Assembly: GCF_021653975.1 (NCBI RefSeq)
Contig: NZ_JAJKFK010000013.1
Location: 1 to 64,000 of the forward strand
Direction: 5' to 3'
DNA length: 64,000 bases
Source: Amycolatopsis sp. GM8
GTDB taxonomy: Bacteria; Actinomycetota; Actinomycetes; Mycobacteriales; Pseudonocardiaceae
Of this stretch, positions 1-64,000 are shown one piece after another. The position numbers and the translations under genes are program-made. The notes under the pieces are model-generated. The model worked only from the letters and a program-made list of their open reading frames with translations. It was not told where the DNA came from and ran no database searches. Each line of letters begins with the position of its first letter. Position 1 is the stretch's first letter.

Positions 1-137
1 TCATGAACGGCAACAAAGACGAAGGCGCCCTCATCGGCACCGTCAAACCCGGCCCCATGCCCCCCGGCCGCGGCAACCTCGTCACCCGCAAAAACGGCAA
101 ACAACTCATCCAGGTCTCATGGATCCAGCCAGACTGA
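1..137 (+). CDS. EccC-type ESX ATPase, C-terminal fragment
   Basis: Only the last 44 complete codons are in the window; reading starts before base 1 and ends with TGA at 135-137. The visible tail (MNGNKDEGALIG, then a PPGRG motif and QLIQVSWIQPD) matches the C-terminal end of FtsK/SpoIIIE-type EccC ATPases that drive type VII secretion. The following Hsp70-like gene and EsxU/EsxT-like pair repeat the order of the mycobacterial ESX-4 locus (eccC4, Rv3446c, esxU, esxT), which supports an ESX-4 assignment. No ATPase motif is visible in the fragment itself, so the call rests on the tail and on context. Confidence 0.75.
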   Translation, partial: MNGNKDEGALIGTVKPGPMPPGRGNLVTRKNGKQLIQVSWIQPD

Positions 138-165
138 TCGCGCCAGGCACCAGCGGGGGCGTGGC

Positions 166-2010
166 GTGACGCTTCGGGTCGCGGTGGACTTCGGCACGTC
201 CAGCACCTGTGTGGTCGCGGCCATCAACGGTCGCGAGCCGCAGGTGGCGGTCATCGACGGGCAGCCGCTGATGTCGTCGGCCGTCTACGCGGCGGCCGAC
301 GGCACGCTGTTCGTCGGGCAAGAGGCCGAGCGGCAGGCCGCAGTGGACCCGTCGCGCTACGAACCGAACCCGAAGCGCCGTATCGACGAGGGTGAACTGC
401 TGCTCGGGGACACCGTGCTGCGGGTCACCGAAGTCGTGCGCGCGGTGTTGTCGCGAGCGGTGTCCGAAGCCCGCCGGCTCGCCGGCGGCGCCGAGGCCGA
501 TCTGCTGGTCCTGACCCATCCGGCCGACTGGGGCGCGGTCCGGACCAGGTTGTTGCGCCAGGCCGCCGGTGGCCTGGCTCGCGAGGTCACGCTCGTGCCG
601 GAGCCCGTCGCGGCGGCGGTGTTCCACGCGGCGACGCATCCGCCGCTGGAGATCAACCACGACCGGACGGTCCAGGTCAGCCGGCAGCCCGGGGAAACCA
701 TCGCCGTGCTCGACCTGGGCGGTGGCACGGTGGACGTGAGCGTGGTGAGCCGGGCACCGGTCCAGGCCAATCGCCGTGGGTTCCAGGTGCTCGCGACGCG
801 TGGCGATCCGAGCTTCGGCGGGGCCGATGTGGACCAGGCGCTGCTGGAGCATGTCGGTGATCTCGTGTCGTCGGCCGATCCCGAGGCCTGGCGCCAACTC
901 GTCGAAGGGCGCGAGCTCGCGGACCGCCGGCGGCGCCGCGTCCTGCGGCAGGATGTCCGTGGTGCCAAGGAAACCCTGTCCCGGCACACGTACACCGATG
1001 TGCCGATGCCGCCGCCGTTCGCCGACGCGCACGTGACTCGCGAAGATCTGGAGAAGCTCATCGCGGCGCCGTTGAGCCGCGCCGTCGAGCTCACCTGCGC
1101 GGCGATCGACGAGGCGGGGCTGCGGCCCAAGCAGCTCACGGCCATCTTCCTCGTCGGCGGATCGAGCCGGATCCCGATGATCTCGCGTCTGGTGCACGAG
1201 CGCACCGGCGTCGTACCGACCACTTTGGACCAGCCGGAAACCGTTGTGGCGCGCGGAGCTCTGCTCGCCGTGCGGCAGGACCCGGCCCGCGTGCCGCTCG
1301 CGGAGCGGAGCACTGAGGTCGTCCGCGGCGGCCGTGCCGCGCCGCGGCCCGCGTACGCCGCCCGCCCGCCGGTGCGCCCGTTCCACGCGCCGCAGCTACC
1401 GCCGCGCCTGCCCCCGCCGCCCGTGTCACCGCCGCGCGGCCTGCCCGTCGCGCCGGAACCCCCGCGCGGCAAGCGAAAGCTGCCGTGGCTCATCGGCGGT
1501 GCTGTGGTCGTCGTCGGGGCGGTCGCGGCGGGTCTGCTGTTCTGGCTCAACCAAGGCGATGCGGCGCCACCGCAGGGCAAGGTCGTCGCGCAGTACCACT
1601 ACCAGTTCTCCGCGCCGCAGGACTGGACGCAGACCGGTGGGCAGCCGCAGTTCCGCGAAACGCTGATCAAACCGGGCGACGCGGACACCCAGAATGACGC
1701 GATCTCGGTGCAGGAATACCCGCTCGACTACGACGCGACGGCGGACCCGGGGAAGCTGTCGGACAACCTACGGCAGCAGGCGCAGCAGGCCGGTTCGGTG
1801 TACTCGGGATTCGACGCGAACGCGACTTTCGCCGGGCGTAAGGTCATCTACTACCGCCAGGCCGGGAACTTCGGCCCGATCGACTGGTACGTCCTCGCTC
1901 AGGGGAAGGTTCAGGTGAACGTCGCGTGTCAATACGCGACACAGCCGGCACACGACCGGGTGGCCGCGGCGTGCGATCAGGTCGTGCGTTCCCTTTCGAT
2001 CACGGCATGA
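166..2010 (+). CDS. Hsp70-like type VII secretion-associated membrane protein
   Basis: 614 residues. Residues 1-375 form an actin-like Hsp70 ATPase fold: phosphate-1 motif VDFGTSSTCVV near the N terminus, phosphate-2 motif DLGGGTVDVSVV near residue 185, adenosine motif LVGGSSRIP near 330. The Hsp70 substrate-binding domain is missing; instead there is a Pro/Arg-rich linker (about 390-435), one transmembrane helix (about 440-462) and an exported C-terminal domain of about 150 residues. This layout is that of the Rv3446c-type type VII secretion-associated family. It lies 28 bp after the EccC gene and upstream of the EsxU/EsxT-like pair, so it probably belongs to the ESX-4 machinery; its precise role is unknown. 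GTG start at 166. Confidence 0.8.
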   Translation: MTLRVAVDFGTSSTCVVAAINGREPQVAVIDGQPLMSSAVYAAADGTLFVGQEAERQAAVDPSRYEPNPKRRIDEGELLLGDTVLRVTEVVRAVLSRAVSEARRLAGGAEADLLVLTHPADWGAVRTRLLRQAAGGLAREVTLVPEPVAAAVFHAATHPPLEINHDRTVQVSRQPGETIAVLDLGGGTVDVSVVSRAPVQANRRGFQVLATRGDPSFGGADVDQALLEHVGDLVSSADPEAWRQLVEGRELADRRRRRVLRQDVRGAKETLSRHTYTDVPMPPPFADAHVTREDLEKLIAAPLSRAVELTCAAIDEAGLRPKQLTAIFLVGGSSRIPMISRLVHERTGVVPTTLDQPETVVARGALLAVRQDPARVPLAERSTEVVRGGRAAPRPAYAARPPVRPFHAPQLPPRLPPPPVSPPRGLPVAPEPPRGKRKLPWLIGGAVVVVGAVAAGLLFWLNQGDAAPPQGKVVAQYHYQFSAPQDWTQTGGQPQFRETLIKPGDADTQNDAISVQEYPLDYDATADPGKLSDNLRQQAQQAGSVYSGFDANATFAGRKVIYYRQAGNFGPIDWYVLAQGKVQVNVACQYATQPAHDRVAAACDQVVRSLSITA

Positions 2011-2236
2011 AGCCCGCCTGAACCCATTGGGGTGACGCGGTTTCGCACCTGCGAATTCGCGCGTTGCCCGAGGTAGATGGGTGTTTTTCCGGATGGTTCA
2101 CCGGGTGGGCATTCACTCTCGCAACTACTTCAGGGCAAACCGCGACAACCCGGAACCAACCATGGCATCGTTTCCGTCGTAAGCACGTACCCAACGCAGT
2201 ACGGCAACAAAACCACAGACGAAGGGGGCATCCCTC

Positions 2237-2554
2237 ATGGCTAACGGTTTTACCGGAGATCCGGCTGACTTCGCGCAGGCGCAGACCAACGTTGACGAGT
2301 GCCAGCAGCAGATGGACTCGACCTTGGTCAAGCTCGCCAACGAGATCGAGGCGACGCGTGCGGGCTGGGATGGCCCGGCCGCGGTCGTGTTCCAGAAGGT
2401 GATGGACGCGTTCAGCGAGAAGTCCAAGGCTCTGAACAAGTCGCTCGCCGACATCGGTGAGATGCTCAAGAACTCGGGTGTCGCGTACCAGACCCAGGAC
2501 GACGACGTCAAGTCGCAGATCAGCCAGCTGTCCCAGGTGCTCGAGGGCCTGTAA
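2237..2554 (+). CDS. WXG100 protein, EsxU-like
   Basis: 105 residues, all predicted helical, with the WXG turn as GWDG near residue 43 between two amphipathic helices. WXG100 proteins are secreted as antiparallel heterodimers by type VII systems. It is the first of an adjacent pair, and the order (this gene, then the one at 2606) matches esxU-esxT of mycobacterial ESX-4. The start ATG follows an A/G-rich Shine-Dalgarno (gaaggggg) about 6 bases upstream. It lacks a clear YxxxD/E signal at its own C terminus, as expected if the partner carries it. Confidence 0.85.
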   Translation: MANGFTGDPADFAQAQTNVDECQQQMDSTLVKLANEIEATRAGWDGPAAVVFQKVMDAFSEKSKALNKSLADIGEMLKNSGVAYQTQDDDVKSQISQLSQVLEGL

Positions 2555-2605
2555 GGGTCCCCGCACCACCATCACCGAATTCTTGAGTCTCAAGGGAGGA
2601 AAGAC

Positions 2606-2902
2606 ATGTCCGACGGCATGATCAAGGTCGACCCGGCCACAATTCACACCGCGTCCGACCACTGCAAGACCGCTGGCAACGAGATCAAGGGCCAGTTCGA
2701 CACGCTCGTGCAGCAGATGAAGAAGCTCACCGACAGCTGGACCGGTGACGCGCAGGACCAGTGGCACGCCCGCCAGGACGAGTGGAACAAGTCCCTCGAG
2801 GACATGAACGCTCTGCTGGCCCGCATCGCCATCGCGCTGCCCGAGATCGCCGACGGTTACTCGAAGACCGACAAGGACGTCATGAACATGTTCGGTGGCT
2901 GA
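2606..2902 (+). CDS. WXG100 protein, EsxT-like
   Basis: 98 residues. WXG motif present as SWTG near residue 45; the C-terminal tail carries a YxxxD secretion signal (YSKTD) followed by KDVMNMFGG. Strong ribosome site ggagga 8 bases before the ATG. It lies 51 bp after the EsxU-like gene and probably forms its heterodimer partner, carrying the export signal recognised by the EccC ATPase. The transcription unit ends in the hairpin at 2922-2956. Confidence 0.87.
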   Translation: MSDGMIKVDPATIHTASDHCKTAGNEIKGQFDTLVQQMKKLTDSWTGDAQDQWHARQDEWNKSLEDMNALLARIAIALPEIADGYSKTDKDVMNMFGG

Positions 2903-2921
2903 TTTCGGCTTCCGTACGAAC

Positions 2922-2956
2922 AAAAGGGTTCCGGCCGCGCGCCGGAGCCCTTTTTG
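2922..2956. terminator. bidirectional intrinsic terminator
   Basis: A 12-bp stem (aaagggttccgg pairing with ccggagcccttt, one G-T wobble) with a 7-base loop, followed by a run of T on the plus strand and, read in reverse, also by T-rich sequence on the minus strand. It sits between the convergent esxT-like gene and the DUF4333 gene. Confidence 0.8.
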
Positions 2957-2963
2957 TTTTGCG

Positions 2964-3518
2964 CTATTTCGGTGCGCCGACCTCGTATTGGGCCTGGTCG
3001 TTGAGTACCCGCACGGTCACCTTTTTCGGTTGTCCCGCAACGGTGACCGTGCAGTCGAAAATGGTCCCGGTCGCGACCGGCCGGTCCTTGGGGCAGCTGA
3101 CGTTCTTCACATCGCCTTCACCGAAGTCCTCGCGGAGGATCTTCTGCACACCGTCCTCAACGGACTTCTGGTCGAGCACCTCACCGCGGAACGCGCCGAG
3201 CAGCCAGGCGGCCACCCCGGCGCCGGCGAGCACGACGAGCACTGCGCCCCCGATGAGCCACGGCTTCTTCGACCGCTTCGGCTTGGGCGCTGCCTCGAAC
3301 GCCCCGAACCCGCCGTAGGTGGCGCCCGCCCCGAACTGCTGCACCGGCTGCGGGCCGCTGGCGGGTTGTCCAGGCCACGGGTTCTGCGGCGGCGGGTAGC
3401 CCGGAGGCTGCGCCGGCCCGGGGTAGCCACCGGGCTGCCATGGACCGGGCGGCGGCGGATACCCGGGCTGCTGGCCGGGGTAGCCCGGCCGCGGCTGCGG
3501 ATCGTGCGGAGAGGTCAC
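2964..3518 (-). CDS. DUF4333-domain single-pass membrane protein
   Basis: 184 residues. Residues 1-80 are a Pro/Gly/Gln-rich cytoplasmic segment, residues about 87-110 one transmembrane helix (WLIGGAVLVVLAGAGVAAWLL), residues about 112-184 a small exported domain with two cysteines (VSCPKD and FDCTV), the pattern of DUF4333. Function unknown for the family. GTG start at 3518, only 4 bp after the stop of the lipoprotein gene, so the two form an operon. This pair interrupts the otherwise conserved esxT-rplM junction. Confidence 0.75.
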   Translation of the reverse strand: MTSPHDPQPRPGYPGQQPGYPPPPGPWQPGGYPGPAQPPGYPPPQNPWPGQPASGPQPVQQFGAGATYGGFGAFEAAPKPKRSKKPWLIGGAVLVVLAGAGVAAWLLGAFRGEVLDQKSVEDGVQKILREDFGEGDVKNVSCPKDRPVATGTIFDCTVTVAGQPKKVTVRVLNDQAQYEVGAPK

Positions 3519-3522
3519 GTCG

Positions 3523-4407
3523 TCACCGGCCCTGGATCTCGCCCATGCGGGCGTAGAAGTCGCTCACCGCGGCACTGTCCGGCAGCACCGTCACGTCCGC
3601 CGGATCGGGCACCTTCGGCAGGTCGTTCTGCGTCGGGGTGCCGTCGAGGCGGTAGTGCTCGTTCAGTTCCAGCTCGTGCCCGTTGCCCTTGATCAACCCG
3701 TTCAGCTGGATCTCGGTCAGCCGGCCCTGGGGGTCGAGCACGATCCGCGCCTGCAGGGTCTGTGTCTTCATCGCCGGGCTGATCTGGTCGAGGATCGACT
3801 GCGGGAACACGACCACCCGGTTGTCGAGGAACGCCGTCAGCGTCACGTCGGCCGTCAGCTCCACGCTCCCGTCGGGCCTGCTGTTCGCGCCCTTGACGCG
3901 ACCCTGGCCGACCGAGTCGGACACGGCGCCGAGCATCTTGCACACCCCCTGCGCACCCGCCCAGAAACACTCGTTCAGATCACCCGCGGTGTAGGGCATC
4001 GACACCCAGTGTGTCGGCGCCAGGCTCGCGTACACCGGACCGAGGAGCATGTACTCCACCGGACTGTTGACCGGATGGAAGGAGTCCAGGAACTCGTTGG
4101 AGTCGAGGTTCGAGTGGTTCTTCGACAGCCGCGCCGGCGGCCGGCCCAGCTGCACGGCCGACACCGTGCTGTTGATCTTCTTGTCGTCGAACCGGGCGAA
4201 CGTGTCCTGCACGGTCTTCTTCGACTCCGTCCCGTTGAGCTGGTCGGAAAGCTTGTCCAGGGTCGAGGAGAACTTGGCGCTCACGTACGCCGCCGCTTCG
4301 GCGCCGTTGGGCACCGGGCTGCCCGCCTTCGCGGCGCCACACCCGCTCGCGAGCAGGGCCAACCCGGCCAACAGAGCGCTAAGCCGCCTCGCGGTACGCA
4401 CGGTCAC
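3523..4407 (-). CDS. secreted lipoprotein of unknown function
   Basis: 294 residues from the GTG at 4407. The N terminus is a lipoprotein signal: VTVRTARR, a hydrophobic stretch, then lipobox LLASGC with the acylated Cys near residue 23. The mature part contains a second Cys pair (NECFWAGAQGVC) and ends with a region of beta-strand character. No recognised family; size and layout are like actinobacterial LppX/LprG-type or other solute-binding lipoproteins, but no specific match is claimed. The reading frame stays open far upstream of 4407, but that extension lies antisense to rplM/rpsI and lacks a signal peptide, so the GTG before the signal is chosen. Confidence 0.7.
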   Translation of the reverse strand: MTVRTARRLSALLAGLALLASGCGAAKAGSPVPNGAEAAAYVSAKFSSTLDKLSDQLNGTESKKTVQDTFARFDDKKINSTVSAVQLGRPPARLSKNHSNLDSNEFLDSFHPVNSPVEYMLLGPVYASLAPTHWVSMPYTAGDLNECFWAGAQGVCKMLGAVSDSVGQGRVKGANSRPDGSVELTADVTLTAFLDNRVVVFPQSILDQISPAMKTQTLQARIVLDPQGRLTEIQLNGLIKGNGHELELNEHYRLDGTPTQNDLPKVPDPADVTVLPDSAAVSDFYARMGEIQGR

Positions 4408-4557
4408 CGCGCCACCGTAGTATGGAACGCGCCCGACACCCCCGCTTTCCGGACGATCGGAGTGAGGGGGTATCTTCATATGTCGTTGTGCGCTGCGGCG
4501 TGAAATCGCGCTAGGCCCGCACTGACCCCACAAGCAAGTTGACGACGAGGTAGACCC

Positions 4558-5006
4558 TTGCCCACGTACAGCCCCAAGCCTGGCGATGTCACCCGTGCCT
4601 GGCACGTGATCGACGCCGAGGATGTCGTGCTCGGCCGGCTCGCGACCGAGGTCGCCACGCTGCTGCGCGGCAAGCACAAACCCACCTTTGCGCCGCATAT
4701 GGACACTGGTGATTTCGTCATCATCGTGAACGCCGAGAAGGTCGCGCTCACCGGTAACAAGCGCGAGCAGAAGTTCGCCTACCGGCACAGCGGCTACCCC
4801 GGTGGTCTGCGCAAGCGCTCGTTCGGCGAGCTGCTCGACACGCGGCCCGAGCGGCTGCTCGAGAAGGTCGTCAAGGGCATGCTGCCGAAGAACAAGCTCG
4901 GCCGCGCCCAGGCGAAGAAGCTCAAGGTCTACGCGGGCCCGCAGCATCCGCACGGCGCGCAGCAGCCGCAGCCGTACGAGATCACCAAGATCGCGCAGGT
5001 CGCCCA

Positions 5007-5010
<4 letters not shown>
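4558..5010 (+). CDS. rplM: 50S ribosomal protein L13
   Basis: 150 residues, usual length. Starts with TYSPKPGD and contains the L13 core ([50 protein letters not shown]). L13 is an early assembly protein of the large subunit. Start is TTG at 4558, giving the N-terminal PTYSPKPGD expected from the family; no better upstream start exists in frame. It overlaps rpsI by 4 bp, so the two are translationally coupled. Confidence 0.97.
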
Positions 5011-5636
<626 letters not shown>

Positions 5637-5653
5637 TCCGAGTTTTCCCGAGC

Positions 5654-5689
5654 AAAGGCGCCCGTCCGCATCGTGGATGGGCGCCTTTG
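5654..5689 (+). terminator. intrinsic terminator after rplM-rpsI
   Basis: Inverted repeat: aaaggcgcccgtcc pairs with ggatgggcgccttt around a short loop, ending in a few T residues. Located 18 bp after rpsI and before glmM. Confidence 0.75.
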
Positions 5690-5832
5690 TCGTGCCCAGC
5701 TTCGTAATACCGGCCCTCCCTCGCGCGTCTTGCAGGGCAGAAGGCACTCCCGCGGGCACCGGTCCCGGCGGGGGCTACCGTCGAAGGGCCGCTAGGTTGT
5801 CCGCGGCACAAGAGGTTCGAGGAGAAGATCAG

Positions 5833-7167
5833 ATGGCTCGCCTGTTCGGCACCGATGGGGTTCGTGGTCTCGCGAACGGGGATCTGACGCCGGAGCTCGC
5901 GCTCTCGGTCGCCGCCAGCGCCGCGCGGGTGCTCGCCGCGCACGACCGCTCCCACCGCCCGGTCGCCGTCGTCGGCCGGGATCCGCGGGCCAGCGGCGAA
6001 ATGCTGGAGGCGGCTGTCGTCGCCGGCCTCGCTTCCGCGGGTGCCGACGTGCTGCGGGTCGGTGTGCTGCCGACCCCCGCCGTGGCGCACCTGGTCGGCG
6101 GGCTCGACGCCGACCTCGGTGTGATGATCTCGGCCTCGCACAACCCGATGCCCGACAACGGGATCAAGCTCTTCGCGGCCGGCGGGCACAAGCTCCCGGA
6201 CGGGATCGAGGACGAGATCGAGGCGGGCCTCACCTCCGGCGCGGTCCGCCCGACCGGCGCCGAGATCGGGCGTGTCTCGGACGTGGCCGACGCCGTCGAC
6301 CGCTACGTCCAGCACCTGCTGGACTCGACCCCGCATCCCCTGACCGGGGTGCGCGTCGTGGTCGACTGCGCGAACGGCGCCGCGTCGTTCGCCGCGCCCG
6401 AGGTGTACCGCAAGGCCGGGGCGGAGGTCGTCGCGATCCACGCCGAGCCCGACGGCATCAACATCAACGAGGACTGCGGCTCGACCCATATCGACAAGCT
6501 GCGGGACGTGGTCCGCGAGCACCGCGCGGACCTGGGCATCGCCCACGACGGCGACGCCGACCGCTGCCTCGCGGTGGACGCGTCGGGCGAACTCGTCGAC
6601 GGCGACCAGATCATGGCGGTGCTCGCGCTCGCGATGGCCGAGGCCGGTGAGCTGACCCACGACACCCTGGTCGCCACCGTGATGAGCAACCTTGGCCTGC
6701 ACCTGGCGATGCGGGAAAGCGGCGTGCACCTGCGCACCACCGCGGTCGGCGACCGCTACGTGCTGGAGGAGCTGCGGGCCGGCGGGTTCGCGCTCGGCGG
6801 CGAGCAGTCCGGGCACGTGGTGTTCCCCGCGCTCGCCACCACCGGCGACGGCCTGCTGACGGCGCTGCGGCTGATGAGCCGGATCGCGGCGACCGGCAAG
6901 CCGCTGGCCGAGCTGGCCGGCGTGATGCGGCGGCTGCCGCAGGTGCTGGTCAACGTGCGGGTCGCGGACAAGCACGCGGTCGTGAGCTCGGACGTGGTCA
7001 AGGACGCCGTGAAGGACGTTGAGGCCGAGCTGGGCGAGCGGGGCCGGGTGCTGTTGCGGCAGTCCGGCACCGAGCAGCTGGTGCGGGTCATGGTCGAAGC
7101 CCCCTCGCACGAGGTCGCGCAGGCCTCGGCCGACCGGCTTGCCGGAGTCGTGTCCGCCGTCGCGTGA
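5833..7167 (+). CDS. glmM: phosphoglucosamine mutase
   Basis: 444 residues. Converts glucosamine-6-phosphate to glucosamine-1-phosphate for UDP-GlcNAc and peptidoglycan synthesis; the partner enzyme GlmS is encoded at 13406. Catalytic serine loop [14 protein letters not shown] with Ser102, metal loop DGDADRC near residue 240, sugar loop GGEQSGH near 325 and C-terminal phosphate loop [12 protein letters not shown]. The frame is open further upstream, but the ATG at 5833 gives the family N terminus [12 protein letters not shown] and has gaggag just before it. Confidence 0.97.
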
Positions 7168-7186
7168 TCCTCAGTACGGTGGGCGG

Positions 7187-8821
7187 GTGACCGTACCGGA
7201 AGAAGCCCTGCGGACGCCGCTGCTCGACCGCCTGTTCGCGCGTGCCTCGGACGAGCGGCCGGTGTTCACGTTCCAGGACCACGCGGCGGTCGACCATTCC
7301 CTGACCTGGGCGCAGCTCGCCGCGCGGGTGCGCGCGGTGGCGGGGCGGCTGGCCGAGATCGCCGAGCCGGGCGACCGGGTCGCGATCGTGGCGCCCCAGG
7401 ATCTGAACTATCCCGTCGCGTTCCTCGGCACGCTCGCGGCTGGGCTGGTCGCGGTCCCGCTGTTCGACCCAGCGAGCAAGTCGCACCGCAGCCGCCTGGA
7501 CAGCGCGCTCAGCGACTCCGCCGCCGACATCTGGCTGACGTCGGCGAAGGCCCGCGACCGCGTCCGTGAGCTGGGCGAACCGGCGCATCTGCTCGCGGTG
7601 GACGAGATCGACGGCGACGGCATCGACCCGGTACCGGTCGCCATGGACGCGCCCGCGTACCTGCAGTACACGTCGGGGTCCACCAGGGAGCCCGCGGGCG
7701 CGATCGTCACCCATCGCGCGGTGGTGGCGAGCTGCTGGCAGGCGAGCCACGCGTACGAGGTCGACGAGTCGGTCACCTGTGCCGGCTGGATCCCGTTCTT
7801 CCACGACATGGGTCTCATCCAGCTGATGTGCCTGCCGCTGTACGCCGGCGCGCGGTCGGTGTTCATGGCGCCGGCGGAGTTCGTCCGGCGGCCGGAGCGC
7901 TGGCTGCGGCAGATGTCGGACTACCCCAACGTGTTCACCGCGGCACCGAACTTCGCGTTCGATCTGGCGATCGGGGCGGCTGCCCGTGATGGTCTGGACC
8001 TATCCGGGGTGCGGGTGGCGCTCAACGGCAGTGAGCCCGTCCAGCCGCGGACCGTCGAGGAGTTCCAGAAGGCGTTCGGCCCCTACGGTTTCCGGCGCGA
8101 GGCGCACAGGCCGTCGTACGGGCTGGCGGAGGCGACGGTGTACGTGGCGAGCGCAGGTCCCGAAGGGCCGACGGTCACGGCGTTCGACCGCGCCGCGCTG
8201 GCACAGGGCCAGGCCGTCGAGGTCGGCCCGGAGGTCGCCGGCTCCCGCGAGCTGGTGTCGGTGGGCCGGCCGATCGGGCAGCTGGTCCGCATCGTCCACG
8301 ATGGACAGTCGCAACCCGACGGGTCGATGGGCGAGATCTGGGTGCACGGGCCGCATGTCGCGGCGGGGTACTGGCGGCGCGACGATGACTCGTTCGACGG
8401 ATACCTCGACGGGCTCGGCGGTTGGCTGCGCACGGGCGATCTTGGCGTGTTCCACCGCGGTGACCTGTACATCACCGGGCGGATCAAGGACCTCATCGTG
8501 ATCGACGGCCGCAACCACTACCCGCAGGACATCGAGGCGACCGCGGCACGGGCACATCCGGCGATCCGCCGCGACCGGGTCGCCGCGTTCGGGGTGTCCG
8601 ACGCCCGCGGCGAGGGCGTGGTCATCGTCGCCGAGCGGCTCCGGGACGCCGAGGCGCAGCCGAAGGAGGTCACGCGGGCGATCCTGCGTGCCGTCGGCGG
8701 CGAACACGAGATCGCGGTGCGGTCGGTCCACCTCGTCGCGCCCGGCGCCCTGCCGCGCACCTCCAGCGGCAAGGTGTCCAGGTCAGCGGTCAAAAAGCAG
8801 TACGGTGACGAGCATGAATGA
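7187..8821 (+). CDS. fatty acyl-AMP ligase (FAAL family)
   Basis: 544 residues from GTG at 7187. An ANL-superfamily adenylating enzyme: P-loop YTSGSTREPAGAIVTH near residue 160, FHDMGL motif, core motifs YGLAEATV and GWLRTGDLG, and C-terminal hinge GRIKDLIVIDGRNHYPQDIE, the last typical of FAALs (FadD32-like) that hand acyl-adenylates to an acyl carrier protein rather than to CoA. The 3' end overlaps the acyl carrier protein gene by 8 bp, which strongly suggests the two act together. Substrate unknown. It sits immediately downstream of glmM and upstream of type VII cargo-like genes. Confidence 0.85.
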   Translation: MTVPEEALRTPLLDRLFARASDERPVFTFQDHAAVDHSLTWAQLAARVRAVAGRLAEIAEPGDRVAIVAPQDLNYPVAFLGTLAAGLVAVPLFDPASKSHRSRLDSALSDSAADIWLTSAKARDRVRELGEPAHLLAVDEIDGDGIDPVPVAMDAPAYLQYTSGSTREPAGAIVTHRAVVASCWQASHAYEVDESVTCAGWIPFFHDMGLIQLMCLPLYAGARSVFMAPAEFVRRPERWLRQMSDYPNVFTAAPNFAFDLAIGAAARDGLDLSGVRVALNGSEPVQPRTVEEFQKAFGPYGFRREAHRPSYGLAEATVYVASAGPEGPTVTAFDRAALAQGQAVEVGPEVAGSRELVSVGRPIGQLVRIVHDGQSQPDGSMGEIWVHGPHVAAGYWRRDDDSFDGYLDGLGGWLRTGDLGVFHRGDLYITGRIKDLIVIDGRNHYPQDIEATAARAHPAIRRDRVAAFGVSDARGEGVVIVAERLRDAEAQPKEVTRAILRAVGGEHEIAVRSVHLVAPGALPRTSSGKVSRSAVKKQYGDEHE

Positions 8822-9077
8822 GCCCACCGTCGCCGACGTCCAGAAGATCGTGAGCGACACCTTCCTGCTCGATCCGGCGCTCGTGGAGCCGGACACGTCG
8901 CTGGCGGAACTGGGTATCGACTCGAAGGGCCGGATCCGCCTGCTCGCCACGCTCGAGGTGTTCTACGACGTCACGATCGACCTGGACGAGCGCGACCGGC
9001 TGACCGATATCGCGGCCGTCACCGAGGTGCTGGCGCAGGCGATCCGCGACAAACCAGGTGAAACGGCTGCGTCCTGA
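8814..9077 (+). CDS. acyl carrier protein
   Basis: 87 residues from ATG at 8814, overlapping the FAAL gene by 8 bp. The phosphopantetheine attachment motif is LGIDSKGRIRLLATLE (Ser in the Asp-Ser pair, near residue 40) followed by the usual acidic helix region. Lys replaces the more common Leu after the serine. Likely the acceptor of the acyl-adenylate made by the neighbouring ligase. No ketosynthase or other chain-extension gene is in the window. Confidence 0.88.
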   Translation: MNEPTVADVQKIVSDTFLLDPALVEPDTSLAELGIDSKGRIRLLATLEVFYDVTIDLDERDRLTDIAAVTEVLAQAIRDKPGETAAS

Positions 9078-9179
9078 TTGCCCTTTTGAGTACATTCAGT
9101 TTGCACGTGTGACGGCACCGAACGCGGCCGGGGAGCGTCGTAGGTCTGTCAACGGACCTGGTGAGGGGGACTGGCGGAG

Positions 9180-9491
9180 ATGAGTGGCGGCTACACCGCG
9201 AGCAGCGAAGCGATGTCGACGGCGTCGAAGACGATCACGCAGATAGGCGAGGATCTACCCGACAAGAACACCGACCTCGCCAGCTCCCCGGTGACCCAGC
9301 AGGGCTTCGGCCAGGCGCACGGAGAGCACGCGCAGAAGTACACGACCGGTGCGCAGACGCTGTGGCAGGCGGTCAGCGGGTACAGCGACACCCTCAAGGC
9401 CTACGGCGGCAACATCGGCTCGGGCGGCAAGGCCTACGCCGACAACGACCAGGCCCAGTCGGACGCGGTGAGCAGGGCGGGGAGGCAGTAA
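9180..9491 (+). CDS. EspC/Rv3440c-like small type VII secretion protein
   Basis: 103 residues. The pattern of a small helical protein with a SGYSDTLKAYGGNIGSGGKAYADND region near the C terminus resembles the EspC family (ESX secretion-associated, about 100 residues, ending in a YAxxD-type motif). In mycobacteria the gene pair at this place between glmM and glmS is Rv3440c-Rv3439c, of the same general sizes. It overlaps the next gene by one base (TAATG), so both are translated together. Probably exported with the large protein that follows. Confidence 0.65.
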   Translation: MSGGYTASSEAMSTASKTITQIGEDLPDKNTDLASSPVTQQGFGQAHGEHAQKYTTGAQTLWQAVSGYSDTLKAYGGNIGSGGKAYADNDQAQSDAVSRAGRQ

Positions 9492-11992
9492 TGGCGAAGA
9501 AATGGGCCGACGTCAAGAAGCTGCTCGACGACCCGAGCGTCCCGCCCGAACAGAAGACGATGCTGATCAGCAGCTGGCAGCAGGAGAACCCGGCGCCGCT
9601 GTTCAAGGACATGCCCGCCAGTTCGACCGACGCGGAGCGCCAGGAGGCCGCGAAGTACGCGGACACCTACGGCTCCAGTCCGATGCTGGGCTTCCAGGGC
9701 ACGGACGCGGCCTATGACGCCGCGAAGAAGGCCGGCGACCAGGCGAGCTACAACGAGCGCGAAGAGAAGAAGGCCGTCACCGACGGCAAGACCCAACTCG
9801 ACGGCAAACAGGCGCCCGCGTCGGGCGGCACCGGCACGAAGACGTCGGACGAGCTGTTCGACGCGGCCGAGCCCGCGCTGAAGCTGTTCCAGACCTTCGG
9901 CTCGCTGCTGGCGAAGATCCCCGATGACTGCCGGGGCAACACCCGCGCGCTCGACTTCAACAACGACATCAAGAAGCGGTTCGACGAGCAGCGCGGGATC
10001 AGCTTCGCGAACTTCCTTTCCGACGCGGACCATTTCAAGAACGGTTCGACCACAGTGGACGGTGCGATCAAGGACACCGGGTCGGCGCTGTCCACGCTGT
10101 TCCACACCTGGACCGGGTCGGGCGCGAACTCCGCCTCGGACCACTACAACGACAAGATCCTGCCCAAGGCCAGCAAGCTGTCGCAGACCCTGGAGGACGC
10201 GAACGAGGCGACCACCACCGCGGTCACCACGATTTTCCAGCTGTGCAAGGGCAAGGCCGACGCGGTCGTCAGCAACTACACCGACCAGGTGGGCAAGGCC
10301 GACTACAACATGGCCCAGAAGGTCGTCGGCGTCGCGAACGGGGAGCATGCCGGCAAGGACGATCTGAAGGCGATCGCCGGCTGGATGGACATGAACTTCG
10401 GCACCAACCTGACCGAAGCGCTCAACGACGACGGCTGCTGCGATGACGACGACATCAAGAAGCAGGGCCAGGACCTGGCCAAGCAGTGGATCCAGAACCA
10501 GTTCAACCCGGAGATGTGGGACCGGCTGTACAAGGGGTTCGACAAGACCTGCACGGACACGAAGGACCTGGTGAACCAGGCCTACGACGCGCTCGACGGC
10601 GTCATGGGCAAGATCAAGAACGAGTTCGAGGGCGCCACCGAGCCCTCCGGTGAGACCCAGCCGAGCCAGACCGGTGGTGGCGGAAACGGCGGTGGGGGAA
10701 CGGGTTCCGGCGGCGGTGGTGGTGGTACCGGCAGCGGCGGCGGAGGTGGCGGCTCGATGCCGTCGGCCACCACGCCGTCCGCGACGACACCGTCCACTGA
10801 GGACCCGAGCGCGGTCGCCGAGGCGGCGAAGAAGGAAGGGTCCGAGGGGATCAACCCCTACACCGGCAAGCCGATGGAGATGGATCCGGACACCGGTCAG
10901 CCGTATCCGATCGACCCGAAGACGGGCGAGCCGGTCAAGGACGCGGGCGACGAGCAGGAGACGCTCAAGGTCCAGCAGGGCGACAAGACGATCGAGATGT
11001 CCGAGCCGGACAAGGACGGCAAGATGGACATCAAGGTCGACGGCGGGCCGGGTGAGCCGAAGGACTACAAGCTCGACTGGGGTGACGGCAAGGACGCGGC
11101 CGGGCAGGATCCCGCCGCGTTCGGGCCGCAGGGCTCGCAGGCGCCGGGCCAGCCGGGGCAGCCGGGACCGGATGGCACGTACAAGCCCGGGCCGGACGGC
11201 AAGATTCACATCGAGGACGGCAACCTCAAGATCACCGCGGAGCGGCCCGACGGTCCCAACGGCCCGACGGTCGTCACGGTCGACGACGGCACCGGCCCGC
11301 CGACCACGTACACCCTCGGTGACGCGAAGGACGGCGCTGCCGGTGCGGAAAGCCTGGTCGGGAAGGACGACGGCTCGACGCCGCGCCCGGACACTCCGCC
11401 GACCGACACGGCCGGCACACCGCCGCCCGGCACCCCGCCCGGCACCCCGACCGGCGATGCCGTCTCCGGTGCCGCGGCGGGCGACGCGACCGGTGGCGCC
11501 GCGGCCGGCGGCGGCGACGGAGCGGGTGTGTCGACCATGCCCACTGAAGCGGGCGGGACCCCGCCGGACGGTGCCGCCGCGGTGCCGGGCGACGGCGCGG
11601 GCGCGACCACACCGGCGGGCGGCGCGGGCCTGAGCGCGGTCGGCGCGGGTATCTCCGAGGGCGCGGTCAGCGGCTCGCTCGGCGACGCGGCCTCACTCGG
11701 CACCGGCGCGCAGACTGGGTCCGCGGACCACCAGCCCGCGGCCGCGGCGCTCGGCGCGCAGCCGGTCGGCGCGCCCCAGCAGGGGCCGGCGCAGCAGAGC
11801 CCCGGCGGGATGGCGGGCATGGGCGGCATGATGGGTGGCATGGGCGGCGCCGGTGGCGGTGGCGGCGAGGACCAGGAGCGCAACCCGCGCCAGTACCGCA
11901 TCGACGGCGGCATCTTCAACTCCGGCGGGTCCGGTGGCAGCATCAGCGGTTCGCTGGACGACGAGGGGGACCGGTCGGTCACCCAGCGGTGA
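9491..11992 (+). CDS. large Gly/Pro-rich WXG-containing type VII secretion substrate
   Basis: 833 residues. Residues 1-360 are helical and contain a WTG turn near residue 207 (FHTWTGSGANSASDHY), as in WXG/PPE-type cargo. An unusual GCCDDDD cluster lies near residue 315. A Gly-rich linker (about 395-421) leads into a charged middle part with repeated PDTGQPYPIDPKTGEP-like segments, then a long Ala/Gly/Pro/Thr region to the end. The C-terminal tail (GGMGG runs, then GGGEDQERNPRQYR) resembles the conserved tail of PPE-like proteins of Pseudonocardiaceae. No catalytic domain is recognisable. Translationally coupled to the EspC-like gene; probably co-secreted through ESX-4. Confidence 0.6.
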   Translation: MAKKWADVKKLLDDPSVPPEQKTMLISSWQQENPAPLFKDMPASSTDAERQEAAKYADTYGSSPMLGFQGTDAAYDAAKKAGDQASYNEREEKKAVTDGKTQLDGKQAPASGGTGTKTSDELFDAAEPALKLFQTFGSLLAKIPDDCRGNTRALDFNNDIKKRFDEQRGISFANFLSDADHFKNGSTTVDGAIKDTGSALSTLFHTWTGSGANSASDHYNDKILPKASKLSQTLEDANEATTTAVTTIFQLCKGKADAVVSNYTDQVGKADYNMAQKVVGVANGEHAGKDDLKAIAGWMDMNFGTNLTEALNDDGCCDDDDIKKQGQDLAKQWIQNQFNPEMWDRLYKGFDKTCTDTKDLVNQAYDALDGVMGKIKNEFEGATEPSGETQPSQTGGGGNGGGGTGSGGGGGGTGSGGGGGGSMPSATTPSATTPSTEDPSAVAEAAKKEGSEGINPYTGKPMEMDPDTGQPYPIDPKTGEPVKDAGDEQETLKVQQGDKTIEMSEPDKDGKMDIKVDGGPGEPKDYKLDWGDGKDAAGQDPAAFGPQGSQAPGQPGQPGPDGTYKPGPDGKIHIEDGNLKITAERPDGPNGPTVVTVDDGTGPPTTYTLGDAKDGAAGAESLVGKDDGSTPRPDTPPTDTAGTPPPGTPPGTPTGDAVSGAAAGDATGGAAAGGGDGAGVSTMPTEAGGTPPDGAAAVPGDGAGATTPAGGAGLSAVGAGISEGAVSGSLGDAASLGTGAQTGSADHQPAAAALGAQPVGAPQQGPAQQSPGGMAGMGGMMGGMGGAGGGGGEDQERNPRQYRIDGGIFNSGGSGGSISGSLDDEGDRSVTQR

Positions 11993-12005
11993 CGAGGAGG
12001 GGAAC

Positions 12006-12464
12006 ATGGTCTCGGACGAAATCCAGCGGCTGAAGGCGCAGATGGACGGGCTGGTCCGCGAGCAGGCGGACCGGCGGGCGCTGCTCGACCGGCAGGGCGA
12101 GGAGATCAAGGCCAAGTCGCAGGAGTACATGACCAAGCAGGTCCAGGCCGCTGAACGCTACGTCCAGCACCGGCGCGAGCTGGGCCGCCGGGAGCGCGAG
12201 GCCGGCGGCTGGAGCACCGAGAAGACGTTGGCGGACAAGAACAACGTGATGGGCTTCGGCCCGGAGGACGACGAGGGCGAGGCCGACCGCTACGGCGCGC
12301 CGCGGCACGCGGCGCCGGAGCCCTACGCGTCGCGGACCACCGAGTCGATTCCCAGCCCCGAGCCGGCGCCGGAGCGCACGGAGCGGACCGAGGCGCCCCG
12401 GCGGCAGCCGCGGAAGGCGGACTTCGACGAGGACGACTTCTCGAACAACAGCTGGCTGGGCTGA
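12006..12464 (+). CDS. coiled-coil protein of unknown function, type VII cluster
   Basis: 152 residues from ATG at 12006, with a strong gaggagggg ribosome site. Residues 1-70 are a charged helix (EIQRLKAQMDGLVREQADRR and onward) likely to form a coiled coil, distantly like YbaB/EbfC or EspG-partner style proteins; residues 85-152 are Pro/Glu/Arg-rich and disordered, ending DFDEDDFSNNSWLG. Follows the large cargo gene by 13 bp, so part of the same operon. A chaperone or adaptor role is possible but not shown. Confidence 0.55.
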   Translation: MVSDEIQRLKAQMDGLVREQADRRALLDRQGEEIKAKSQEYMTKQVQAAERYVQHRRELGRREREAGGWSTEKTLADKNNVMGFGPEDDEGEADRYGAPRHAAPEPYASRTTESIPSPEPAPERTERTEAPRRQPRKADFDEDDFSNNSWLG

Positions 12465-12467
12465 ACC

Positions 12468-13277
12468 TCAGGCCGCGATGTCCAGGCTGGGGTCGTAGTC
12501 GATCGCCGCGCGTTTGACGTCCGACTCCAGCAGCGGGCGGTACTTGGCGGTGCCGGTGAGGTGGGTCAGGAAGAACGCGGTGAACAGGGCGCGGACGAGT
12601 TTCTGCGTGCGGAACTGGGGCTTGCCCTGCAGCAGGCGCTGGCTCCAGTGGCTGCCTTCGGTCACGGCCAGGTGTGTCGACTTGTCGATCATCCGGAGCT
12701 GGACCGGACCGCCCCAGGCCTTGGCGATCGCTTCGGCGTTGCCGATCGCCGGGGTCACCAGGTCACCCGCGACGGCGAGGTGCAGGCCCGGGATCGTGAG
12801 CTTGCGCGCCGCTTCCGTGGCCTGCGGCAGGGTTTGCGCGGCGGCGAAGGTGGCGACCGCTTTGACCTTGGCGTCGTCCGCGGCCGCCAGCACGGCCGCG
12901 CCGCCGCCCACGGAATGGCCGGCCAGACCCAGTTTCGCCGGGTCCACGCTCAGCCCGCCCGGGCCCAGCCGCACGCCGGTGATGATGTCCAGGGCCGAGC
13001 GCAGTTCCGCGGCGAAGATCCGGTGCGACGGCAGTGGTCCGCGTTGAGTCGCCGGTGCCGCCGCGACGATGCCCCAGCTCGCGAGGTGGCTCAGCAGCGT
13101 GCGGTACCGCCCCGCCGGTTGCAGCCAGCCGTGCCCGAACGCGATCCCTGGCAGGCCGAGGCCGCTACGTGGGGTGAACACCACACCGGGTAGCCCGGCG
13201 AGCGCGAGGTTGCCGCGCACCACCTCGTGCGGTCCCGGGTGCGACAGCTCCTCGAGCAGCTCCTTGGGCTTCGCCAT
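12468..13277 (-). CDS. alpha/beta hydrolase, dienelactone/PET-hydrolase-like
   Basis: 269 residues from ATG at 13277. Alpha/beta-hydrolase fold: nucleophile elbow GHSVGGG near residue 125, an upstream GHGWLQPAGRY oxyanion loop, acid region AVAGDLVTP, and a STHLAV histidine near residue 200. No signal peptide, so cytoplasmic. The substrate cannot be told. It converges with the type VII operon, with only 3 bp between stops, and is divergent from glmS. A longer upstream start (13325) exists but lacks family-like sequence. Confidence 0.75.
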   Translation of the reverse strand: MAKPKELLEELSHPGPHEVVRGNLALAGLPGVVFTPRSGLGLPGIAFGHGWLQPAGRYRTLLSHLASWGIVAAAPATQRGPLPSHRIFAAELRSALDIITGVRLGPGGLSVDPAKLGLAGHSVGGGAAVLAAADDAKVKAVATFAAAQTLPQATEAARKLTIPGLHLAVAGDLVTPAIGNAEAIAKAWGGPVQLRMIDKSTHLAVTEGSHWSQRLLQGKPQFRTQKLVRALFTAFFLTHLTGTAKYRPLLESDVKRAAIDYDPSLDIAA

Positions 13278-13340
13278 GGTCGGGAGCCTAGCCTGTCGGC
13301 GGAAGTGAGCCGGGCGAGAGGACACGGCGTGCCCCAGTAC

Positions 13341-13390
13341 CGCCAGCCCCTCACCCGACCACCGCCCCTCATCGAGGCGCTCCGCGCCGC
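13341..13390. repeat. 50-bp dispersed repeat, copy A
   Basis: Matches 38346-38395 with 3 differences in 50 bases. It starts cgccagcccctcacccgacc and ends in a small hairpin, ggcgc-tcc-gcgcc. In this copy it lies just upstream of the glmS start codon. See copy B. Confidence 0.85.
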
Positions 13391-13405
13391 AGTAACCTCC
13401 CAGGG

Positions 13406-15268
13406 GTGTGCGGAATCGTGGGATATGTCGGCCATCGGCCTGCGCTCGACGTCGTGCTGGGTGGGCTCCGCCGGATGGAGTACCGGGGCTACGACTCGGC
13501 CGGCGTCGCCGTGCTGGACGGCGCCGGGACGCTGATCGTCGAGCGCAAGGCGGGCCGGCTGGCGAATCTGGAGACCGAGCTGGACGTCACCGGGCGTGAC
13601 CGGTTCGCGGGGACCGCCGGGATGGGCCACACCCGCTGGGCGACACACGGCGCGCCCGTCGACCGCAACTCCCACCCGCACCGCGACACGGCCGAGCGGG
13701 TCGCGGTGGTGCACAACGGGATCATCGAGAACTTCGCCACGCTGAGGGCCGAGCTGGAAGCCGACGGCATCGAACTGAGCAGCGACACCGACACCGAGAC
13801 CGCCGCGCACCTGATCGCCCGCGCGTACACCGACGGTCCGGCCGCGGGTGACCTGCCGGCCAGCGTGCGCACCGTGTGCCGGCGGCTCGAAGGCGCGTTC
13901 ACCCTGGTCGTGACGCATGCCGACGAGCCGGACCTGATCGTCGCGGCGCGCCGGTCGTCCCCGCTCGTGGTCGGCGTCGGCGAGGGCGAGACGTTCGTCG
14001 CCTCGGACGTCTCGGCGTTCATCGAGCACACCCGGGATGCCGTCGAACTGGGCCAGGACCAGCTCGTCGCGATCACCCGGGACGGCTACGAGGTCACCGA
14101 CTTCGCCGGCGAACCCGCCCAGGCCAAGCCGTTCACCGTCGCGTGGGACCTGTCGGCCGCCGAGAAGGGCGGCCACGACTACTTCATGCTCAAGGAGATC
14201 GAGGAGCAGCCGGAGGCGCTCGCGAACACCCTGCGCGGGCATTTCGACCACGGCCGCATCATTCTCGACGAGCAGCGCATGTCCGACCAGGACCTGCGGG
14301 ACGTGGACAAGGTGTTCGTCGTCGCCTGCGGCACCGCCTATCACTCGGGGCTCATCGCCAAGTACGCGATCGAGCACTGGACGCGGCTGCCGGTCGAGGT
14401 CGAGCTGGCGAGCGAGTTCCGCTACCGCGACCCGGTGCTCGACCGCGACACCCTGGTCGTCGCGATCTCGCAGTCGGGCGAGACCGCGGACACCCTCGAA
14501 GCCGTCCGGCACGCGCGCGGGCAGAAGGCGCGGGTGCTCGCGATCTGCAACACCAACGGCGCGCAGATCCCGCGCGAGTCCGACGCGGTGCTGTACACGC
14601 ACGCCGGGCCCGAGGTCGGGGTCGCCGCGACGAAGACGTTCACCTCGCAGATCGCGGCGAACTACCTGGTGGGCCTCGCGCTCGCGCAGGCGCGCGGCAC
14701 GAAGTACCCGGACGAGGTGGCCCGCGAGTTCGCCGAGCTGGAGGCGATGCCCGCCGCCGTCCAAAAAGCACTGTCCACTGTGGATCACGTGCGGGCGCTC
14801 GGGCAGCAGCTGGCCGACTCGAAGGCGGTGCTGTTCCTCGGCCGGCACGTCGGTTTCCCGGTCGCGCTCGAAGGCGCCTTGAAGCTCAAGGAACTGGCGT
14901 ACATGCACGCGGAGGGCTTCGCGGCGGGCGAGCTGAAGCACGGGCCGATCGCGCTGATCGAGAGCGGGCTCCCGGTGGTCGTCGTGATGCCCTCGCCGAA
15001 GGGGCGCGCGGTGCTGCACGCGAAGCTGCTGTCGAACATCAGCGAGATTCAGGCCCGCGGGGCGCGCACGATCGTGATCGCCGAAGAGGGTGACGACACC
15101 GTGCGCCCGTTCGCCGACGAGCTGGTCGAGGTGCCCGCGGTGCCGACCCTGTTGCAGCCGCTCGTGTCGAGTGTTCCGCTGCAGGTGCTGGCCGCGGAAA
15201 TCGCCCGCACGCGGGGTTATGACGTCGACAAGCCGCGCAACCTGGCGAAGTCCGTGACGGTGGAGTAA
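13406..15268 (+). CDS. glmS: glutamine--fructose-6-phosphate aminotransferase
   Basis: 620 residues. First step of hexosamine synthesis: fructose-6-phosphate plus glutamine to glucosamine-6-phosphate. N-terminal glutaminase domain begins with the nucleophile Cys directly after the start (MCGIVGYVG), with RWATHG and HNGIIEN; residues about 270-600 hold two sugar-isomerase (SIS) domains (CGTAYHSG, SQSGETADT, and C-terminal AKSVTVE). GTG start at 13406 is fixed by the need for Cys at position 2. Upstream is the 50-bp repeat; no glmS ribozyme is visible. Its product feeds GlmM. Confidence 0.97.
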   Translation: MCGIVGYVGHRPALDVVLGGLRRMEYRGYDSAGVAVLDGAGTLIVERKAGRLANLETELDVTGRDRFAGTAGMGHTRWATHGAPVDRNSHPHRDTAERVAVVHNGIIENFATLRAELEADGIELSSDTDTETAAHLIARAYTDGPAAGDLPASVRTVCRRLEGAFTLVVTHADEPDLIVAARRSSPLVVGVGEGETFVASDVSAFIEHTRDAVELGQDQLVAITRDGYEVTDFAGEPAQAKPFTVAWDLSAAEKGGHDYFMLKEIEEQPEALANTLRGHFDHGRIILDEQRMSDQDLRDVDKVFVVACGTAYHSGLIAKYAIEHWTRLPVEVELASEFRYRDPVLDRDTLVVAISQSGETADTLEAVRHARGQKARVLAICNTNGAQIPRESDAVLYTHAGPEVGVAATKTFTSQIAANYLVGLALAQARGTKYPDEVAREFAELEAMPAAVQKALSTVDHVRALGQQLADSKAVLFLGRHVGFPVALEGALKLKELAYMHAEGFAAGELKHGPIALIESGLPVVVVMPSPKGRAVLHAKLLSNISEIQARGARTIVIAEEGDDTVRPFADELVEVPAVPTLLQPLVSSVPLQVLAAEIARTRGYDVDKPRNLAKSVTVE

Positions 15269-15277
15269 GACGGGGCC

Positions 15278-16720
15278 GTGCGCGGAATCTGGACCACGGA
15301 CCGAATTCGCAAGGCTGAAGAGCGGCTGCTCGCCGCGACTCCCGAGGGCGCGTTGATGCAGCGTGCGGCGTTCGGCGTCGCCGTGCAGGCGGCGGAAATG
15401 TTGGCGGCTCACACCGGCCGCGTCGCCGGGAGTCGGGTCGTGCTGCTGGTCGGCGCGGGCAACAACGGCGGCGATGCGTTGTGGGCAGGGCAATTCCTGC
15501 GCAAGCGGGGCGTCGCGGTGACCGCCGTCCTGCTCAACCCCGGCAAGGCGCACCCCGAAGGCCTGCAAGCACTACGGCGCGCGGGCGGCCGCACTGTCGG
15601 CCTGGAAGACGCGCCGGGCGTGCTCGACGCGGCGGACCTGGTGATCGACGGCATCGTCGGCCTGTCCGCACGCGGCCCGCTGCGCGCGGACGCCGCGAGC
15701 CTGCTCGACCACCTGAGCGCGCCGGTGCTGGCCGTCGACCTGCCGAGCGGCGTCGATCCGGACAAAGGCACGGTCGACGGGCCGGCGATCACCGCGGCCC
15801 GGACGGTGACGTTCGGCGCGCGCAAACCCTTGCACGTGCTCAATCCGCAGCACTGCGGTGAAGTCGTACTGATCGACATCGGGCTGCTGCCCGAGTTGAG
15901 CGACCCCGATCTGCAGCAGCTCAACGCGGTGGACGTCGGCCTGGCGTGGCCGGTGCCGGGGCCGGCGGACAACAAGTACAGCCAGGGCGTCACCGGGATC
16001 GCCGCCGGTTCGGCGACCTATCCGGGCGCGGCGGTGCTGGCGACGGGTTCGGCCGTGCTCGCCACCTCGGGCATGGTGCGATACGCGGGACCGGCGGCGG
16101 ATCTCGTGCGCGCCCGGTGGCCGGAGGCGATCGCTACGGGCTCGGTCACCGACGCCGGCCGGGTGCAGGCCTGGGTCGTCGGACCGGGCATCGGCACCGG
16201 TCAGGAGGGTCGCGAGGTGCTGCGGCACGTGCTGTCCGAAGGCGTCCCGGTGTGCGCCGACGCCGACGCGACCACCTTGATGGCCCGGTACCCCGACGTG
16301 CTCGACGCGCGTGACCCCGGGACGCCGCTGGTGCTGACGCCGCACGCCGGGGAGTTCGAGCGGCTGACCGGTACCGCGCCCGGTGCCGACCGGGTGGCCG
16401 CGGTGAAGGCGGCGGCGCGGAAGTTCGACGCCGTGGTGCTGCTCAAGGGAAACACGACGCTGGTCGCCGCGCCGGACGGGCGGGTGCTGGCGAACGTGGC
16501 CCGCGGTTCGTGGCTCGCCACGGCCGGTTCCGGGGATGTGTTGTCCGGGCTGGTCGGGGCGTTGCTGGCGAGCGGCCTCGACCCGTGGCTCGCCGCGGGG
16601 GCGGCGGCGTACGTGCATTCGCTCGCGGCGGATCTCGCGGCGCGCGGGGTGCCGGTTTCGGCCAGTGGGGTGGAGGCGGCGATTCCGGCCGCGATCCGGC
16701 AGGTGCGGCGGCTCAGCTGA
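15278..16720 (+). CDS. nnrD: bifunctional NAD(P)H-hydrate epimerase / ADP-dependent dehydratase
   Basis: 480 residues. N-terminal epimerase part (residues 1-215) with GAGNNGGDALW and DLPSGVDPDKG; C-terminal kinase-like dehydratase part (about 230-480) with VLTPHAGEFERLTG, LLKGNTTLVAAPDG and TAGSGDVLSG. Repairs the hydrated forms of NADH and NADPH. It follows glmS by 9 bp, the same order as in mycobacteria (glmS, then Rv3433c), so probably co-transcribed. GTG start. Confidence 0.93.
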   Translation: MRGIWTTDRIRKAEERLLAATPEGALMQRAAFGVAVQAAEMLAAHTGRVAGSRVVLLVGAGNNGGDALWAGQFLRKRGVAVTAVLLNPGKAHPEGLQALRRAGGRTVGLEDAPGVLDAADLVIDGIVGLSARGPLRADAASLLDHLSAPVLAVDLPSGVDPDKGTVDGPAITAARTVTFGARKPLHVLNPQHCGEVVLIDIGLLPELSDPDLQQLNAVDVGLAWPVPGPADNKYSQGVTGIAAGSATYPGAAVLATGSAVLATSGMVRYAGPAADLVRARWPEAIATGSVTDAGRVQAWVVGPGIGTGQEGREVLRHVLSEGVPVCADADATTLMARYPDVLDARDPGTPLVLTPHAGEFERLTGTAPGADRVAAVKAAARKFDAVVLLKGNTTLVAAPDGRVLANVARGSWLATAGSGDVLSGLVGALLASGLDPWLAAGAAAYVHSLAADLAARGVPVSASGVEAAIPAAIRQVRRLS

Positions 16721-16729
16721 TACTTCGCA

Positions 16730-16784
16730 CCAGAAGATATCGATTTATGTGTTAACAACGGTGGGATCTTCTGGTAGGAAGATC
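16730..16784. promoter_or_regulatory. operator-like inverted repeats upstream of polyol operon
   Basis: ccagaagat (16730-16738) and atcttctgg (16766-16774) form a perfect 9-bp inverted repeat around a 27-bp AT-rich spacer, and gatcttc-tggtag-gaagatc (16765-16784) is a second perfect 7-bp palindrome just before the ATG of the dehydrogenase. The shared agaagat core occurs three times. The likely ligand is the DeoR-family regulator encoded as the second gene. Confidence 0.6.
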
Positions 16785-16786
16785 TC

Positions 16787-17794
16787 ATGAAGGTTGCGGT
16801 CCTGCACGGTGTGCATGACGTGCGACTCGAAGAGCGGCCGGTCCCGCAGCCCGGTCCCGGCGAAGTGCTGGTCCAGGTGCGGTCGGTCGGCACCTGCGGG
16901 TCGGACGTGCACTACTACGAACACGGCCGGATCGGCGAGTTCCGGGTCGAGTGGCCGCTGGTGCTCGGACACGAGCCGAGCGGTGTGGTCGTCGCGCGCG
17001 GCAGCGATGCGACCGTGCACGAGATCGGCCAGCGGGTCGGGCTCGAGCCCGGCGTGCCATGCACGATGTGCGCGCAGTGCAAGGCCGGGCGGTACAACCT
17101 CTGCCCGCGCATGCGGTTCTTCGGCACCCCGCCGATCGACGGCGCGTTCTGCGAGTACGTCGTGCTGCGCGAGGATTTCGCGCACCCGATCCCGGAGGCG
17201 ATGAGCGACGACGCGGCCGGGCTGCTGGAGCCGCTGTCCGTCGGCGTCTGGGCCAACCGCAAGGCGCGCACCGGGCCGGGCAGCCGGGTGCTGATCACGG
17301 GCGCCGGGCCGATCGGGCTGGTCGCGACCCAGACCGCGCGGGCATTCGGCGCCAGCGACGTGGTCGTGACCGACGTGAACCCGTGGCGGCTGGGGGTCGC
17401 GAAGGAACTGGGCGCCACCGCGACCGTCGACGTGTCGCGGGAGAACCTCGCCGACGTCGACTTCGCGCCGGACGTCCTGCTGGAGTGCTCGGGTGTGCCC
17501 GCGGCCGCCGGCCAGGCGATCCGGAAGGTCGGCCGCGCGGGCCGGGTCGTGCTCGTCGGTATGGGCGGGGACGAAATCCCGCTCCCGCTGGCGCATGTGC
17601 AGAACTTCGAGATCGAGATCACCGGCACCTTCCGCTACGCCAACACCTGGCCGACCGCGATCGCGCTCGCCGCCGGGCGCGAGGTCGATCTCGACCGGCT
17701 GGTCACCCACCGGTTCGGGCTCGACCAGGTCGAGGAGGCGCTGACGATCGCCGCGAAGGACGACTCGGTGATCAAGGCCGTGGTGGTGCCGTAG
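16787..17794 (+). CDS. zinc-dependent polyol dehydrogenase (sorbitol/xylitol type)
   Basis: 335 residues, medium-chain dehydrogenase. Catalytic zinc ligands in GTCGSDVHYY (Cys near 38) and GHE (near 63); structural zinc Cys cluster GVPCTMCAQCKAGRYNLC (about 89-106); NAD motif GAGPIGL near 171. The YYEHGRIG segment after the first Cys is typical of sorbitol/xylitol dehydrogenases. Probably oxidises a sugar alcohol to a ketose such as D-xylulose, which the kinase two genes on would phosphorylate. First gene of the operon; exact substrate not determined. Confidence 0.83.
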   Translation: MKVAVLHGVHDVRLEERPVPQPGPGEVLVQVRSVGTCGSDVHYYEHGRIGEFRVEWPLVLGHEPSGVVVARGSDATVHEIGQRVGLEPGVPCTMCAQCKAGRYNLCPRMRFFGTPPIDGAFCEYVVLREDFAHPIPEAMSDDAAGLLEPLSVGVWANRKARTGPGSRVLITGAGPIGLVATQTARAFGASDVVVTDVNPWRLGVAKELGATATVDVSRENLADVDFAPDVLLECSGVPAAAGQAIRKVGRAGRVVLVGMGGDEIPLPLAHVQNFEIEITGTFRYANTWPTAIALAAGREVDLDRLVTHRFGLDQVEEALTIAAKDDSVIKAVVVP

Positions 17795-17796
17795 CC

Positions 17797-18597
17797 ATGC
17801 CCAGACCATCCGAGGCCGAAGTCGAGCAGCGTAGGCAGGACATCCTGAGCTACGTGATGGAGCACGGCGACGTGCGCATCGACCAGCTCACCGAGCAGTT
17901 CGGCGTGAGCCTGATGACCATGCACCGTGACCTCGACGAGTTGGCCGAGCGCCGGCTCCTGCGCAAGCTGCGCGGCCGCGTCGAGGCGTATCCGGCGCTC
18001 ACCATCGAGACCGCGAAACGGTTCCGCGAGACCGAGAACGTCGACGTCAAGGAGACGCTGGCGGTGGCGGCCCAGCGTGAGATCACGCCCGGGCAGACCC
18101 TGTTCTTCGACGACTCGACCACGCTGTTCCCGTTGGCGCGCAAGCTGATCGGCCCGCAGGTGGTGATCACGAACTCGCTCGAGGTGGCCAGGATCCTGGG
18201 CGGTGCCGACGGGATCGAGGTGCGGCTGCTCGGCGGCCGGTACACCGATTTCGACTCGTGTATCGGGCCGGACACGCTCAGCGCGCTCAGCCGGATGCGC
18301 GCGGACGTCGGCTTCGTCTCGGCGACCGCGGTGGCGGTGGGCCGGCTGTACCACCCCGATCGCGAGTACGCCGAGCTGAAGACGGCGGCGCTGCGGGTGG
18401 CCGACTACAACGTGCTCGTCGTGGACCACTCCAAGTTCGGCCGGACCGCGACCTACGCCTACGGCGACGTGAGCGACTACGACCTGGTGATCACCGACGA
18501 GGAGACACCGGGCGACGAGCTCGCGGCCATGGACACCAAGGTGCGGCTGGCCAAGCCGGGCACCACGCGCGTGGATCACGGAGGCAGGCAGGAATGA
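17797..18597 (+). CDS. DeoR-family transcriptional regulator
   Basis: 266 residues. N-terminal winged helix-turn-helix (residues 5-60: [35 protein letters not shown]), then the DeoR C-terminal sensor domain with the conserved [25 protein letters not shown] ([11 protein letters not shown]) and VVDHSKFGR motifs that bind a sugar phosphate. Lies 2 bp after the dehydrogenase stop and overlaps xylB by 4 bp, so it most likely controls its own operon through the inverted repeats at 16730-16784. Confidence 0.9.
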
Positions 18598-20002
18598 CGA
18601 CAACGCCGTTGGTAGCCGGTGTCGACTCGTCGACCCAGTCGACGAAGGTCGTCGTGTGCGACGCGGCGACCGGCGCCGTCGTGCGGGAAGGCCGCGCGAC
18701 GCATCCGGACACCACCGAGGTCGATCCGCAGGTCTGGTGGGACGCGTTCACGAAGGCGTCCGCCGGGCTGCTGGACGGGGTGCAGGCGATCGGCGTCGGC
18801 GGTCAGCAGCACGGCATGGTCACCCTCGACGAGTCCGGCGACGTGGTGCGGCCGGCGTTGCTGTGGAACGACACCCGGTCCGGCAAGGCCGCGGACAACC
18901 TGGTGACCGAGCTCGGCGGGCCGCGCGCATGGGCGGAGGCGGTCGGCTCGGTGCCGGTCGCGAGCTTCACCGTCACCAAGCTGCGCTGGATGGCCGAGCA
19001 CGAGCCGCGGCTCGCCGACCGGGTGACCCGGGTGCTGCTGCCGCACGACTGGCTCACCTGGAAGCTGACCGGCGAGGCCGTCACCGATCGCGGCGACGCG
19101 TCCGGCACGGGCTACTTCTCCCCGGCGAAGAACGCCTATCGCGAGGACATCCTGGCCCACGCGTTCGGCCGGACCCCGGAGCTGCCGCGGGTACTCGGGC
19201 CGCGCGAGGCCGCGGGCCGCACCGAGGACGGGATCCTGGTGTCCGCCGGCACCGGCGACAACATGGCCGCGGCACTGGCGCTGGAGCTCGGCGAAGGCGA
19301 TGTGGTCGTGTCGCTCGGCACGAGCGGCACCGTGTTCGGCGTGTCCGGGACGGCGTCCGCGGACGCGACCGGCATCGTCGCCGGGTTCGCCGACGCGACC
19401 GGCCGGTTCCTGCCGCTCGCGTGCACGCTCAACGCCGCCCGCGTGCTCACCGCGACCGCGGCGATGCTCGGCACCGACCTGGCCGGCCTGGACCGGCTGG
19501 CGCTCGCGGCCGAACCGGGCGCGGGCGGGCTGACCCTGCTGCCGTACCTCGACGGCGAGCGCACCCCCAACCTGCCCGACGCGGCCGGTTCGCTGCATGG
19601 CCTGCGCCGCGCCAACATGACGCCGGAGAACCTGGCCCGCGCCGCCGTCGAAGGCATGCTGTCGGGGCTCGCCGCCGCACTGGATGTGTTACAGGACAAC
19701 GGAATCACCGCACGCCGGATCCTGCTCATCGGCGGCGCCGCGCAGTCCGAGGCGGTGCGCGCGGTCGCGCCGATCGTGTTCGGGCTGCCGATCGTCGTCC
19801 CCGAACCGGCCGAGCACGTCGCGCTCGGTGCGGCCCGCCAGGCCGCCTGGGTGCTGGCCGGCACCGAAGAACCACCGGCCTGGGCGGAGAAAACCCCGCT
19901 GGAGCTGGCCGCCGGGGATTCCCCGGCCGGCCGGGAGCTGCGGCAACGGCATCTCGATATCCGCGAGCTCGTGCATCAAGTCAACACAGGAGAGGACACC
20001 TG

Positions 20003-20003
<1 letters not shown>
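18594..20003 (+). CDS. xylB: xylulokinase (FGGY family)
   Basis: 469 residues. FGGY carbohydrate kinase: N-terminal [13 protein letters not shown], sugar-binding VGGQQHGMV and [18 protein letters not shown], phosphate motif [10 protein letters not shown]-terminal [14 protein letters not shown]. The [14 protein letters not shown] pairing points to xylulokinase rather than glycerol kinase. Would convert D-xylulose to D-xylulose-5-phosphate. ATG at 18594 overlaps the regulator stop (ATGA). Confidence 0.87.
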
Positions 20004-21082
<1,079 letters not shown>

Positions 21083-21154
21083 CACACCGCCGGCGGGCAG
21101 TCCGGTTCGACCGTGCACCGGGCTGCCCCGCGCGTTGTGGGAAACTCGGCGTTG

Positions 21155-22267
21155 ATGAGTTCCGAAATCTCCCGTGCCGAGGTCGTGGTCGACCTCGCCG
21201 CGATCCGGCACAACGTGCGCCTGCTGGCCGACCGGGCAGCAGGCGCCGCGGTGATGGCCGTGGTCAAGGCCGACGGATACGGCCACGGCGCGGTGCCGGT
21301 GGGGAAGGCCGCCCTCGACGCGGGCGCGACCTGGCTCGGGGCGTGCTCGCTCGCCGAGGGGCTCGCGCTGCGTGAGGCGGGCATCACAGCGCCGGTGTTC
21401 ACCTGGCTCGACGCGCCGAACGTGGACTTCACGCCCGGGATCGCCGCGGACCTCGACCTGTCCGTCAGCTCGGCCGACGAACTGGCGCGAGTGGCGGCCG
21501 CCGCCGAGCGGCTCGGCAAGCGGGCGCGGGTCCATCTCAAGATCGACACCGGGTTGTCCCGCAGCGGGTGCCCCGCCTACGCTTGGCCCGCGCTCGTGAA
21601 GGCCGCGACTGCCGAACCGGGGGTCGAGGTCGTCGCCGTCTGGTCGCATCTCGCGTGCGCGGACGAGCCCGGGCACCCGTCGATCGACCTGCAGGCGCAG
21701 CGTTTCCAGGTGGCGTACCACGTCGCACGCGAGGCGGGGCTGAACCCGTTGCGGCATATCGCGAATTCGGCGGCGACGCTGACCCGGCCGGATCTGCACT
21801 TCGACCTCGTGCGCCCCGGCATCGCCGTCTACGGGCTGAATCCCGTGCCACAGCAAGAAAACCTGCGTCCCGCGATGACGTTCCGTTCGCAGGTCGTGCT
21901 CACCAAACGGATCGACGCCGGTGAGTCCGTCTCCTATGGACACACCTGGACCGCCTCCCGCGACACCACGCTGGCGTTGGTCTCCGCGGGCTACGCCGAC
22001 GGAGTGCCGCGAACGCTGTCCGGCCGGATGGACGTCTGGCTCGACGGGAAGCGGCGTCCGGTGGCCGGCCGCGTGTGCATGGACCAGCTGGTCGTCGACT
22101 GCGGAGACGACGAACCCGCGGCAGGCTCGGAGGTCGTGCTGTTCGGCGCGGGCGCCGCTGGCGAACCCACCGCGCGGGAGTGGGCGGACACGATCGGCAC
22201 CATCGACTACGAGATCGTCACCGGGATGTACCGGCCGCGGGTCCAGCGGCGGTACGAGGGAGCGTGA
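21155..22267 (+). CDS. alr: alanine racemase
   Basis: 370 residues from ATG at 21155. Fold-type III PLP enzyme: PLP lysine in AVVKADGYGHG (Lys38), substrate tyrosine in SVSYGHTW, and RPGIAVYGLNP and GRVCMDQLVVD motifs. Supplies D-alanine for peptidoglycan. A slightly longer start at 21113 is possible but adds no family sequence. Overlaps the next gene, as usual in this cluster. Confidence 0.96.
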   Translation: MSSEISRAEVVVDLAAIRHNVRLLADRAAGAAVMAVVKADGYGHGAVPVGKAALDAGATWLGACSLAEGLALREAGITAPVFTWLDAPNVDFTPGIAADLDLSVSSADELARVAAAAERLGKRARVHLKIDTGLSRSGCPAYAWPALVKAATAEPGVEVVAVWSHLACADEPGHPSIDLQAQRFQVAYHVAREAGLNPLRHIANSAATLTRPDLHFDLVRPGIAVYGLNPVPQQENLRPAMTFRSQVVLTKRIDAGESVSYGHTWTASRDTTLALVSAGYADGVPRTLSGRMDVWLDGKRRPVAGRVCMDQLVVDCGDDEPAAGSEVVLFGAGAAGEPTAREWADTIGTIDYEIVTGMYRPRVQRRYEGA

Positions 22268-23367
22268 TGATGCCTTCCCGCCGGCTGCTGACCATCGTCG
22301 GCAGTGCTGCCGCGCTGGTCACCGGTGCCGCCGCCGCGGGCATCGCGGTCGCCGCGCAGCAGCGCAAGGGCACCGAGGTCGTCGAGCCCGGCGAAAAGCT
22401 CGGCGACCTGCGGGCGGACCGGGTCTCGACGGTGGCCGCGGACGACGGGACGCCGCTCGCGGTGTCGGAGATCCACCCGGGGCAGGGCAAGCCGGAACTG
22501 ACTGTGGTCGGCGTGCACGGTTTCGCGCTCTCCCAGCGCAGCTGGTACTTCCAGCGGCGGGACCTGGCTTCGCTGACGCTGCCGCGCGTGAAGCAGGTCT
22601 ACTACGACCATCGTGGCCATGGGCTTTCGGGCGCGGCCGCCGCGGAAACGAGCACCATCGAGCAGCTGGCGCGTGACCTCGACGCGGTGCTGCGCGCCGT
22701 CGCGCCGGACGGGCCGATCGTGCTGGCCGGCCATTCGATGGGCGGCATGGTGATCATGGAGCTGGCGCAGCAGAACCCGGAGCTGTTCGCCGACCGGGTG
22801 TGCGGCGTGGCGTTCATCGCGACGGCCGCCGGTGAGGTCGGCGGGCGCGGCCTGTCGCGGAGCCTGCTGTCGAAGTACAACCCGTTGACGCGGGGGGTCG
22901 GCGAGCTGGCCGGGTGGCAGCCCGGGCTGGTGGAGTTCGTGCGCGCCGCGGGTGGCCAGCTGACCCGCCCGGCTGTGCGGCGGCTGGCGTTCGGCTCGCG
23001 GGACGTGCATCCGAAGATCGTGGACTTCCTGCTGGAGATGCTGGCGGTGACCCCAGTGCGCGGGCTGGTGAACTACATCGACACGCTCGGCAGCCACAAC
23101 CGGTACGCGGCGCTGGCCGGCCTGAAGCACGCGCACGTGCTGGTGATCCACGGCGACGCGGACCGGCTCACGCCGTTCTCCCACGCGGAGCGGATCGCCG
23201 CCGAGCTGCCGGACGCGGAGCTGGCGCGGGTGCGCGGCGCCGGGCACACGGTGCAGCTCGAACAACCGGAGCTGGTGAACAGCTACCTGATCGACCTGTT
23301 GCAGAAATGCGCTGGAGTGGACGAAATGGGTTCCTCACAACGGATCTGGCGATGGCTGACCAAGTAA
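22267..23367 (+). CDS. membrane-anchored alpha/beta hydrolase
   Basis: 366 residues from ATG at 22267 (GTG at 22264 also fits). N-terminal hydrophobic segment (about residues 5-30, LLTIVGSAAALVTGAAAAGIAVAA) acts as signal or anchor. Alpha/beta-hydrolase core: VVGVHGF oxyanion motif, YDHRGHGLSG, nucleophile GHSMGGMV near residue 157, Asp in IHGDADRL and His in GAGHTVQLEQP. Substrate unknown. Lies between alr and tsaE, overlapping both (1 bp and 16 bp), the arrangement also found in streptomycetes. Confidence 0.82.
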   Translation: MMPSRRLLTIVGSAAALVTGAAAAGIAVAAQQRKGTEVVEPGEKLGDLRADRVSTVAADDGTPLAVSEIHPGQGKPELTVVGVHGFALSQRSWYFQRRDLASLTLPRVKQVYYDHRGHGLSGAAAAETSTIEQLARDLDAVLRAVAPDGPIVLAGHSMGGMVIMELAQQNPELFADRVCGVAFIATAAGEVGGRGLSRSLLSKYNPLTRGVGELAGWQPGLVEFVRAAGGQLTRPAVRRLAFGSRDVHPKIVDFLLEMLAVTPVRGLVNYIDTLGSHNRYAALAGLKHAHVLVIHGDADRLTPFSHAERIAAELPDAELARVRGAGHTVQLEQPELVNSYLIDLLQKCAGVDEMGSSQRIWRWLTK

Positions 23368-23801
23368 CGCTGCCGGCCGAAGCGGACACGGTCTCCTTCG
23401 GCGAATCACTCGGCCGGCAGTTGCGTGCGGGCGATCTCGTGCTGCTCGCCGGGCCGCTCGGCGCCGGGAAGACCGTGCTGACCCGTGGAATCGCCGCGGG
23501 CCTCGGGGTTTCGGGACGGGTCAGCTCGCCGACGTTCGTGCTCGCGCGGGTGCATCCGGCCGGTGCGCGAGGAGTGCCGCTGGTGCATGTGGACGCCTAT
23601 CGGCTGGGCGGGGATCTCGCGCAGCTCGACGATCTGGATCTGGACACCGATCTCGAAGCGTCCGCGGTGGTCGTCGAATGGGGCGAGGGCTCGGCGGAAC
23701 GGCTGTCCTCGGATTATCTGGTGGTCCGGCTCGAACGGCGCGACGACGACGTGCGGGTGGCGACGCTCGAACCGCATGGCAGCTGGAAAGAACGGGTATG
23801 A
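23352..23801 (+). CDS. tsaE: tRNA threonylcarbamoyladenosine biosynthesis ATPase TsaE
   Basis: 149 residues. P-loop GPLGAGKT at residues 34-41, then the family motifs SSPTFVLARV, HVDAYRLGG and VVVEWGEGSAERL. With TsaB and TsaD it makes t6A37 in ANN-decoding tRNAs. Start ATG at 23352 overlaps the preceding stop by 16 bp. In mycobacteria tsaE is directly followed by tsaB; here four kilobases of other genes separate them. Confidence 0.93.
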   Translation: MADQVTLPAEADTVSFGESLGRQLRAGDLVLLAGPLGAGKTVLTRGIAAGLGVSGRVSSPTFVLARVHPAGARGVPLVHVDAYRLGGDLAQLDDLDLDTDLEASAVVVEWGEGSAERLSSDYLVVRLERRDDDVRVATLEPHGSWKERV

Positions 23802-23850
23802 GCGTCGTCGCGGCTCGGCTCGATGCGCGCGGCGGGCGCGGAGGGCGGCG

Positions 23851-24831
23851 ATGAGCCGCGCGGTGGTGATCGACCGGCCGCGGGAGCTGCGGGTGGTGCG
23901 CACCGAGCCGCAGCTGCCGGAGTACGGCGAGGCGGTGGTGCGGGTCGCGTGGTCGGGGATTTGTGGTTCCGATCGCGAGGTGTTCGCGGGGACGCGGGCG
24001 GCGGGTTATGTCCGCTATCCGGTGACGCCGGGGCACGAATGGTCGGGCACGGTGGTCGAGCTGGGGCCTGGTACGGACCAGTCGTTGCTGGGGAAACCGG
24101 TGGTGGGTGAGGGTTTCCGCAACTGCGGGCGATGTGACTCGTGCCGCCGGGGCGATACCAACCTGTGCGAGGCCGCCTACGACGAGACGGGTTTCACCCG
24201 GCCTGGTGCGTGGTCGGACGAGCTGCGCCTGCCGGCGCGGTTGCTGCACGAGCTGCCGGCCGACGCCGACCTGCGGGCGGCGGCGGTGCTGGAGCCCGCC
24301 GCGTGCATGGCCGGCGCGGCACTGAAGGCGGCGGTGGTTCCGGGCGAGCGGGTGGCGGTGGTCGGTGGCGGCACCCTCGGGATGCTGGCGGTGCAGCTTT
24401 TGGCGGCGAGCAGGCCGGGTGAGCTGGTGGTGGTGGACCCGCGACAGGACCGGTTCGAGTTGGCGCGCCGGTTCGGCGCGTCGGTAGCTGCGCCTGACGA
24501 CGACCTCGAGCCGTTCGACGTCGTGGTCGAGGCGGCGGGCGCGCCGGGCACGGGCCGTCTCGCGGTGACCCTGACGAAACGCGGCGGGCGGACGGTACTG
24601 ACCGGCTTGGCGGGCACCGAGACCGCGCCGCTGGCCCCGGCGGACCTGGTCACTTCGGCGGTGACGGTGTTCACGGTCTTCGGTGCGTCTTCGGCGGCGT
24701 GGACGCACGCGGTCCGGGCCTTCGCGACCGGCCTGCTGGACCCGGCACCGTTGATCACACACGAGTTCGCACTGGAACAGGCGGAAGACGCCCTAGCCGC
24801 CCTCGGCGGGAAGGTACTCCTGCATCCCTGA
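23851..24831 (+). CDS. zinc-type alcohol dehydrogenase
   Basis: 326 residues from ATG at 23851. Medium-chain dehydrogenase: SGICGSDREVF (catalytic Cys), PGHEWSGTV, structural zinc cluster FRNCGRCDSCRRGDTNLC, and NAD motif VVGGGTLGM. Resembles threonine/sorbitol-type dehydrogenases but with a shorter C terminus and unknown substrate. Separated from tsaE by 49 bp and followed by the tandem repeat array. Confidence 0.8.
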   Translation: MSRAVVIDRPRELRVVRTEPQLPEYGEAVVRVAWSGICGSDREVFAGTRAAGYVRYPVTPGHEWSGTVVELGPGTDQSLLGKPVVGEGFRNCGRCDSCRRGDTNLCEAAYDETGFTRPGAWSDELRLPARLLHELPADADLRAAAVLEPAACMAGAALKAAVVPGERVAVVGGGTLGMLAVQLLAASRPGELVVVDPRQDRFELARRFGASVAAPDDDLEPFDVVVEAAGAPGTGRLAVTLTKRGGRTVLTGLAGTETAPLAPADLVTSAVTVFTVFGASSAAWTHAVRAFATGLLDPAPLITHEFALEQAEDALAALGGKVLLHP

Positions 24832-24893
24832 CGCGCTCCGGCGATCCCGTTCGGGGCGCCCGGTGCCGCCAGACTTCGGGCCCGGACGATCGG

Positions 24894-25344
24894 TTGTGTC
24901 ACGCTCGGTGGCGCCAGATCCTGGAGCGAGGCGAACCCTTGCGCCGCACGACTTTCGACCAGGTCCTAGGGGTTGAACGGTGCCCTGTCTTGCACGAACT
25001 TCGATCACGTCTTGGTGGCTGGGCGGTTCTTGTGCCGCACGACGTTCGGCCAGGTCCTGGGGTTGGGCGGTTTGTTGTGCCGCACGACGTTCGATCAGGT
25101 CCTGGTGGCTGGACGACTCCTTGTGCCACCCCGAGTTCGATCGAGTCGTGGGAGCTGGGCGATCCCTTGCGCCGCGCGAAGGTGGACTGGGTCCTGGGCT
25201 GGGTGGGTCTGTTGTGTCGCGTCGAGTTCGATCGGGTTCTGGGTTAGGCGATCCCTTGCGCCGCACGACGTTCGACCGAGTGCTGGGGCCGGAGGGTTTC
25301 TTGTGTCGCGTCGCGTTCGATCAGGTCTGGAGCTAGACGATTCC
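24894..25344. repeat. tandem array of about 45-bp units (10 copies)
   Basis: Fills the 500-bp gap between two genes. Units begin ttgYgYc at 24894, 24939, 24990, 25030, 25075, 25121, 25167, 25212, 25256 and 25301; spacing is 40-51, mostly 44-46 bp. Consensus opens ttgygccgcacgacgttcga and continues with tcaggtcctgg and gctgggcgatcc. An eleventh unit begins at 25345 and is the 3' coding end of the carboxyltransferase gene, whose stop codon (25333-25335) lies inside the tenth unit. Copies outside the gene have drifted. No spacers of unrelated sequence, so not a CRISPR. Confidence 0.85.
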
Positions 25345-26628
25345 TTGCGCCACCCCGAGCTCGACCAGATCCTGCGGGCGCAGGCGGAGCTGGTCGGCTA
25401 TCGCGGGGATGTCTGCCGCCGGGCGTTTGAGGATCGCCGCGGCTGCCTCTGGGGACGTGACCGAGAAGAAGCTGTCCGGCGTCACCCATGTGCGGCCCGG
25501 GGCGGCGAAGGCCAGCGCGCCACCTGATCCACCTTCACCGATGACCAGTGTGGTCACCGGCACGGACGCACCCGCCACGGCGGCGAACATCTCCGCGATC
25601 GCCGCGCCGGCACCTGCTCGTTCGGCCGTACCGTCGTTCGCCGCGCCGGGGGTGTCGACGAGGGTCAGCACCGGGAAACCGAGCCGGTCGGCCAGCCGGA
25701 TCAGGCGGGCAGCCGTGCGGAAACCGGACGGGAGCGTCGGCGTGCCGCACTGCGCCGCGTACGCGATCGTCAGGCCGTCACGCGAACCGAAACCGCAGCG
25801 GACACCAGGATCGACGCCACCGCACCGGTCGCCGCTGATGTTCTCGCGCCAGTCGAAATACGCGTCGAGATAGGCGTCCGCGTGCGGCCGGGAGGGCGCG
25901 CGTGCGGCTCGGACAGCATCCCAGCCCGTCTCGGGCACGCCGGCCGAGCCCAGTGCCGCGGGCGGTTCCGGTGTTGTGTGGCAACGGTTTGTCAGGAGGG
26001 GCAGCCAGCGGGCCAGCGCGCCGGGCAGGTCTTCGACGATCTGGTCGACGTGACCCGACGCCAGCTGCGACTCCGCCGTGTAGGCCGAATCGTCACCAGC
26101 AGGCCGGACACGTGAACCGGCGAAGCCGACCTGCGCGCCCGGCAACGCCAGCACCACGTCGGCGCCCGCGCCGAGGGTTGCCCAGCCGCCGCCGGTCGTC
26201 GGATCGCGCAGGACCGAGATCTGCGGAAGTCCGGCCGACCGGGTCAGCGCCGCCTGCCGCGCGATGCGCTGGAGTTGCGACAGCGCCGCCATGCCCTCCT
26301 GCATCCGGCTTCCACCGGTCGCGATGAGGGACACCACCGGCGTGCGCAGCTCGCGTGCCCGCGTGAAGGCCGCCTCGATCCGATCGCCGGTGCGCCGCCC
26401 GACCGAGCCGCCGAGGAACCCGAACTCGAACACGATCAGCGTCGCCTCGACGTCGCCGACCTTGCCCACACCGCAGACCACCGACTCCCGCTCGCCGGTC
26501 CGTGCCCCGGCTCGCGCCCTCGCCTCGTCGTAGCCCGGCCAGCCGATCGGACCGTCCACTTCGGACTCTGCGAGTGGCACGTCGAACTCGGTGAAGGCCG
26601 AGCAGATCGAGCCGATCAGCGCACGCAT
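25333..26628 (-). CDS. acyl-CoA carboxylase carboxyltransferase, fused alpha/beta
   Basis: 431 residues from ATG at 26628, overlapping the matB stop by one base (TGATG). The N-terminal half is an AccD-like carboxyltransferase lobe (ATGGSRMQEGMAAL, LGAGADVVLALPGAQVGFAG), the C-terminal half an AccA-like lobe (LTLVDTPGAANDGTAERAG, VIGEGGSGGALAF). The zinc-ribbon of true AccD is missing. Coupled with matB, it may carboxylate or decarboxylate malonyl-type intermediates; similar pairs occur in streptomycetes. Its last 40 or so bases are the template of the downstream 45-bp array. Confidence 0.78.
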   Translation of the reverse strand: MRALIGSICSAFTEFDVPLAESEVDGPIGWPGYDEARARAGARTGERESVVCGVGKVGDVEATLIVFEFGFLGGSVGRRTGDRIEAAFTRARELRTPVVSLIATGGSRMQEGMAALSQLQRIARQAALTRSAGLPQISVLRDPTTGGGWATLGAGADVVLALPGAQVGFAGSRVRPAGDDSAYTAESQLASGHVDQIVEDLPGALARWLPLLTNRCHTTPEPPAALGSAGVPETGWDAVRAARAPSRPHADAYLDAYFDWRENISGDRCGGVDPGVRCGFGSRDGLTIAYAAQCGTPTLPSGFRTAARLIRLADRLGFPVLTLVDTPGAANDGTAERAGAGAAIAEMFAAVAGASVPVTTLVIGEGGSGGALAFAAPGRTWVTPDSFFSVTSPEAAAAILKRPAADIPAIADQLRLRPQDLVELGVAQGIV

Positions 26629-28100
26629 CAGTGCTCCAACGCCCGCTTCATCACCTTGCCCATGTCGTTGCGCGGCAAGGCATCCAGGAACCGCACCACC
26701 CGTGGCCGCTTGTGTGGCGACAGCAGGCGCGCCACATGGTCGGCCAGCTCCTGTTCGCCGGGCGCGGGACCGGAAGGCACGATCCACGCGACGATCCGCT
26801 CGCCGAGGTCGGGATCCGGCTCGCCGGTGACCGCGGCCTCCGCGACCCCGGGATGTTCGAGCAGCGCGTTCTCGATCTCCCCGGCGCCTATCTTGTAACC
26901 GCCGCTCTTGATCAGGTCGGTGGCTTTGCGCCCGACGATGCGCAGGTAGCCGTCGGCGTCGCGGGTCGCCATGTCGCCGGTGCGGAACCAGCCTCCCTCA
27001 CCGGTGAACACCTCGGCCGTCGCGTCCGGGCGGTTGAGGTATTCGGTGAACAGGTTCGGCCCGCGCACGTGGATCTCGCCGACGGTCTCGCCGTCCGAGG
27101 TCTCGATCACCGCGCCCGACTCCTCGACCAGCCGCACCTCGACACCGCGCAGCGGCACGCCCACGGTCCCCGGTTTGCGTTCGCCGTCGGCCCGGACGCT
27201 CGTGTTCATCAGCGTTTCGGTCATGCCGTAGCGCTCGACGACCTGCTGCCCGGTCGCGGCTGTGATGCGCTGGTGGTCGTGTACGGGCAGCGCGGCCGAC
27301 CCGGACACCAGCAGCCGTGCCCGCCCGAACGCCTTGGCCAGCTCCGGGTTGTCGCCGACCGTTTCCGCGATCCGGTGGTACATCGTCGGTACGCCGAACA
27401 TCATCGTCGCCTCGCCGGACAGTTCGTTCGCCGCGCCTTCGACGGAGAACCGGCCGAGGTGGTGGACGCTGCCGCCGCGACGTAGCGGCCCGAGGATGCC
27501 GAGGATCAGGCCGTGCACGTGGAACAGCGGCAGCGCGTGCACCAGGACGTCGTCCGCGGTCCACTGCCAGGCGTCTTCGAGCGTGTCCAGTGTGGTGGCG
27601 ATCGCGCGGCGGGGCAGCACGACGCCCTTGGGCGGGCCGGTGGTGCCGGACGTGTAGACGATCAGCGCGGGCGCCTCCGGATCCGGCTCGTCCGGCAATT
27701 CGCCCGGCACGCCGGTGAGCGGGATGTCCTTGCGTGACAACGTGGCCAGCGCCTCGGGCAGCGTGACGCCGGCCTCGGCTAGCACGAGCGACGGAGTGCT
27801 GTCCGACACGATGTGGCCCAGCTCGCGTTCGCCGATCTTCGGGTTGACCGGGACCGCGGGCACTCCGGCCAACAACGCGGCGAGCACCGCGACGCTGGTG
27901 TGGATGGTCGGCGTCGCCCACACCGCGACCCGGCCGGGACCGGCGTCGTGTAGCTCACGCGCCAGCGTCCCGGCGACGTCCGCCAGCTCGGCGTAGTCGA
28001 GGGAGGCTTCGCCGAACCGCAGCGCGTTCTTGGCGGGCTTCGTCGTCAGGGCCGGGAACAACCGTTCTGCCACGCTGGGCCTCCTCGCACGGAACGTCAT
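26628..28100 (-). CDS. matB: malonyl-CoA synthetase
   Basis: 490 residues. ANL ligase: P-loop VYTSGTTGPPKGVVLPRRA, LPLFHVHGLILGILGPLRRGG, RYGMTETLMNTSVRADGER and GRKATDLIKSGGYKIGAGEIENALLEHP. These are near-identical in pattern to MatB of Streptomyces coelicolor, which makes malonyl-CoA from malonate, CoA and ATP. Divergent from tsaB; first gene of a two-gene unit with the carboxyltransferase. A palindrome at 28115-28131 lies in the divergent promoter. Confidence 0.9.
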   Translation of the reverse strand: MTFRARRPSVAERLFPALTTKPAKNALRFGEASLDYAELADVAGTLARELHDAGPGRVAVWATPTIHTSVAVLAALLAGVPAVPVNPKIGERELGHIVSDSTPSLVLAEAGVTLPEALATLSRKDIPLTGVPGELPDEPDPEAPALIVYTSGTTGPPKGVVLPRRAIATTLDTLEDAWQWTADDVLVHALPLFHVHGLILGILGPLRRGGSVHHLGRFSVEGAANELSGEATMMFGVPTMYHRIAETVGDNPELAKAFGRARLLVSGSAALPVHDHQRITAATGQQVVERYGMTETLMNTSVRADGERKPGTVGVPLRGVEVRLVEESGAVIETSDGETVGEIHVRGPNLFTEYLNRPDATAEVFTGEGGWFRTGDMATRDADGYLRIVGRKATDLIKSGGYKIGAGEIENALLEHPGVAEAAVTGEPDPDLGERIVAWIVPSGPAPGEQELADHVARLLSPHKRPRVVRFLDALPRNDMGKVMKRALEH

Positions 28101-28114
28101 GGGGTGAATTGGCT

Positions 28115-28131
28115 AAGTGGCTGAACCACTT
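28115..28131. promoter_or_regulatory. candidate operator, aagtgg-N5-ccactt
   Basis: Perfect 6-bp inverted repeat with a 5-base centre in the 83-bp gap between matB and tsaB. Size and symmetry fit a GntR- or TetR-type dimer site, but no regulator gene is adjacent, so this is only a candidate. Confidence 0.35.
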
Positions 28132-28183
28132 TGCGGTCGCCCAGCCATCGGTGTCAAGCGTGCAGGGCATATCCTGGTACACC

Positions 28184-28831
28184 GTGCTGGTACTCGCCAT
28201 CGACACCTCGACACCCGCGGTCACCGCCGGGCTGGCGACGCTGGCGGGTGCCGACGTCTCCGTGCTCGCCGAGCGCGTCACGATCAACGCCCGTGCGCAC
28301 GGGGAGCTGATCACTCCGCACATCCTCGACGCCGCGAAGGCAGCCGGCGTGACGCTGCGCGAGGTCGACGCAATCGTTTGCGGCGTCGGCCCCGGCCCCT
28401 TCACCGGCCTGCGGGCCGGCATGGCCACCGCGGCCGCGCTCGCCCACGGGCTCGGCATCAACGTGTACCCGGTGTGCAGCCTCGACGGCATCGCCGCGGC
28501 CACCGAGGCGAGCGAGCCGTTCCTCGTCGTCACCGACGCGCGTCGCCGCGAGGTGTACTGGGCCGCCTACGACGCGAACGGCACCCGCACCGACGGCCCG
28601 CACGTCCAGGCGCCGGAACCGCTCGGCCTGCCGATCGCCGCCGGTGACGGCGCCCGTCTCTACGCCGAGAAGCTTGGCGTCCGCGTGCTTGAGCCGTACT
28701 ACCCGACGATCGCCGGGCTCGTCACCGCCGCGAGCGATGCCTTCGACGCCGAGCCCGTTCCGCTGACGCCGCTGTACCTGCGCCGCCCGGACGCCGTCGA
28801 GCCCACCGCCAGGAAGCGGGTGACGGCGTGA
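28184..28831 (+). CDS. tsaB: tRNA threonylcarbamoyladenosine biosynthesis protein TsaB
   Basis: 215 residues from GTG at 28184. ASKHA fold: LAIDTSTPAVTAGL at the N terminus, HGELITPHI, VGPGPFTGLRAGMATA and SLDGIAAA. Scaffold of the t6A complex with TsaD and TsaE. Overlaps rimI by 4 bp (GTGA). An in-frame ATG at 28109 would add 25 residues unlike the family. Confidence 0.93.
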   Translation: MLVLAIDTSTPAVTAGLATLAGADVSVLAERVTINARAHGELITPHILDAAKAAGVTLREVDAIVCGVGPGPFTGLRAGMATAAALAHGLGINVYPVCSLDGIAAATEASEPFLVVTDARRREVYWAAYDANGTRTDGPHVQAPEPLGLPIAAGDGARLYAEKLGVRVLEPYYPTIAGLVTAASDAFDAEPVPLTPLYLRRPDAVEPTARKRVTA

Positions 28832-29298
28832 AGCTCGCCCTCCTTGCCCGCAAGGACATCCCGCGCTGCGTCGAGATCGAGAAGCAGCTCTTCGCAGCCG
28901 ATGATCCGTGGAGTGCCTACGCGTTCCGGTCCGAGCTCGACGCCGGTGGCTACTACCTCGGCGCGTACACCGACGGGGACGAGCTGGTCGGTTACGCCGG
29001 GCTCGCGACCGTCGGGCGCCCCGGCGACTTCGAGTCCAGCGTGCACACCATCGGCGTCGACGAGGCGTACCAGGGGCAGGGCATCGGCACCGCGCTGCTG
29101 CGTGCCCTGCTCGCGCACGCCGACGAGCTGCGTGCCCCCGTCTTCCTCGAAGTCCGCACCGACAACGACCGGGCGCTGGAGCTCTACGCCCGCCACGGCT
29201 TCACCCGGATCGGCCTGCGCAAGCGCTACTACCAGCCTTCCGGCGCTGATGCCTACACCATGAAACGCCCCTCTCGCTCGGAACAGGAGGCCGGCTGA
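28828..29298 (+). CDS. rimI: ribosomal protein S18 alanine N-acetyltransferase
   Basis: 156 residues, GNAT fold: acetyl-CoA motif [15 protein letters not shown] near residue 85, [19 protein letters not shown] and [15 protein letters not shown] at the C terminus, the last typical of RimI. Acts on the N-terminal alanine of S18 or related targets. Lies between tsaB and tsaD and overlaps both, as in most actinobacteria. Confidence 0.92.
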
Positions 29299-30344
29299 TG
29301 TCCCGGATCATCATGGGCATCGAGAGCTCCTGCGACGAGACCGGCGTGGGCCTGGTGCGGCTGCACGACGACGGTGCCGTCGAGCTGCTCGCCGACGAAG
29401 TGGCCTCCAGCGTCGAGCAGCACGCGCGGTTCGGCGGGGTGGTGCCCGAGGTCGCCAGCCGGGCCCACCTGGAAGCCATGGTGCCCACGGCGAACCGCGC
29501 CTTCGAGACCGCCGACCTCAAACTGTCCGATGTGGACGCCATCGCGGTGACCGCCGGGCCGGGGCTGGCGGGCGCACTGCTCGTCGGGGTCTCCGCGGCC
29601 AAGGCCTACTCGGCGGCGCTCGGCGTGCCGCTGTACGGCGTCAACCACCTGGCGGGCCACATCGCCGTCGACACCCTGCAGCACGGGCCGCTGCCCACGC
29701 CGTGCCTGGCGCTGCTCGTCTCCGGCGGGCACACGCAACTTCTGCGCGTGGACGACATCGCCACCGCCATCACCGAACTCGGGTCCACTGTGGACGACGC
29801 GGCGGGCGAGGCCTACGACAAGGTCGCGCGCGTGCTCGGGCTGCCGTACCCGGGCGGGCCGCCCATCGACAAGGCCGCGCGGCAGGGCAACCCCAAGGCG
29901 ATCGCCTTCCCCCGGGGGATGACCGGCCCCCGCGACGCGAAGTACGACTTTTCGTTCTCCGGCTTGAAAACCGCTGTCGCCCGGTGGGTCGAGGGCGCCG
30001 AACGCCGCGGCGAGGAGATCCCGGTGAACGACGTGGCGGCCTCGTTCCAGGAAGCCGTTGCCGACGTGCTGACCGCGAAGGCCGTGCGCGCGGCGACGGA
30101 CCTGGGCATCGGCACGCTCGTCATCTCCGGTGGGGTCGCGGCCAACTCGCGGCTTTCCGAGTTGGCGCGCGAACGCTGCGAAGCGGCCGGCATCGAGCTG
30201 CGCGTGCCGCGGCCACGGCTGTGCACCGACAACGGCGCGATGATCGCCGCGCTCGGCGCGCACGTGGTGGCCGCCGGGGCCGAGGAGTCCTCTTTGGACA
30301 TCTCCGCGAACCCGGCGCTGCCCGTAAACGTCGTTTCGGTCTGA
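29298..30344 (+). CDS. tsaD: tRNA N6-adenosine threonylcarbamoyltransferase
   Basis: 348 residues. [16 protein letters not shown] at the N terminus, metal-binding HLAGH (near residue 115) with the second His nearby, [11 protein letters not shown], and C-terminal [15 protein letters not shown] ([11 protein letters not shown]) and [12 protein letters not shown] motifs. Transfers the threonylcarbamoyl group to A37. ATG at 29298 overlaps the rimI stop by one base. Followed by a hairpin terminator. Confidence 0.97.
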
Positions 30345-30369
30345 GCTGGTCACGCCTTCCAGTTCACAC

Positions 30370-30405
30370 GCGGGCGGCCCGGGACGGAAGCCCGAAACCG
30401 CCCGC
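30370..30405. terminator. hairpin terminator between convergent tsaD and amidase
   Basis: gcgggcgg (30370-30377) pairs with ccgcccgc (30398-30405); the loop contains an additional short cccg/cggg pairing. No T-run on either side, as often in this GC-rich group. Confidence 0.55.
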
Positions 30406-30406
30406 C

Positions 30407-30433
30407 TGTGGACAACTGGGTACCTGTGGACAA
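30407..30433. promoter_or_regulatory. two DnaA-box-like sites
   Basis: tgtggacaa occurs at 30407-30415 and 30425-30433, direct orientation, 18 bp apart. The reverse complement, ttgtccaca, is the actinobacterial DnaA box consensus with no mismatch. They lie between the tsaD terminator and the stop codon of the amidase gene. Confidence 0.55.
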
Positions 30434-30434
30434 C

Positions 30435-32333
30435 TCAGGGGCGCCCGACCACCACATCGTCCGCCTTCACGTACGCGACCCGGTGCCCGAACTGGATCTG
30501 CACGTATTCCGTCGTCCCGCGCACCACGACATGCGTCGACGCGTCGAACGTCGTCGCCCAGTAGTACTCCGAAGGCAGCACCGGCCCGGCCACGTACTTC
30601 TGGCCGGCGGCGAACGTGTACTGCAGTGGCACCAGATCCTGCGGCGGGATGTTCGCCGGGTACGCCCCGGCCTCCGGGAACGCCCGCCCGTACACCGGAA
30701 CCGTGGCCAGACCGGCCTTCGGCGTCACCACCTGCCCCAGCACCGGCACCGCCGCCGCGCTGCGGAACCAGCCCCGCTGCCCCAGGTACCAGATCGCCGT
30801 CCAGTCGCCCCGGGTCTCGGCGACCGCGTACTGCTGGCCCGCCGAAGCCCGGCTGCCCACATCGGAGACGTCCATTGTGGACGGTGAGCCGTCTGGGTGC
30901 AGGCCCAGATCCTGCAGCAGTGGCGCGTCGTCCCGCGGCTCAGTACGGAGGATGACCGCGGACGATCCGCGCAGCGTGCACGCGGCGCCCGGGGTGTCGC
31001 AGCCGGTGAAACCGGGCTGGTTCGCGGCGAAGTCCGGCTTGATCATGACCAGCCCGGTGCTCTGCCGCGCCCAGCTGTGCAACGGCGCGCCGAGCAGCTC
31101 GAAGTAGTGGGCCCAGTCCCAGTACGGGCCCGGGTCCCAGTGCATGCCCGCGACCGTCGACGGGATCGTGCCGGGGACGTTGTCGTGGCCGATGATGTGC
31201 TGGCGGTCCAGCGGGATCCGGTACTTGTCGGCCAGGTAACGCACCAGCTTCGCCGACGTGCGGTACAGCGCCTCGGTGTACCAGCCGCCCTGCGCGCCGA
31301 AGCCCTCGTGCTCGACCCCGATGGATTTCGCGTTCACATACCAGTTCCCGGCATGCCAGCCGACGTCCTTGGTCTGGATGTGCTGCGCGATGTGCCCGTC
31401 GCTGGAGCGCAGCGTGTAGTGCCAGCCCAGGTACGTCGGGTCCTGCACCAGGCCCAGCGCAACGTCGTAGGAGCACTCGGTGTCGTGGATGACGATGTGC
31501 GTGATCTGCTGGGTCCCCGGCCGCTCGGCCTTGTCGTAGTTGCCGTAGCCGCCGTTGGGGGTTTCCTGATATGGCGCGGGAATCCACTCGGCCCACACGT
31601 CCGGCGGCGCCTCGACGTCACCGCGCGCCGACGCGGGCAGGCCCAGCGAGCGGAGCTGGCCACGGGCGGGGGAGACGTTCGTGGCGTCCAGCCGGACGTC
31701 CTGGCCGTCGTCGGTCACCCGGCTCGCGCCACTGGTGATCGTGCGGTAGACCTCGTCGGCGAAGAACGCGGCGGCGGTCGAGTCCGTCGCGCCGCTGTAG
31801 CGGGCCACGGCGCCGTACCAGTCCGCCGGGCTGTCGCTCTTGATGCCCAGTTCTCGTTGGTACTGAGCCAAAACTGCCGCGCCACCGCGGATGTTCTGCA
31901 CGGCATCGGTACGCAGTTCGGCCGGGTTCGCGCCGGTCAGCTCGGCGGCGAGGTCGACCGTCTGCAGGGCAGGTACCGGCGCGGCATGCTGTGGTTCGGC
32001 GGGCCGCAGCGCCGCGCGGGCGAGGTCGCCGCGCGGGTCCTCGGTGCCCTTGTCGTGGTGGCTGCCGCCCGCGGCGACCGTGCGCAGGTCGGTCAGGTGC
32101 ATCGGCCCGAAACCGGCGCCCGTGCTCGGCGTGCCCGCGTTGTAGTCCCAGCGCGACTTCAGGTACGAGACGCCCAGCAGCACCTGCTCTGGCACCCCGA
32201 ACTCGGCAGCGGCCGCGGCGAAGGCCCGCTGCCGTGAGCCGCCGACGGTGGCCGAGGCGGTACCGGGCAGCAGCGCGAATCCCGCTGTCCCTGCCGCGGC
32301 CGCGAGCGCGGTCCGGCGCGTGAACGGATCCAT
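30435..32333 (-). CDS. Tat-exported N-acetylmuramoyl-L-alanine amidase
   Basis: 632 residues. N-terminal twin-arginine signal (TRRTALAAAAGTAGFALLPG, cleavage after TASA near residue 28). Residues about 35-210 resemble a lysozyme/transglycosylase-like helical domain (YLKSRWDYN, ARYSGATDS). Residues about 275-425 are an Amidase_2 domain with zinc ligands in IVIHDTE, GWHAGNW, and DPGPYWDW. The C-terminal 200 residues are SH3-like repeats and a Trp/Tyr-rich wall-binding region. Likely a peptidoglycan hydrolase acting outside the membrane. Confidence 0.87.
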   Translation of the reverse strand: MDPFTRRTALAAAAGTAGFALLPGTASATVGGSRQRAFAAAAAEFGVPEQVLLGVSYLKSRWDYNAGTPSTGAGFGPMHLTDLRTVAAGGSHHDKGTEDPRGDLARAALRPAEPQHAAPVPALQTVDLAAELTGANPAELRTDAVQNIRGGAAVLAQYQRELGIKSDSPADWYGAVARYSGATDSTAAAFFADEVYRTITSGASRVTDDGQDVRLDATNVSPARGQLRSLGLPASARGDVEAPPDVWAEWIPAPYQETPNGGYGNYDKAERPGTQQITHIVIHDTECSYDVALGLVQDPTYLGWHYTLRSSDGHIAQHIQTKDVGWHAGNWYVNAKSIGVEHEGFGAQGGWYTEALYRTSAKLVRYLADKYRIPLDRQHIIGHDNVPGTIPSTVAGMHWDPGPYWDWAHYFELLGAPLHSWARQSTGLVMIKPDFAANQPGFTGCDTPGAACTLRGSSAVILRTEPRDDAPLLQDLGLHPDGSPSTMDVSDVGSRASAGQQYAVAETRGDWTAIWYLGQRGWFRSAAAVPVLGQVVTPKAGLATVPVYGRAFPEAGAYPANIPPQDLVPLQYTFAAGQKYVAGPVLPSEYYWATTFDASTHVVVRGTTEYVQIQFGHRVAYVKADDVVVGRP

Positions 32334-32432
32334 GGTTCTCCCTCGCCTGCGAACGATGTGCAGAACCTACAACCCGTCCGCAGGTTTGGGGAGCGCCTTT
32401 CGTACGCCGTGGCGGGAAAGTTGGTGAAAGGC

Positions 32433-32816
32433 TCAGCGAATCGGTTCAGGTGCCGGCCGGGTGTCGAAACTTTCGCGCGCGGCCATGATCTCGTCGGCGC
32501 GGGCTTCGGCCCAGTGACCGAGCGCATTCATCAGATCGCCGGCCTCGGTGCCCAGCGCCGTCACCGAGTACTCGACGCGCGGCGGCACCGTGGGATACAC
32601 GTCGCGACGCACGAGTCCGTCGCGTTCGAGCAAGCGCAGGGTCTGGGTGAGCATCTTCTGTGTGACGCCCTCGAGTTGCCGTCGCAGTTCGCTGAACCGC
32701 AGCGGCCCGTCTTCCTGTCGCAGCGCGCCGAGTACGAGCAGCGCCCACTTGTTGGCGAGGGTCTCGAGCACCTGGCGGGCGGGACAGGTGCGCAGGTACG
32801 ACTCGACAGTATCCAT
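32433..32816 (-). CDS. HxlR-family transcriptional regulator
   Basis: 127 residues from ATG at 32816. Winged-helix HxlR domain: CPARQVLETLANKWALLVLGAL, GVTQKMLTQTLRLLERDGLVRR, VEYSVTALG. The conserved N-terminal Cys (CPARQVL) may sense oxidants or electrophiles. A TTG start six codons upstream is possible. Divergent from the quinone-oxidoreductase-like gene, the common HxlR/target arrangement. Confidence 0.9.
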   Translation of the reverse strand: MDTVESYLRTCPARQVLETLANKWALLVLGALRQEDGPLRFSELRRQLEGVTQKMLTQTLRLLERDGLVRRDVYPTVPPRVEYSVTALGTEAGDLMNALGHWAEARADEIMAARESFDTRPAPEPIR

Positions 32817-32826
32817 CAGGTACCTG
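32817..32826. promoter_or_regulatory. 10-bp palindrome in HxlR/oxidoreductase divergent promoter
   Basis: caggtacctg, perfect palindrome directly upstream of the regulator start and 55 bp before the divergent oxidoreductase. HxlR proteins bind short inverted repeats in such positions; candidate operator. Confidence 0.35.
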
Positions 32827-32881
32827 GATATCAAAAAGGTGCCTTCTTCACAACAGATACCAACGGCTCGACGATGACGGT

Positions 32882-33742
32882 GTGAAAGCGATCAACGTGA
32901 GCAGGTTCGGCGGTCCCGAGGTCTTGGAGCTCGTCGAGGAGGCAGTTCCCGTGCCCGGCGCGGGCGAGGTGCTGGTCCGGGTGCGTGCGGCGAGCGTCAA
33001 CCCGGTCGACTGGAAGGTGCGCAGCGGTCTCCTCGACGCGCTGGGGCCGGCGCCGCTGCGCGTCGGGTTCGACTTCTCCGGCGAGGTCGGCGGGTGCGAC
33101 GTCTACGGGATGTGGCTGAGCCGCACGGGCGCGTACGCGGAGTACGTCGTCGCGCCGGAGGATGCGTTGGCGCCCAAGCCATCCGGCTTGAGCCACGTGC
33201 AGGCGGCCGCGCTGCCGTCGGTGGCTTTGACCGCCTACCAGGCGTTGCGCGATGTCCAAAGCGGACAGCGCGTCCTGGTGCACGCCGCCGCCGGTGGGAT
33301 CGGGCACCTCGCGGTGCAGCTCGCCTCGCTGGCCGGCGCGTACGTCATCGGGACCGCGCGGGCGGCCAACCACGCCTTCGTGAAGGAACTCGGCGCGCAC
33401 GAGGTGATCGACTACACCGCCACGGACTTCACCACGGCGGTGCGCGACGTCGACGTGGTGTTCGACCTCGTCGGTGGCGGCTACGGCAAACGCTCGCTGG
33501 AAGTCCTTGCGCCGCAAGGGGTTCTGCTCGACGCGGTCGGGGACGACGCGGAGGGTGACCCGCGCTACCGGCGGGTCTGGGTGCAGTCGTCCGGGACGGA
33601 CCTGGCGGCGATCGGCGAACTGGTGGAGGCCGGGAAGCTGCGCGTACACGTCGCACGGACGTTCCCGCTGGCGGACGCGGCGAAAGCGCACGAACTGAGT
33701 GAAACCGGACGGGTACGCGGCAAGATCGTGCTGGAGGTGTGA
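32882..33742 (+). CDS. NADP-dependent quinone oxidoreductase-like protein
   Basis: 286 residues, shorter than usual (about 310-330). MDR family: NPVDWKVRSG, GFDFSGEV, NADP motif AAAGGIGHLAVQLA near residue 140. The segment between the FSGEV motif and YGMW is shorter than in relatives, so part of the catalytic domain seems deleted (GFDFSGEVGGCDVYGMW). No zinc ligands. GTG start. Likely controlled by the divergent HxlR regulator. Confidence 0.8.
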   Translation: MKAINVSRFGGPEVLELVEEAVPVPGAGEVLVRVRAASVNPVDWKVRSGLLDALGPAPLRVGFDFSGEVGGCDVYGMWLSRTGAYAEYVVAPEDALAPKPSGLSHVQAAALPSVALTAYQALRDVQSGQRVLVHAAAGGIGHLAVQLASLAGAYVIGTARAANHAFVKELGAHEVIDYTATDFTTAVRDVDVVFDLVGGGYGKRSLEVLAPQGVLLDAVGDDAEGDPRYRRVWVQSSGTDLAAIGELVEAGKLRVHVARTFPLADAAKAHELSETGRVRGKIVLEV

Positions 33743-33826
33743 GGCCCGCCTTCGCGCGCGGGTACGGTCAGCACTGACCGGGCGATCGCGGCCGGAGCGA
33801 CGAAGGTACCGACAGGTGGAGGTTCG

Positions 33827-34423
33827 GTGAACCTCCACATCATCGGGCAGGCCGTGGGGCTCTTCGCCGTCACCAACATCGACGACACCGTCGTCCTCGC
33901 TCTCTTCTTCGCCCAGGGCATCGGCCGCCACGGAGCGACTCGCGACATCGCGCTCGGCCAGTATCTCGGGTTCGTCGTCATCCTTGGTGTCTCCGTCGCA
34001 GCGGCATTCGGCGCGACCTTCCTGCCCGACAACGCCATCCCGTACCTCGGCCTGCTGCCACTCGCCCTCGGCATCAAGGCCGCCGTCGAAGCGTGGCGCC
34101 ACCGCAAGTACCCCGGCGAGGAGAAAGCCAGCCGGGGGAGTGGTCCCAAAATCCTCGACGTAGCACTGGTCACCGTCGCCAACGGCGGCGACAACATCGG
34201 TGTCTACGTGCCCGTCTTCGCCACCGCGGGCATCGGCGGGATCAGCGTCTACGTCGTCGTGTTCCTGGTCCTGCTCGCCGCACTGCTCGTGCTGGGAAGG
34301 TACTTCGCCACCCGGCCGGGCATCACGAAAGTGCTCGCACGCTGGGGCCACATCCTGCTGCCCGTCGTCCTGATCGGCATCGGGCTGCTCATCCTCATCG
34401 AGGGCGGAGCCTTCGGTATTTAG
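33827..34423 (+). CDS. CadD-like cadmium-resistance transporter
   Basis: 198 residues with about six transmembrane helices. VTNIDDTVVLALFF and TVANGGDNIGVYVPVFA repeat the N(I/G)DD/N motif typical of CadD and LysE-superfamily members; a cytoplasmic charged loop lies between (WRHRKYPGEEKASRG). Exports cations such as cadmium in homologues; substrate here not shown. GTG start after a ggaggttcg ribosome site. Confidence 0.82.
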   Translation: MNLHIIGQAVGLFAVTNIDDTVVLALFFAQGIGRHGATRDIALGQYLGFVVILGVSVAAAFGATFLPDNAIPYLGLLPLALGIKAAVEAWRHRKYPGEEKASRGSGPKILDVALVTVANGGDNIGVYVPVFATAGIGGISVYVVVFLVLLAALLVLGRYFATRPGITKVLARWGHILLPVVLIGIGLLILIEGGAFGI

Positions 34424-34673
34424 CTCACCTGGCAGTTCGGAGCCGCTCCCAGGAAGTCCGCCGCCGTGTTGTCCGAGGTTGCGCCGGAGGCTGGAGTCTC
34501 GCTCGACCGAAGGAACCCCGATCAGCGAACCCACCAGAGGCTGGATGCCGAGATCCTGACCGCGAGCAGATGAGGCCCGGCAGGAACGGCACGGAACCGC
34601 ACGGAACAGTGTCCCTGCTCGAAGCCCCACGTCAGGGCCTTTCGACCGGTCGAGTGCGACCCTGCTTGCGGCG
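34424..34673. other. intergenic region without recognisable gene
   Basis: Gap between the CadD-like gene and the groES promoter. No long open frame. A minus-strand reading from about 34517 to 34420 ends in a plausible C-terminal peptide (DNTAADFLGAAPNCQVS), which may be a gene remnant or chance. Confidence 0.4.
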
Positions 34674-34700
34674 TTGGCACTCGCGTGGCTAGAGTGCTAA
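34674..34700 (+). promoter_or_regulatory. CIRCE operator of groES
   Basis: ttggcactc, 9-base spacer, gagtgctaa: the CIRCE consensus (TTAGCACTC-N9-GAGTGCTAA) with one mismatch in the left arm. Target of the HrcA repressor. ttggca and taaatg, 18 bp apart, could be the -35 and -10 boxes, so HrcA would cover the promoter. 106 bp upstream of groES. Confidence 0.9.
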
Positions 34701-34806
34701 ATGCACGGCACCGCACACGCCCCGGCACCCGCGACGGCGGGGGTGGTAGGCGCCAAAACCTGTAAGTACCTGCCAACGCTTTCGACGACCCGTGGAGGTC
34801 AACCCG

Positions 34807-35100
34807 GTGAGCGTGAACATCAAACCGCTCGAGGACAAGATCGTTGTCCAGACGAGCGAGGCCGAGGAGACGACGGCTTCCGGTCTCGTCATCCCCGACA
34901 CCGCGAAGGAAAAGCCCCAGGAGGGCAAGGTTCTGGCCGTGGGCCCGGGCCGCGTGGACGACAAGGGCACCCGCATCCCGGTGGATGTGGCTGTCGGCGA
35001 CGTCGTGATCTACTCCAAGTACGGCGGCACCGAGGTCAAGTACAACGGTGAGGACTACTTGATCCTGTCCGCTCGCGACGTGCTGGCCGTCGTCAACTGA
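34807..35100 (+). CDS. groES: co-chaperonin GroES
   Basis: 97 residues, standard length. [11 protein letters not shown], mobile loop [20 protein letters not shown] and VLAVGPGR. Caps the GroEL cavity. GTG at 34807 follows ggagg; it gives the family N terminus [11 protein letters not shown]. Heat-inducible through the CIRCE site. Confidence 0.97.
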
Positions 35101-35119
35101 CGGACCGGCGCACGCATCG

Positions 35120-36796
<1,677 letters not shown>

Positions 36797-36812
36797 CGCA
36801 TCCGCAAGTCGG

Positions 36813-36849
36813 AAAAGGGGCGGTTCCCGGCCGGGAACCGCCCCTTTTT
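36813..36849 (+). terminator. intrinsic terminator of groEL
   Basis: Perfect 18-bp inverted repeat (aaaaggggcggttcccgg with its complement) followed by T. First of two back-to-back terminators. Confidence 0.85.
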
Positions 36850-36867
36850 CGTTATTTCCACGCATGA

Positions 36868-36905
36868 AAAAGGGGGTGACGCCCGCGCGGGCGTCACCCC
36901 CTTTT
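36868..36905 (-). terminator. intrinsic terminator of whiB
   Basis: Perfect inverted repeat aaaagggggtgacgcccgc with its complement, ending just after the whiB stop on the minus strand. Confidence 0.85.
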
Positions 36906-36913
36906 CCTCCCCC

Positions 36914-37216
36914 TCACTGGCCGGAAAGACTCAGCTGGCGCTTACCGGTCTTGAGGATGTTGTCCCGCTCGGACTCGGAAAGACCGCCCCAGATGCCGTA
37001 CGGCTCGTGCACGGCCAGTGCGTGTTCCCGGCACAACCGCAGAACCGGGCAGGACTGGCAAATCGCTTTCGCCCGGGCCTCCCGTCGTGCCCTGGCCGGT
37101 CCGCGCTCCCCGTCAGGATGGAAGAAAGCAGCACTGTCCATCCCTCGGCAGGACCCCTCCAGCTGCCAGTCCCAGATATCTGCGTTGGGACCGGGAAGCC
37201 TGCGCGTGTCTGCCAT
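36914..37216 (-). CDS. WhiB-family iron-sulfur regulator, WhiB3-like
   Basis: 100 residues. Four cluster cysteines at 23, 53, 56 and 62 (GSCRG, ICQSCPVLRLC), the GIWGG turn near residue 76 and a basic C-terminal tail. The N-terminal PGPNADIWDWQLEG and position between groEL1 and sigD are those of mycobacterial whiB3 (and streptomycete whiD). Binds a 4Fe-4S cluster and partners the primary sigma factor. ggagg ribosome site 8 bases upstream. Confidence 0.93.
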   Translation of the reverse strand: MADTRRLPGPNADIWDWQLEGSCRGMDSAAFFHPDGERGPARARREARAKAICQSCPVLRLCREHALAVHEPYGIWGGLSESERDNILKTGKRQLSLSGQ

Positions 37217-37441
37217 CGTGACCGCCTCCGTTATTCGGTCGGATCCCCTCGTTGTCGCACTCCGACTACTCCATTCGGTGCAACGGCGGTAACGTTAGAA
37301 GCGCGCCAATAGTTGTTCAAGGAAATCGGTGGGATTCATCCTTTGGATGTCCCCCGCAAGCGTGAGTATGCGATCTTCCGCAGGTGGGCCTGCATAACTT
37401 CCAGGTTGCTGGGTAGTCATGCGTCGGCGATATTTGATCGA

Positions 37442-38344
37442 ATGGATCGCGCACGGCAGGCAGAGCCGACGATGCCGGTGGCCGCCGTGGCCAGGCGGCT
37501 CGGCGTCGCCCCGGCCACGCTCCGCACCTGGGACCGGCGGTACGGGCTCGGCCCGAGCAGGCACACGGGCGGCAAGCACCGCCGCTACGGCGCCACCGAC
37601 ATCAGCCGTCTCGAACTCATGCAGCGCGCCCTGCTCCGGGGCGCCTCGACGGCGGAAGCCGCCCGGTTCGCGCTCGACGCGGCGATCACCGACGGACCCG
37701 CCGAGACCCGCCCCGCGCGGGCCGACCCCGACCGTTCCGTCGCGCGGCGGCTGCGCGGCGCCGCGTTCGCCCTGGACGCCGCCGCGACCCAGCGCCTGCT
37801 CGCGGCGGCGATCGCGGACGCCGGCGCCGGAGCGGCCTGGGAGACCGTCATCGAGCCGGTGCTGACCGCGTTCGGCGCGGGCTGGCACGGCACGCACGCC
37901 GGCGCCGAGGCCGAGTACCTGCTGACCGAGTCCGTGCTGGCCGCGCTGATCCGGGCGACGCCGCTGCTGGAGCAGCCGCGTAACTCCCGGCCGGTGCTGC
38001 TGAGTACCGTGCCGGACGAGCGATCGGCCCTTCCGCTGTACGCGCTGGCCGCCTGCCTGGCCGAACGCGGGATCAGCGCCCAGGTCTTCGGGACCGCGCC
38101 ACCGGCCGAAGTGCTGGCCGTCGCCGTGCGGCGCAGCGCACCCGCCGCCGTCGTGCTGCGGGCCCAGCGGAGCACGATGGCCGACGGCGGGTTGTTCCCG
38201 CGCGTGTCGCGCGGCCGCCAGCGCAGCCGGGTGTTCGCCTGGGGACCCGGCTGGGGCGGCGCCGCCTTGCCCGACAAGGTCGAGTTGTTGCCTGACCTGC
38301 GCGAGGCGGCCGAACGCATCGAATATGTCTTACTTGGTCGCTAA
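37442..38344 (+). CDS. MerR-family regulator with B12-binding-like domain
   Basis: 300 residues from ATG at 37442. N-terminal MerR helix-turn-helix (VAAVARRLGVAPATLRTWDRRYGL, then HRRYGATDISRLELM). The C-terminal part matches the helical-plus-Rossmann layout of CarH/LitR cobalamin photoreceptors, but the W-x9-EH signature is W148-x9-E158-Y159, with the cobalamin-ligating His replaced by Tyr. So adenosylcobalamin sensing is doubtful. No light-response genes are nearby. Confidence 0.75.
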   Translation: MDRARQAEPTMPVAAVARRLGVAPATLRTWDRRYGLGPSRHTGGKHRRYGATDISRLELMQRALLRGASTAEAARFALDAAITDGPAETRPARADPDRSVARRLRGAAFALDAAATQRLLAAAIADAGAGAAWETVIEPVLTAFGAGWHGTHAGAEAEYLLTESVLAALIRATPLLEQPRNSRPVLLSTVPDERSALPLYALAACLAERGISAQVFGTAPPAEVLAVAVRRSAPAAVVLRAQRSTMADGGLFPRVSRGRQRSRVFAWGPGWGGAALPDKVELLPDLREAAERIEYVLLGR

Positions 38345-38345
38345 G

Positions 38346-38395
38346 CGCCGGCCCCTCACCCGACCACCACCCCTCATCGAGGCGCTTCGCGCCGC
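38346..38395. repeat. 50-bp dispersed repeat, copy B
   Basis: Copy of 13341-13390 with 3 mismatches, again directly upstream of a gene start (38408) and just after the preceding stop. Hairpin ggcgc-ttc-gcgcc at its end. Confidence 0.85.
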
Positions 38396-38407
38396 TAGTT
38401 TGGTCGC

Positions 38408-39229
38408 GTGCCCATGGAAGAGCTGCGACGGGCGGCCTTCGGCGACCTGCCGGTGGTCCCGTCCGGTGTGCCCGCGTCGCCGCGCGCGAAGCTGCTGACC
38501 GCGATCGTGCTCGGCGCGCAGGGCCGGTACGCGAGTGCGGCGACGCTGCTGGACGAGGTCGCGGGCGGCCGGGATCGGGTGCTCGGGTCGCTTGCCCGGT
38601 CGACCTTCGCGTCGCATCGCCGTCAGCTCGGCGGGCATCGCGCCGCCTTCGGACCCGATGGCGGCGCGCTCCGGCTCGTGACCGGCCTGTCCGGTGACGA
38701 GGACCCGGACGGTCTCGATGCCGAGGGGGCGCGGGCCGACGCGCTGCTCGGCCTGGCCGCCGACAACCTGGGCGTCGGCCGGCTGCCGCTCGCCCGGCGC
38801 CTGGTGGCCCGCGTGACGGCGCGGAGCTGGCGGTCGAAGGTCCGGCTGGGCTGGGTCACCGCCGAGATCGAGCTCGCCGGCGGCCGGCCGGCCGGCGCGG
38901 TGGCTCCGGCGGAGTCCGCGCTCGAATTCGCGACGGCGGCCGGCGCGCTGCGGCACGTCGTGAAATCCCAGCTCGTGCTCGCCGCCGCGCTGGGGGCCGC
39001 GGGAGACCGTGAACGAGCGGTGCACCTCATCGACGAAGCACTCGCGGTGACCGACAAGTTCGCACTACGCTCCTTGAGCTGGCCCGCCGGACTGCTCGCT
39101 GCGGAGCACCGGCCCGGCGGGGGTGGCCGTGATCGATCCAGCGTCGAGGCGCTGGTACACGCTGTGTTACTACGAACCGATCCGGACGGGAGGCGGCTGG
39201 CGAGTGAATCGCCGTGGGTCCCGGCGTGA
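38408..39229 (+). CDS. conserved helical protein, Rv3415c-like
   Basis: 273 residues. Alpha-helical repeats resembling TPRs (AKLLTAIVLGAQGRYASAATLLDEV, ARADALLGLAADNLGVGRLPLARRLV, AALGAAGDRERAVHLIDEAL). No catalytic or membrane features. Position between whiB3 and sigD matches mycobacterial Rv3415c. GTG start at 38408; ATG at 38414 also possible. Function unknown. Confidence 0.7.
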   Translation: MPMEELRRAAFGDLPVVPSGVPASPRAKLLTAIVLGAQGRYASAATLLDEVAGGRDRVLGSLARSTFASHRRQLGGHRAAFGPDGGALRLVTGLSGDEDPDGLDAEGARADALLGLAADNLGVGRLPLARRLVARVTARSWRSKVRLGWVTAEIELAGGRPAGAVAPAESALEFATAAGALRHVVKSQLVLAAALGAAGDRERAVHLIDEALAVTDKFALRSLSWPAGLLAAEHRPGGGGRDRSSVEALVHAVLLRTDPDGRRLASESPWVPA

Positions 39230-39303
39230 CGCCGGTTGGAGCAGCCGAGGTGGCCATACCGACATCCGGGCGAAGATCTTCCAAAAAAAGCCACCGGATC
39301 GTG

Positions 39304-39331
39304 TCAAGGTTCGGCCTAAAGCGTCCGATAG
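39304..39331 (+). promoter_or_regulatory. sigma-28-like promoter candidate upstream of bldM-like gene
   Basis: tcaa, 16 bases, tccgatag: close to the FliA/WhiG-type pattern (TAAA-N15-GCCGATAA), matching 3 of 4 and 6 of 8 positions. It ends 39 bp before the start codon. Weak evidence by itself. Confidence 0.3.
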
Positions 39332-39370
39332 GGGATATGGAAGGTCACCCGGCTGCAGGAAGGAAACCCC

Positions 39371-39967
39371 GTGACTACGGTCTTGATCTGCGACGACCGA
39401 CGCAGTGTCCGCGAAGGGCTCACTCGCGTGATGTCTGCTGTCCCCGGCGTCAGTCGCATCGACTGCGTAGCGCACGGTGACGAGTTGCTGGCCAGGTATT
39501 CGCGCCAGCCGGTGGACGTCGTCCTCGTCGGCACCCAGCGCGCGATGCCGGCCGGGGTGGAGGCGACTCGGCGGCTGGTGTCCGCCAATCCCCAGGCGAA
39601 CGTGATCGTCTTCGGCGCGCCCGACGATGCCTCGAGCATCGCCGCCGCGATCGCCGGGGGCGCCCGCGGTTACCTGAGGTGGGACGCCTCTCGCCCCGAG
39701 CTCGTGGCCGCACTGGCGCACACGCTGGCGAGCACCTCGGTGCCCGCACCGCGTCAGCCCGCCGATCCCGGCGTCCAGCTCACCGAACGCGAATTGCAGG
39801 TACTGCGGGGGATGAGTCAGGGCAAGAGCAACGGCCAGATCGGCCGCGAGCTCTACCTGTCGGAAGACACCGTGAAGACGCACGCCCGCCGGCTGTTCCG
39901 CAAGCTGGGCGTGCGGGACCGCGCGCAGGCGGTCGCCCACGGTTTCCGCCGCGGGCTCGTGTCCTGA
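39371..39967 (+). CDS. BldM-like orphan response regulator
   Basis: 198 residues. Receiver-like domain followed by a LuxR helix-turn-helix (LTERELQVLRGMSQGKSNGQIGRELYLSEDTVKTHARRLFRKLGVRDRAQAV). The DNA-binding half is nearly that of BldM, a Streptomyces developmental regulator. The receiver keeps the acidic pair (Asp8, Asp9) but the phospho-acceptor position 54 is Gly (LVGTQRAMP), so it cannot be phosphorylated there. Its place beside whiB, sigD and guaB is that of bldM in Streptomyces. Confidence 0.85.
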   Translation: MTTVLICDDRRSVREGLTRVMSAVPGVSRIDCVAHGDELLARYSRQPVDVVLVGTQRAMPAGVEATRRLVSANPQANVIVFGAPDDASSIAAAIAGGARGYLRWDASRPELVAALAHTLASTSVPAPRQPADPGVQLTERELQVLRGMSQGKSNGQIGRELYLSEDTVKTHARRLFRKLGVRDRAQAVAHGFRRGLVS

Positions 39968-40206
39968 CGGACGCGCTTTTCTGAGTATCTTTCATATTGT
40001 AAGCTGCGCAAGCTCGTTGAATTCTTGAACACCTTTGCGTGACGCTCGCCCGGCGCGCCCCGGATAATCGGGGCGCGCCGATGGCGACCGTGCACGAGCG
40101 ATGTCGACGCCGGGCGGTACGGTGGGCATCACCGGTGCGAGGGATGTTCGATCTCGCGTGCCGTCATTTTGTACGCCTACACGTAACGCTGGGACTGTTG
40201 TCTGCG

Positions 40207-40779
40207 ATGGCCAATGTGGGGGACGGACTGGAGGAGTCAGTCGCCGCCGCCGTCGAGGGAGATCCTCAGGCGACCGAGCGGCTGCTTGCTGCTATCCGTC
40301 CTCTAGTGGTGCGGTATTGCCGCGCCCGAGTAGGCCGGCAGGAGCGTTCGTTCGCTTCGGCAGACGACGTAGCTCAGGAGGTGTGTCTCGCGGTGCTCAC
40401 GGCCCTGCCTTCGTACCGTGACCAAGGGCGCCCGTTCCTGGCTTTCGTGTACGGCATCGCCCAGCACAAGGTGGCCGACGCGCATCGCGCGGCCGCTCGT
40501 AACCGGGCCGAGCCGGTGGCCGAGATCCCGGACGAGATCGAGGGCGATATCGGTCCGGAGCAGCATGCCCTGCAAGGGGAGTTGAACGAGCGGATGGCCC
40601 AGTTGCTCCGGGTGTTGCCGGACAAACAACGCGAGATCGTGGTGCTTCGAGTGGTCGTGGGGTTGTCTGCTGAAGAGACCGCGGAAGCGGTCGACTCGAC
40701 ACCGGGTGCGGTGCGGGTCGCGCAGCATCGTGCCCTCGCGCGCCTCCGCAAGGCGCTGGCGTCCGAGGAGGTGGCCTGA
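40207..40779 (+). CDS. sigD: ECF sigma factor SigD
   Basis: 190 residues from ATG at 40207; the frame is open upstream and the exact start is uncertain. Region 2 (IRPLVVRYCRARVG, SADDVAQEVCLAVLTALPSY, RPFLAFVYGIAQHKVADAHRAA) and region 4 (LPDKQREIVVLRVVVGLSAEETAEAVDSTPGAVRVAQHRAL) are very close to mycobacterial SigD. It is followed directly by its anti-sigma factor gene. Confidence 0.93.
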   Translation: MANVGDGLEESVAAAVEGDPQATERLLAAIRPLVVRYCRARVGRQERSFASADDVAQEVCLAVLTALPSYRDQGRPFLAFVYGIAQHKVADAHRAAARNRAEPVAEIPDEIEGDIGPEQHALQGELNERMAQLLRVLPDKQREIVVLRVVVGLSAEETAEAVDSTPGAVRVAQHRALARLRKALASEEVA

Positions 40780-43730
<2,951 letters not shown>

Positions 43731-43762
43731 CGGGCCTTCAGCACACGAGAGGGGATCCGCAC

Positions 43763-44896
43763 GTGCGGGATCTGATCGAGATCGGGATGGGGCGGACCGC
43801 GCGGCGCGCGTACGACCTCGACGACGTGGAGATCGTCCCGTCGCGCCGGACGCGTTCGTCGGCGGTGGTCTCGACCACCTGGCAGATCGACGCCTACCGG
43901 TTCGACCTTCCGCTCGTCACGCATCCGACCGACGCGATCGTGTCGCCGGCCAGTGCCGTGGAGATCGGGCAGCAGGGCGGGCTCGGGGTGCTCAACGCCG
44001 AGGGCCTGTGGGCCCGGCACGCCGATGTCGAGAAGGCCATGCAGCGGCTGCTCGACACGGTGCAGGACGAGGACCCGACCGCGCTCGTGCGGGTGCTGCA
44101 GGAGCTGCATTCGGCGCCGGTGCAGCCGGAGCTGCTGGACGAGGCGCTGCGCACGGTCCGCGAGTCGGGGGTGACGGTCGCCGCGCGGGTGAGCCCGCAG
44201 CGGGCCGCCGTGCTGACCCCGCACCTGATCGCCGCGGGGGTGGAGATCCTGGTCGTGCAGGGCACGATCATCTCGGCCGAGCACGTGGTCTCGGGCGACG
44301 CGGACCCGCTCGACCTCAAGGAGTTCATCGGCGGGCTCGACGTGCCGGTGATCGCGGGCGGGGTCGCCGACTACCGCACGGCGATGCACCTGATGCGCAC
44401 CGGTGCCGCGGGCGTCATCGTCGGCCATGGCTACACGCCGGGCATCACGAGCACGGACCGGGTGCTGGGCATCGGGGTGCCGATGGCCACCGCGATCATC
44501 GACGCGGCCGCCGCCCGCCGGGACTACCTCGACGAGACGGGCGGCCGCTACGTGCACGTGCTGGCCGACGGCGGCATGACCTGTTCCGGCGATATCGCGA
44601 AGGCGATCGCCTGCGGCGCGGACGCGGTCATGCTGGGCGCGCCGCTCGCGGCGTCCTCGACCGCGCCCGGGCACGGGCTGTACTGGACCGCCGCGGCCGC
44701 GCACCCGTCGCTGCCGCGTTCGCGCGTGGCCGCGGGCCCGGACATCGAGGTCGACCTGAAGACGCTGCTGTTCGGGCCCTCCTCGGACGCCGACGGGGCG
44801 ATCAACCTGTTCGGTGCGCTGCGCCGCGCGATGGCGAAGACGGGGTATTCGGATCTGAAGGAGTTCCAGCGTGTCGGGCTGTCCGTGCGCGGCTGA
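43763..44896 (+). CDS. guaB3: GuaB3-family IMPDH/GMP reductase-like protein
   Basis: 377 residues, no CBS domains. VEIVPSRRTRSSAVVSTTWQIDAYRFDLPLV and LADGGMTCSGDIAKAIACGADAVMLG are GuaB3 landmarks. The residue equivalent to the IMPDH catalytic Cys is Thr229 (GITSTDRV). Follows guaB by 32 bp as in mycobacteria. Activity uncertain. Confidence 0.9.
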   Translation: MRDLIEIGMGRTARRAYDLDDVEIVPSRRTRSSAVVSTTWQIDAYRFDLPLVTHPTDAIVSPASAVEIGQQGGLGVLNAEGLWARHADVEKAMQRLLDTVQDEDPTALVRVLQELHSAPVQPELLDEALRTVRESGVTVAARVSPQRAAVLTPHLIAAGVEILVVQGTIISAEHVVSGDADPLDLKEFIGGLDVPVIAGGVADYRTAMHLMRTGAAGVIVGHGYTPGITSTDRVLGIGVPMATAIIDAAAARRDYLDETGGRYVHVLADGGMTCSGDIAKAIACGADAVMLGAPLAASSTAPGHGLYWTAAAAHPSLPRSRVAAGPDIEVDLKTLLFGPSSDADGAINLFGALRRAMAKTGYSDLKEFQRVGLSVRG

Positions 44897-44952
44897 ACCC
44901 ATCGGTAACTTACTCCTGGTCAGGAGCCGGCCCCGGCGTTACCCTTTTTGGT

Positions 44953-46647
44953 GTGACCGCGAGTAACAGCAGCGCAGCTGACTATGACGTGATCGTGGTC
45001 GGATCGGGCTTCGGCGGCAGCGTCGCGGCCCTCCGGCTCACCGAGAAGGGCTACCGGGTCGCCGTGCTGGAGGCCGGCCGGCGGTTCGCCGACGACGAGT
45101 TCGCGAAGACGTCCTGGGACCTCAAGCGGTACCTGTGGGCGCCCGCGCTCGGCTGCTTCGGCATCCAGCGTATCCACCTGCTCAACAACGTCATGGTGCT
45201 CGCGGGCGCCGGGGTCGGCGGTGGCTCGCTGGTCTACGCGAACACGCTGTACCGGCCGCTGAAGCCGTTCTACCGCGACCGGCAGTGGGCACACATCACC
45301 GACTGGGAGGCCGAACTCGCGCCGCACTACGACCAGGCGAGCCGGATGCTGGGCGTGGTCACGAACCCGACGGTCACGCCGTCGGACGAGGTGATGCGCA
45401 AGGTCGCGGCGGACATGGGGGTCGCGGACAGCTACCACCCCACGCCCGTCGGGGTGTATTTCGGCAAGCCCGGCGAGCAGGTGGCCGACCCGTACTTCGG
45501 TGGTGCCGGGCCGGAACGCGTCGGCTGCACCGAATGTGGTGCGTGCATGACCGGGTGCCGGGTGGGCGCGAAGAACACGCTGGTCAAGAACTACCTGTAC
45601 CTCGCGGAACGGGGTGGCGCGAAGGTCCTTCCGATGTCCACTGTGGACACCGTGCGGCCGCGGGCGGGCGGTTCGTTCGTCGTCGAGGTGCACCGGACGG
45701 GCTCGAAGCGTTCCCGTAGCACGCTGACCGCGGGCCAGGTCGTGCTGGCGGCGGGCACCTGGGGTACCCAGCAGTTGCTGCATCGCATGCGGGACAAGGG
45801 TGTGCTGCCGGAGTTGTCCGCGCGGTTCGGTGAGCTGACCCGGACGAACTCGGAGGCGATCATCGGCGCCGGACGGCTGTCGGTCGATCCCGCGCAGGAC
45901 TTCAGCCGCGGCGTGGCGATCACGTCGTCGATCCACCCGGACGAGACCACGCACATCGAGCCGGTGCGGTACGGCAAGGGCAGCAACGCGATGAGCCTGC
46001 TGCAGACGATCGCGACGGACGGTTCGCTGAAGGCGCCGCGGTGGCGGCAGATGCTGGCGACGATGCTGCGGCATCCGGTGCGGTCGCTGCGGATGCTCAA
46101 CGGGTACCGGTGGAGCGAGCGGACCGTGATCCTGCTGGTGATGCAGAGCCTCGACAACTCGATCACGACGTTCACCAGGCGCGGCCTGTTCGGGCGGCGG
46201 CGATACACGTCGAAGCAGGGGCACGGGGAGCCGAACCCGTCGTTCATCCCGGCCGGGCACGAGGCGAACCTGCGCACGGCCGAGCACATCGACGGCGTCG
46301 CGGGCGGGACGTGGGGCGAGATCTTCGACATCCCGCTGACGGCCCACTTCATCGGCGGCGCGCCGATCGGTGTCTCCGTCGCCGACGGCGTGATCGACCC
46401 GTACCACCGCGTGTTCAACTACCCCGGCCTGTCCATTGTGGACGGGACAGCGGTCACGGCGAACCTGGGTGTGAACCCGTCGCTCACCATCGCGGCACAG
46501 GCCGAGCGGGCGTTTTCCTTCTGGCCCAACAAGGGCGAGGCCGACCCGAGGCCCGCGCAGGAGGCGGGGTACCAGCGGCTCGACCCGGTCGCGCCGAAGA
46601 ACCCCGCCGTCCCCGCGGAAGCCCCGGCGGCACTGCGTTCGGTCTAG
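44953..46647 (+). CDS. GMC-family oxidoreductase, ChoD-like
   Basis: 564 residues from GTG at 44953. FAD motif VIVVGSGFGGSVAALRL, AGAGVGGGSLVYANTL, C-terminal GGAPIG and NPSLTIAAQAER. A Cys-rich GCTECGACMTGCRVGAKNT insert near residue 195 looks like half a ferredoxin and is a mark of the ChoD/Rv3409c family, which despite its name is not a classical cholesterol oxidase. Lies between guaB3 and guaA as in mycobacteria. Confidence 0.87.
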   Translation: MTASNSSAADYDVIVVGSGFGGSVAALRLTEKGYRVAVLEAGRRFADDEFAKTSWDLKRYLWAPALGCFGIQRIHLLNNVMVLAGAGVGGGSLVYANTLYRPLKPFYRDRQWAHITDWEAELAPHYDQASRMLGVVTNPTVTPSDEVMRKVAADMGVADSYHPTPVGVYFGKPGEQVADPYFGGAGPERVGCTECGACMTGCRVGAKNTLVKNYLYLAERGGAKVLPMSTVDTVRPRAGGSFVVEVHRTGSKRSRSTLTAGQVVLAAGTWGTQQLLHRMRDKGVLPELSARFGELTRTNSEAIIGAGRLSVDPAQDFSRGVAITSSIHPDETTHIEPVRYGKGSNAMSLLQTIATDGSLKAPRWRQMLATMLRHPVRSLRMLNGYRWSERTVILLVMQSLDNSITTFTRRGLFGRRRYTSKQGHGEPNPSFIPAGHEANLRTAEHIDGVAGGTWGEIFDIPLTAHFIGGAPIGVSVADGVIDPYHRVFNYPGLSIVDGTAVTANLGVNPSLTIAAQAERAFSFWPNKGEADPRPAQEAGYQRLDPVAPKNPAVPAEAPAALRSV

Positions 46648-46797
46648 CGCCCGCCGATCGGCGTGTTTGCTCCTCCCGTCGGTGAGTTGGCTCCCGGCGT
46701 CGGTGAGTTGGCCTCCCGCGCAAACGGGCCGCGTGGCGGGCCAATTCACCGACGTGACGGGCAAACTCACCGACGTGGCGGGCAAACACGGCGGGCG
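46648..46797. repeat. long imperfect inverted repeat with internal direct repeats
   Basis: Fills the convergent gap. Left arm: cgcccgcc, gtgtttgc, then gtcggtgagttggc twice; right arm: ccaattcaccgacg, caaactcaccgacg, then gcaaacac and ggcgggcg. Could fold into one large cruciform or a bidirectional terminator. Confidence 0.75.
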
Positions 46798-46799
46798 GC

Positions 46800-48245
46800 T
46801 TACAGCTCGATCCCGGTGAACACCGTGACGTGCTCCTCCGTCAGGTCGTGCATCGCGGCGAGGACGCCTTCGCGGCCGACGCCGGAGCCCTTGACGCCGC
46901 CGTAGGGCATCTGGTCCGCGCGGTACGAAGGCACGTCGCCGACGATGATGCCGCCGACTTCGAGTTCGGCCGAAGCGCGGAAAGCCTGCTGCACGTCGCG
47001 TGTGAACACGCCTGCCTGCAACCCGTACGCCGAGGCGTTGACCGCGGCGAAAGCCTCATCCGGGCTGTCCACAATGGACAAAGCGAGCACTGGGCCGAAG
47101 ATCTCCTCCGCCCAGGCCTTGGCGTCCACCGGCACATCCGTCAGCAGCGTGGGCTCGACGCTCGCACCCTCCCGCGTACCGCCGGTCAGCACCTTCGCGC
47201 CACCGGCCACGGCGTCCTCGACCCACGCCACGATCCGCTTCGCCGCCGCCTCGTCCACCACCGGGCCCACGTCGACCGTCGTGTCGTACGGGTCGCCGGT
47301 CTTCTGCGCCCGCACGGCGTCCACCAACGCCGGCACGAACTCGTCCGCGACGGACCGCTCCACGATCACCCGCTGCACCGCGATGCACGACTGCCCGGCC
47401 TGGTAGTTCCCGAACGTCGCGATGCGCGCCGCGGCACCCGGCAGGTCCGGCCAGTCACCGAGGACGACCGCCGCCGCGTTGCCGCCCAGCTCCAGCACGA
47501 TGTGCTTGCGCGGCGCCGCCTCGGCCAGCGACCAGCCGACCGGGCCGGAACCGGTGAACGACACCACCGGCAGCCGCGGGTCCGCGACGAGCGCGCCCGT
47601 CTCGGCATTTCCCAGCGGCAGCACGGAGAAAGCGCCTTCCGGCAGATCCGTCTCAGCGAGGATCTCGCCCAGGATCAGAGCCGACAACGGGGTGCGCGGC
47701 GCCGGCTTGACGATGATCGGCGCGCCGACCGCGAGCGAGGGCGCGACCTTGTGCGCGACCAGGTTCAGCGGGAAGTTGAACGGCGCGATACCCAGCACCG
47801 GACCGCGCGGCACGCGCCGGACCAGCGCGAGCCGCCCTTCGCCGCCGGCATCGGTGTCGAGCCGCTGGACCTCACCGGTGAACCGGCGGGCTTCCTCGGC
47901 GGCGATCCGGAACACCGAGACCGCGCGCTTCACCTCGACCTCGGCCCACTTGTACGGCTTGCCGTTCTCGGCGGTGATGACCTCGGCCAGCTCCTCGGCG
48001 CGCGCGGCGAGCCGGCGGGACACGTGGTCCAGCGCGGCGGCCCGGACGTGCGCGGGCGAGCGGCGGAATTCGGGCGCGACCGCCACGGCCGCCGCCACGG
48101 CCCGTTCCACCTGGTCGGGACCGGGCACGGCGACGGTGGCGACCTCGCTGCCGTCCATCGGGTGCGTGACCTCGAGCGTGCCGGTGCCCTGCTCCGCCCG
48201 GCCGGCGATCCACGCGGGGCGTGGCTCCGGAGTGATGGTGTCCAT
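46800..48245 (-). CDS. NAD(P)-dependent aldehyde dehydrogenase
   Basis: 481 residues. [40 protein letters not shown], catalytic Glu in LELGGNAA and catalytic Cys in [12 protein letters not shown]. Closest in style to lactaldehyde/succinate-semialdehyde/phosphonoacetaldehyde dehydrogenases; substrate unknown. Divergent from guaA. Confidence 0.88.
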
Positions 48246-48344
48246 GACACCAAGGTAAGGCGCGCCGGTTTGGTCCGGGCCGGGGGAGGCGTGGTGTGGC
48301 TCACCTGGGACGATGGTTGTCTCGGCTCAGGTAGGAGGTGCGGG

Positions 48345-49889
48345 TTGGGTCCCGTCGTCGTGGTGGACTTCGGCGCGCAGTACGCGCAGCTGATCGCGCG
48401 CCGGGTCCGCGAAGCCCAGGTGTACTCCGAGGTGGTGCCGCACGACGCCACGGTCGAGGAGATCATGGCGCGTAACCCCGCCGCGATCATCCTTTCCGGT
48501 GGCCCGGCCAGCGCCTACTCGCCCGGCGCGCCCGGCATGGACCCGGCGCTCGCGAAGGCCGGCGTGCCGATCTTCGGGATCTGCTACGGGTTTCAGGTGC
48601 TCGCGCAGGCGCTCGGCGGCACCGTCGAGGCGACCGGTTTCCGCGAATACGGCCGCACCGAGCTGGACCTCGCCGACGACGCCGGCATCCTGCACCGCGA
48701 ACTGCCCGCACGGCACCAGGTGTGGATGAGCCACGGCGACAGTGTCACGAAGGCCCCGCCCGGCGCCGCGGTCACAGCCTCGTCCGGACGCACACCCGTT
48801 GCGGCGTACGAGAATCCCGCCGAGGGCTACGCCGGGGTGCAGTACCACCCGGAGGTACTGCACTCGCCGCACGGCCAGGAGGTGTTGCGCCGCTTCCTGC
48901 GCGATATCGCGGGCATCGGCCCGGAGTGGACCACCGCGTCCATTGTGGACGAACAGATCGCCAAGATCCGCGAGCAGATCGGCGATGGCAGGGCGATCTG
49001 CGGGCTGTCCGGCGGGGTCGACTCCGCCGTCGCCGGCGCGCTCGTGCAGCGTGCCATCGGTGACCGGCTGACTTGCGTCTTCGTCGACCACGGCCTGCTG
49101 CGCGCCGGTGAGCGCGCCCAGGTCGAGCGGGACTTCGTGGCGGCGACCGGGGTCGACCTGGTCACCGTCGACGCGCGCGACCGGTTCCTCGACGCGCTGG
49201 CCGGGGTGTCCGACCCCGAGGAGAAGCGCAAGATCATCGGCCGCGAGTTCATCCGGGTGTTCGAGCAGGCCGAGCGGGATCTCAAGGCGCGCGGTGACTA
49301 CCGGTTCCTCGTGCAGGGCACGCTGTACCCGGACGTCGTCGAGTCCGGCGGCGGCGCGGGCGCGTCGAACATCAAGAGCCACCACAACGTCGGTGGGCTG
49401 CCCGACGACTTGCAGTTCGAGCTGGTCGAGCCGCTGCGGCTGCTGTTCAAGGACGAGGTGCGCCGGGTCGGTCTCGAACTGGGCCTGCCCGAGACGATCG
49501 TGCAGCGCCAGCCGTTCCCCGGGCCGGGGCTGGGCATCCGGATCATCGGCGAGGTCACCCACGACCGGCTGGAGACCCTGCGCGCGGCGGACGCGATCGC
49601 GCGCGAGGAGCTGACCGCCGCCGGTTTGGACCGCGACATCTGGCAGTGCCCGGTGGTGCTGCTCGCGGACGTGCGCAGTGTCGGTGTGCAGGGCGACGGC
49701 CGCACCTACGGGCATCCGGTGGTGCTGCGGCCGGTGTCCAGCGAGGACGCGATGACCGCGGACTGGACCCGGCTGCCGTACGAAGTGCTGGAGCGTATCT
49801 CGACCCGGATCACCAACGAGGTGGCCGAGGTCAACCGGGTCGTGCTGGACGTGACCAGCAAGCCGCCGGGCACCATCGAGTGGGAATGA
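48345..49889 (+). CDS. guaA: GMP synthase (glutamine-hydrolysing)
   Basis: 514 residues. GATase class I domain with nucleophile Cys80 (GICYGFQ), His/Glu in YHPEV; ATP-pyrophosphatase P-loop [10 protein letters not shown] near residue 220; C-terminal dimerisation region ending [17 protein letters not shown]. Start TTG at 48345 is chosen because aggagg lies 6 bases upstream and the product begins [13 protein letters not shown]; the frame stays open much further upstream, antisense to the aldehyde dehydrogenase. Confidence 0.95.
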
Positions 49890-49893
49890 CGAA

Positions 49894-49920
49894 CGACGCC
49901 GAGTGTCGAACTCGGCGTCG
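49894..49920 (+). terminator. guaA terminator hairpin
   Basis: cgacgccgag, loop tgtcgaa, ctcggcgtcg: perfect 10-bp stem five bases after the guaA stop codon. Confidence 0.7.
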
Positions 49921-49966
49921 TCGGTGTCGGACTCGGCGTCGTGGGTGTCGGACTCGCGGTCAGTCG
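49904..49966. repeat. three 21-bp direct repeats
   Basis: tgtcgRactcggcgtcgtSgg begins at 49904, 49925 and 49946, the third copy diverged. Overlaps the terminator hairpin of guaA and reaches the end of the next gene. Confidence 0.75.
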
Positions 49967-50187
49967 TCGCGGCGGTTGCCGCGGAGTGAGGCGCCCAGCA
50001 TCAGCGCCCCGAACAGGATCGCGCCGCCCGCCAGCAGCCACCGCAGGTCGAACGAAGGCAGCCACGTCCGGCCGTCGGTCAGCACGTAGGCCGACGCGCA
50101 CAGCGTCGCGATCCCGATCAGCAGGCCGAAGATGTCCAGCCCGCGGCGGCGAGGCCGCTGTTCCGTCATTTCGTCGTACTCAGCCAC
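49960..50187 (-). CDS. small two-helix membrane protein
   Basis: 75 residues. Two hydrophobic segments (IFGLLIGIATLCASAYVL and WLLAGGAILFGALMLGASL) with charged ends. No recognised family. Overlaps the 3' end of the PspC gene by 8 bp, so translated from the same mRNA. GTG start. Confidence 0.65.
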   Translation of the reverse strand: MAEYDEMTEQRPRRRGLDIFGLLIGIATLCASAYVLTDGRTWLPSFDLRWLLAGGAILFGALMLGASLRGNRRDD

Positions 50188-51418
50188 GGCGCACCTCGAT
50201 GTTTCCCGCTCCCTGCGTAACCGTCAGATTCAGCTGCAGCCCACCCGGGCCGTCCGAGCCGTTGTCCTGCCCCGTGATGACCGGCCTGCCCACACCGTCG
50301 CTCGTCGAGCCCAGGCAGTCCGCGTTGCCGGCCTGGATCTCGCAGCTGTAGTGCACATCCGCGGTGGGCGGCACGGTGATGGTGGTCTGCCCCGCCCCGC
50401 TGTGCACCGAGGTGGTCACCGGCGTCGACGAGTCCAGCCTCGTCAGGTCCAGCTGGAGGTTGCCCGCGGTGTGCGAGTACACCGGCTGCACCTCGGCGGC
50501 CGTCGTGGGTGCGGCGTTGATGTCGCCGAACCCGCCCGGGTAGTCGCCGACCGGCACCGACGTGAGCCCGATGCCGACGATCGACAGCGGCACCGCCAGC
50601 CAGATCAGGCCCCGCCCGCCGCGGACGAACGCGCCCGCCACCAGTCCGACGCCGAGGACGCCGAGCACCAGCCCGATGATGTGCGGCACCGAGAACCAGT
50701 CGATGCCCACGGCCGCGGCACCCGCTCCGGCGCCGGCCACCAGCAACGCGATCCCGAACGTCGCGACCCCGACCTTCGACCGTGGCCGCTGCCGGCGTCT
50801 CGGCGGTGCCGGCGGCGGCGCGTACGGCGACGGCGCGGGCTCCGGATCAGGCAGGTCCCAGGCCAGCGGTGGCGCGCCGAGCGGGTCGGGGCCCGCGGCG
50901 GCGGTACTGGGGGTGGACATCGGGTACGTCATGGTCTCCTCCGCGGGTCCGACCGGCCGGTTCTCCTGGCCACGGCTTCGGTGCAGCAGGTAGAGCGCGG
51001 TCACCAGGAACGCCAGGCCGATCAGGCCACCCCCGTCGAACCAGCCCCAGCCGCGGTCGAACGACAGCCCGGTCAGCGGGAAGAACGCGATGATCAGGAT
51101 GATCGTGAACGCCTTCGACATCGAGCTGCGGCCGCGGCCGACCAGCGCCTCGATCGGCGAGACCTCGTCGGTTTCGCTGGCGAAGAACAGCCAGCCCAGC
51201 ACGTACAGCGGCAAGCCGATGCCGCCGAAGATCGTTGTCACGACAAAGGCGACCCGCACGATCACCGGGTCGATGCCGTACCGCCGGCCGATGCCGGCGG
51301 CGACCCCCGCGACCTTCTTGCCGTGCGACGGCCGGCGCGGGCGGCTGGCCCAGAAGTCCTTCAGCGTCTCTTCGAACCCGCCAAGATGCGTCTTGGTCCG
51401 TTCTGCTGCGCCACTCAT
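50180..51418 (-). CDS. PspC-domain multi-pass membrane protein
   Basis: 412 residues. PspC domain at residues about 33-83 (KKVAGVAAGIGRRYGIDPVIVRVAFVV), several more transmembrane helices, a Pro-rich cytoplasmic linker and a C-terminal exported beta-rich domain (about 310-412) of the kind found in toastrack/LiaF-like proteins. Divergent from the PspC-kinase; likely part of an envelope-stress module. Confidence 0.8.
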   Translation of the reverse strand: MSGAAERTKTHLGGFEETLKDFWASRPRRPSHGKKVAGVAAGIGRRYGIDPVIVRVAFVVTTIFGGIGLPLYVLGWLFFASETDEVSPIEALVGRGRSSMSKAFTIILIIAFFPLTGLSFDRGWGWFDGGGLIGLAFLVTALYLLHRSRGQENRPVGPAEETMTYPMSTPSTAAAGPDPLGAPPLAWDLPDPEPAPSPYAPPPAPPRRRQRPRSKVGVATFGIALLVAGAGAGAAAVGIDWFSVPHIIGLVLGVLGVGLVAGAFVRGGRGLIWLAVPLSIVGIGLTSVPVGDYPGGFGDINAAPTTAAEVQPVYSHTAGNLQLDLTRLDSSTPVTTSVHSGAGQTTITVPPTADVHYSCEIQAGNADCLGSTSDGVGRPVITGQDNGSDGPGGLQLNLTVTQGAGNIEVRRG

Positions 51419-51470
51419 GCCATCGAATATCGGTCACCGGCGGTGTGGGCACATCGGGGAAGGTCCCTGA

Positions 51471-51502
51471 GATTCACGATCAGGGTCTTTCCCTGATGAA
51501 TC
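51471..51502. promoter_or_regulatory. inverted repeat in the divergent PspC promoter
   Basis: gattca-cga-tcaggg, tcttt, ccctga-tgaatc: two 6-bp blocks on each side pair perfectly, with a 3-base insertion on the left. A further ccctga precedes it. Likely the operator of the LuxR-type regulator at 52841 for both directions. Confidence 0.5.
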
Positions 51503-51533
51503 GGGCTTGCGGGCGTGTGAGCATGGAAGAACC

Positions 51534-52844
51534 ATGGACGACGTGCAGGAAAAGGTCCGCGAAACGGCCGTGGCCCGAGTGCCCGCGGCGGCGCTCGAGC
51601 AGTCGGAGGGGCCACCGAAGCTGTACCGGCACCGCGCCGGGCGTGCCGTCGCGGGCGTTTCCGCCGGTCTCGCCGAGCATCTCGGTGTCAAGGTTTTGTG
51701 GGTGCGCGCGACGTTCGCCGTGCTTGCCGCGTTCGGCGGGGCGGGGTTGCTGGCGTACGGGCTGTTGTGGGTGTTCGTGCCGCAGCGGTCGGGGGAGGTC
51801 GCGTCACAGCCCAGCTCGCCGAAGGAACGCCAGCAGGCGATCGGCCTGCTCGTGCTCGGCATCGGGCTCGCGGTCGGCGGGAGCACGGTCACCGGCACGA
51901 TCAGCGGCTGGGTGGCCGCACCACTGGCACTGGCGCTCGTCGGTGCCGCGGTGGTGTGGCGCGAGGCGGACGAGTCGCAGCGCCGCCGCTGGCGAACCGG
52001 CGCCCGCACCGGGGTCGCGGGTGTGGTGCTCGGCGGCGGCGGCTGGTCCGCGGCGGTCCGGGTACTCGCCGGGGTCGCGCTGGTCATGGTCGGCATCGGC
52101 GTGGTGGTGCTGCGCAGCGGCAGCTTCGACCAGGTGCAGTTCGCGCTCATCGCGGTCGTCGCCACGCTGGTCGGGGTCGCGGTGCTGACCGTCCCGTTCT
52201 GGCTGCGCATGGTGCGTGACCTGGGTGAGGAGCGTCGGGCCCGCATCCGCACCGATGAGCGCGCGGAGATCGCCGCGCACCTGCACGACTCGGTGCTGCA
52301 GACGCTGGCGCTCATCCAGAAGCAGGCCGACACGCCGAAGGAGGTCGCGCGGCTGGCACGCGGGCAGGAGCGGGAGCTGCGCGGCTGGTTGTACGGGCCG
52401 GCGGGCTACGGTGCGCAGAAGGAGGAGATCGCGGGCAGCGGCGGCGGCAAGCTGTCCACCGCGATCGCGACGGTGTGCGGCGAGGTGGAGGACTCGTTCG
52501 CGATCTCCGTTTCGCAGGTCGTGGTGGGGGACGCCGAACTGGACGAGCCGCTGATAGCGCTGGTCCAGGCCGCGCGCGAGGCGGTGGTCAACGCGGCCAA
52601 GCACGCGGATGTCGAAGAGGTCAGCGTGTACACCGAGGTCGAGCCCGCGTCGGTGACCGTGTTCGTGCGCGACCGCGGCAAGGGCTTCGACCCGGAGGAG
52701 GTGTCGGGCGACCGGCACGGCCTCGCCGACTCGATCCGCGGCAGGGTGGAACGCAACGGCGGTACGGTACGGCTGCGCACCGCACCCGGGGACGGGACGG
52801 AAGTGCAGCTGGAGATGCCTGTCAAGACGGGGAGTGCGGCATGA
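51534..52844 (+). CDS. PspC-domain sensor histidine kinase
   Basis: 436 residues from ATG at 51534. N-terminal PspC domain (about 30-83), more membrane helices to about residue 225, HisKA_3 dimerisation helix with phospho-acceptor His251 (AAHLHDSVLQTLALIQKQ), and HATPase with N box REAVVNAAKHA and G box DRGKGFDPEE. Kinase and response regulator overlap by 4 bp. Senses membrane state in analogy to LiaS-type systems. Confidence 0.88.
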   Translation: MDDVQEKVRETAVARVPAAALEQSEGPPKLYRHRAGRAVAGVSAGLAEHLGVKVLWVRATFAVLAAFGGAGLLAYGLLWVFVPQRSGEVASQPSSPKERQQAIGLLVLGIGLAVGGSTVTGTISGWVAAPLALALVGAAVVWREADESQRRRWRTGARTGVAGVVLGGGGWSAAVRVLAGVALVMVGIGVVVLRSGSFDQVQFALIAVVATLVGVAVLTVPFWLRMVRDLGEERRARIRTDERAEIAAHLHDSVLQTLALIQKQADTPKEVARLARGQERELRGWLYGPAGYGAQKEEIAGSGGGKLSTAIATVCGEVEDSFAISVSQVVVGDAELDEPLIALVQAAREAVVNAAKHADVEEVSVYTEVEPASVTVFVRDRGKGFDPEEVSGDRHGLADSIRGRVERNGGTVRLRTAPGDGTEVQLEMPVKTGSAA

Positions 52845-53509
52845 CTGAGGCAGCGGTGACACCGGTGACCGTGTTCCTCGTGGACGACCACGCGTTGTTC
52901 CGCGCCGGGGTGCGCACGGAGCTGGACTCGATCACCGACGAGGTGCGCGTGGTCGGCGAGGCGGGCTCGGTCGCCGAGGCCGTCGCCGGGATCGTGCGCA
53001 CGAAGCCGCAGGTCGTGCTGCTGGACGTGCACATGCCCGACGGCGGGGGCGCCGAGGTGCTGCGCCGGGTGCGGCCCGAGTTGCCGGACGTCGTGTTCCT
53101 CGCGCTGTCGGTGTCCGACGCCGCGGAGGATGTGATCGCGGTGATCCGCGCGGGCGCGCGGGGCTACGTCACGAAGACCATCTCCTCGAAGGAACTGGTC
53201 CGCGCGATCACCCGGGTCGCCGACGGGGACGCGGTGTTCTCGCCGCGACTGGCCGGGTTCGTGCTCGACGCTTTCGCCGACCGGCCGGGGTCGGCGCCGA
53301 TCAGCGACCCGGAGCTGGACCTGCTCACCCCGCGCGAACGCGACGTGCTGCGGCTGCTCGCGCGCGGCTATGCGTACAAGGAGATCGCGTCGGAGCTGTT
53401 CATCTCGGTCAAGACGGTGGAGACACACGTGTCGAGCGTGCTGCGGAAGACGCAGCTGTCGAACCGCTACGAGCTGTCCCGCTGGGCTTCGGACCGCCGG
53501 CTCGTCTGA
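52841..53509 (+). CDS. LuxR-family response regulator
   Basis: 222 residues. Complete receiver (acidic pair Asp15/16, phospho-acceptor Asp62 in LLDVHMP, Thr/Ser and Lys in TKTISSKE) and LuxR helix-turn-helix (LTPRERDVLRLLARGYAYKEIASELFISVKTVETHVSSVLRK). Pairs with the upstream kinase. Its last 101 bp overlap the opposite-strand EamA gene. Confidence 0.92.
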   Translation: MTEAAVTPVTVFLVDDHALFRAGVRTELDSITDEVRVVGEAGSVAEAVAGIVRTKPQVVLLDVHMPDGGGAEVLRRVRPELPDVVFLALSVSDAAEDVIAVIRAGARGYVTKTISSKELVRAITRVADGDAVFSPRLAGFVLDAFADRPGSAPISDPELDLLTPRERDVLRLLARGYAYKEIASELFISVKTVETHVSSVLRKTQLSNRYELSRWASDRRLV

Positions 53510-54368
53510 GCCTGGTCAGCGCGACCCCGGCGAGGACGACGACCATGCCCGCCAGCACCCGCGGGTTCAGCTCCTCGTGCAGCACGACGGCGCCGAGGAT
53601 GACCGAGACGACCGGGATCAGGTAGCCGACCGTGGACACCGCGACCGCGCTTTCGGTGGCGAGTAGCCGGTAATTCAGCGCGAAGGCGATGCCCGTCGAG
53701 AACACCCCGAGCAGCACCACGGCGACCACACCCGCGACGCTCAGGTGCACCGGCTCGGTGCCACCGGCCGGTAGCGCGAGCAGCACGAACCCGCTGGCCG
53801 CGAGCATCTGTGCGCCGGCGAGCGCGACCGGGGAGGAGCCCGGACTGGACAGGTACTTGCTCTCGTAGGTGAAGATGAAGCCGTAGCTCATGGCCGCGGC
53901 GACGCAGGCGAGCGCGCCCCAGCTGAGCAACCCGCTCGCCTGCCACGGCGCGAAGATCAGCACGATGCCGGCCAGCCCGACGGCGAGCCCGGCGAGCCTG
54001 GGCAGGCCGAGCTTCCGGTCGATGCCGAACAGGACGGCCGCCACGAGTGTCCACAATGGAGTCGTCGCGTTGAGCACCCCGGTGATACCGGAGCTGACGG
54101 TCTCCTCGCCGATGGCGAACAGCAGGAACGGCAGCGCGTTGTGGAACACGGCGGCGACCACGAGATGCCGCCACACCCGGCGGTCGGCCGGCAGCCGGTC
54201 GCGCTGGGCGTAGCAGATCGCCACCAGCACGGCGGCGCCCAGCACGAGGCGGATCAGGACCAGCTGCACCGGGCTGAACGAGCCCAGCGCCAGCTTGATC
54301 CACAGGAAGCTCGAACCCCACATCAGCGCCAGCGCGCCCAGGCGCAGCAGCGTTTTCGTCTCGCCCAC
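53409..54368 (-). CDS. EamA/DMT-family transporter
   Basis: 319 residues with ten predicted helices in two EamA halves (ALMWGSSFLWIKLALGSFSPVQLVLIR; GVFSTGIAFALNYRLLATESAVAVS, PVVSVILGAVVLHEEL). Exports amino acids or metabolites in relatives. The last 30 or so residues (PKPSGTARSGS to the end) are an unstructured tail encoded antisense to the response-regulator gene. Divergent from a LysR regulator, which probably controls it. Confidence 0.87.
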   Translation of the reverse strand: MGETKTLLRLGALALMWGSSFLWIKLALGSFSPVQLVLIRLVLGAAVLVAICYAQRDRLPADRRVWRHLVVAAVFHNALPFLLFAIGEETVSSGITGVLNATTPLWTLVAAVLFGIDRKLGLPRLAGLAVGLAGIVLIFAPWQASGLLSWGALACVAAAMSYGFIFTYESKYLSSPGSSPVALAGAQMLAASGFVLLALPAGGTEPVHLSVAGVVAVVLLGVFSTGIAFALNYRLLATESAVAVSTVGYLIPVVSVILGAVVLHEELNPRVLAGMVVVLAGVALTRLRRAGGPKPSGTARSGSTAASSAARSTRVSPPS

Positions 54369-54450
54369 CCGGTCAGGTTGGCGCCGATGATCCGTAAGGA
54401 CAAGCGAAATAAACTACAGGCAGCCTTCAGCAGAACTGTAAGCTCGGCGG

Positions 54451-55350
54451 ATGCTCGACGTCCGGCGAATGCAGGTGCTGCGCGCGGTGATCACCAGCGG
54501 TTCGATCACCGCGGCCGCGCGCAACCTGGGGTACACGCCGTCCGCGATCAGCCAGCAGCTCGCGACGCTGGAACGCGAGGCGGGGGTGGCGCTGATGGAG
54601 CGCGTCGGCCGTGGCGTGCGGCCGACGGCGGCCGGGGCGCTGCTGTCCGAACACGCGGAGGTGCTCAGCGGCCAGCTGGCGAAGGCCGAGGCCGAGCTCG
54701 CGGATCTCAAGGCGGGCCGCAGCGGGCGGCTCGCGGTCCGGTACTTCGCGACCGCGGGTGCCGCGCTCGTGCCGCCCGCGATCGCCGCGATCCGGCGCGA
54801 GTACCCCGGCATCCAGCTGGACCTGAAGCTGCGCGAGCCGCTCGACTCGATCCCGGAGGTCGAAGCCGGCGAGGTCGACGTGTCGATCGTCGTGTGGCGC
54901 GGCGAGTGGCGGATCAAGACGGTGGAGCTGGTGCACCTGCTCGACGACCCGTACCGGGCGGCGCTGCCACGCACGCATCCGTTGGCGCGTAAGCGAATCC
55001 TCGACCTGGCCGATCTGCGGGACGAGCCGTGGGTCGGCAACGAAGGCACCCCGGGACCGTGCCGGGACGTGCTCGTGGCGGCGTGCGCGTCCGCCGGGTT
55101 CGCGCCGAACTTCGTGCTGGACTGCGAGGATTACCAGACGGCGCAAGGATTCGTGGCCGCCGGACTGGGCATCAGCCTGGTCCCGGTGCTCGGCCTCGGC
55201 TCACCGCATCCCGGCGTGGTGATCAAGCGGATCCGCCGCCCAGAACCGATCCGTTCGATCCACGCCGCGGTCGCGACGCGCTCGGCCAACCAGCCGGCCG
55301 TGCGACAGCTGCTCGAGACCTTGCGCGCCGCGGTGCCCGTTGCCGCCTAA
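54451..55350 (+). CDS. LysR-family transcriptional regulator
   Basis: 299 residues. N-terminal helix-turn-helix (MQVLRAVITSGSITAAARNLGYTPSAISQQLATLEREAG) and periplasmic-binding-like effector domain. Divergent from the EamA transporter with an 82-bp shared promoter, the usual target arrangement. Confidence 0.93.
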   Translation: MLDVRRMQVLRAVITSGSITAAARNLGYTPSAISQQLATLEREAGVALMERVGRGVRPTAAGALLSEHAEVLSGQLAKAEAELADLKAGRSGRLAVRYFATAGAALVPPAIAAIRREYPGIQLDLKLREPLDSIPEVEAGEVDVSIVVWRGEWRIKTVELVHLLDDPYRAALPRTHPLARKRILDLADLRDEPWVGNEGTPGPCRDVLVAACASAGFAPNFVLDCEDYQTAQGFVAAGLGISLVPVLGLGSPHPGVVIKRIRRPEPIRSIHAAVATRSANQPAVRQLLETLRAAVPVAA

Positions 55351-55524
55351 GCCTTGAGCCACCGACGGAACCACTGGGTCGGGATCTCGTCGACAGCCTT
55401 GGCCGTAGGCCGCTGCGGAGCCGGTTCCGGCCCGGGTTCGTCGGCCAACGGTGCGCGACCGTCGATGGCTCCAACCGAGGCCGGGAAACGGCTTTCGCCG
55501 ACGGCGGAATGCGGTTCGGGCCGC

Positions 55525-56493
55525 CTAGAGGAACAGGATCTGGGTGATCCCGATGCCGATCGCGGCCGCGCACAGGATTGCGAGCACGGTCAGGATCAGC
55601 GCGCGGATCTGGGTGGGGCTCAGCAGCGGCGGCTTCGTCGCGACCGCCTGCGGCATCTGGTGCGGAGCCTGCAACGGCGGCCAGGCGACGGGCACCGTGG
55701 GCAGCACCGGGGCGGTCGGCGGGATGAACGCCGTCTGCCGGCCCTGCGTGATCGCCTGGAACGAGGTGATGCTGTCCGTCAGCGTCGGGCGCGCCATCGG
55801 GTCCTCGCGCAGCAGTTTCAGCAGCGCGCCGGTCAGCTGACCCGCGCGTTGCGGCTGGCGCAACGGCTCCGTGCCGTTCTCGCCGTACGGTGGCACACCC
55901 TCGACGGCCTGGTAGAGCGTGGCACCGACGGCGAACGCGTCGGCCGCGTGGTCCGGCGGCGCGCCGTGCAGGATCTCCGGCGCGCGGAACGCCGGGTTCG
56001 GCCCAGGGCCGGTGATGCCGATGTCGGTGACCTTTACGCCCCCGTCGTCGGCGAGCAGCACGTTGCCCGGCTCGAGCCCGCGGTGCAGGATCCCGGCGCG
56101 GTGCGCGGCCGACAGCGCGGACGCCAGCTGGACGCCGAGGAACGCGGCCTGGTCGGGGGTCAGCGTGCCGTGCTCGGTGAGGAAGTCCGTCATGTTGCGG
56201 CAGGGCACGTACTCCATGAACAGCCACGCGTCGGACCCGTCACGCACGGCGTCGTAGACGGTGATCGCGCTGTTGTGCAGGACGCGGGTCGCGGCGCGGC
56301 CCTCCTGGAGCGCGGCGTTGATCAGGTGCTCGGTCCGCGCGGGGTCGAGCCCGGGCTGCACGTACATCCGCTTCCCGGCGACCGTGCGATGCAGCAGCGT
56401 GTCGTATCCCAGCCACACGATCCCGGCCCGGCCACGGCCGATCGGCTGGTCCAACCGGTACCGGCCGCCGACCACTGCGCCCTCAGTACCCAA
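55525..56493 (-). CDS. membrane-anchored pseudokinase of the Ser/Thr kinase family
   Basis: 322 residues. Kinase fold aligns residue by residue at the N terminus with the neighbour at 56558 (Gly-loop GRGRAG, Lys41), but the catalytic HRD is HRG (Gly139, ILHRGLEPGNVLL) and the activation segment is short (GPGPNPAFRAPE). The metal-binding Asp survives as TDIG. One transmembrane helix at the C terminus (about 296-318). Probably a scaffold or allosteric partner. Confidence 0.85.
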   Translation of the reverse strand: MGTEGAVVGGRYRLDQPIGRGRAGIVWLGYDTLLHRTVAGKRMYVQPGLDPARTEHLINAALQEGRAATRVLHNSAITVYDAVRDGSDAWLFMEYVPCRNMTDFLTEHGTLTPDQAAFLGVQLASALSAAHRAGILHRGLEPGNVLLADDGGVKVTDIGITGPGPNPAFRAPEILHGAPPDHAADAFAVGATLYQAVEGVPPYGENGTEPLRQPQRAGQLTGALLKLLREDPMARPTLTDSITSFQAITQGRQTAFIPPTAPVLPTVPVAWPPLQAPHQMPQAVATKPPLLSPTQIRALILTVLAILCAAAIGIGITQILFL

Positions 56494-56557
56494 AGCAACC
56501 TCTCGTCGCGACGACGGTCAACACTTACCGCCTAGCCTACTTATCCAGCCTGAGAAC

Positions 56558-58042
56558 TCACGGAGCCGTGGACGACGAACTCGTCGGCGTGCTGGAGGAC
56601 GTCGAACTGGGCGGCGCCGAACTCGACGAGGACCGCCTGGAGCTGCTCGTCGGTTCCTCCGAGCTCTGCTGCTCCTCCGAGCTGGTCCGCCGCGACGCGC
56701 TGGAGCTCCGGGTCACCCGCGTCGAGCTGGACGGAGTGCCGGTCAGCGTCGGGCTGTCCGTTGTCACGACCGGGGAACTGCTCGTCGCGGGCGGCGGCAC
56801 GATCGGCTGCTGGTTGTCCGTGATGTTGCTGCCGCCCGGGTTCGAGCCGCCGAACAGCCAGATCCCGAGCGCGACCAGCCCGACCACGACGACGCCACCG
56901 ATGATGGCGGGCACCTTCCACTTGCCGGGCCGCTCGTCGGCGTCCGCGTCGGTGACCGGGGTGTCCCCGTCGCCGTACTCCGAGTACCCGGCGGGGACGG
57001 CACGGGTGCGGCCGTCGTAGTCGTCGGTCGGGTACGCGGCCGTGGTGCCGTCGTAATTGTCGTAGTCGTCGTCGTAGTCGTCGTAAAAGTCGTTCGCCCG
57101 GTTGTTGCCGAGGTTGCCGCTGAACGCGCGGGTCGCGCCCGCACCCAGCGCGGCGGCGCCCAGCGCCCCGGCGGGGGAGGCGAGCTGCGTCGCGTCGGAA
57201 GACCCGCCCAGCGGGGTCTCGCCGCGGGCGACCGCGGACAGCAGCTCCTCCGCCTCCTCGGCGGTCGGCCGGTGGTCGACCTCGGGATGCAGCAGTACCG
57301 CGAGCACGCTGGCCAGCGGCCCGGACTGCCGGGGCGGGTTGATCTGGCCGGCGGCCACCGCGTGCAGCAGGCTCAGCGTGTTCTCGCTGAGCCCGAACGG
57401 CGGCTGGCCTTCACACGCCGCGTACAGCGTGGAGCCGAGCGAGAAGACGTCCGCCTCGGGGCCGGGGTCGCCACCGATCGCCACTTCGGGCGCGAGGTAG
57501 GCGGGGGTGCCGGCGATCATGCCGGTCTTGGTGACCGTGACGTCGTCCTTGGCGCGGGAGATGCCGAAGTCGGTGATCTTCACCAGGCCGTTGTCGCCGA
57601 GCAGGATGTTGCCGGGCTTGATGTCGCGGTGCACGATGCCGACCGCGTGCGCCTCCTTGAGCGCGGCCGCGATCTGCGCGCCGATCCGCGCCACGTCCTG
57701 GGGCGGCAGCGTCTTGCGCTCGCGCAGCATCTCGGCGAGGCTCGACGACTGCAGGTACTCCATCACCAGGCACGGCTGGCCGTTGTCGTCGGTGACGACG
57801 TCGAACACCGTGATCGCGTTGGGATGGTGCAGCCGGGCCGCGATCCGGCCCTCTCGCATGGTGCGCAGCTTGGCGTCCTCGGCCTCGTGCGCGTCGAGAC
57901 CGGGCTGGAGCAGCAGCTCCTTGATCGCGACGGTGCGCGCGAGTACCTCGTCGTGCGCCTGCCAGACCGCGCCCATGGCACCGGTGCCGATTCGCCGCAC
58001 CACTCGGTACCGGCCGGCGACCAGGCGACCCTCGTCGCTCAC
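56558..58042 (-). CDS. receptor-like Ser/Thr protein kinase
   Basis: 494 residues. Complete Hanks kinase: Gly-loop GTGAMG, Lys41, HRDIKPGN (Asp140), DFGISRA, GTPAYLAPE. Juxtamembrane region with a DDYDDDYDNYD acidic stretch, one transmembrane helix near residues 380-400, and a short Ser/Thr-rich exported tail without PASTA domains. Upstream of the pseudokinase, 64 bp apart. GTG start. Confidence 0.93.
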   Translation of the reverse strand: MSDEGRLVAGRYRVVRRIGTGAMGAVWQAHDEVLARTVAIKELLLQPGLDAHEAEDAKLRTMREGRIAARLHHPNAITVFDVVTDDNGQPCLVMEYLQSSSLAEMLRERKTLPPQDVARIGAQIAAALKEAHAVGIVHRDIKPGNILLGDNGLVKITDFGISRAKDDVTVTKTGMIAGTPAYLAPEVAIGGDPGPEADVFSLGSTLYAACEGQPPFGLSENTLSLLHAVAAGQINPPRQSGPLASVLAVLLHPEVDHRPTAEEAEELLSAVARGETPLGGSSDATQLASPAGALGAAALGAGATRAFSGNLGNNRANDFYDDYDDDYDNYDGTTAAYPTDDYDGRTRAVPAGYSEYGDGDTPVTDADADERPGKWKVPAIIGGVVVVGLVALGIWLFGGSNPGGSNITDNQQPIVPPPATSSSPVVTTDSPTLTGTPSSSTRVTRSSSASRRTSSEEQQSSEEPTSSSRRSSSSSAPPSSTSSSTPTSSSSTAP

Positions 58043-58225
58043 GCGACCTCCTTCGAGGCTCTAGCAGGGCGCGACACAATGCCGCACGCCCGGAGCGTAT
58101 GCACATATCGCGGCCCGTAGGGCCAGTTCTACCGAGTCCAGCTCGTCACAGGCTAGGGCGCTCACTCTGCGCACATACACTCGGCACGCTTTGGGGCGCT
58201 TCGAGGTTGCCTGGTATGGCGGGGG

Positions 58226-59068
58226 CTACAACTGCTCGGCGGACAACAGGACGGCCCGTGAGATGGCCGTGCCTTTGTCCTCCGTCAGGCTGAGTACCTG
58301 GGTGACCCGGAGCCGGACGCCGTCGTGCTGGAGCATCGTGACCACCGCGCGCACCGTGCCGTCCGGCTGCACCTGGACGTCGTCCACGTCGACGTCGCTC
58401 ATCGAGCTCCACGCGCGGACCAGGTCGCCGGGTTCGTCGCCGGCCAGGTCGGGGGTGAGCATGGCCAGCGCGTCCTCCGGGTGCGACGACACCATGCGCT
58501 GGTAGAACTGCTTGACCACGGCCACTTTCTGGGCGTCGGTGATCTCCGTCGTGGTGGCTGTGCTGGTGGTCTCGGGTGCCGAGGCGGTTTCGCCGGCGAT
58601 GGGCTGCGTCTGCGCGACCGGCACCTGGGAGGTCGTCACGGCGCTGGGCGCCGATGCCCGCGGGTGGCTGTTCTTCGGGGGGAGCCCGACGGAGTCGGGC
58701 AGGAAGCCGCCGAGCGCGGCCGCGCCGGTGACCTGCGGGGCGGCGGGGTTCGGGTCGCGGGTCTCCGCGGGCCGCTGCCGGGTCAGCATCGAGGACGCCA
58801 CCACGGCGCCGACCAGCAGCGACGCGGCGGTGGTCAGGCCGGCGAGCCTCGCCACCTTGGACACCTTGCTCTCCGGCTCGCGGGCGGGCGCGGCGACATG
58901 CTTCACCCGTGTCCGGGGTGGCGGCAGGAACCTGCGCTCGCTCGCGGCTTCGGTCGGGTAAGCGTCTTCGACCAGCGTCAAGTCGATCTCCTGTGCCGAC
59001 AGGAGATCCTCGACGGTAAGGGCGTCCGGCGCCTGCCGGGAGCGCCGCCGATCGTGCTCGACTCTCAT
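58226..59068 (-). CDS. single-pass protein with exported NTF2-like domain
   Basis: 280 residues. Cytoplasmic N terminus (1-70), one transmembrane helix (about 75-95), Pro/Thr-rich linker, then residues about 175-280 with a small alpha/beta domain (VVKQFYQRMVSSHPEDALAML, WSSMSDVDVDDVQVQPDGTV). Unknown function; same plan as the next gene. Confidence 0.65.
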   Translation of the reverse strand: MRVEHDRRRSRQAPDALTVEDLLSAQEIDLTLVEDAYPTEAASERRFLPPPRTRVKHVAAPAREPESKVSKVARLAGLTTAASLLVGAVVASSMLTRQRPAETRDPNPAAPQVTGAAALGGFLPDSVGLPPKNSHPRASAPSAVTTSQVPVAQTQPIAGETASAPETTSTATTTEITDAQKVAVVKQFYQRMVSSHPEDALAMLTPDLAGDEPGDLVRAWSSMSDVDVDDVQVQPDGTVRAVVTMLQHDGVRLRVTQVLSLTEDKGTAISRAVLLSAEQL

Positions 59069-59240
59069 GACCTCTGTTCCGGGTGATCCACGTTCGTATG
59101 CTCGTTAATCAGCGAACCGTGGTCCGGCGTTACCGGCCACCCTCGATCGGTGGGGGGCCGCCACGGCACGACGAACGGCAGCCCGCGTCACTCGGCTGGA
59201 GCAGCGTAGCCGTGAGTTTGTGGTCAAAAGCGGCAGGTCG

Positions 59241-60434
59241 TCAGGAGCCGTCGCTGGCGATCTTGCCCTGCTGGAAGGTGAGGGTCCGCTGCTCGGTGGA
59301 CTGGGCGCCGTTCTTGCGGACCATGTTGACGGTGCAGACCGTCTTGCCGTCGTACTGGTGCACCTGGACGTGCTCGACCTCGAAGTAGGCCACGTCGGCG
59401 TACTTCTGCTCGATGCCCTGGGTGCCCTCCTGCTGCAGCTCACCGGTGGTCATCGCGTACGCGGTCTGCGGGTTCTGGGTGACCGAGTCCAGGTAGGCCT
59501 GCGAATCCTGGGCCAGCGTCTGCGGATCGCCCTGCGAGGCCTGGAACCGCCACGGGTCCGCGGAGTACGACGCCGGGGTGGGCGGCGGCTTCCGCGGAAC
59601 GGGCGTCGTCGTGGGCGCCGACCAGCTGCTGCTCGCGTCGTCGTCCGTGGTCGGGAAGGTCGTGCTGCCCGCGATGCTGTCCGCGGGGGTGTCGCCGGTG
59701 GGCGAACGGTAGGCGTCCGCGCTGGTCCGGCGGGTGGGATCGGCCGGCGTGCTGGATCCGGCAGAACTGGTGGTGCGCCGGTCCTTGGTGATCGAGTCGC
59801 TGGAGCCGCCGGCCGGGCCGGGCACGATGCGTTCGCCCTCGATGGTGGGCAGTCCACCGCCCAGCCCGGGGATCCACGCGTCGCCGGCCTGGTCCGGCGT
59901 GGGCTTGCCGACCAGCGCGGACCCGGCGAACAGCAGTGCGACGACGACCCCGCCGGAGGAGGCGGTGGCGAACCAGGCGGCCTTGCGCCAGCTGCGGGGC
60001 GGGGTGACCGACGCGGGCACGCTGCCGAGGTCGAACGAGCTCAGGCCCGTCTCCGGCGGCGCGGTGTACACCCGGACGTCGTCGTTCTCCTCCGGGGTGG
60101 CGGGCGGGGTGAGTGTGACCTTGGTGCGGCGGGGTTTCGCGCGCGGCGCGGGCTCCGGCGGCGGCAACGGCAACTCGCCGTGCGCTGCGGGAAAGTCCAG
60201 GAAGTCGCCGCGCGCGGCCGGGATGACCGGCCGCGCCGGGGCACCCTCTTCGAAGATCTGGGAGATGAGCGGAAGCGAACCGTGGCTGGGTGGGTCCACC
60301 GGTCCTGGTGCGAAGGAGGTGTGGCGCCCGCCGGCCGCGCGGGGCGGCACGCTGGGGGTCCAGGTGCCCGCACCACGCCGGTGCCGGCCTGTCGTCGGAG
60401 GAAGCTGCTGGGTCGTCTCGGCTCCGCCTGTCAT
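59241..60434 (-). CDS. single-pass protein with C-terminal NTF2-like domain
   Basis: 397 residues. Pro-rich cytoplasmic region to about residue 150, a transmembrane helix (about 153-178), a long Ser/Thr/Pro linker and an exported domain (about 315-397: AYLDSVTQNPQTAYAMTTGEL, FEVEHVQVHQYDGKTVCTVNMV). Function unknown. It probably shares a pathway with the kinase genes beside it. Confidence 0.6.
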   Translation of the reverse strand: MTGGAETTQQLPPTTGRHRRGAGTWTPSVPPRAAGGRHTSFAPGPVDPPSHGSLPLISQIFEEGAPARPVIPAARGDFLDFPAAHGELPLPPPEPAPRAKPRRTKVTLTPPATPEENDDVRVYTAPPETGLSSFDLGSVPASVTPPRSWRKAAWFATASSGGVVVALLFAGSALVGKPTPDQAGDAWIPGLGGGLPTIEGERIVPGPAGGSSDSITKDRRTTSSAGSSTPADPTRRTSADAYRSPTGDTPADSIAGSTTFPTTDDDASSSWSAPTTTPVPRKPPPTPASYSADPWRFQASQGDPQTLAQDSQAYLDSVTQNPQTAYAMTTGELQQEGTQGIEQKYADVAYFEVEHVQVHQYDGKTVCTVNMVRKNGAQSTEQRTLTFQQGKIASDGS

Positions 60435-60703
60435 GCTCGGTGGACGCCTCCTCCGGAGCCGGGTGACGCCATGAGGAGGGCGGTTAAGCCGAACGGAGCA
60501 ACATGCACGTGTGAAGATGCACGCTCGTCTGCACGCGCACGGCGAGATGCCGAGCGAGCACGGTCAAGCGTGCGAAGGTCCATCCCTCAAGGGTAAAAGG
60601 CTTCGCTGGCAACGGGAGGGCGGGTTGCCAAGTTCACCCTGTAGGGGACAAGCCGCGATTGAGACTGCGACTTGCAGTGTGTAACCGCGCTGGATCGCGG
60701 TAC

Positions 60704-61009
60704 TCAGCCTCCGCTGCGGTACTTCGCCTGGGTTGACTGCAGCGCCTTGAGCGCCACCGCTCCGCTACCCGCGGCGACGATGATGGCGAGGATGTCCATT
60801 CCGGTTCCCCCGGCGGTGAACAACCAGGCCAGCAACGAGGCCGCGGTGGTGCCGCCGGCGATCGCCCACCTGCTACGGACATACTGCGCGACCGGGGCAC
60901 CCCCGGCGCGCTTGTTCGCCGCGTTGTTGAGCAACGCGAGATACCCGACATGGCCGAGCGCGGCGAGCACACTGGCTATCGCGACCACGACCGCGATGAA
61001 ATTAATCAT
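60704..61009 (-). CDS. small three-helix membrane protein
   Basis: 101 residues with hydrophobic segments near 1-27, 48-68 and 70-92. No recognised family. Stands alone between the kinase cluster and chorismate mutase. Confidence 0.6.
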   Translation of the reverse strand: MINFIAVVVAIASVLAALGHVGYLALLNNAANKRAGGAPVAQYVRSRWAIAGGTTAASLLAWLFTAGGTGMDILAIIVAAGSGAVALKALQSTQAKYRSGG

Positions 61010-61066
61010 GTCTCCAGTGTGCCCGTCCGCCGCGTGCCCTGGGTCGGGGAAACACCCTGAAATTCG

Positions 61067-61372
61067 TTAACGCCCGAGCCGCCCGCGCCCCAGGTTGAGC
61101 AGCGCCATCGCGAGCTGCCTGCCGTCGGGACCGAGGTCGCGGTAGCGGGCGAGCACGTCCATCTCGCGGTTGTAGACGATCCGGGTGCCGCCGGCCGCCA
61201 TCCGCGCGCGGCCGATCGTCTGGGACACCTCCACCCGGCGTTTGACCAGGCGGAGGATTTCCGCGTCCAGCCAGTCGATTTCCTTGCGCAGCTCGGTGAT
61301 CTCCTCGGCCGAGGCGATCGGCTCCGCGGAGGAGACGCGGCCTTCTTCGGTTTCTGCGTTCTGTGTGTTCAC
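61067..61372 (-). CDS. chorismate mutase (AroQ type)
   Basis: 101 residues from GTG at 61372. AroQ helix bundle: EITELRKEIDWLDAEILRLVKRRVEVSQTIGRARMAAGG, then REMDVLARYRDLGPDGRQLAMALLNLGRGRLGR; the short C-terminal LGRGRLG end is the part that couples actinobacterial chorismate mutase to DAHP synthase. The start has ggagg 5 bases upstream and gives the same length as mycobacterial Rv0948c. Longer frames begin inside the attenuator. pcrA follows on the other strand, as in mycobacteria. Converts chorismate to prephenate, leading to Phe and Tyr. Confidence 0.9.
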   Translation of the reverse strand: MNTQNAETEEGRVSSAEPIASAEEITELRKEIDWLDAEILRLVKRRVEVSQTIGRARMAAGGTRIVYNREMDVLARYRDLGPDGRQLAMALLNLGRGRLGR

Positions 61373-61420
61373 TGGGACCTCCGGTCGGTTCGGACCCCCA
61401 CTCGATCCCAGAGCCGACGA

Positions 61421-61449
61421 AAGCCCCGGGTCCGTGGACTCCGGGGCTT
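61421..61449 (-). terminator. attenuator terminator hairpin
   Basis: On the minus strand: aagccccgg, inner gtcc-ac-ggac, ccggggctt, then tcgt. Ends 48 bases before the chorismate mutase start. Its left arm can instead pair with the leader-peptide region. Confidence 0.8.
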
Positions 61450-61470
61450 GGCGGTGATTGCGGTCGGACA

Positions 61471-61533
61471 CTACGCGATCACGGGAGCCGGAGTCCGGGT
61501 CCCGTAAAAAAATCGGTACATGTCGTGCCGCAT
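61471..61533 (-). CDS. Tyr/Phe leader peptide of chorismate mutase
   Basis: 20 codons from ATG at 61533 to TAG at 61471, product MRHDMYRFFYGTRTPAPVIA. Six of the first ten residues are Tyr, Phe or Arg, with a Tyr-Arg-Phe-Phe-Tyr run just before hairpin 1:2. Starts 4 bases after the stop of the DUF1707 gene. A regulatory reading frame rather than a functional peptide. Confidence 0.75.
   Translation of the reverse strand: MRHDMYRFFYGTRTPAPVIA
61481..61505 (-). promoter_or_regulatory. attenuator protector hairpin (1:2)
   Basis: Minus strand acggga, c, ccgg, act, ccgg, c, tcccgt: a 6-bp outer and 4-bp inner stem. Its strand 2 contains ggactccgg (61488-61496), perfectly complementary to ccggagtcc of the terminator left arm (61436-61444). 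Confidence 0.75.
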
Positions 61534-61537
61534 GGGG

Positions 61538-61921
61538 TCAGTATTGCACAACCGCCCGCCTGCGCCGCAGGCCCGCGTGCACCACCAGGCTCATGGTGAG
61601 CCAGAAAATCGGTGCGACGGGCCAGAAGAACGGCACGCCCGACGTCGCCCAGGCGACGATCAGCAGTGCCGAGAAGAACACCACGGCGGCGGCGTGCACC
61701 CGCAGCGGTGGCGGGAAACCCGGCCGCCGCGCCACGGGTTCGGCGGGCAGGTCGGCGACGAAGCCGGCCAGCTCGTCGACGTAGGTGGCGGCATAAACCT
61801 CACCCAGGCGCTGTTCTGTTTCAGCGAGGGTGAGACGGCCTTCGGAACTGGCTTTCTGGATACGGGTGGCGATCCGCTCGCGTTCGGCGTCCGAAGCGCG
61901 GATCCGGCTCGGTGTGGTCAT
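61538..61921 (-). CDS. DUF1707 SHOCT-like membrane protein
   Basis: 127 residues from ATG at 61921. DUF1707 motif RIRASDAERERIATRIQKASSEGRLTLAETEQRLGEVYAA, then two transmembrane helices (AAAVVFFSALLIVAWATS and FFWPVAPIFWLTMSLVV). Function unknown. Upstream of the attenuator on the same strand. Confidence 0.8.
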   Translation of the reverse strand: MTTPSRIRASDAERERIATRIQKASSEGRLTLAETEQRLGEVYAATYVDELAGFVADLPAEPVARRPGFPPPLRVHAAAVVFFSALLIVAWATSGVPFFWPVAPIFWLTMSLVVHAGLRRRRAVVQY

Positions 61922-62031
61922 AGTCCCGATGCTCCGCGCGGAACCGCCGCCCGGCATCGGTCCCGGGGCGACATTCCCGGCTACGTCCGGTGCGGTAGTC
62001 CGTCAGACCCCCCGAGTAGCGTGGATTCCCG

Positions 62032-64000
62032 ATGAGCACCCTCTTTGATCTCCCTGCCGACAACAAGGCGTCCGCCCCCACCGGTCGCCATGCCGACCTG
62101 CTCGCGGACCTCAACCCGGCCCAGCGCGAAGCGGTGACCCACGCCGGTGTGCCGCTGCTCGTCGTCGCGGGCGCCGGCTCCGGCAAGACACGGGTGCTGA
62201 CCAGGCGGATCGCCTGGCTGCTCGCCGAACGCGGCGCCCAGCCGGGGCAGATCATGGCGATCACGTTCACCAACAAGGCCGCGGCCGAGATGCGGGACCG
62301 GGTCAGCGAACTGGTGGGCCGGCGCGCCAACGCGATGTGGGTCTCGACGTTCCACTCGATGTGTGTGCGGCTGCTGCGCCGTGAGGCCAAAACCCTTGGC
62401 ATGTCGTCGAACTTCTCGATCTACGACTCCGACGACACCCGCCGCCTCATCACGCTGGTGGCGCGGGATCTCGACATCGACCCCAAGCGCTACCCGGCGC
62501 GCACGCTCGCGGTGCACATCTCGAACCTGAAGAACGAGCTGATCGACGCCGAGACCGCGAAAGAGAAGGCCACCAACGACCTGGAGCGCCGGGTCGCCGA
62601 GGTGTACGTCGAGTACCAGCGGCGGTTGTCGCTGGCCAACGCGATGGACTTCGACGATCTGATCATGCGCACGGTCGAGCTGCTGCAGACCTTCCCGGAC
62701 GTGGCCGAGCACTACCGGCGCCGCTTCCGGCACGTGCTGGTCGACGAGTACCAGGACACCAACCACGCGCAGTACACGCTGGTCCGCGAGCTGGTAGGAA
62801 CTACGGTCACCGAATCCGATGTGGAGCCGGCGGAGCTGTGCGTGGTGGGTGACGCGGACCAGTCGATCTACGCGTTCCGCGGCGCGACGATCCGCAACAT
62901 CGAGGAGTTCGAGCGGGACTTCCCGAACGCCCGCACCATCATGCTGGAGCAGAACTACCGCTCCACGCAGACGATCCTGTCCGCCGCGAACGCGGTCATC
63001 TCGCGCAACCCGAACCGGCGCGACAAGCGGCTGTGGACCGATTCCGGCGACGGCGAGCGGATCGGCGGGTACGTCGCGGACAACGAGCACGACGAGGCGG
63101 CCTTCGTGGCCGGCGAGATCGACGCGTTGTCGGACAAGGGCGAGGCCAAGTACTCGGACGTCGCGGTGTTCTACCGCACGAACAACCAGTCGCGGGTGTT
63201 CGAGGAGATCTTCATCCGGCTCGGCCTGCCGTACCGGGTGGTCGGCGGCGTCCGCTTCTACGAGCGGCGCGAAGTCCGGGACATGCTCGCGTACCTGCGG
63301 GTCATCGCCAACGCCGAGGACACGGTGAGCCTGCGCCGGATCCTGAACGTGCCCAAGCGCGGTATCGGGGACCGGGCCGAGGCGGTCATCGCGACGCATG
63401 CCGAGCGCGAGCGGATCTCGTTCTACGCGGCCCTGCGCGAGGCCGTCGACGGCAAGGTGACGCTGCTGAACCCGCGCTCTGCCAGGGCGATCACCGGTTT
63501 CATGGAGCTGCTGGACGGCCTGCGGGAACTGGCCGACGACGGCGTCGAGGTGGCGGACATCCTCGAGGCGGTGCTGGATCGCACCGGCTACCGCGCCGAG
63601 TTGGAGGAGTCCGACGACCCGCAGGACGCGTCGCGTGTCGAGAACCTGACGGAGCTCGTGACCGTAGCGCGGGAGTTCACCGAGGCGGCGGCCGAGCTGC
63701 CGCCGTCCGACGACGTCGACGCGGGCGCGCCCGAACCCGGGTCGCTGCCGGCGTTCCTGGAGCGGGTGTCCCTGGTGGCCGACGCCGACTCGATCCCGTC
63801 CCCGGAGGGCGAGGACGAGGAAGAGGACGCCGGCGTGGTCACGCTGATGACCGTGCACACGGCGAAGGGCCTGGAGTATCCGGTGGTGTTCTGTACCGGC
63901 TGGGAGGACGGCGTGTTCCCGCACATGCGGGCGCTCGGCGAGCCGGCGGAACTGGCCGAGGAGCGGCGCCTGGCGTATGTGGCGATCACCAGGGCGAGGG
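62032..64000 (+). CDS. pcrA: ATP-dependent DNA helicase UvrD/PcrA, 5' part
   Basis: First 656 codons; runs off the window. Superfamily 1 helicase: Walker [18 protein letters not shown] (near residue 48), [13 protein letters not shown], motif [14 protein letters not shown] (near 238), motif [16 protein letters not shown], motif [11 protein letters not shown], motif [15 protein letters not shown], motif [10 protein letters not shown]. Unwinds DNA in repair and replication-conflict resolution. Its place next to chorismate mutase is that of uvrD1 in mycobacteria. Confidence 0.95.

Follow-up and report, generated by a model that had tools for sequence, protein, structure and literature searches.

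The chorismate mutase (CM) gene in a 64-kb stretch of Amycolatopsis DNA (the window, that is, the whole stretch analysed) is preceded by a short reading frame rich in aromatic codons and by a set of mutually exclusive hairpins. Judged from sequence comparison, this element is very probably a ribosome-mediated transcription attenuator that would set CM expression by the level of charged tRNA-Phe and, probably, tRNA-Tyr. Comparison between genomes gives good support for a real, widely conserved attenuator of this kind, with sensing of Phe more secure than sensing of Tyr. A preliminary description of the locus, made from its letters, had proposed a Phe/Tyr attenuator, and this reading is supported by the conservation of the codons, by covariation and by the presence of the element upstream of CM genes in relatives.

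Anatomy of the locus

On the minus strand of the window a DUF1707 gene is followed by the leader frame with its hairpins and then by the CM gene (Table 1). The leader frame of 20 codons, its run of Tyr, Arg and Phe codons and the pairings 1:2, 2:3 and 3:4 had all been given in the preliminary description and were recovered base for base, as were the perfect nine-base complementarity of strands 2 and 3, and the CM start with its GGAGG, 48 bases past the terminator. The identity of the gene was also correctly named: the protein scores above the cut-off of NF005894 and of TIGR01808, and PF01817 is matched as well.

Table 1 Positions in the window of the leader, the candidate regulatory hairpins and the CM gene
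Feature	Position	Strand	Basis or remark
-10-like hexamer AATACT	61540..61545	-	6 nt before leader ATG; sequence and comparison of 75 elements
Leader peptide ORF MRHDMYRFFYGTRTPAPVIA, 20 codons, ATG 61533 to TAG 61471	61471..61533	-	Sequence
Control codons Tyr-Arg-Phe-Phe-Tyr	61504..61518	-	Conserved part Phe-Phe-Tyr 61512-61504; codon columns of 75 elements
Hairpin 1:2	61481..61505	-	Folding against shuffles; covariation
Strand 2	61488..61496	-	Antiterminator partner of strand 3
Inner antiterminator helix, 5' side GTGAT	61478..61482	-	Change in pair column 47-74
Inner antiterminator helix, 3' side ATCAC	61454..61458	-	Alignment of relatives
Strand 3	61436..61444	-	Common to antiterminator and terminator
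Terminator stem-loop 3:4, then short U-tract	61421..61449	-	Folding; pair analysis; tail counts
Shine-Dalgarno GGAGG of CM	61378..61382	-	Sequence
CM gene, monofunctional, AroQ type, start GTG 61372	61067..61372	-	NF005894, TIGR01808, PF01817

Each structure is more stable than nearly all of its shuffled versions. Hairpin 1:2 folds with -15.5 kcal/mol (1 of 200 shuffles equally good), the 61-nt stretch holding both strand 2 and strand 3 with -25.8 kcal/mol (1/200), and the terminator stem 3:4 with -22.2 kcal/mol (0/200), and for the whole 123-nt leader the folding z-score is -5.39 (0/200). Beyond the preliminary description, the antiterminator is extended by the inner helix GTGAT:ATCAC, and the leader ATG is preceded at 6 nt by the -10-like AATACT. 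A longer CM frame that opens at 61471 was considered as coding sequence and rejected, since the distance from leader stop to terminator differs among relatives by single bases.

The terminator tail of the window is modest: of the 12 nt that follow GGGG, 5 are T, and two of those belong to the stem. A scan of the window with consensus patterns listed neither terminator 3:4 nor any promoter here, the likely reasons being the short U-tract and a promoter that differs from the E. coli type. These two observations would suit a translational or Rho-dependent switch, in which the hairpins matter but Rho ends transcription or the translation of CM is controlled. We consider such a switch unlikely, given that the same 12 nt hold 3 to 8 T (median 6) in 75 aligned elements, with long T-runs in some families, and that the ribosome site of CM lies outside the hairpin. 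The Rfam covariance models, amino-acid leaders and T-box included, gave no match at gathering score in the window, and in seven relatives they gave two matches only, both far below the gathering scores (E up to 1).

Conservation among close relatives

A CM of this kind is present in all 19 genomes of the genus that were searched, and the element is found at all 19 main CM loci (L001-L019). A second, divergent CM (L020, G003:C1:2210337; 53% identity) has no attenuator upstream.

A wider set comprises 80 named loci (73 distinct sequences and 7 duplicates), kept by CM similarity out of 133 found; they come mostly from Amycolatopsis and otherwise from genera that we take to be Pseudonocardiaceae. 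When the element is called by a T-run/Tyr motif with at most two errors and a strand 3 with at most one mismatch, it precedes the CM gene in 80 of 80 loci, and in 78 of them Phe-Phe-Tyr is in frame with a start codon. The two exceptions are L056, where the codons read Ile-Phe-Tyr, and L082, where the T-run is one base shorter and the in-frame Tyr codon is lost; in L022 the frame shifts directly after Tyr. The stems are kept in all three. Conservation of the leader Phe and Tyr codons in relatives, which the preliminary description had named as a check, is thus found here as well as in the 75 aligned elements described below.

Its other check, compensatory change in the stems, gave a divided answer. 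Covariation was analysed in an alignment of 56 sequences, chosen from the 73 distinct ones and the window. For the pairs of the terminator state, 97.0% of the cells are paired, five pairs have changed on both sides, and none of 500 shuffles is equally good on any of five measures. The antiterminator pairs are 97.8% paired with a covariation score reached by 0 of 500 shuffles, two of the five antiterminator measures not beating the shuffles (67/500 and 467/500). Compensatory changes occur in 1:2, in 3:4 and in the inner antiterminator helix, where pair column 47-74 changes from A-U (44 sequences) to G-C (10 sequences); in the 9-bp helix 2:3 these 56 close sequences contain one-sided changes only, and no double change.

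One locus in this set, L044 (JOAA01000048.1), is filed under the title Rhodococcus rhodnii; in the part compared, its element and that of Kibdelosporangium aridum (L042) are the same, and the assembly may have been given a wrong name or contain foreign DNA.

Conservation across the order

Searched against 298 genomes of the order, a covariance model built from the close-relative sequences (R1) found matches in 224 (E <= 0.01). In the genome of the window it has one strong place, at 111 bits, the next unrelated place scoring 16 bits. From the R1 matches listed, 60 far loci of the order were picked by hand for spread, and a CM gene lies downstream of the element in 58 of them; for L169 and L173, tblastn found no CM in the fetched stretch. 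Among the far families, f18/g78 is presumably Streptomyces-like and f8/g27 presumably mycobacterial. A search of the phylum with R1 matched 30 of 296 genomes, 8 of them in the order, and the other 22 (E 3.9e-5 to 0.0075) were taken as noise.

The control codons are strongly constrained over this range. Across the 75 aligned elements the first is Phe in every case (TTT 71, TTC 4), the second is Phe in 54, Tyr in 14 and another residue in 7, and the third is Tyr in 73 (TAC 65, TAT 8) and Phe in 2 (both TTC). Two of the three are therefore aromatic in 75/75 and the remaining one in 68, with synonymous changes between TTT and TTC and between TAC and TAT. Several leader families have extra Tyr codons (YYFYYG, FYYG, FFYGYR). 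The codon directly after Tyr specifies Gly in all 75 CM elements and in most of the DAHP synthase leaders listed below; pairing in the stem could account for two of its bases, but not for the fact that it stays the same across different stems.

In 74 of the 75 elements, 6-7 nt separate a well-scoring -10-like hexamer from an in-frame ATG or GTG, as expected of leaderless transcripts, and the leader frame of the window is probably leaderless too. Shuffled upstream stretches reach the same score in 23 of 1500 cases, the score having been devised after the motif had been seen. The native partners of all four helices, 2:3 included, pair better over the order than 2000 of 2000 permutations, a control which, like the shuffles used throughout, takes no account of relatedness.

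These data bear on two other accounts of the element. The first would see an ordinary terminator of the upstream DUF1707 gene (PF08044) together with a chance reading frame, and the same-strand position of that gene, whose stop at 61538 comes right before the leader, is what it would draw on. We give it next to no credence: L076, L090 and L099 keep the element though the upstream sequence, by eye, looks like the start of an opposite-strand gene; the codon constraint and the pairing of strands 2 and 3 would be left unexplained; and the far CM loci (58/60), the codon columns of the 75 elements and the leader starts contradict it.

The second account is arrest by the nascent peptide, in which FFYGxRTPAPV would stall the ribosome upon binding of a small molecule rather than through codon starvation. 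The residues after Tyr are indeed strongly conserved in Pseudonocardiaceae and the Gly is nearly universal, as described above, but many of the conserved bases sit in stems and the tail varies by family (PAPVIA, AVPVGI, AAVGRA, PVSVTAG). Moreover, indels shift the frame after Tyr in L022 or at the T-run in L082 with the stems kept, so that no conservation of the peptide independent of RNA structure was found. Peptide arrest is thus very improbable.

A proposed model of the switch

The element has several hallmarks of a classical attenuator, namely clustered codons for the product amino acids, mutually exclusive pairings 1:2, 2:3 and 3:4, a ribosome stall that favours 2:3 (in folding calculations), and a downstream gene, CM, that makes a precursor of the amino acids presumably sensed. 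Prephenate from CM feeds the synthesis of both Phe and Tyr.

In the mechanism that we propose, a leaderless transcript would start at the leader ATG. Under shortage of Phe or Tyr, the ribosome would stall on the Phe-Phe-Tyr codons and block strand 1, whereupon 2:3 and the inner GTGAT:ATCAC helix would form before strand 4 is made, and RNA polymerase would continue into the CM gene. With Phe and Tyr plentiful, the ribosome would reach the stop codon and be released, hairpin 1:2 would re-form, and strand 3 would be left free for strand 4, the resulting terminator 3:4 ending transcription. A ribosome still at the stop codon would cover the inner antiterminator helix. The sequences themselves show the anatomy of the element, its conservation, the constraint on its codons and the covariation; where transcription starts, that it ends at 3:4 in the cell, how amino-acid supply acts on it and what happens when Phe and Tyr are plentiful are parts of this scheme that we infer from them.

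We examined the stall by folding, with an assumed ribosome footprint of 12 nt ahead of the A site and 12 or 15 nt behind the P site that was forced to be single-stranded, in an RNA ending after strand 3. Helix 2:3 forms in 74 of 75 elements with the ribosome at the second Phe codon, in 65 with the ribosome at the Tyr codon and in 16 without a ribosome; in the window the corresponding numbers of 2:3 pairs are 8, 6 and 0. Stalling is thus predicted to favour the antiterminator, more so at Phe than at Tyr. In a cut-down version of this test, shuffled sequences formed 2:3 in 469 of 1500 cases and strand-3 swaps in 717 of 750, so that stall folding speaks for the geometry of the element and not for coevolution. 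Full-length folds beyond the stalled ribosome prefer 3:4 in 69/75 (Phe stall) and 74/75 (Tyr stall), so that the switch must be a kinetic one.

The well-fed state fits the familiar scheme less clearly. In the 75 elements 27-45 nt separate the Tyr codon from the leader stop codon, which lies beyond strand 2, not its usual place in textbook attenuators, and a ribosome there consequently covers few strand-2 bases (on average 1.2 to 3.6 of 9). With the ribosome at the stop codon, 2:3 still forms in 36/75 or 18/75 elements for a 5' reach of 12 or 15 nt, with 8 or 4 pairs, respectively, in the window, and the textbook off-state is not reproduced. As the ribosome at the stop codon is less decisive in these folds, the off-state more likely depends on ribosome release and re-folding of 1:2 than on masking of strand 2.

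The element could be an attenuator for Phe only, its Tyr codon having little or no regulatory weight, which is what has been reported for AroR-aroF of C. glutamicum, whose leader has Phe-Tyr-Phe and responds to Phe but not to Tyr (PMC11802643). Since no effect of Tyr supply is reported there despite the Tyr codon, Tyr sensing in the CM element is something we infer only. The invariant first Phe codon (75/75) and the more frequent formation of 2:3 at the Phe stall under the assumed footprint agree with sensing of Phe alone; the third column, aromatic in 75/75, and the extra Tyr codons of several families speak against it. We thus regard a Phe-only attenuator as a serious but somewhat unlikely possibility, and retain control by both Phe and, probably, Tyr.

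CM and DAHP synthase leaders in the class

With a second covariance model (R2), built from the 75-sequence alignment of CM elements, we searched 394 genomes of the class; 154 had a match at E <= 0.001, among them 32 of the order, and many of the other matches are weak. We examined 40 regions, 39 of them R2 matches in the class and one a match in the genome of the window: a CM gene follows in 8, a type I DAHP synthase preceded by a leader in 25, and the other 7 are misses. The leaders of the CM elements outside the order include MFTQTTFFFTYGNRPAGRHGRAA, and four of these eight loci (L254-L257) lie in genomes that we take to be Streptomyces. The type I DAHP synthase leaders include MRTAFWFWYGDGP and MQRNFWRFYGYRP; two of the proteins score over the TIGR01361 cut-off, the remaining 23 being identified by tblastn. 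The same architecture can be read at one of these, L262, where GGACCCG pairs with CGGGTCC and the inner helix is formed by GTTCGCC with GGCGAAC.

Among the misses, L253, L263, L270, L272, L281 and L287 precede neither gene, and at L285 the DAHP synthase is on the other strand. L263 is a miss despite an R2 E-value of 2.3e-9, from which we conclude that, outside the order, R2 overstates the significance of its matches. The second R2 match in the genome of the window (L253; 26.4 bits, E 1.1e-4) lies, by eye, at the 3' end and terminator of a TetR-type-looking gene and was rejected.

Within the order, a scan of 27 type I DAHP synthase loci, in which leaders were chosen by aromatic density and not by Trp, gave 8 clear aromatic leaders, 2 doubtful ones (L297, L322) and 17 loci with none. 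R2 matches 7 of the 8 clear leaders at E 2e-8 to 3e-4, L314 only in its terminator, and because R2 scores these palindromic hairpins on their reverse strand too, at up to E 2.9e-7, the weaker matches are not strong proof of homology. The genome of the window carries both versions, its type I DAHP synthase (L294; G000:C1, upstream of 613497) following a leaderless-looking frame of 22 codons, MRRYFWFSGPALGGPAGEIAAR, which begins MRRYFWFSG and has Tyr-Phe-Trp-Phe and GC-rich hairpins; the CM leader of the same genome has Tyr-Arg-Phe-Phe-Tyr. R2 gave no match to this DAHP synthase leader at E <= 0.01. Both versions are found in six genomes altogether (that of the window, G022, G030, G038, G054 and G063), the core of the DAHP synthase leader of G038 having Trp and Tyr but no Phe.

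No aromatic leader was seen at any of 30 type II DAHP synthase loci scanned, three of which have a frame open to the edge of the flank, nor in the stretch read at the prephenate dehydratase gene of the window's genome (L295), a gene that may itself be leaderless (TAACCT, 6 nt, GTG). The type II DAHP synthase locus of the window's genome was left aside.

Control codons and the pathway branch

The two kinds of leader differ in Trp. Trp is found in the seven-residue aromatic core of 23 of the 25 model-found DAHP synthase leaders versus 2 of 83 CM leaders (2 of the 75 aligned elements and none of the 8 outside the order), and in both of the exceptional CM leaders (L179, L180) it stands four codons before the Phe pair. 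It is also present in the core of 9 of 9 DAHP synthase leaders from the window's genome and the order, picked by aromatic density. Counting distinct peptides only, the ratio of leaders with and without Trp is 26:2 for DAHP synthase versus 2:79 for CM, among related sequences that are not independent. Since the CM elements from which the model was built have no Trp among their control codons, the Trp of the DAHP synthase leaders was not built in.

Codons for Phe, Trp and Tyr occur together (as in AFWFWYG and NFWRFYGY) at L258, L261, L262, L264, L265, L268, L269, L273-L280, L282-L284, L286 and L288-L291, which apparently are cases of one leader for three amino acids. CM makes a precursor of Phe and Tyr only and DAHP synthase one that leads to Trp as well, in agreement with the two codon sets. 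From these comparisons, the control-codon set would appear to follow the pathway branch, with Phe and Tyr before CM and Trp usually added before DAHP synthase.

Discussion

Leader-peptide control of a CM gene is known from E. coli, where the pheL leader has Phe codons, no Tyr codon and a ribosome site. There, the fused CM gene pheA is attenuated by charged tRNA-Phe (PMC11802643). The likeness to our element would lie in the control of a CM gene by attenuation through charged tRNA-Phe, as that source describes it; pheA encodes a fused chorismate mutase-prephenate dehydratase, whereas the gene considered here is a monofunctional CM, with Phe and Tyr codons and a leaderless-looking start.

The preliminary description held that aromatic attenuators in actinobacteria are described mainly for trp genes. 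This needs correction in view of AroR-aroF of C. glutamicum, in which a Phe-Tyr-Phe leader attenuates DAHP synthase (Neshat et al. 2014, as cited in PMC11802643; PMC4046766). As described in these sources, it is the nearest case to ours, being actinobacterial and combining a Phe/Tyr leader peptide with ribosome-mediated attenuation of an early aromatic-pathway gene; it controls DAHP synthase, whereas the present element precedes CM, a comparison of leaders made by description. The uORFC-13-1 motif upstream of aroF in Acholeplasma, a uORF predicted ahead of a terminator and containing one or more Phe codons (PMC8632094), likewise joins a Phe-containing uORF and a terminator on an aromatic-pathway gene, although, again by description, in an unrelated organism and on another gene.

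Short leader frames before hairpins are also shared with the leaderless peptides of S. lividans and the trp attenuators of actinobacteria, as described in PMC8079986 and PMC1262725. An RNA-seq annotation of S. lividans lists eight leader peptides in its Table 4, most of them said to be leaderless and some without a U-tract; leaders for Phe, Tyr or CM are not among them (PMC8079986). That table has no CM leader, yet the genomes presumed to be Streptomyces (L254-L257) carry the CM version. A 2005 survey of actinobacteria, in the part available to us, reports no conserved structures upstream of amino-acid pathways other than Trp, Cys, Leu and the ileS T-boxes (PMC1262725). The word chorismate is absent from the main text of a survey of premature terminators (PMC2965389), and neither 'chorismate' nor 'Rv0948c' occurs in the main text of a 2026 paper on attenuation in M. 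tuberculosis (PMC13236596), whose Extended Data Fig. 5 shows loci that the legend leaves unnamed and of which one may be relevant. Among the matches listed in the open-licence full-text literature, we found no account of attenuation acting on a CM gene in actinobacteria.

The occurrence of similar leaders on two genes may reflect a common history. We regard it as evenly balanced whether a single ancestral attenuator for aromatic amino acids, in existence before the sampled actinomycete orders separated, has been reused on CM and on type I DAHP synthase, with its control codons retuned (Phe/Tyr vs Phe/Trp/Tyr) and its off-state reached by ribosome release and re-folding of 1:2. If this is true, about eight codons would integrate the charging levels of up to three tRNAs. 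For a large group of actinobacteria, among them many makers of antibiotics, the finding points to a regulatory input into the Phe/Tyr branch. As nature supplies CM leaders with Phe and Tyr next to DAHP synthase leaders with Phe, Trp and Tyr, the codon logic of attenuation can be tested on natural sequences, and the element could serve in practice as a point at which to relieve feedback in strains that make aromatic-derived compounds.
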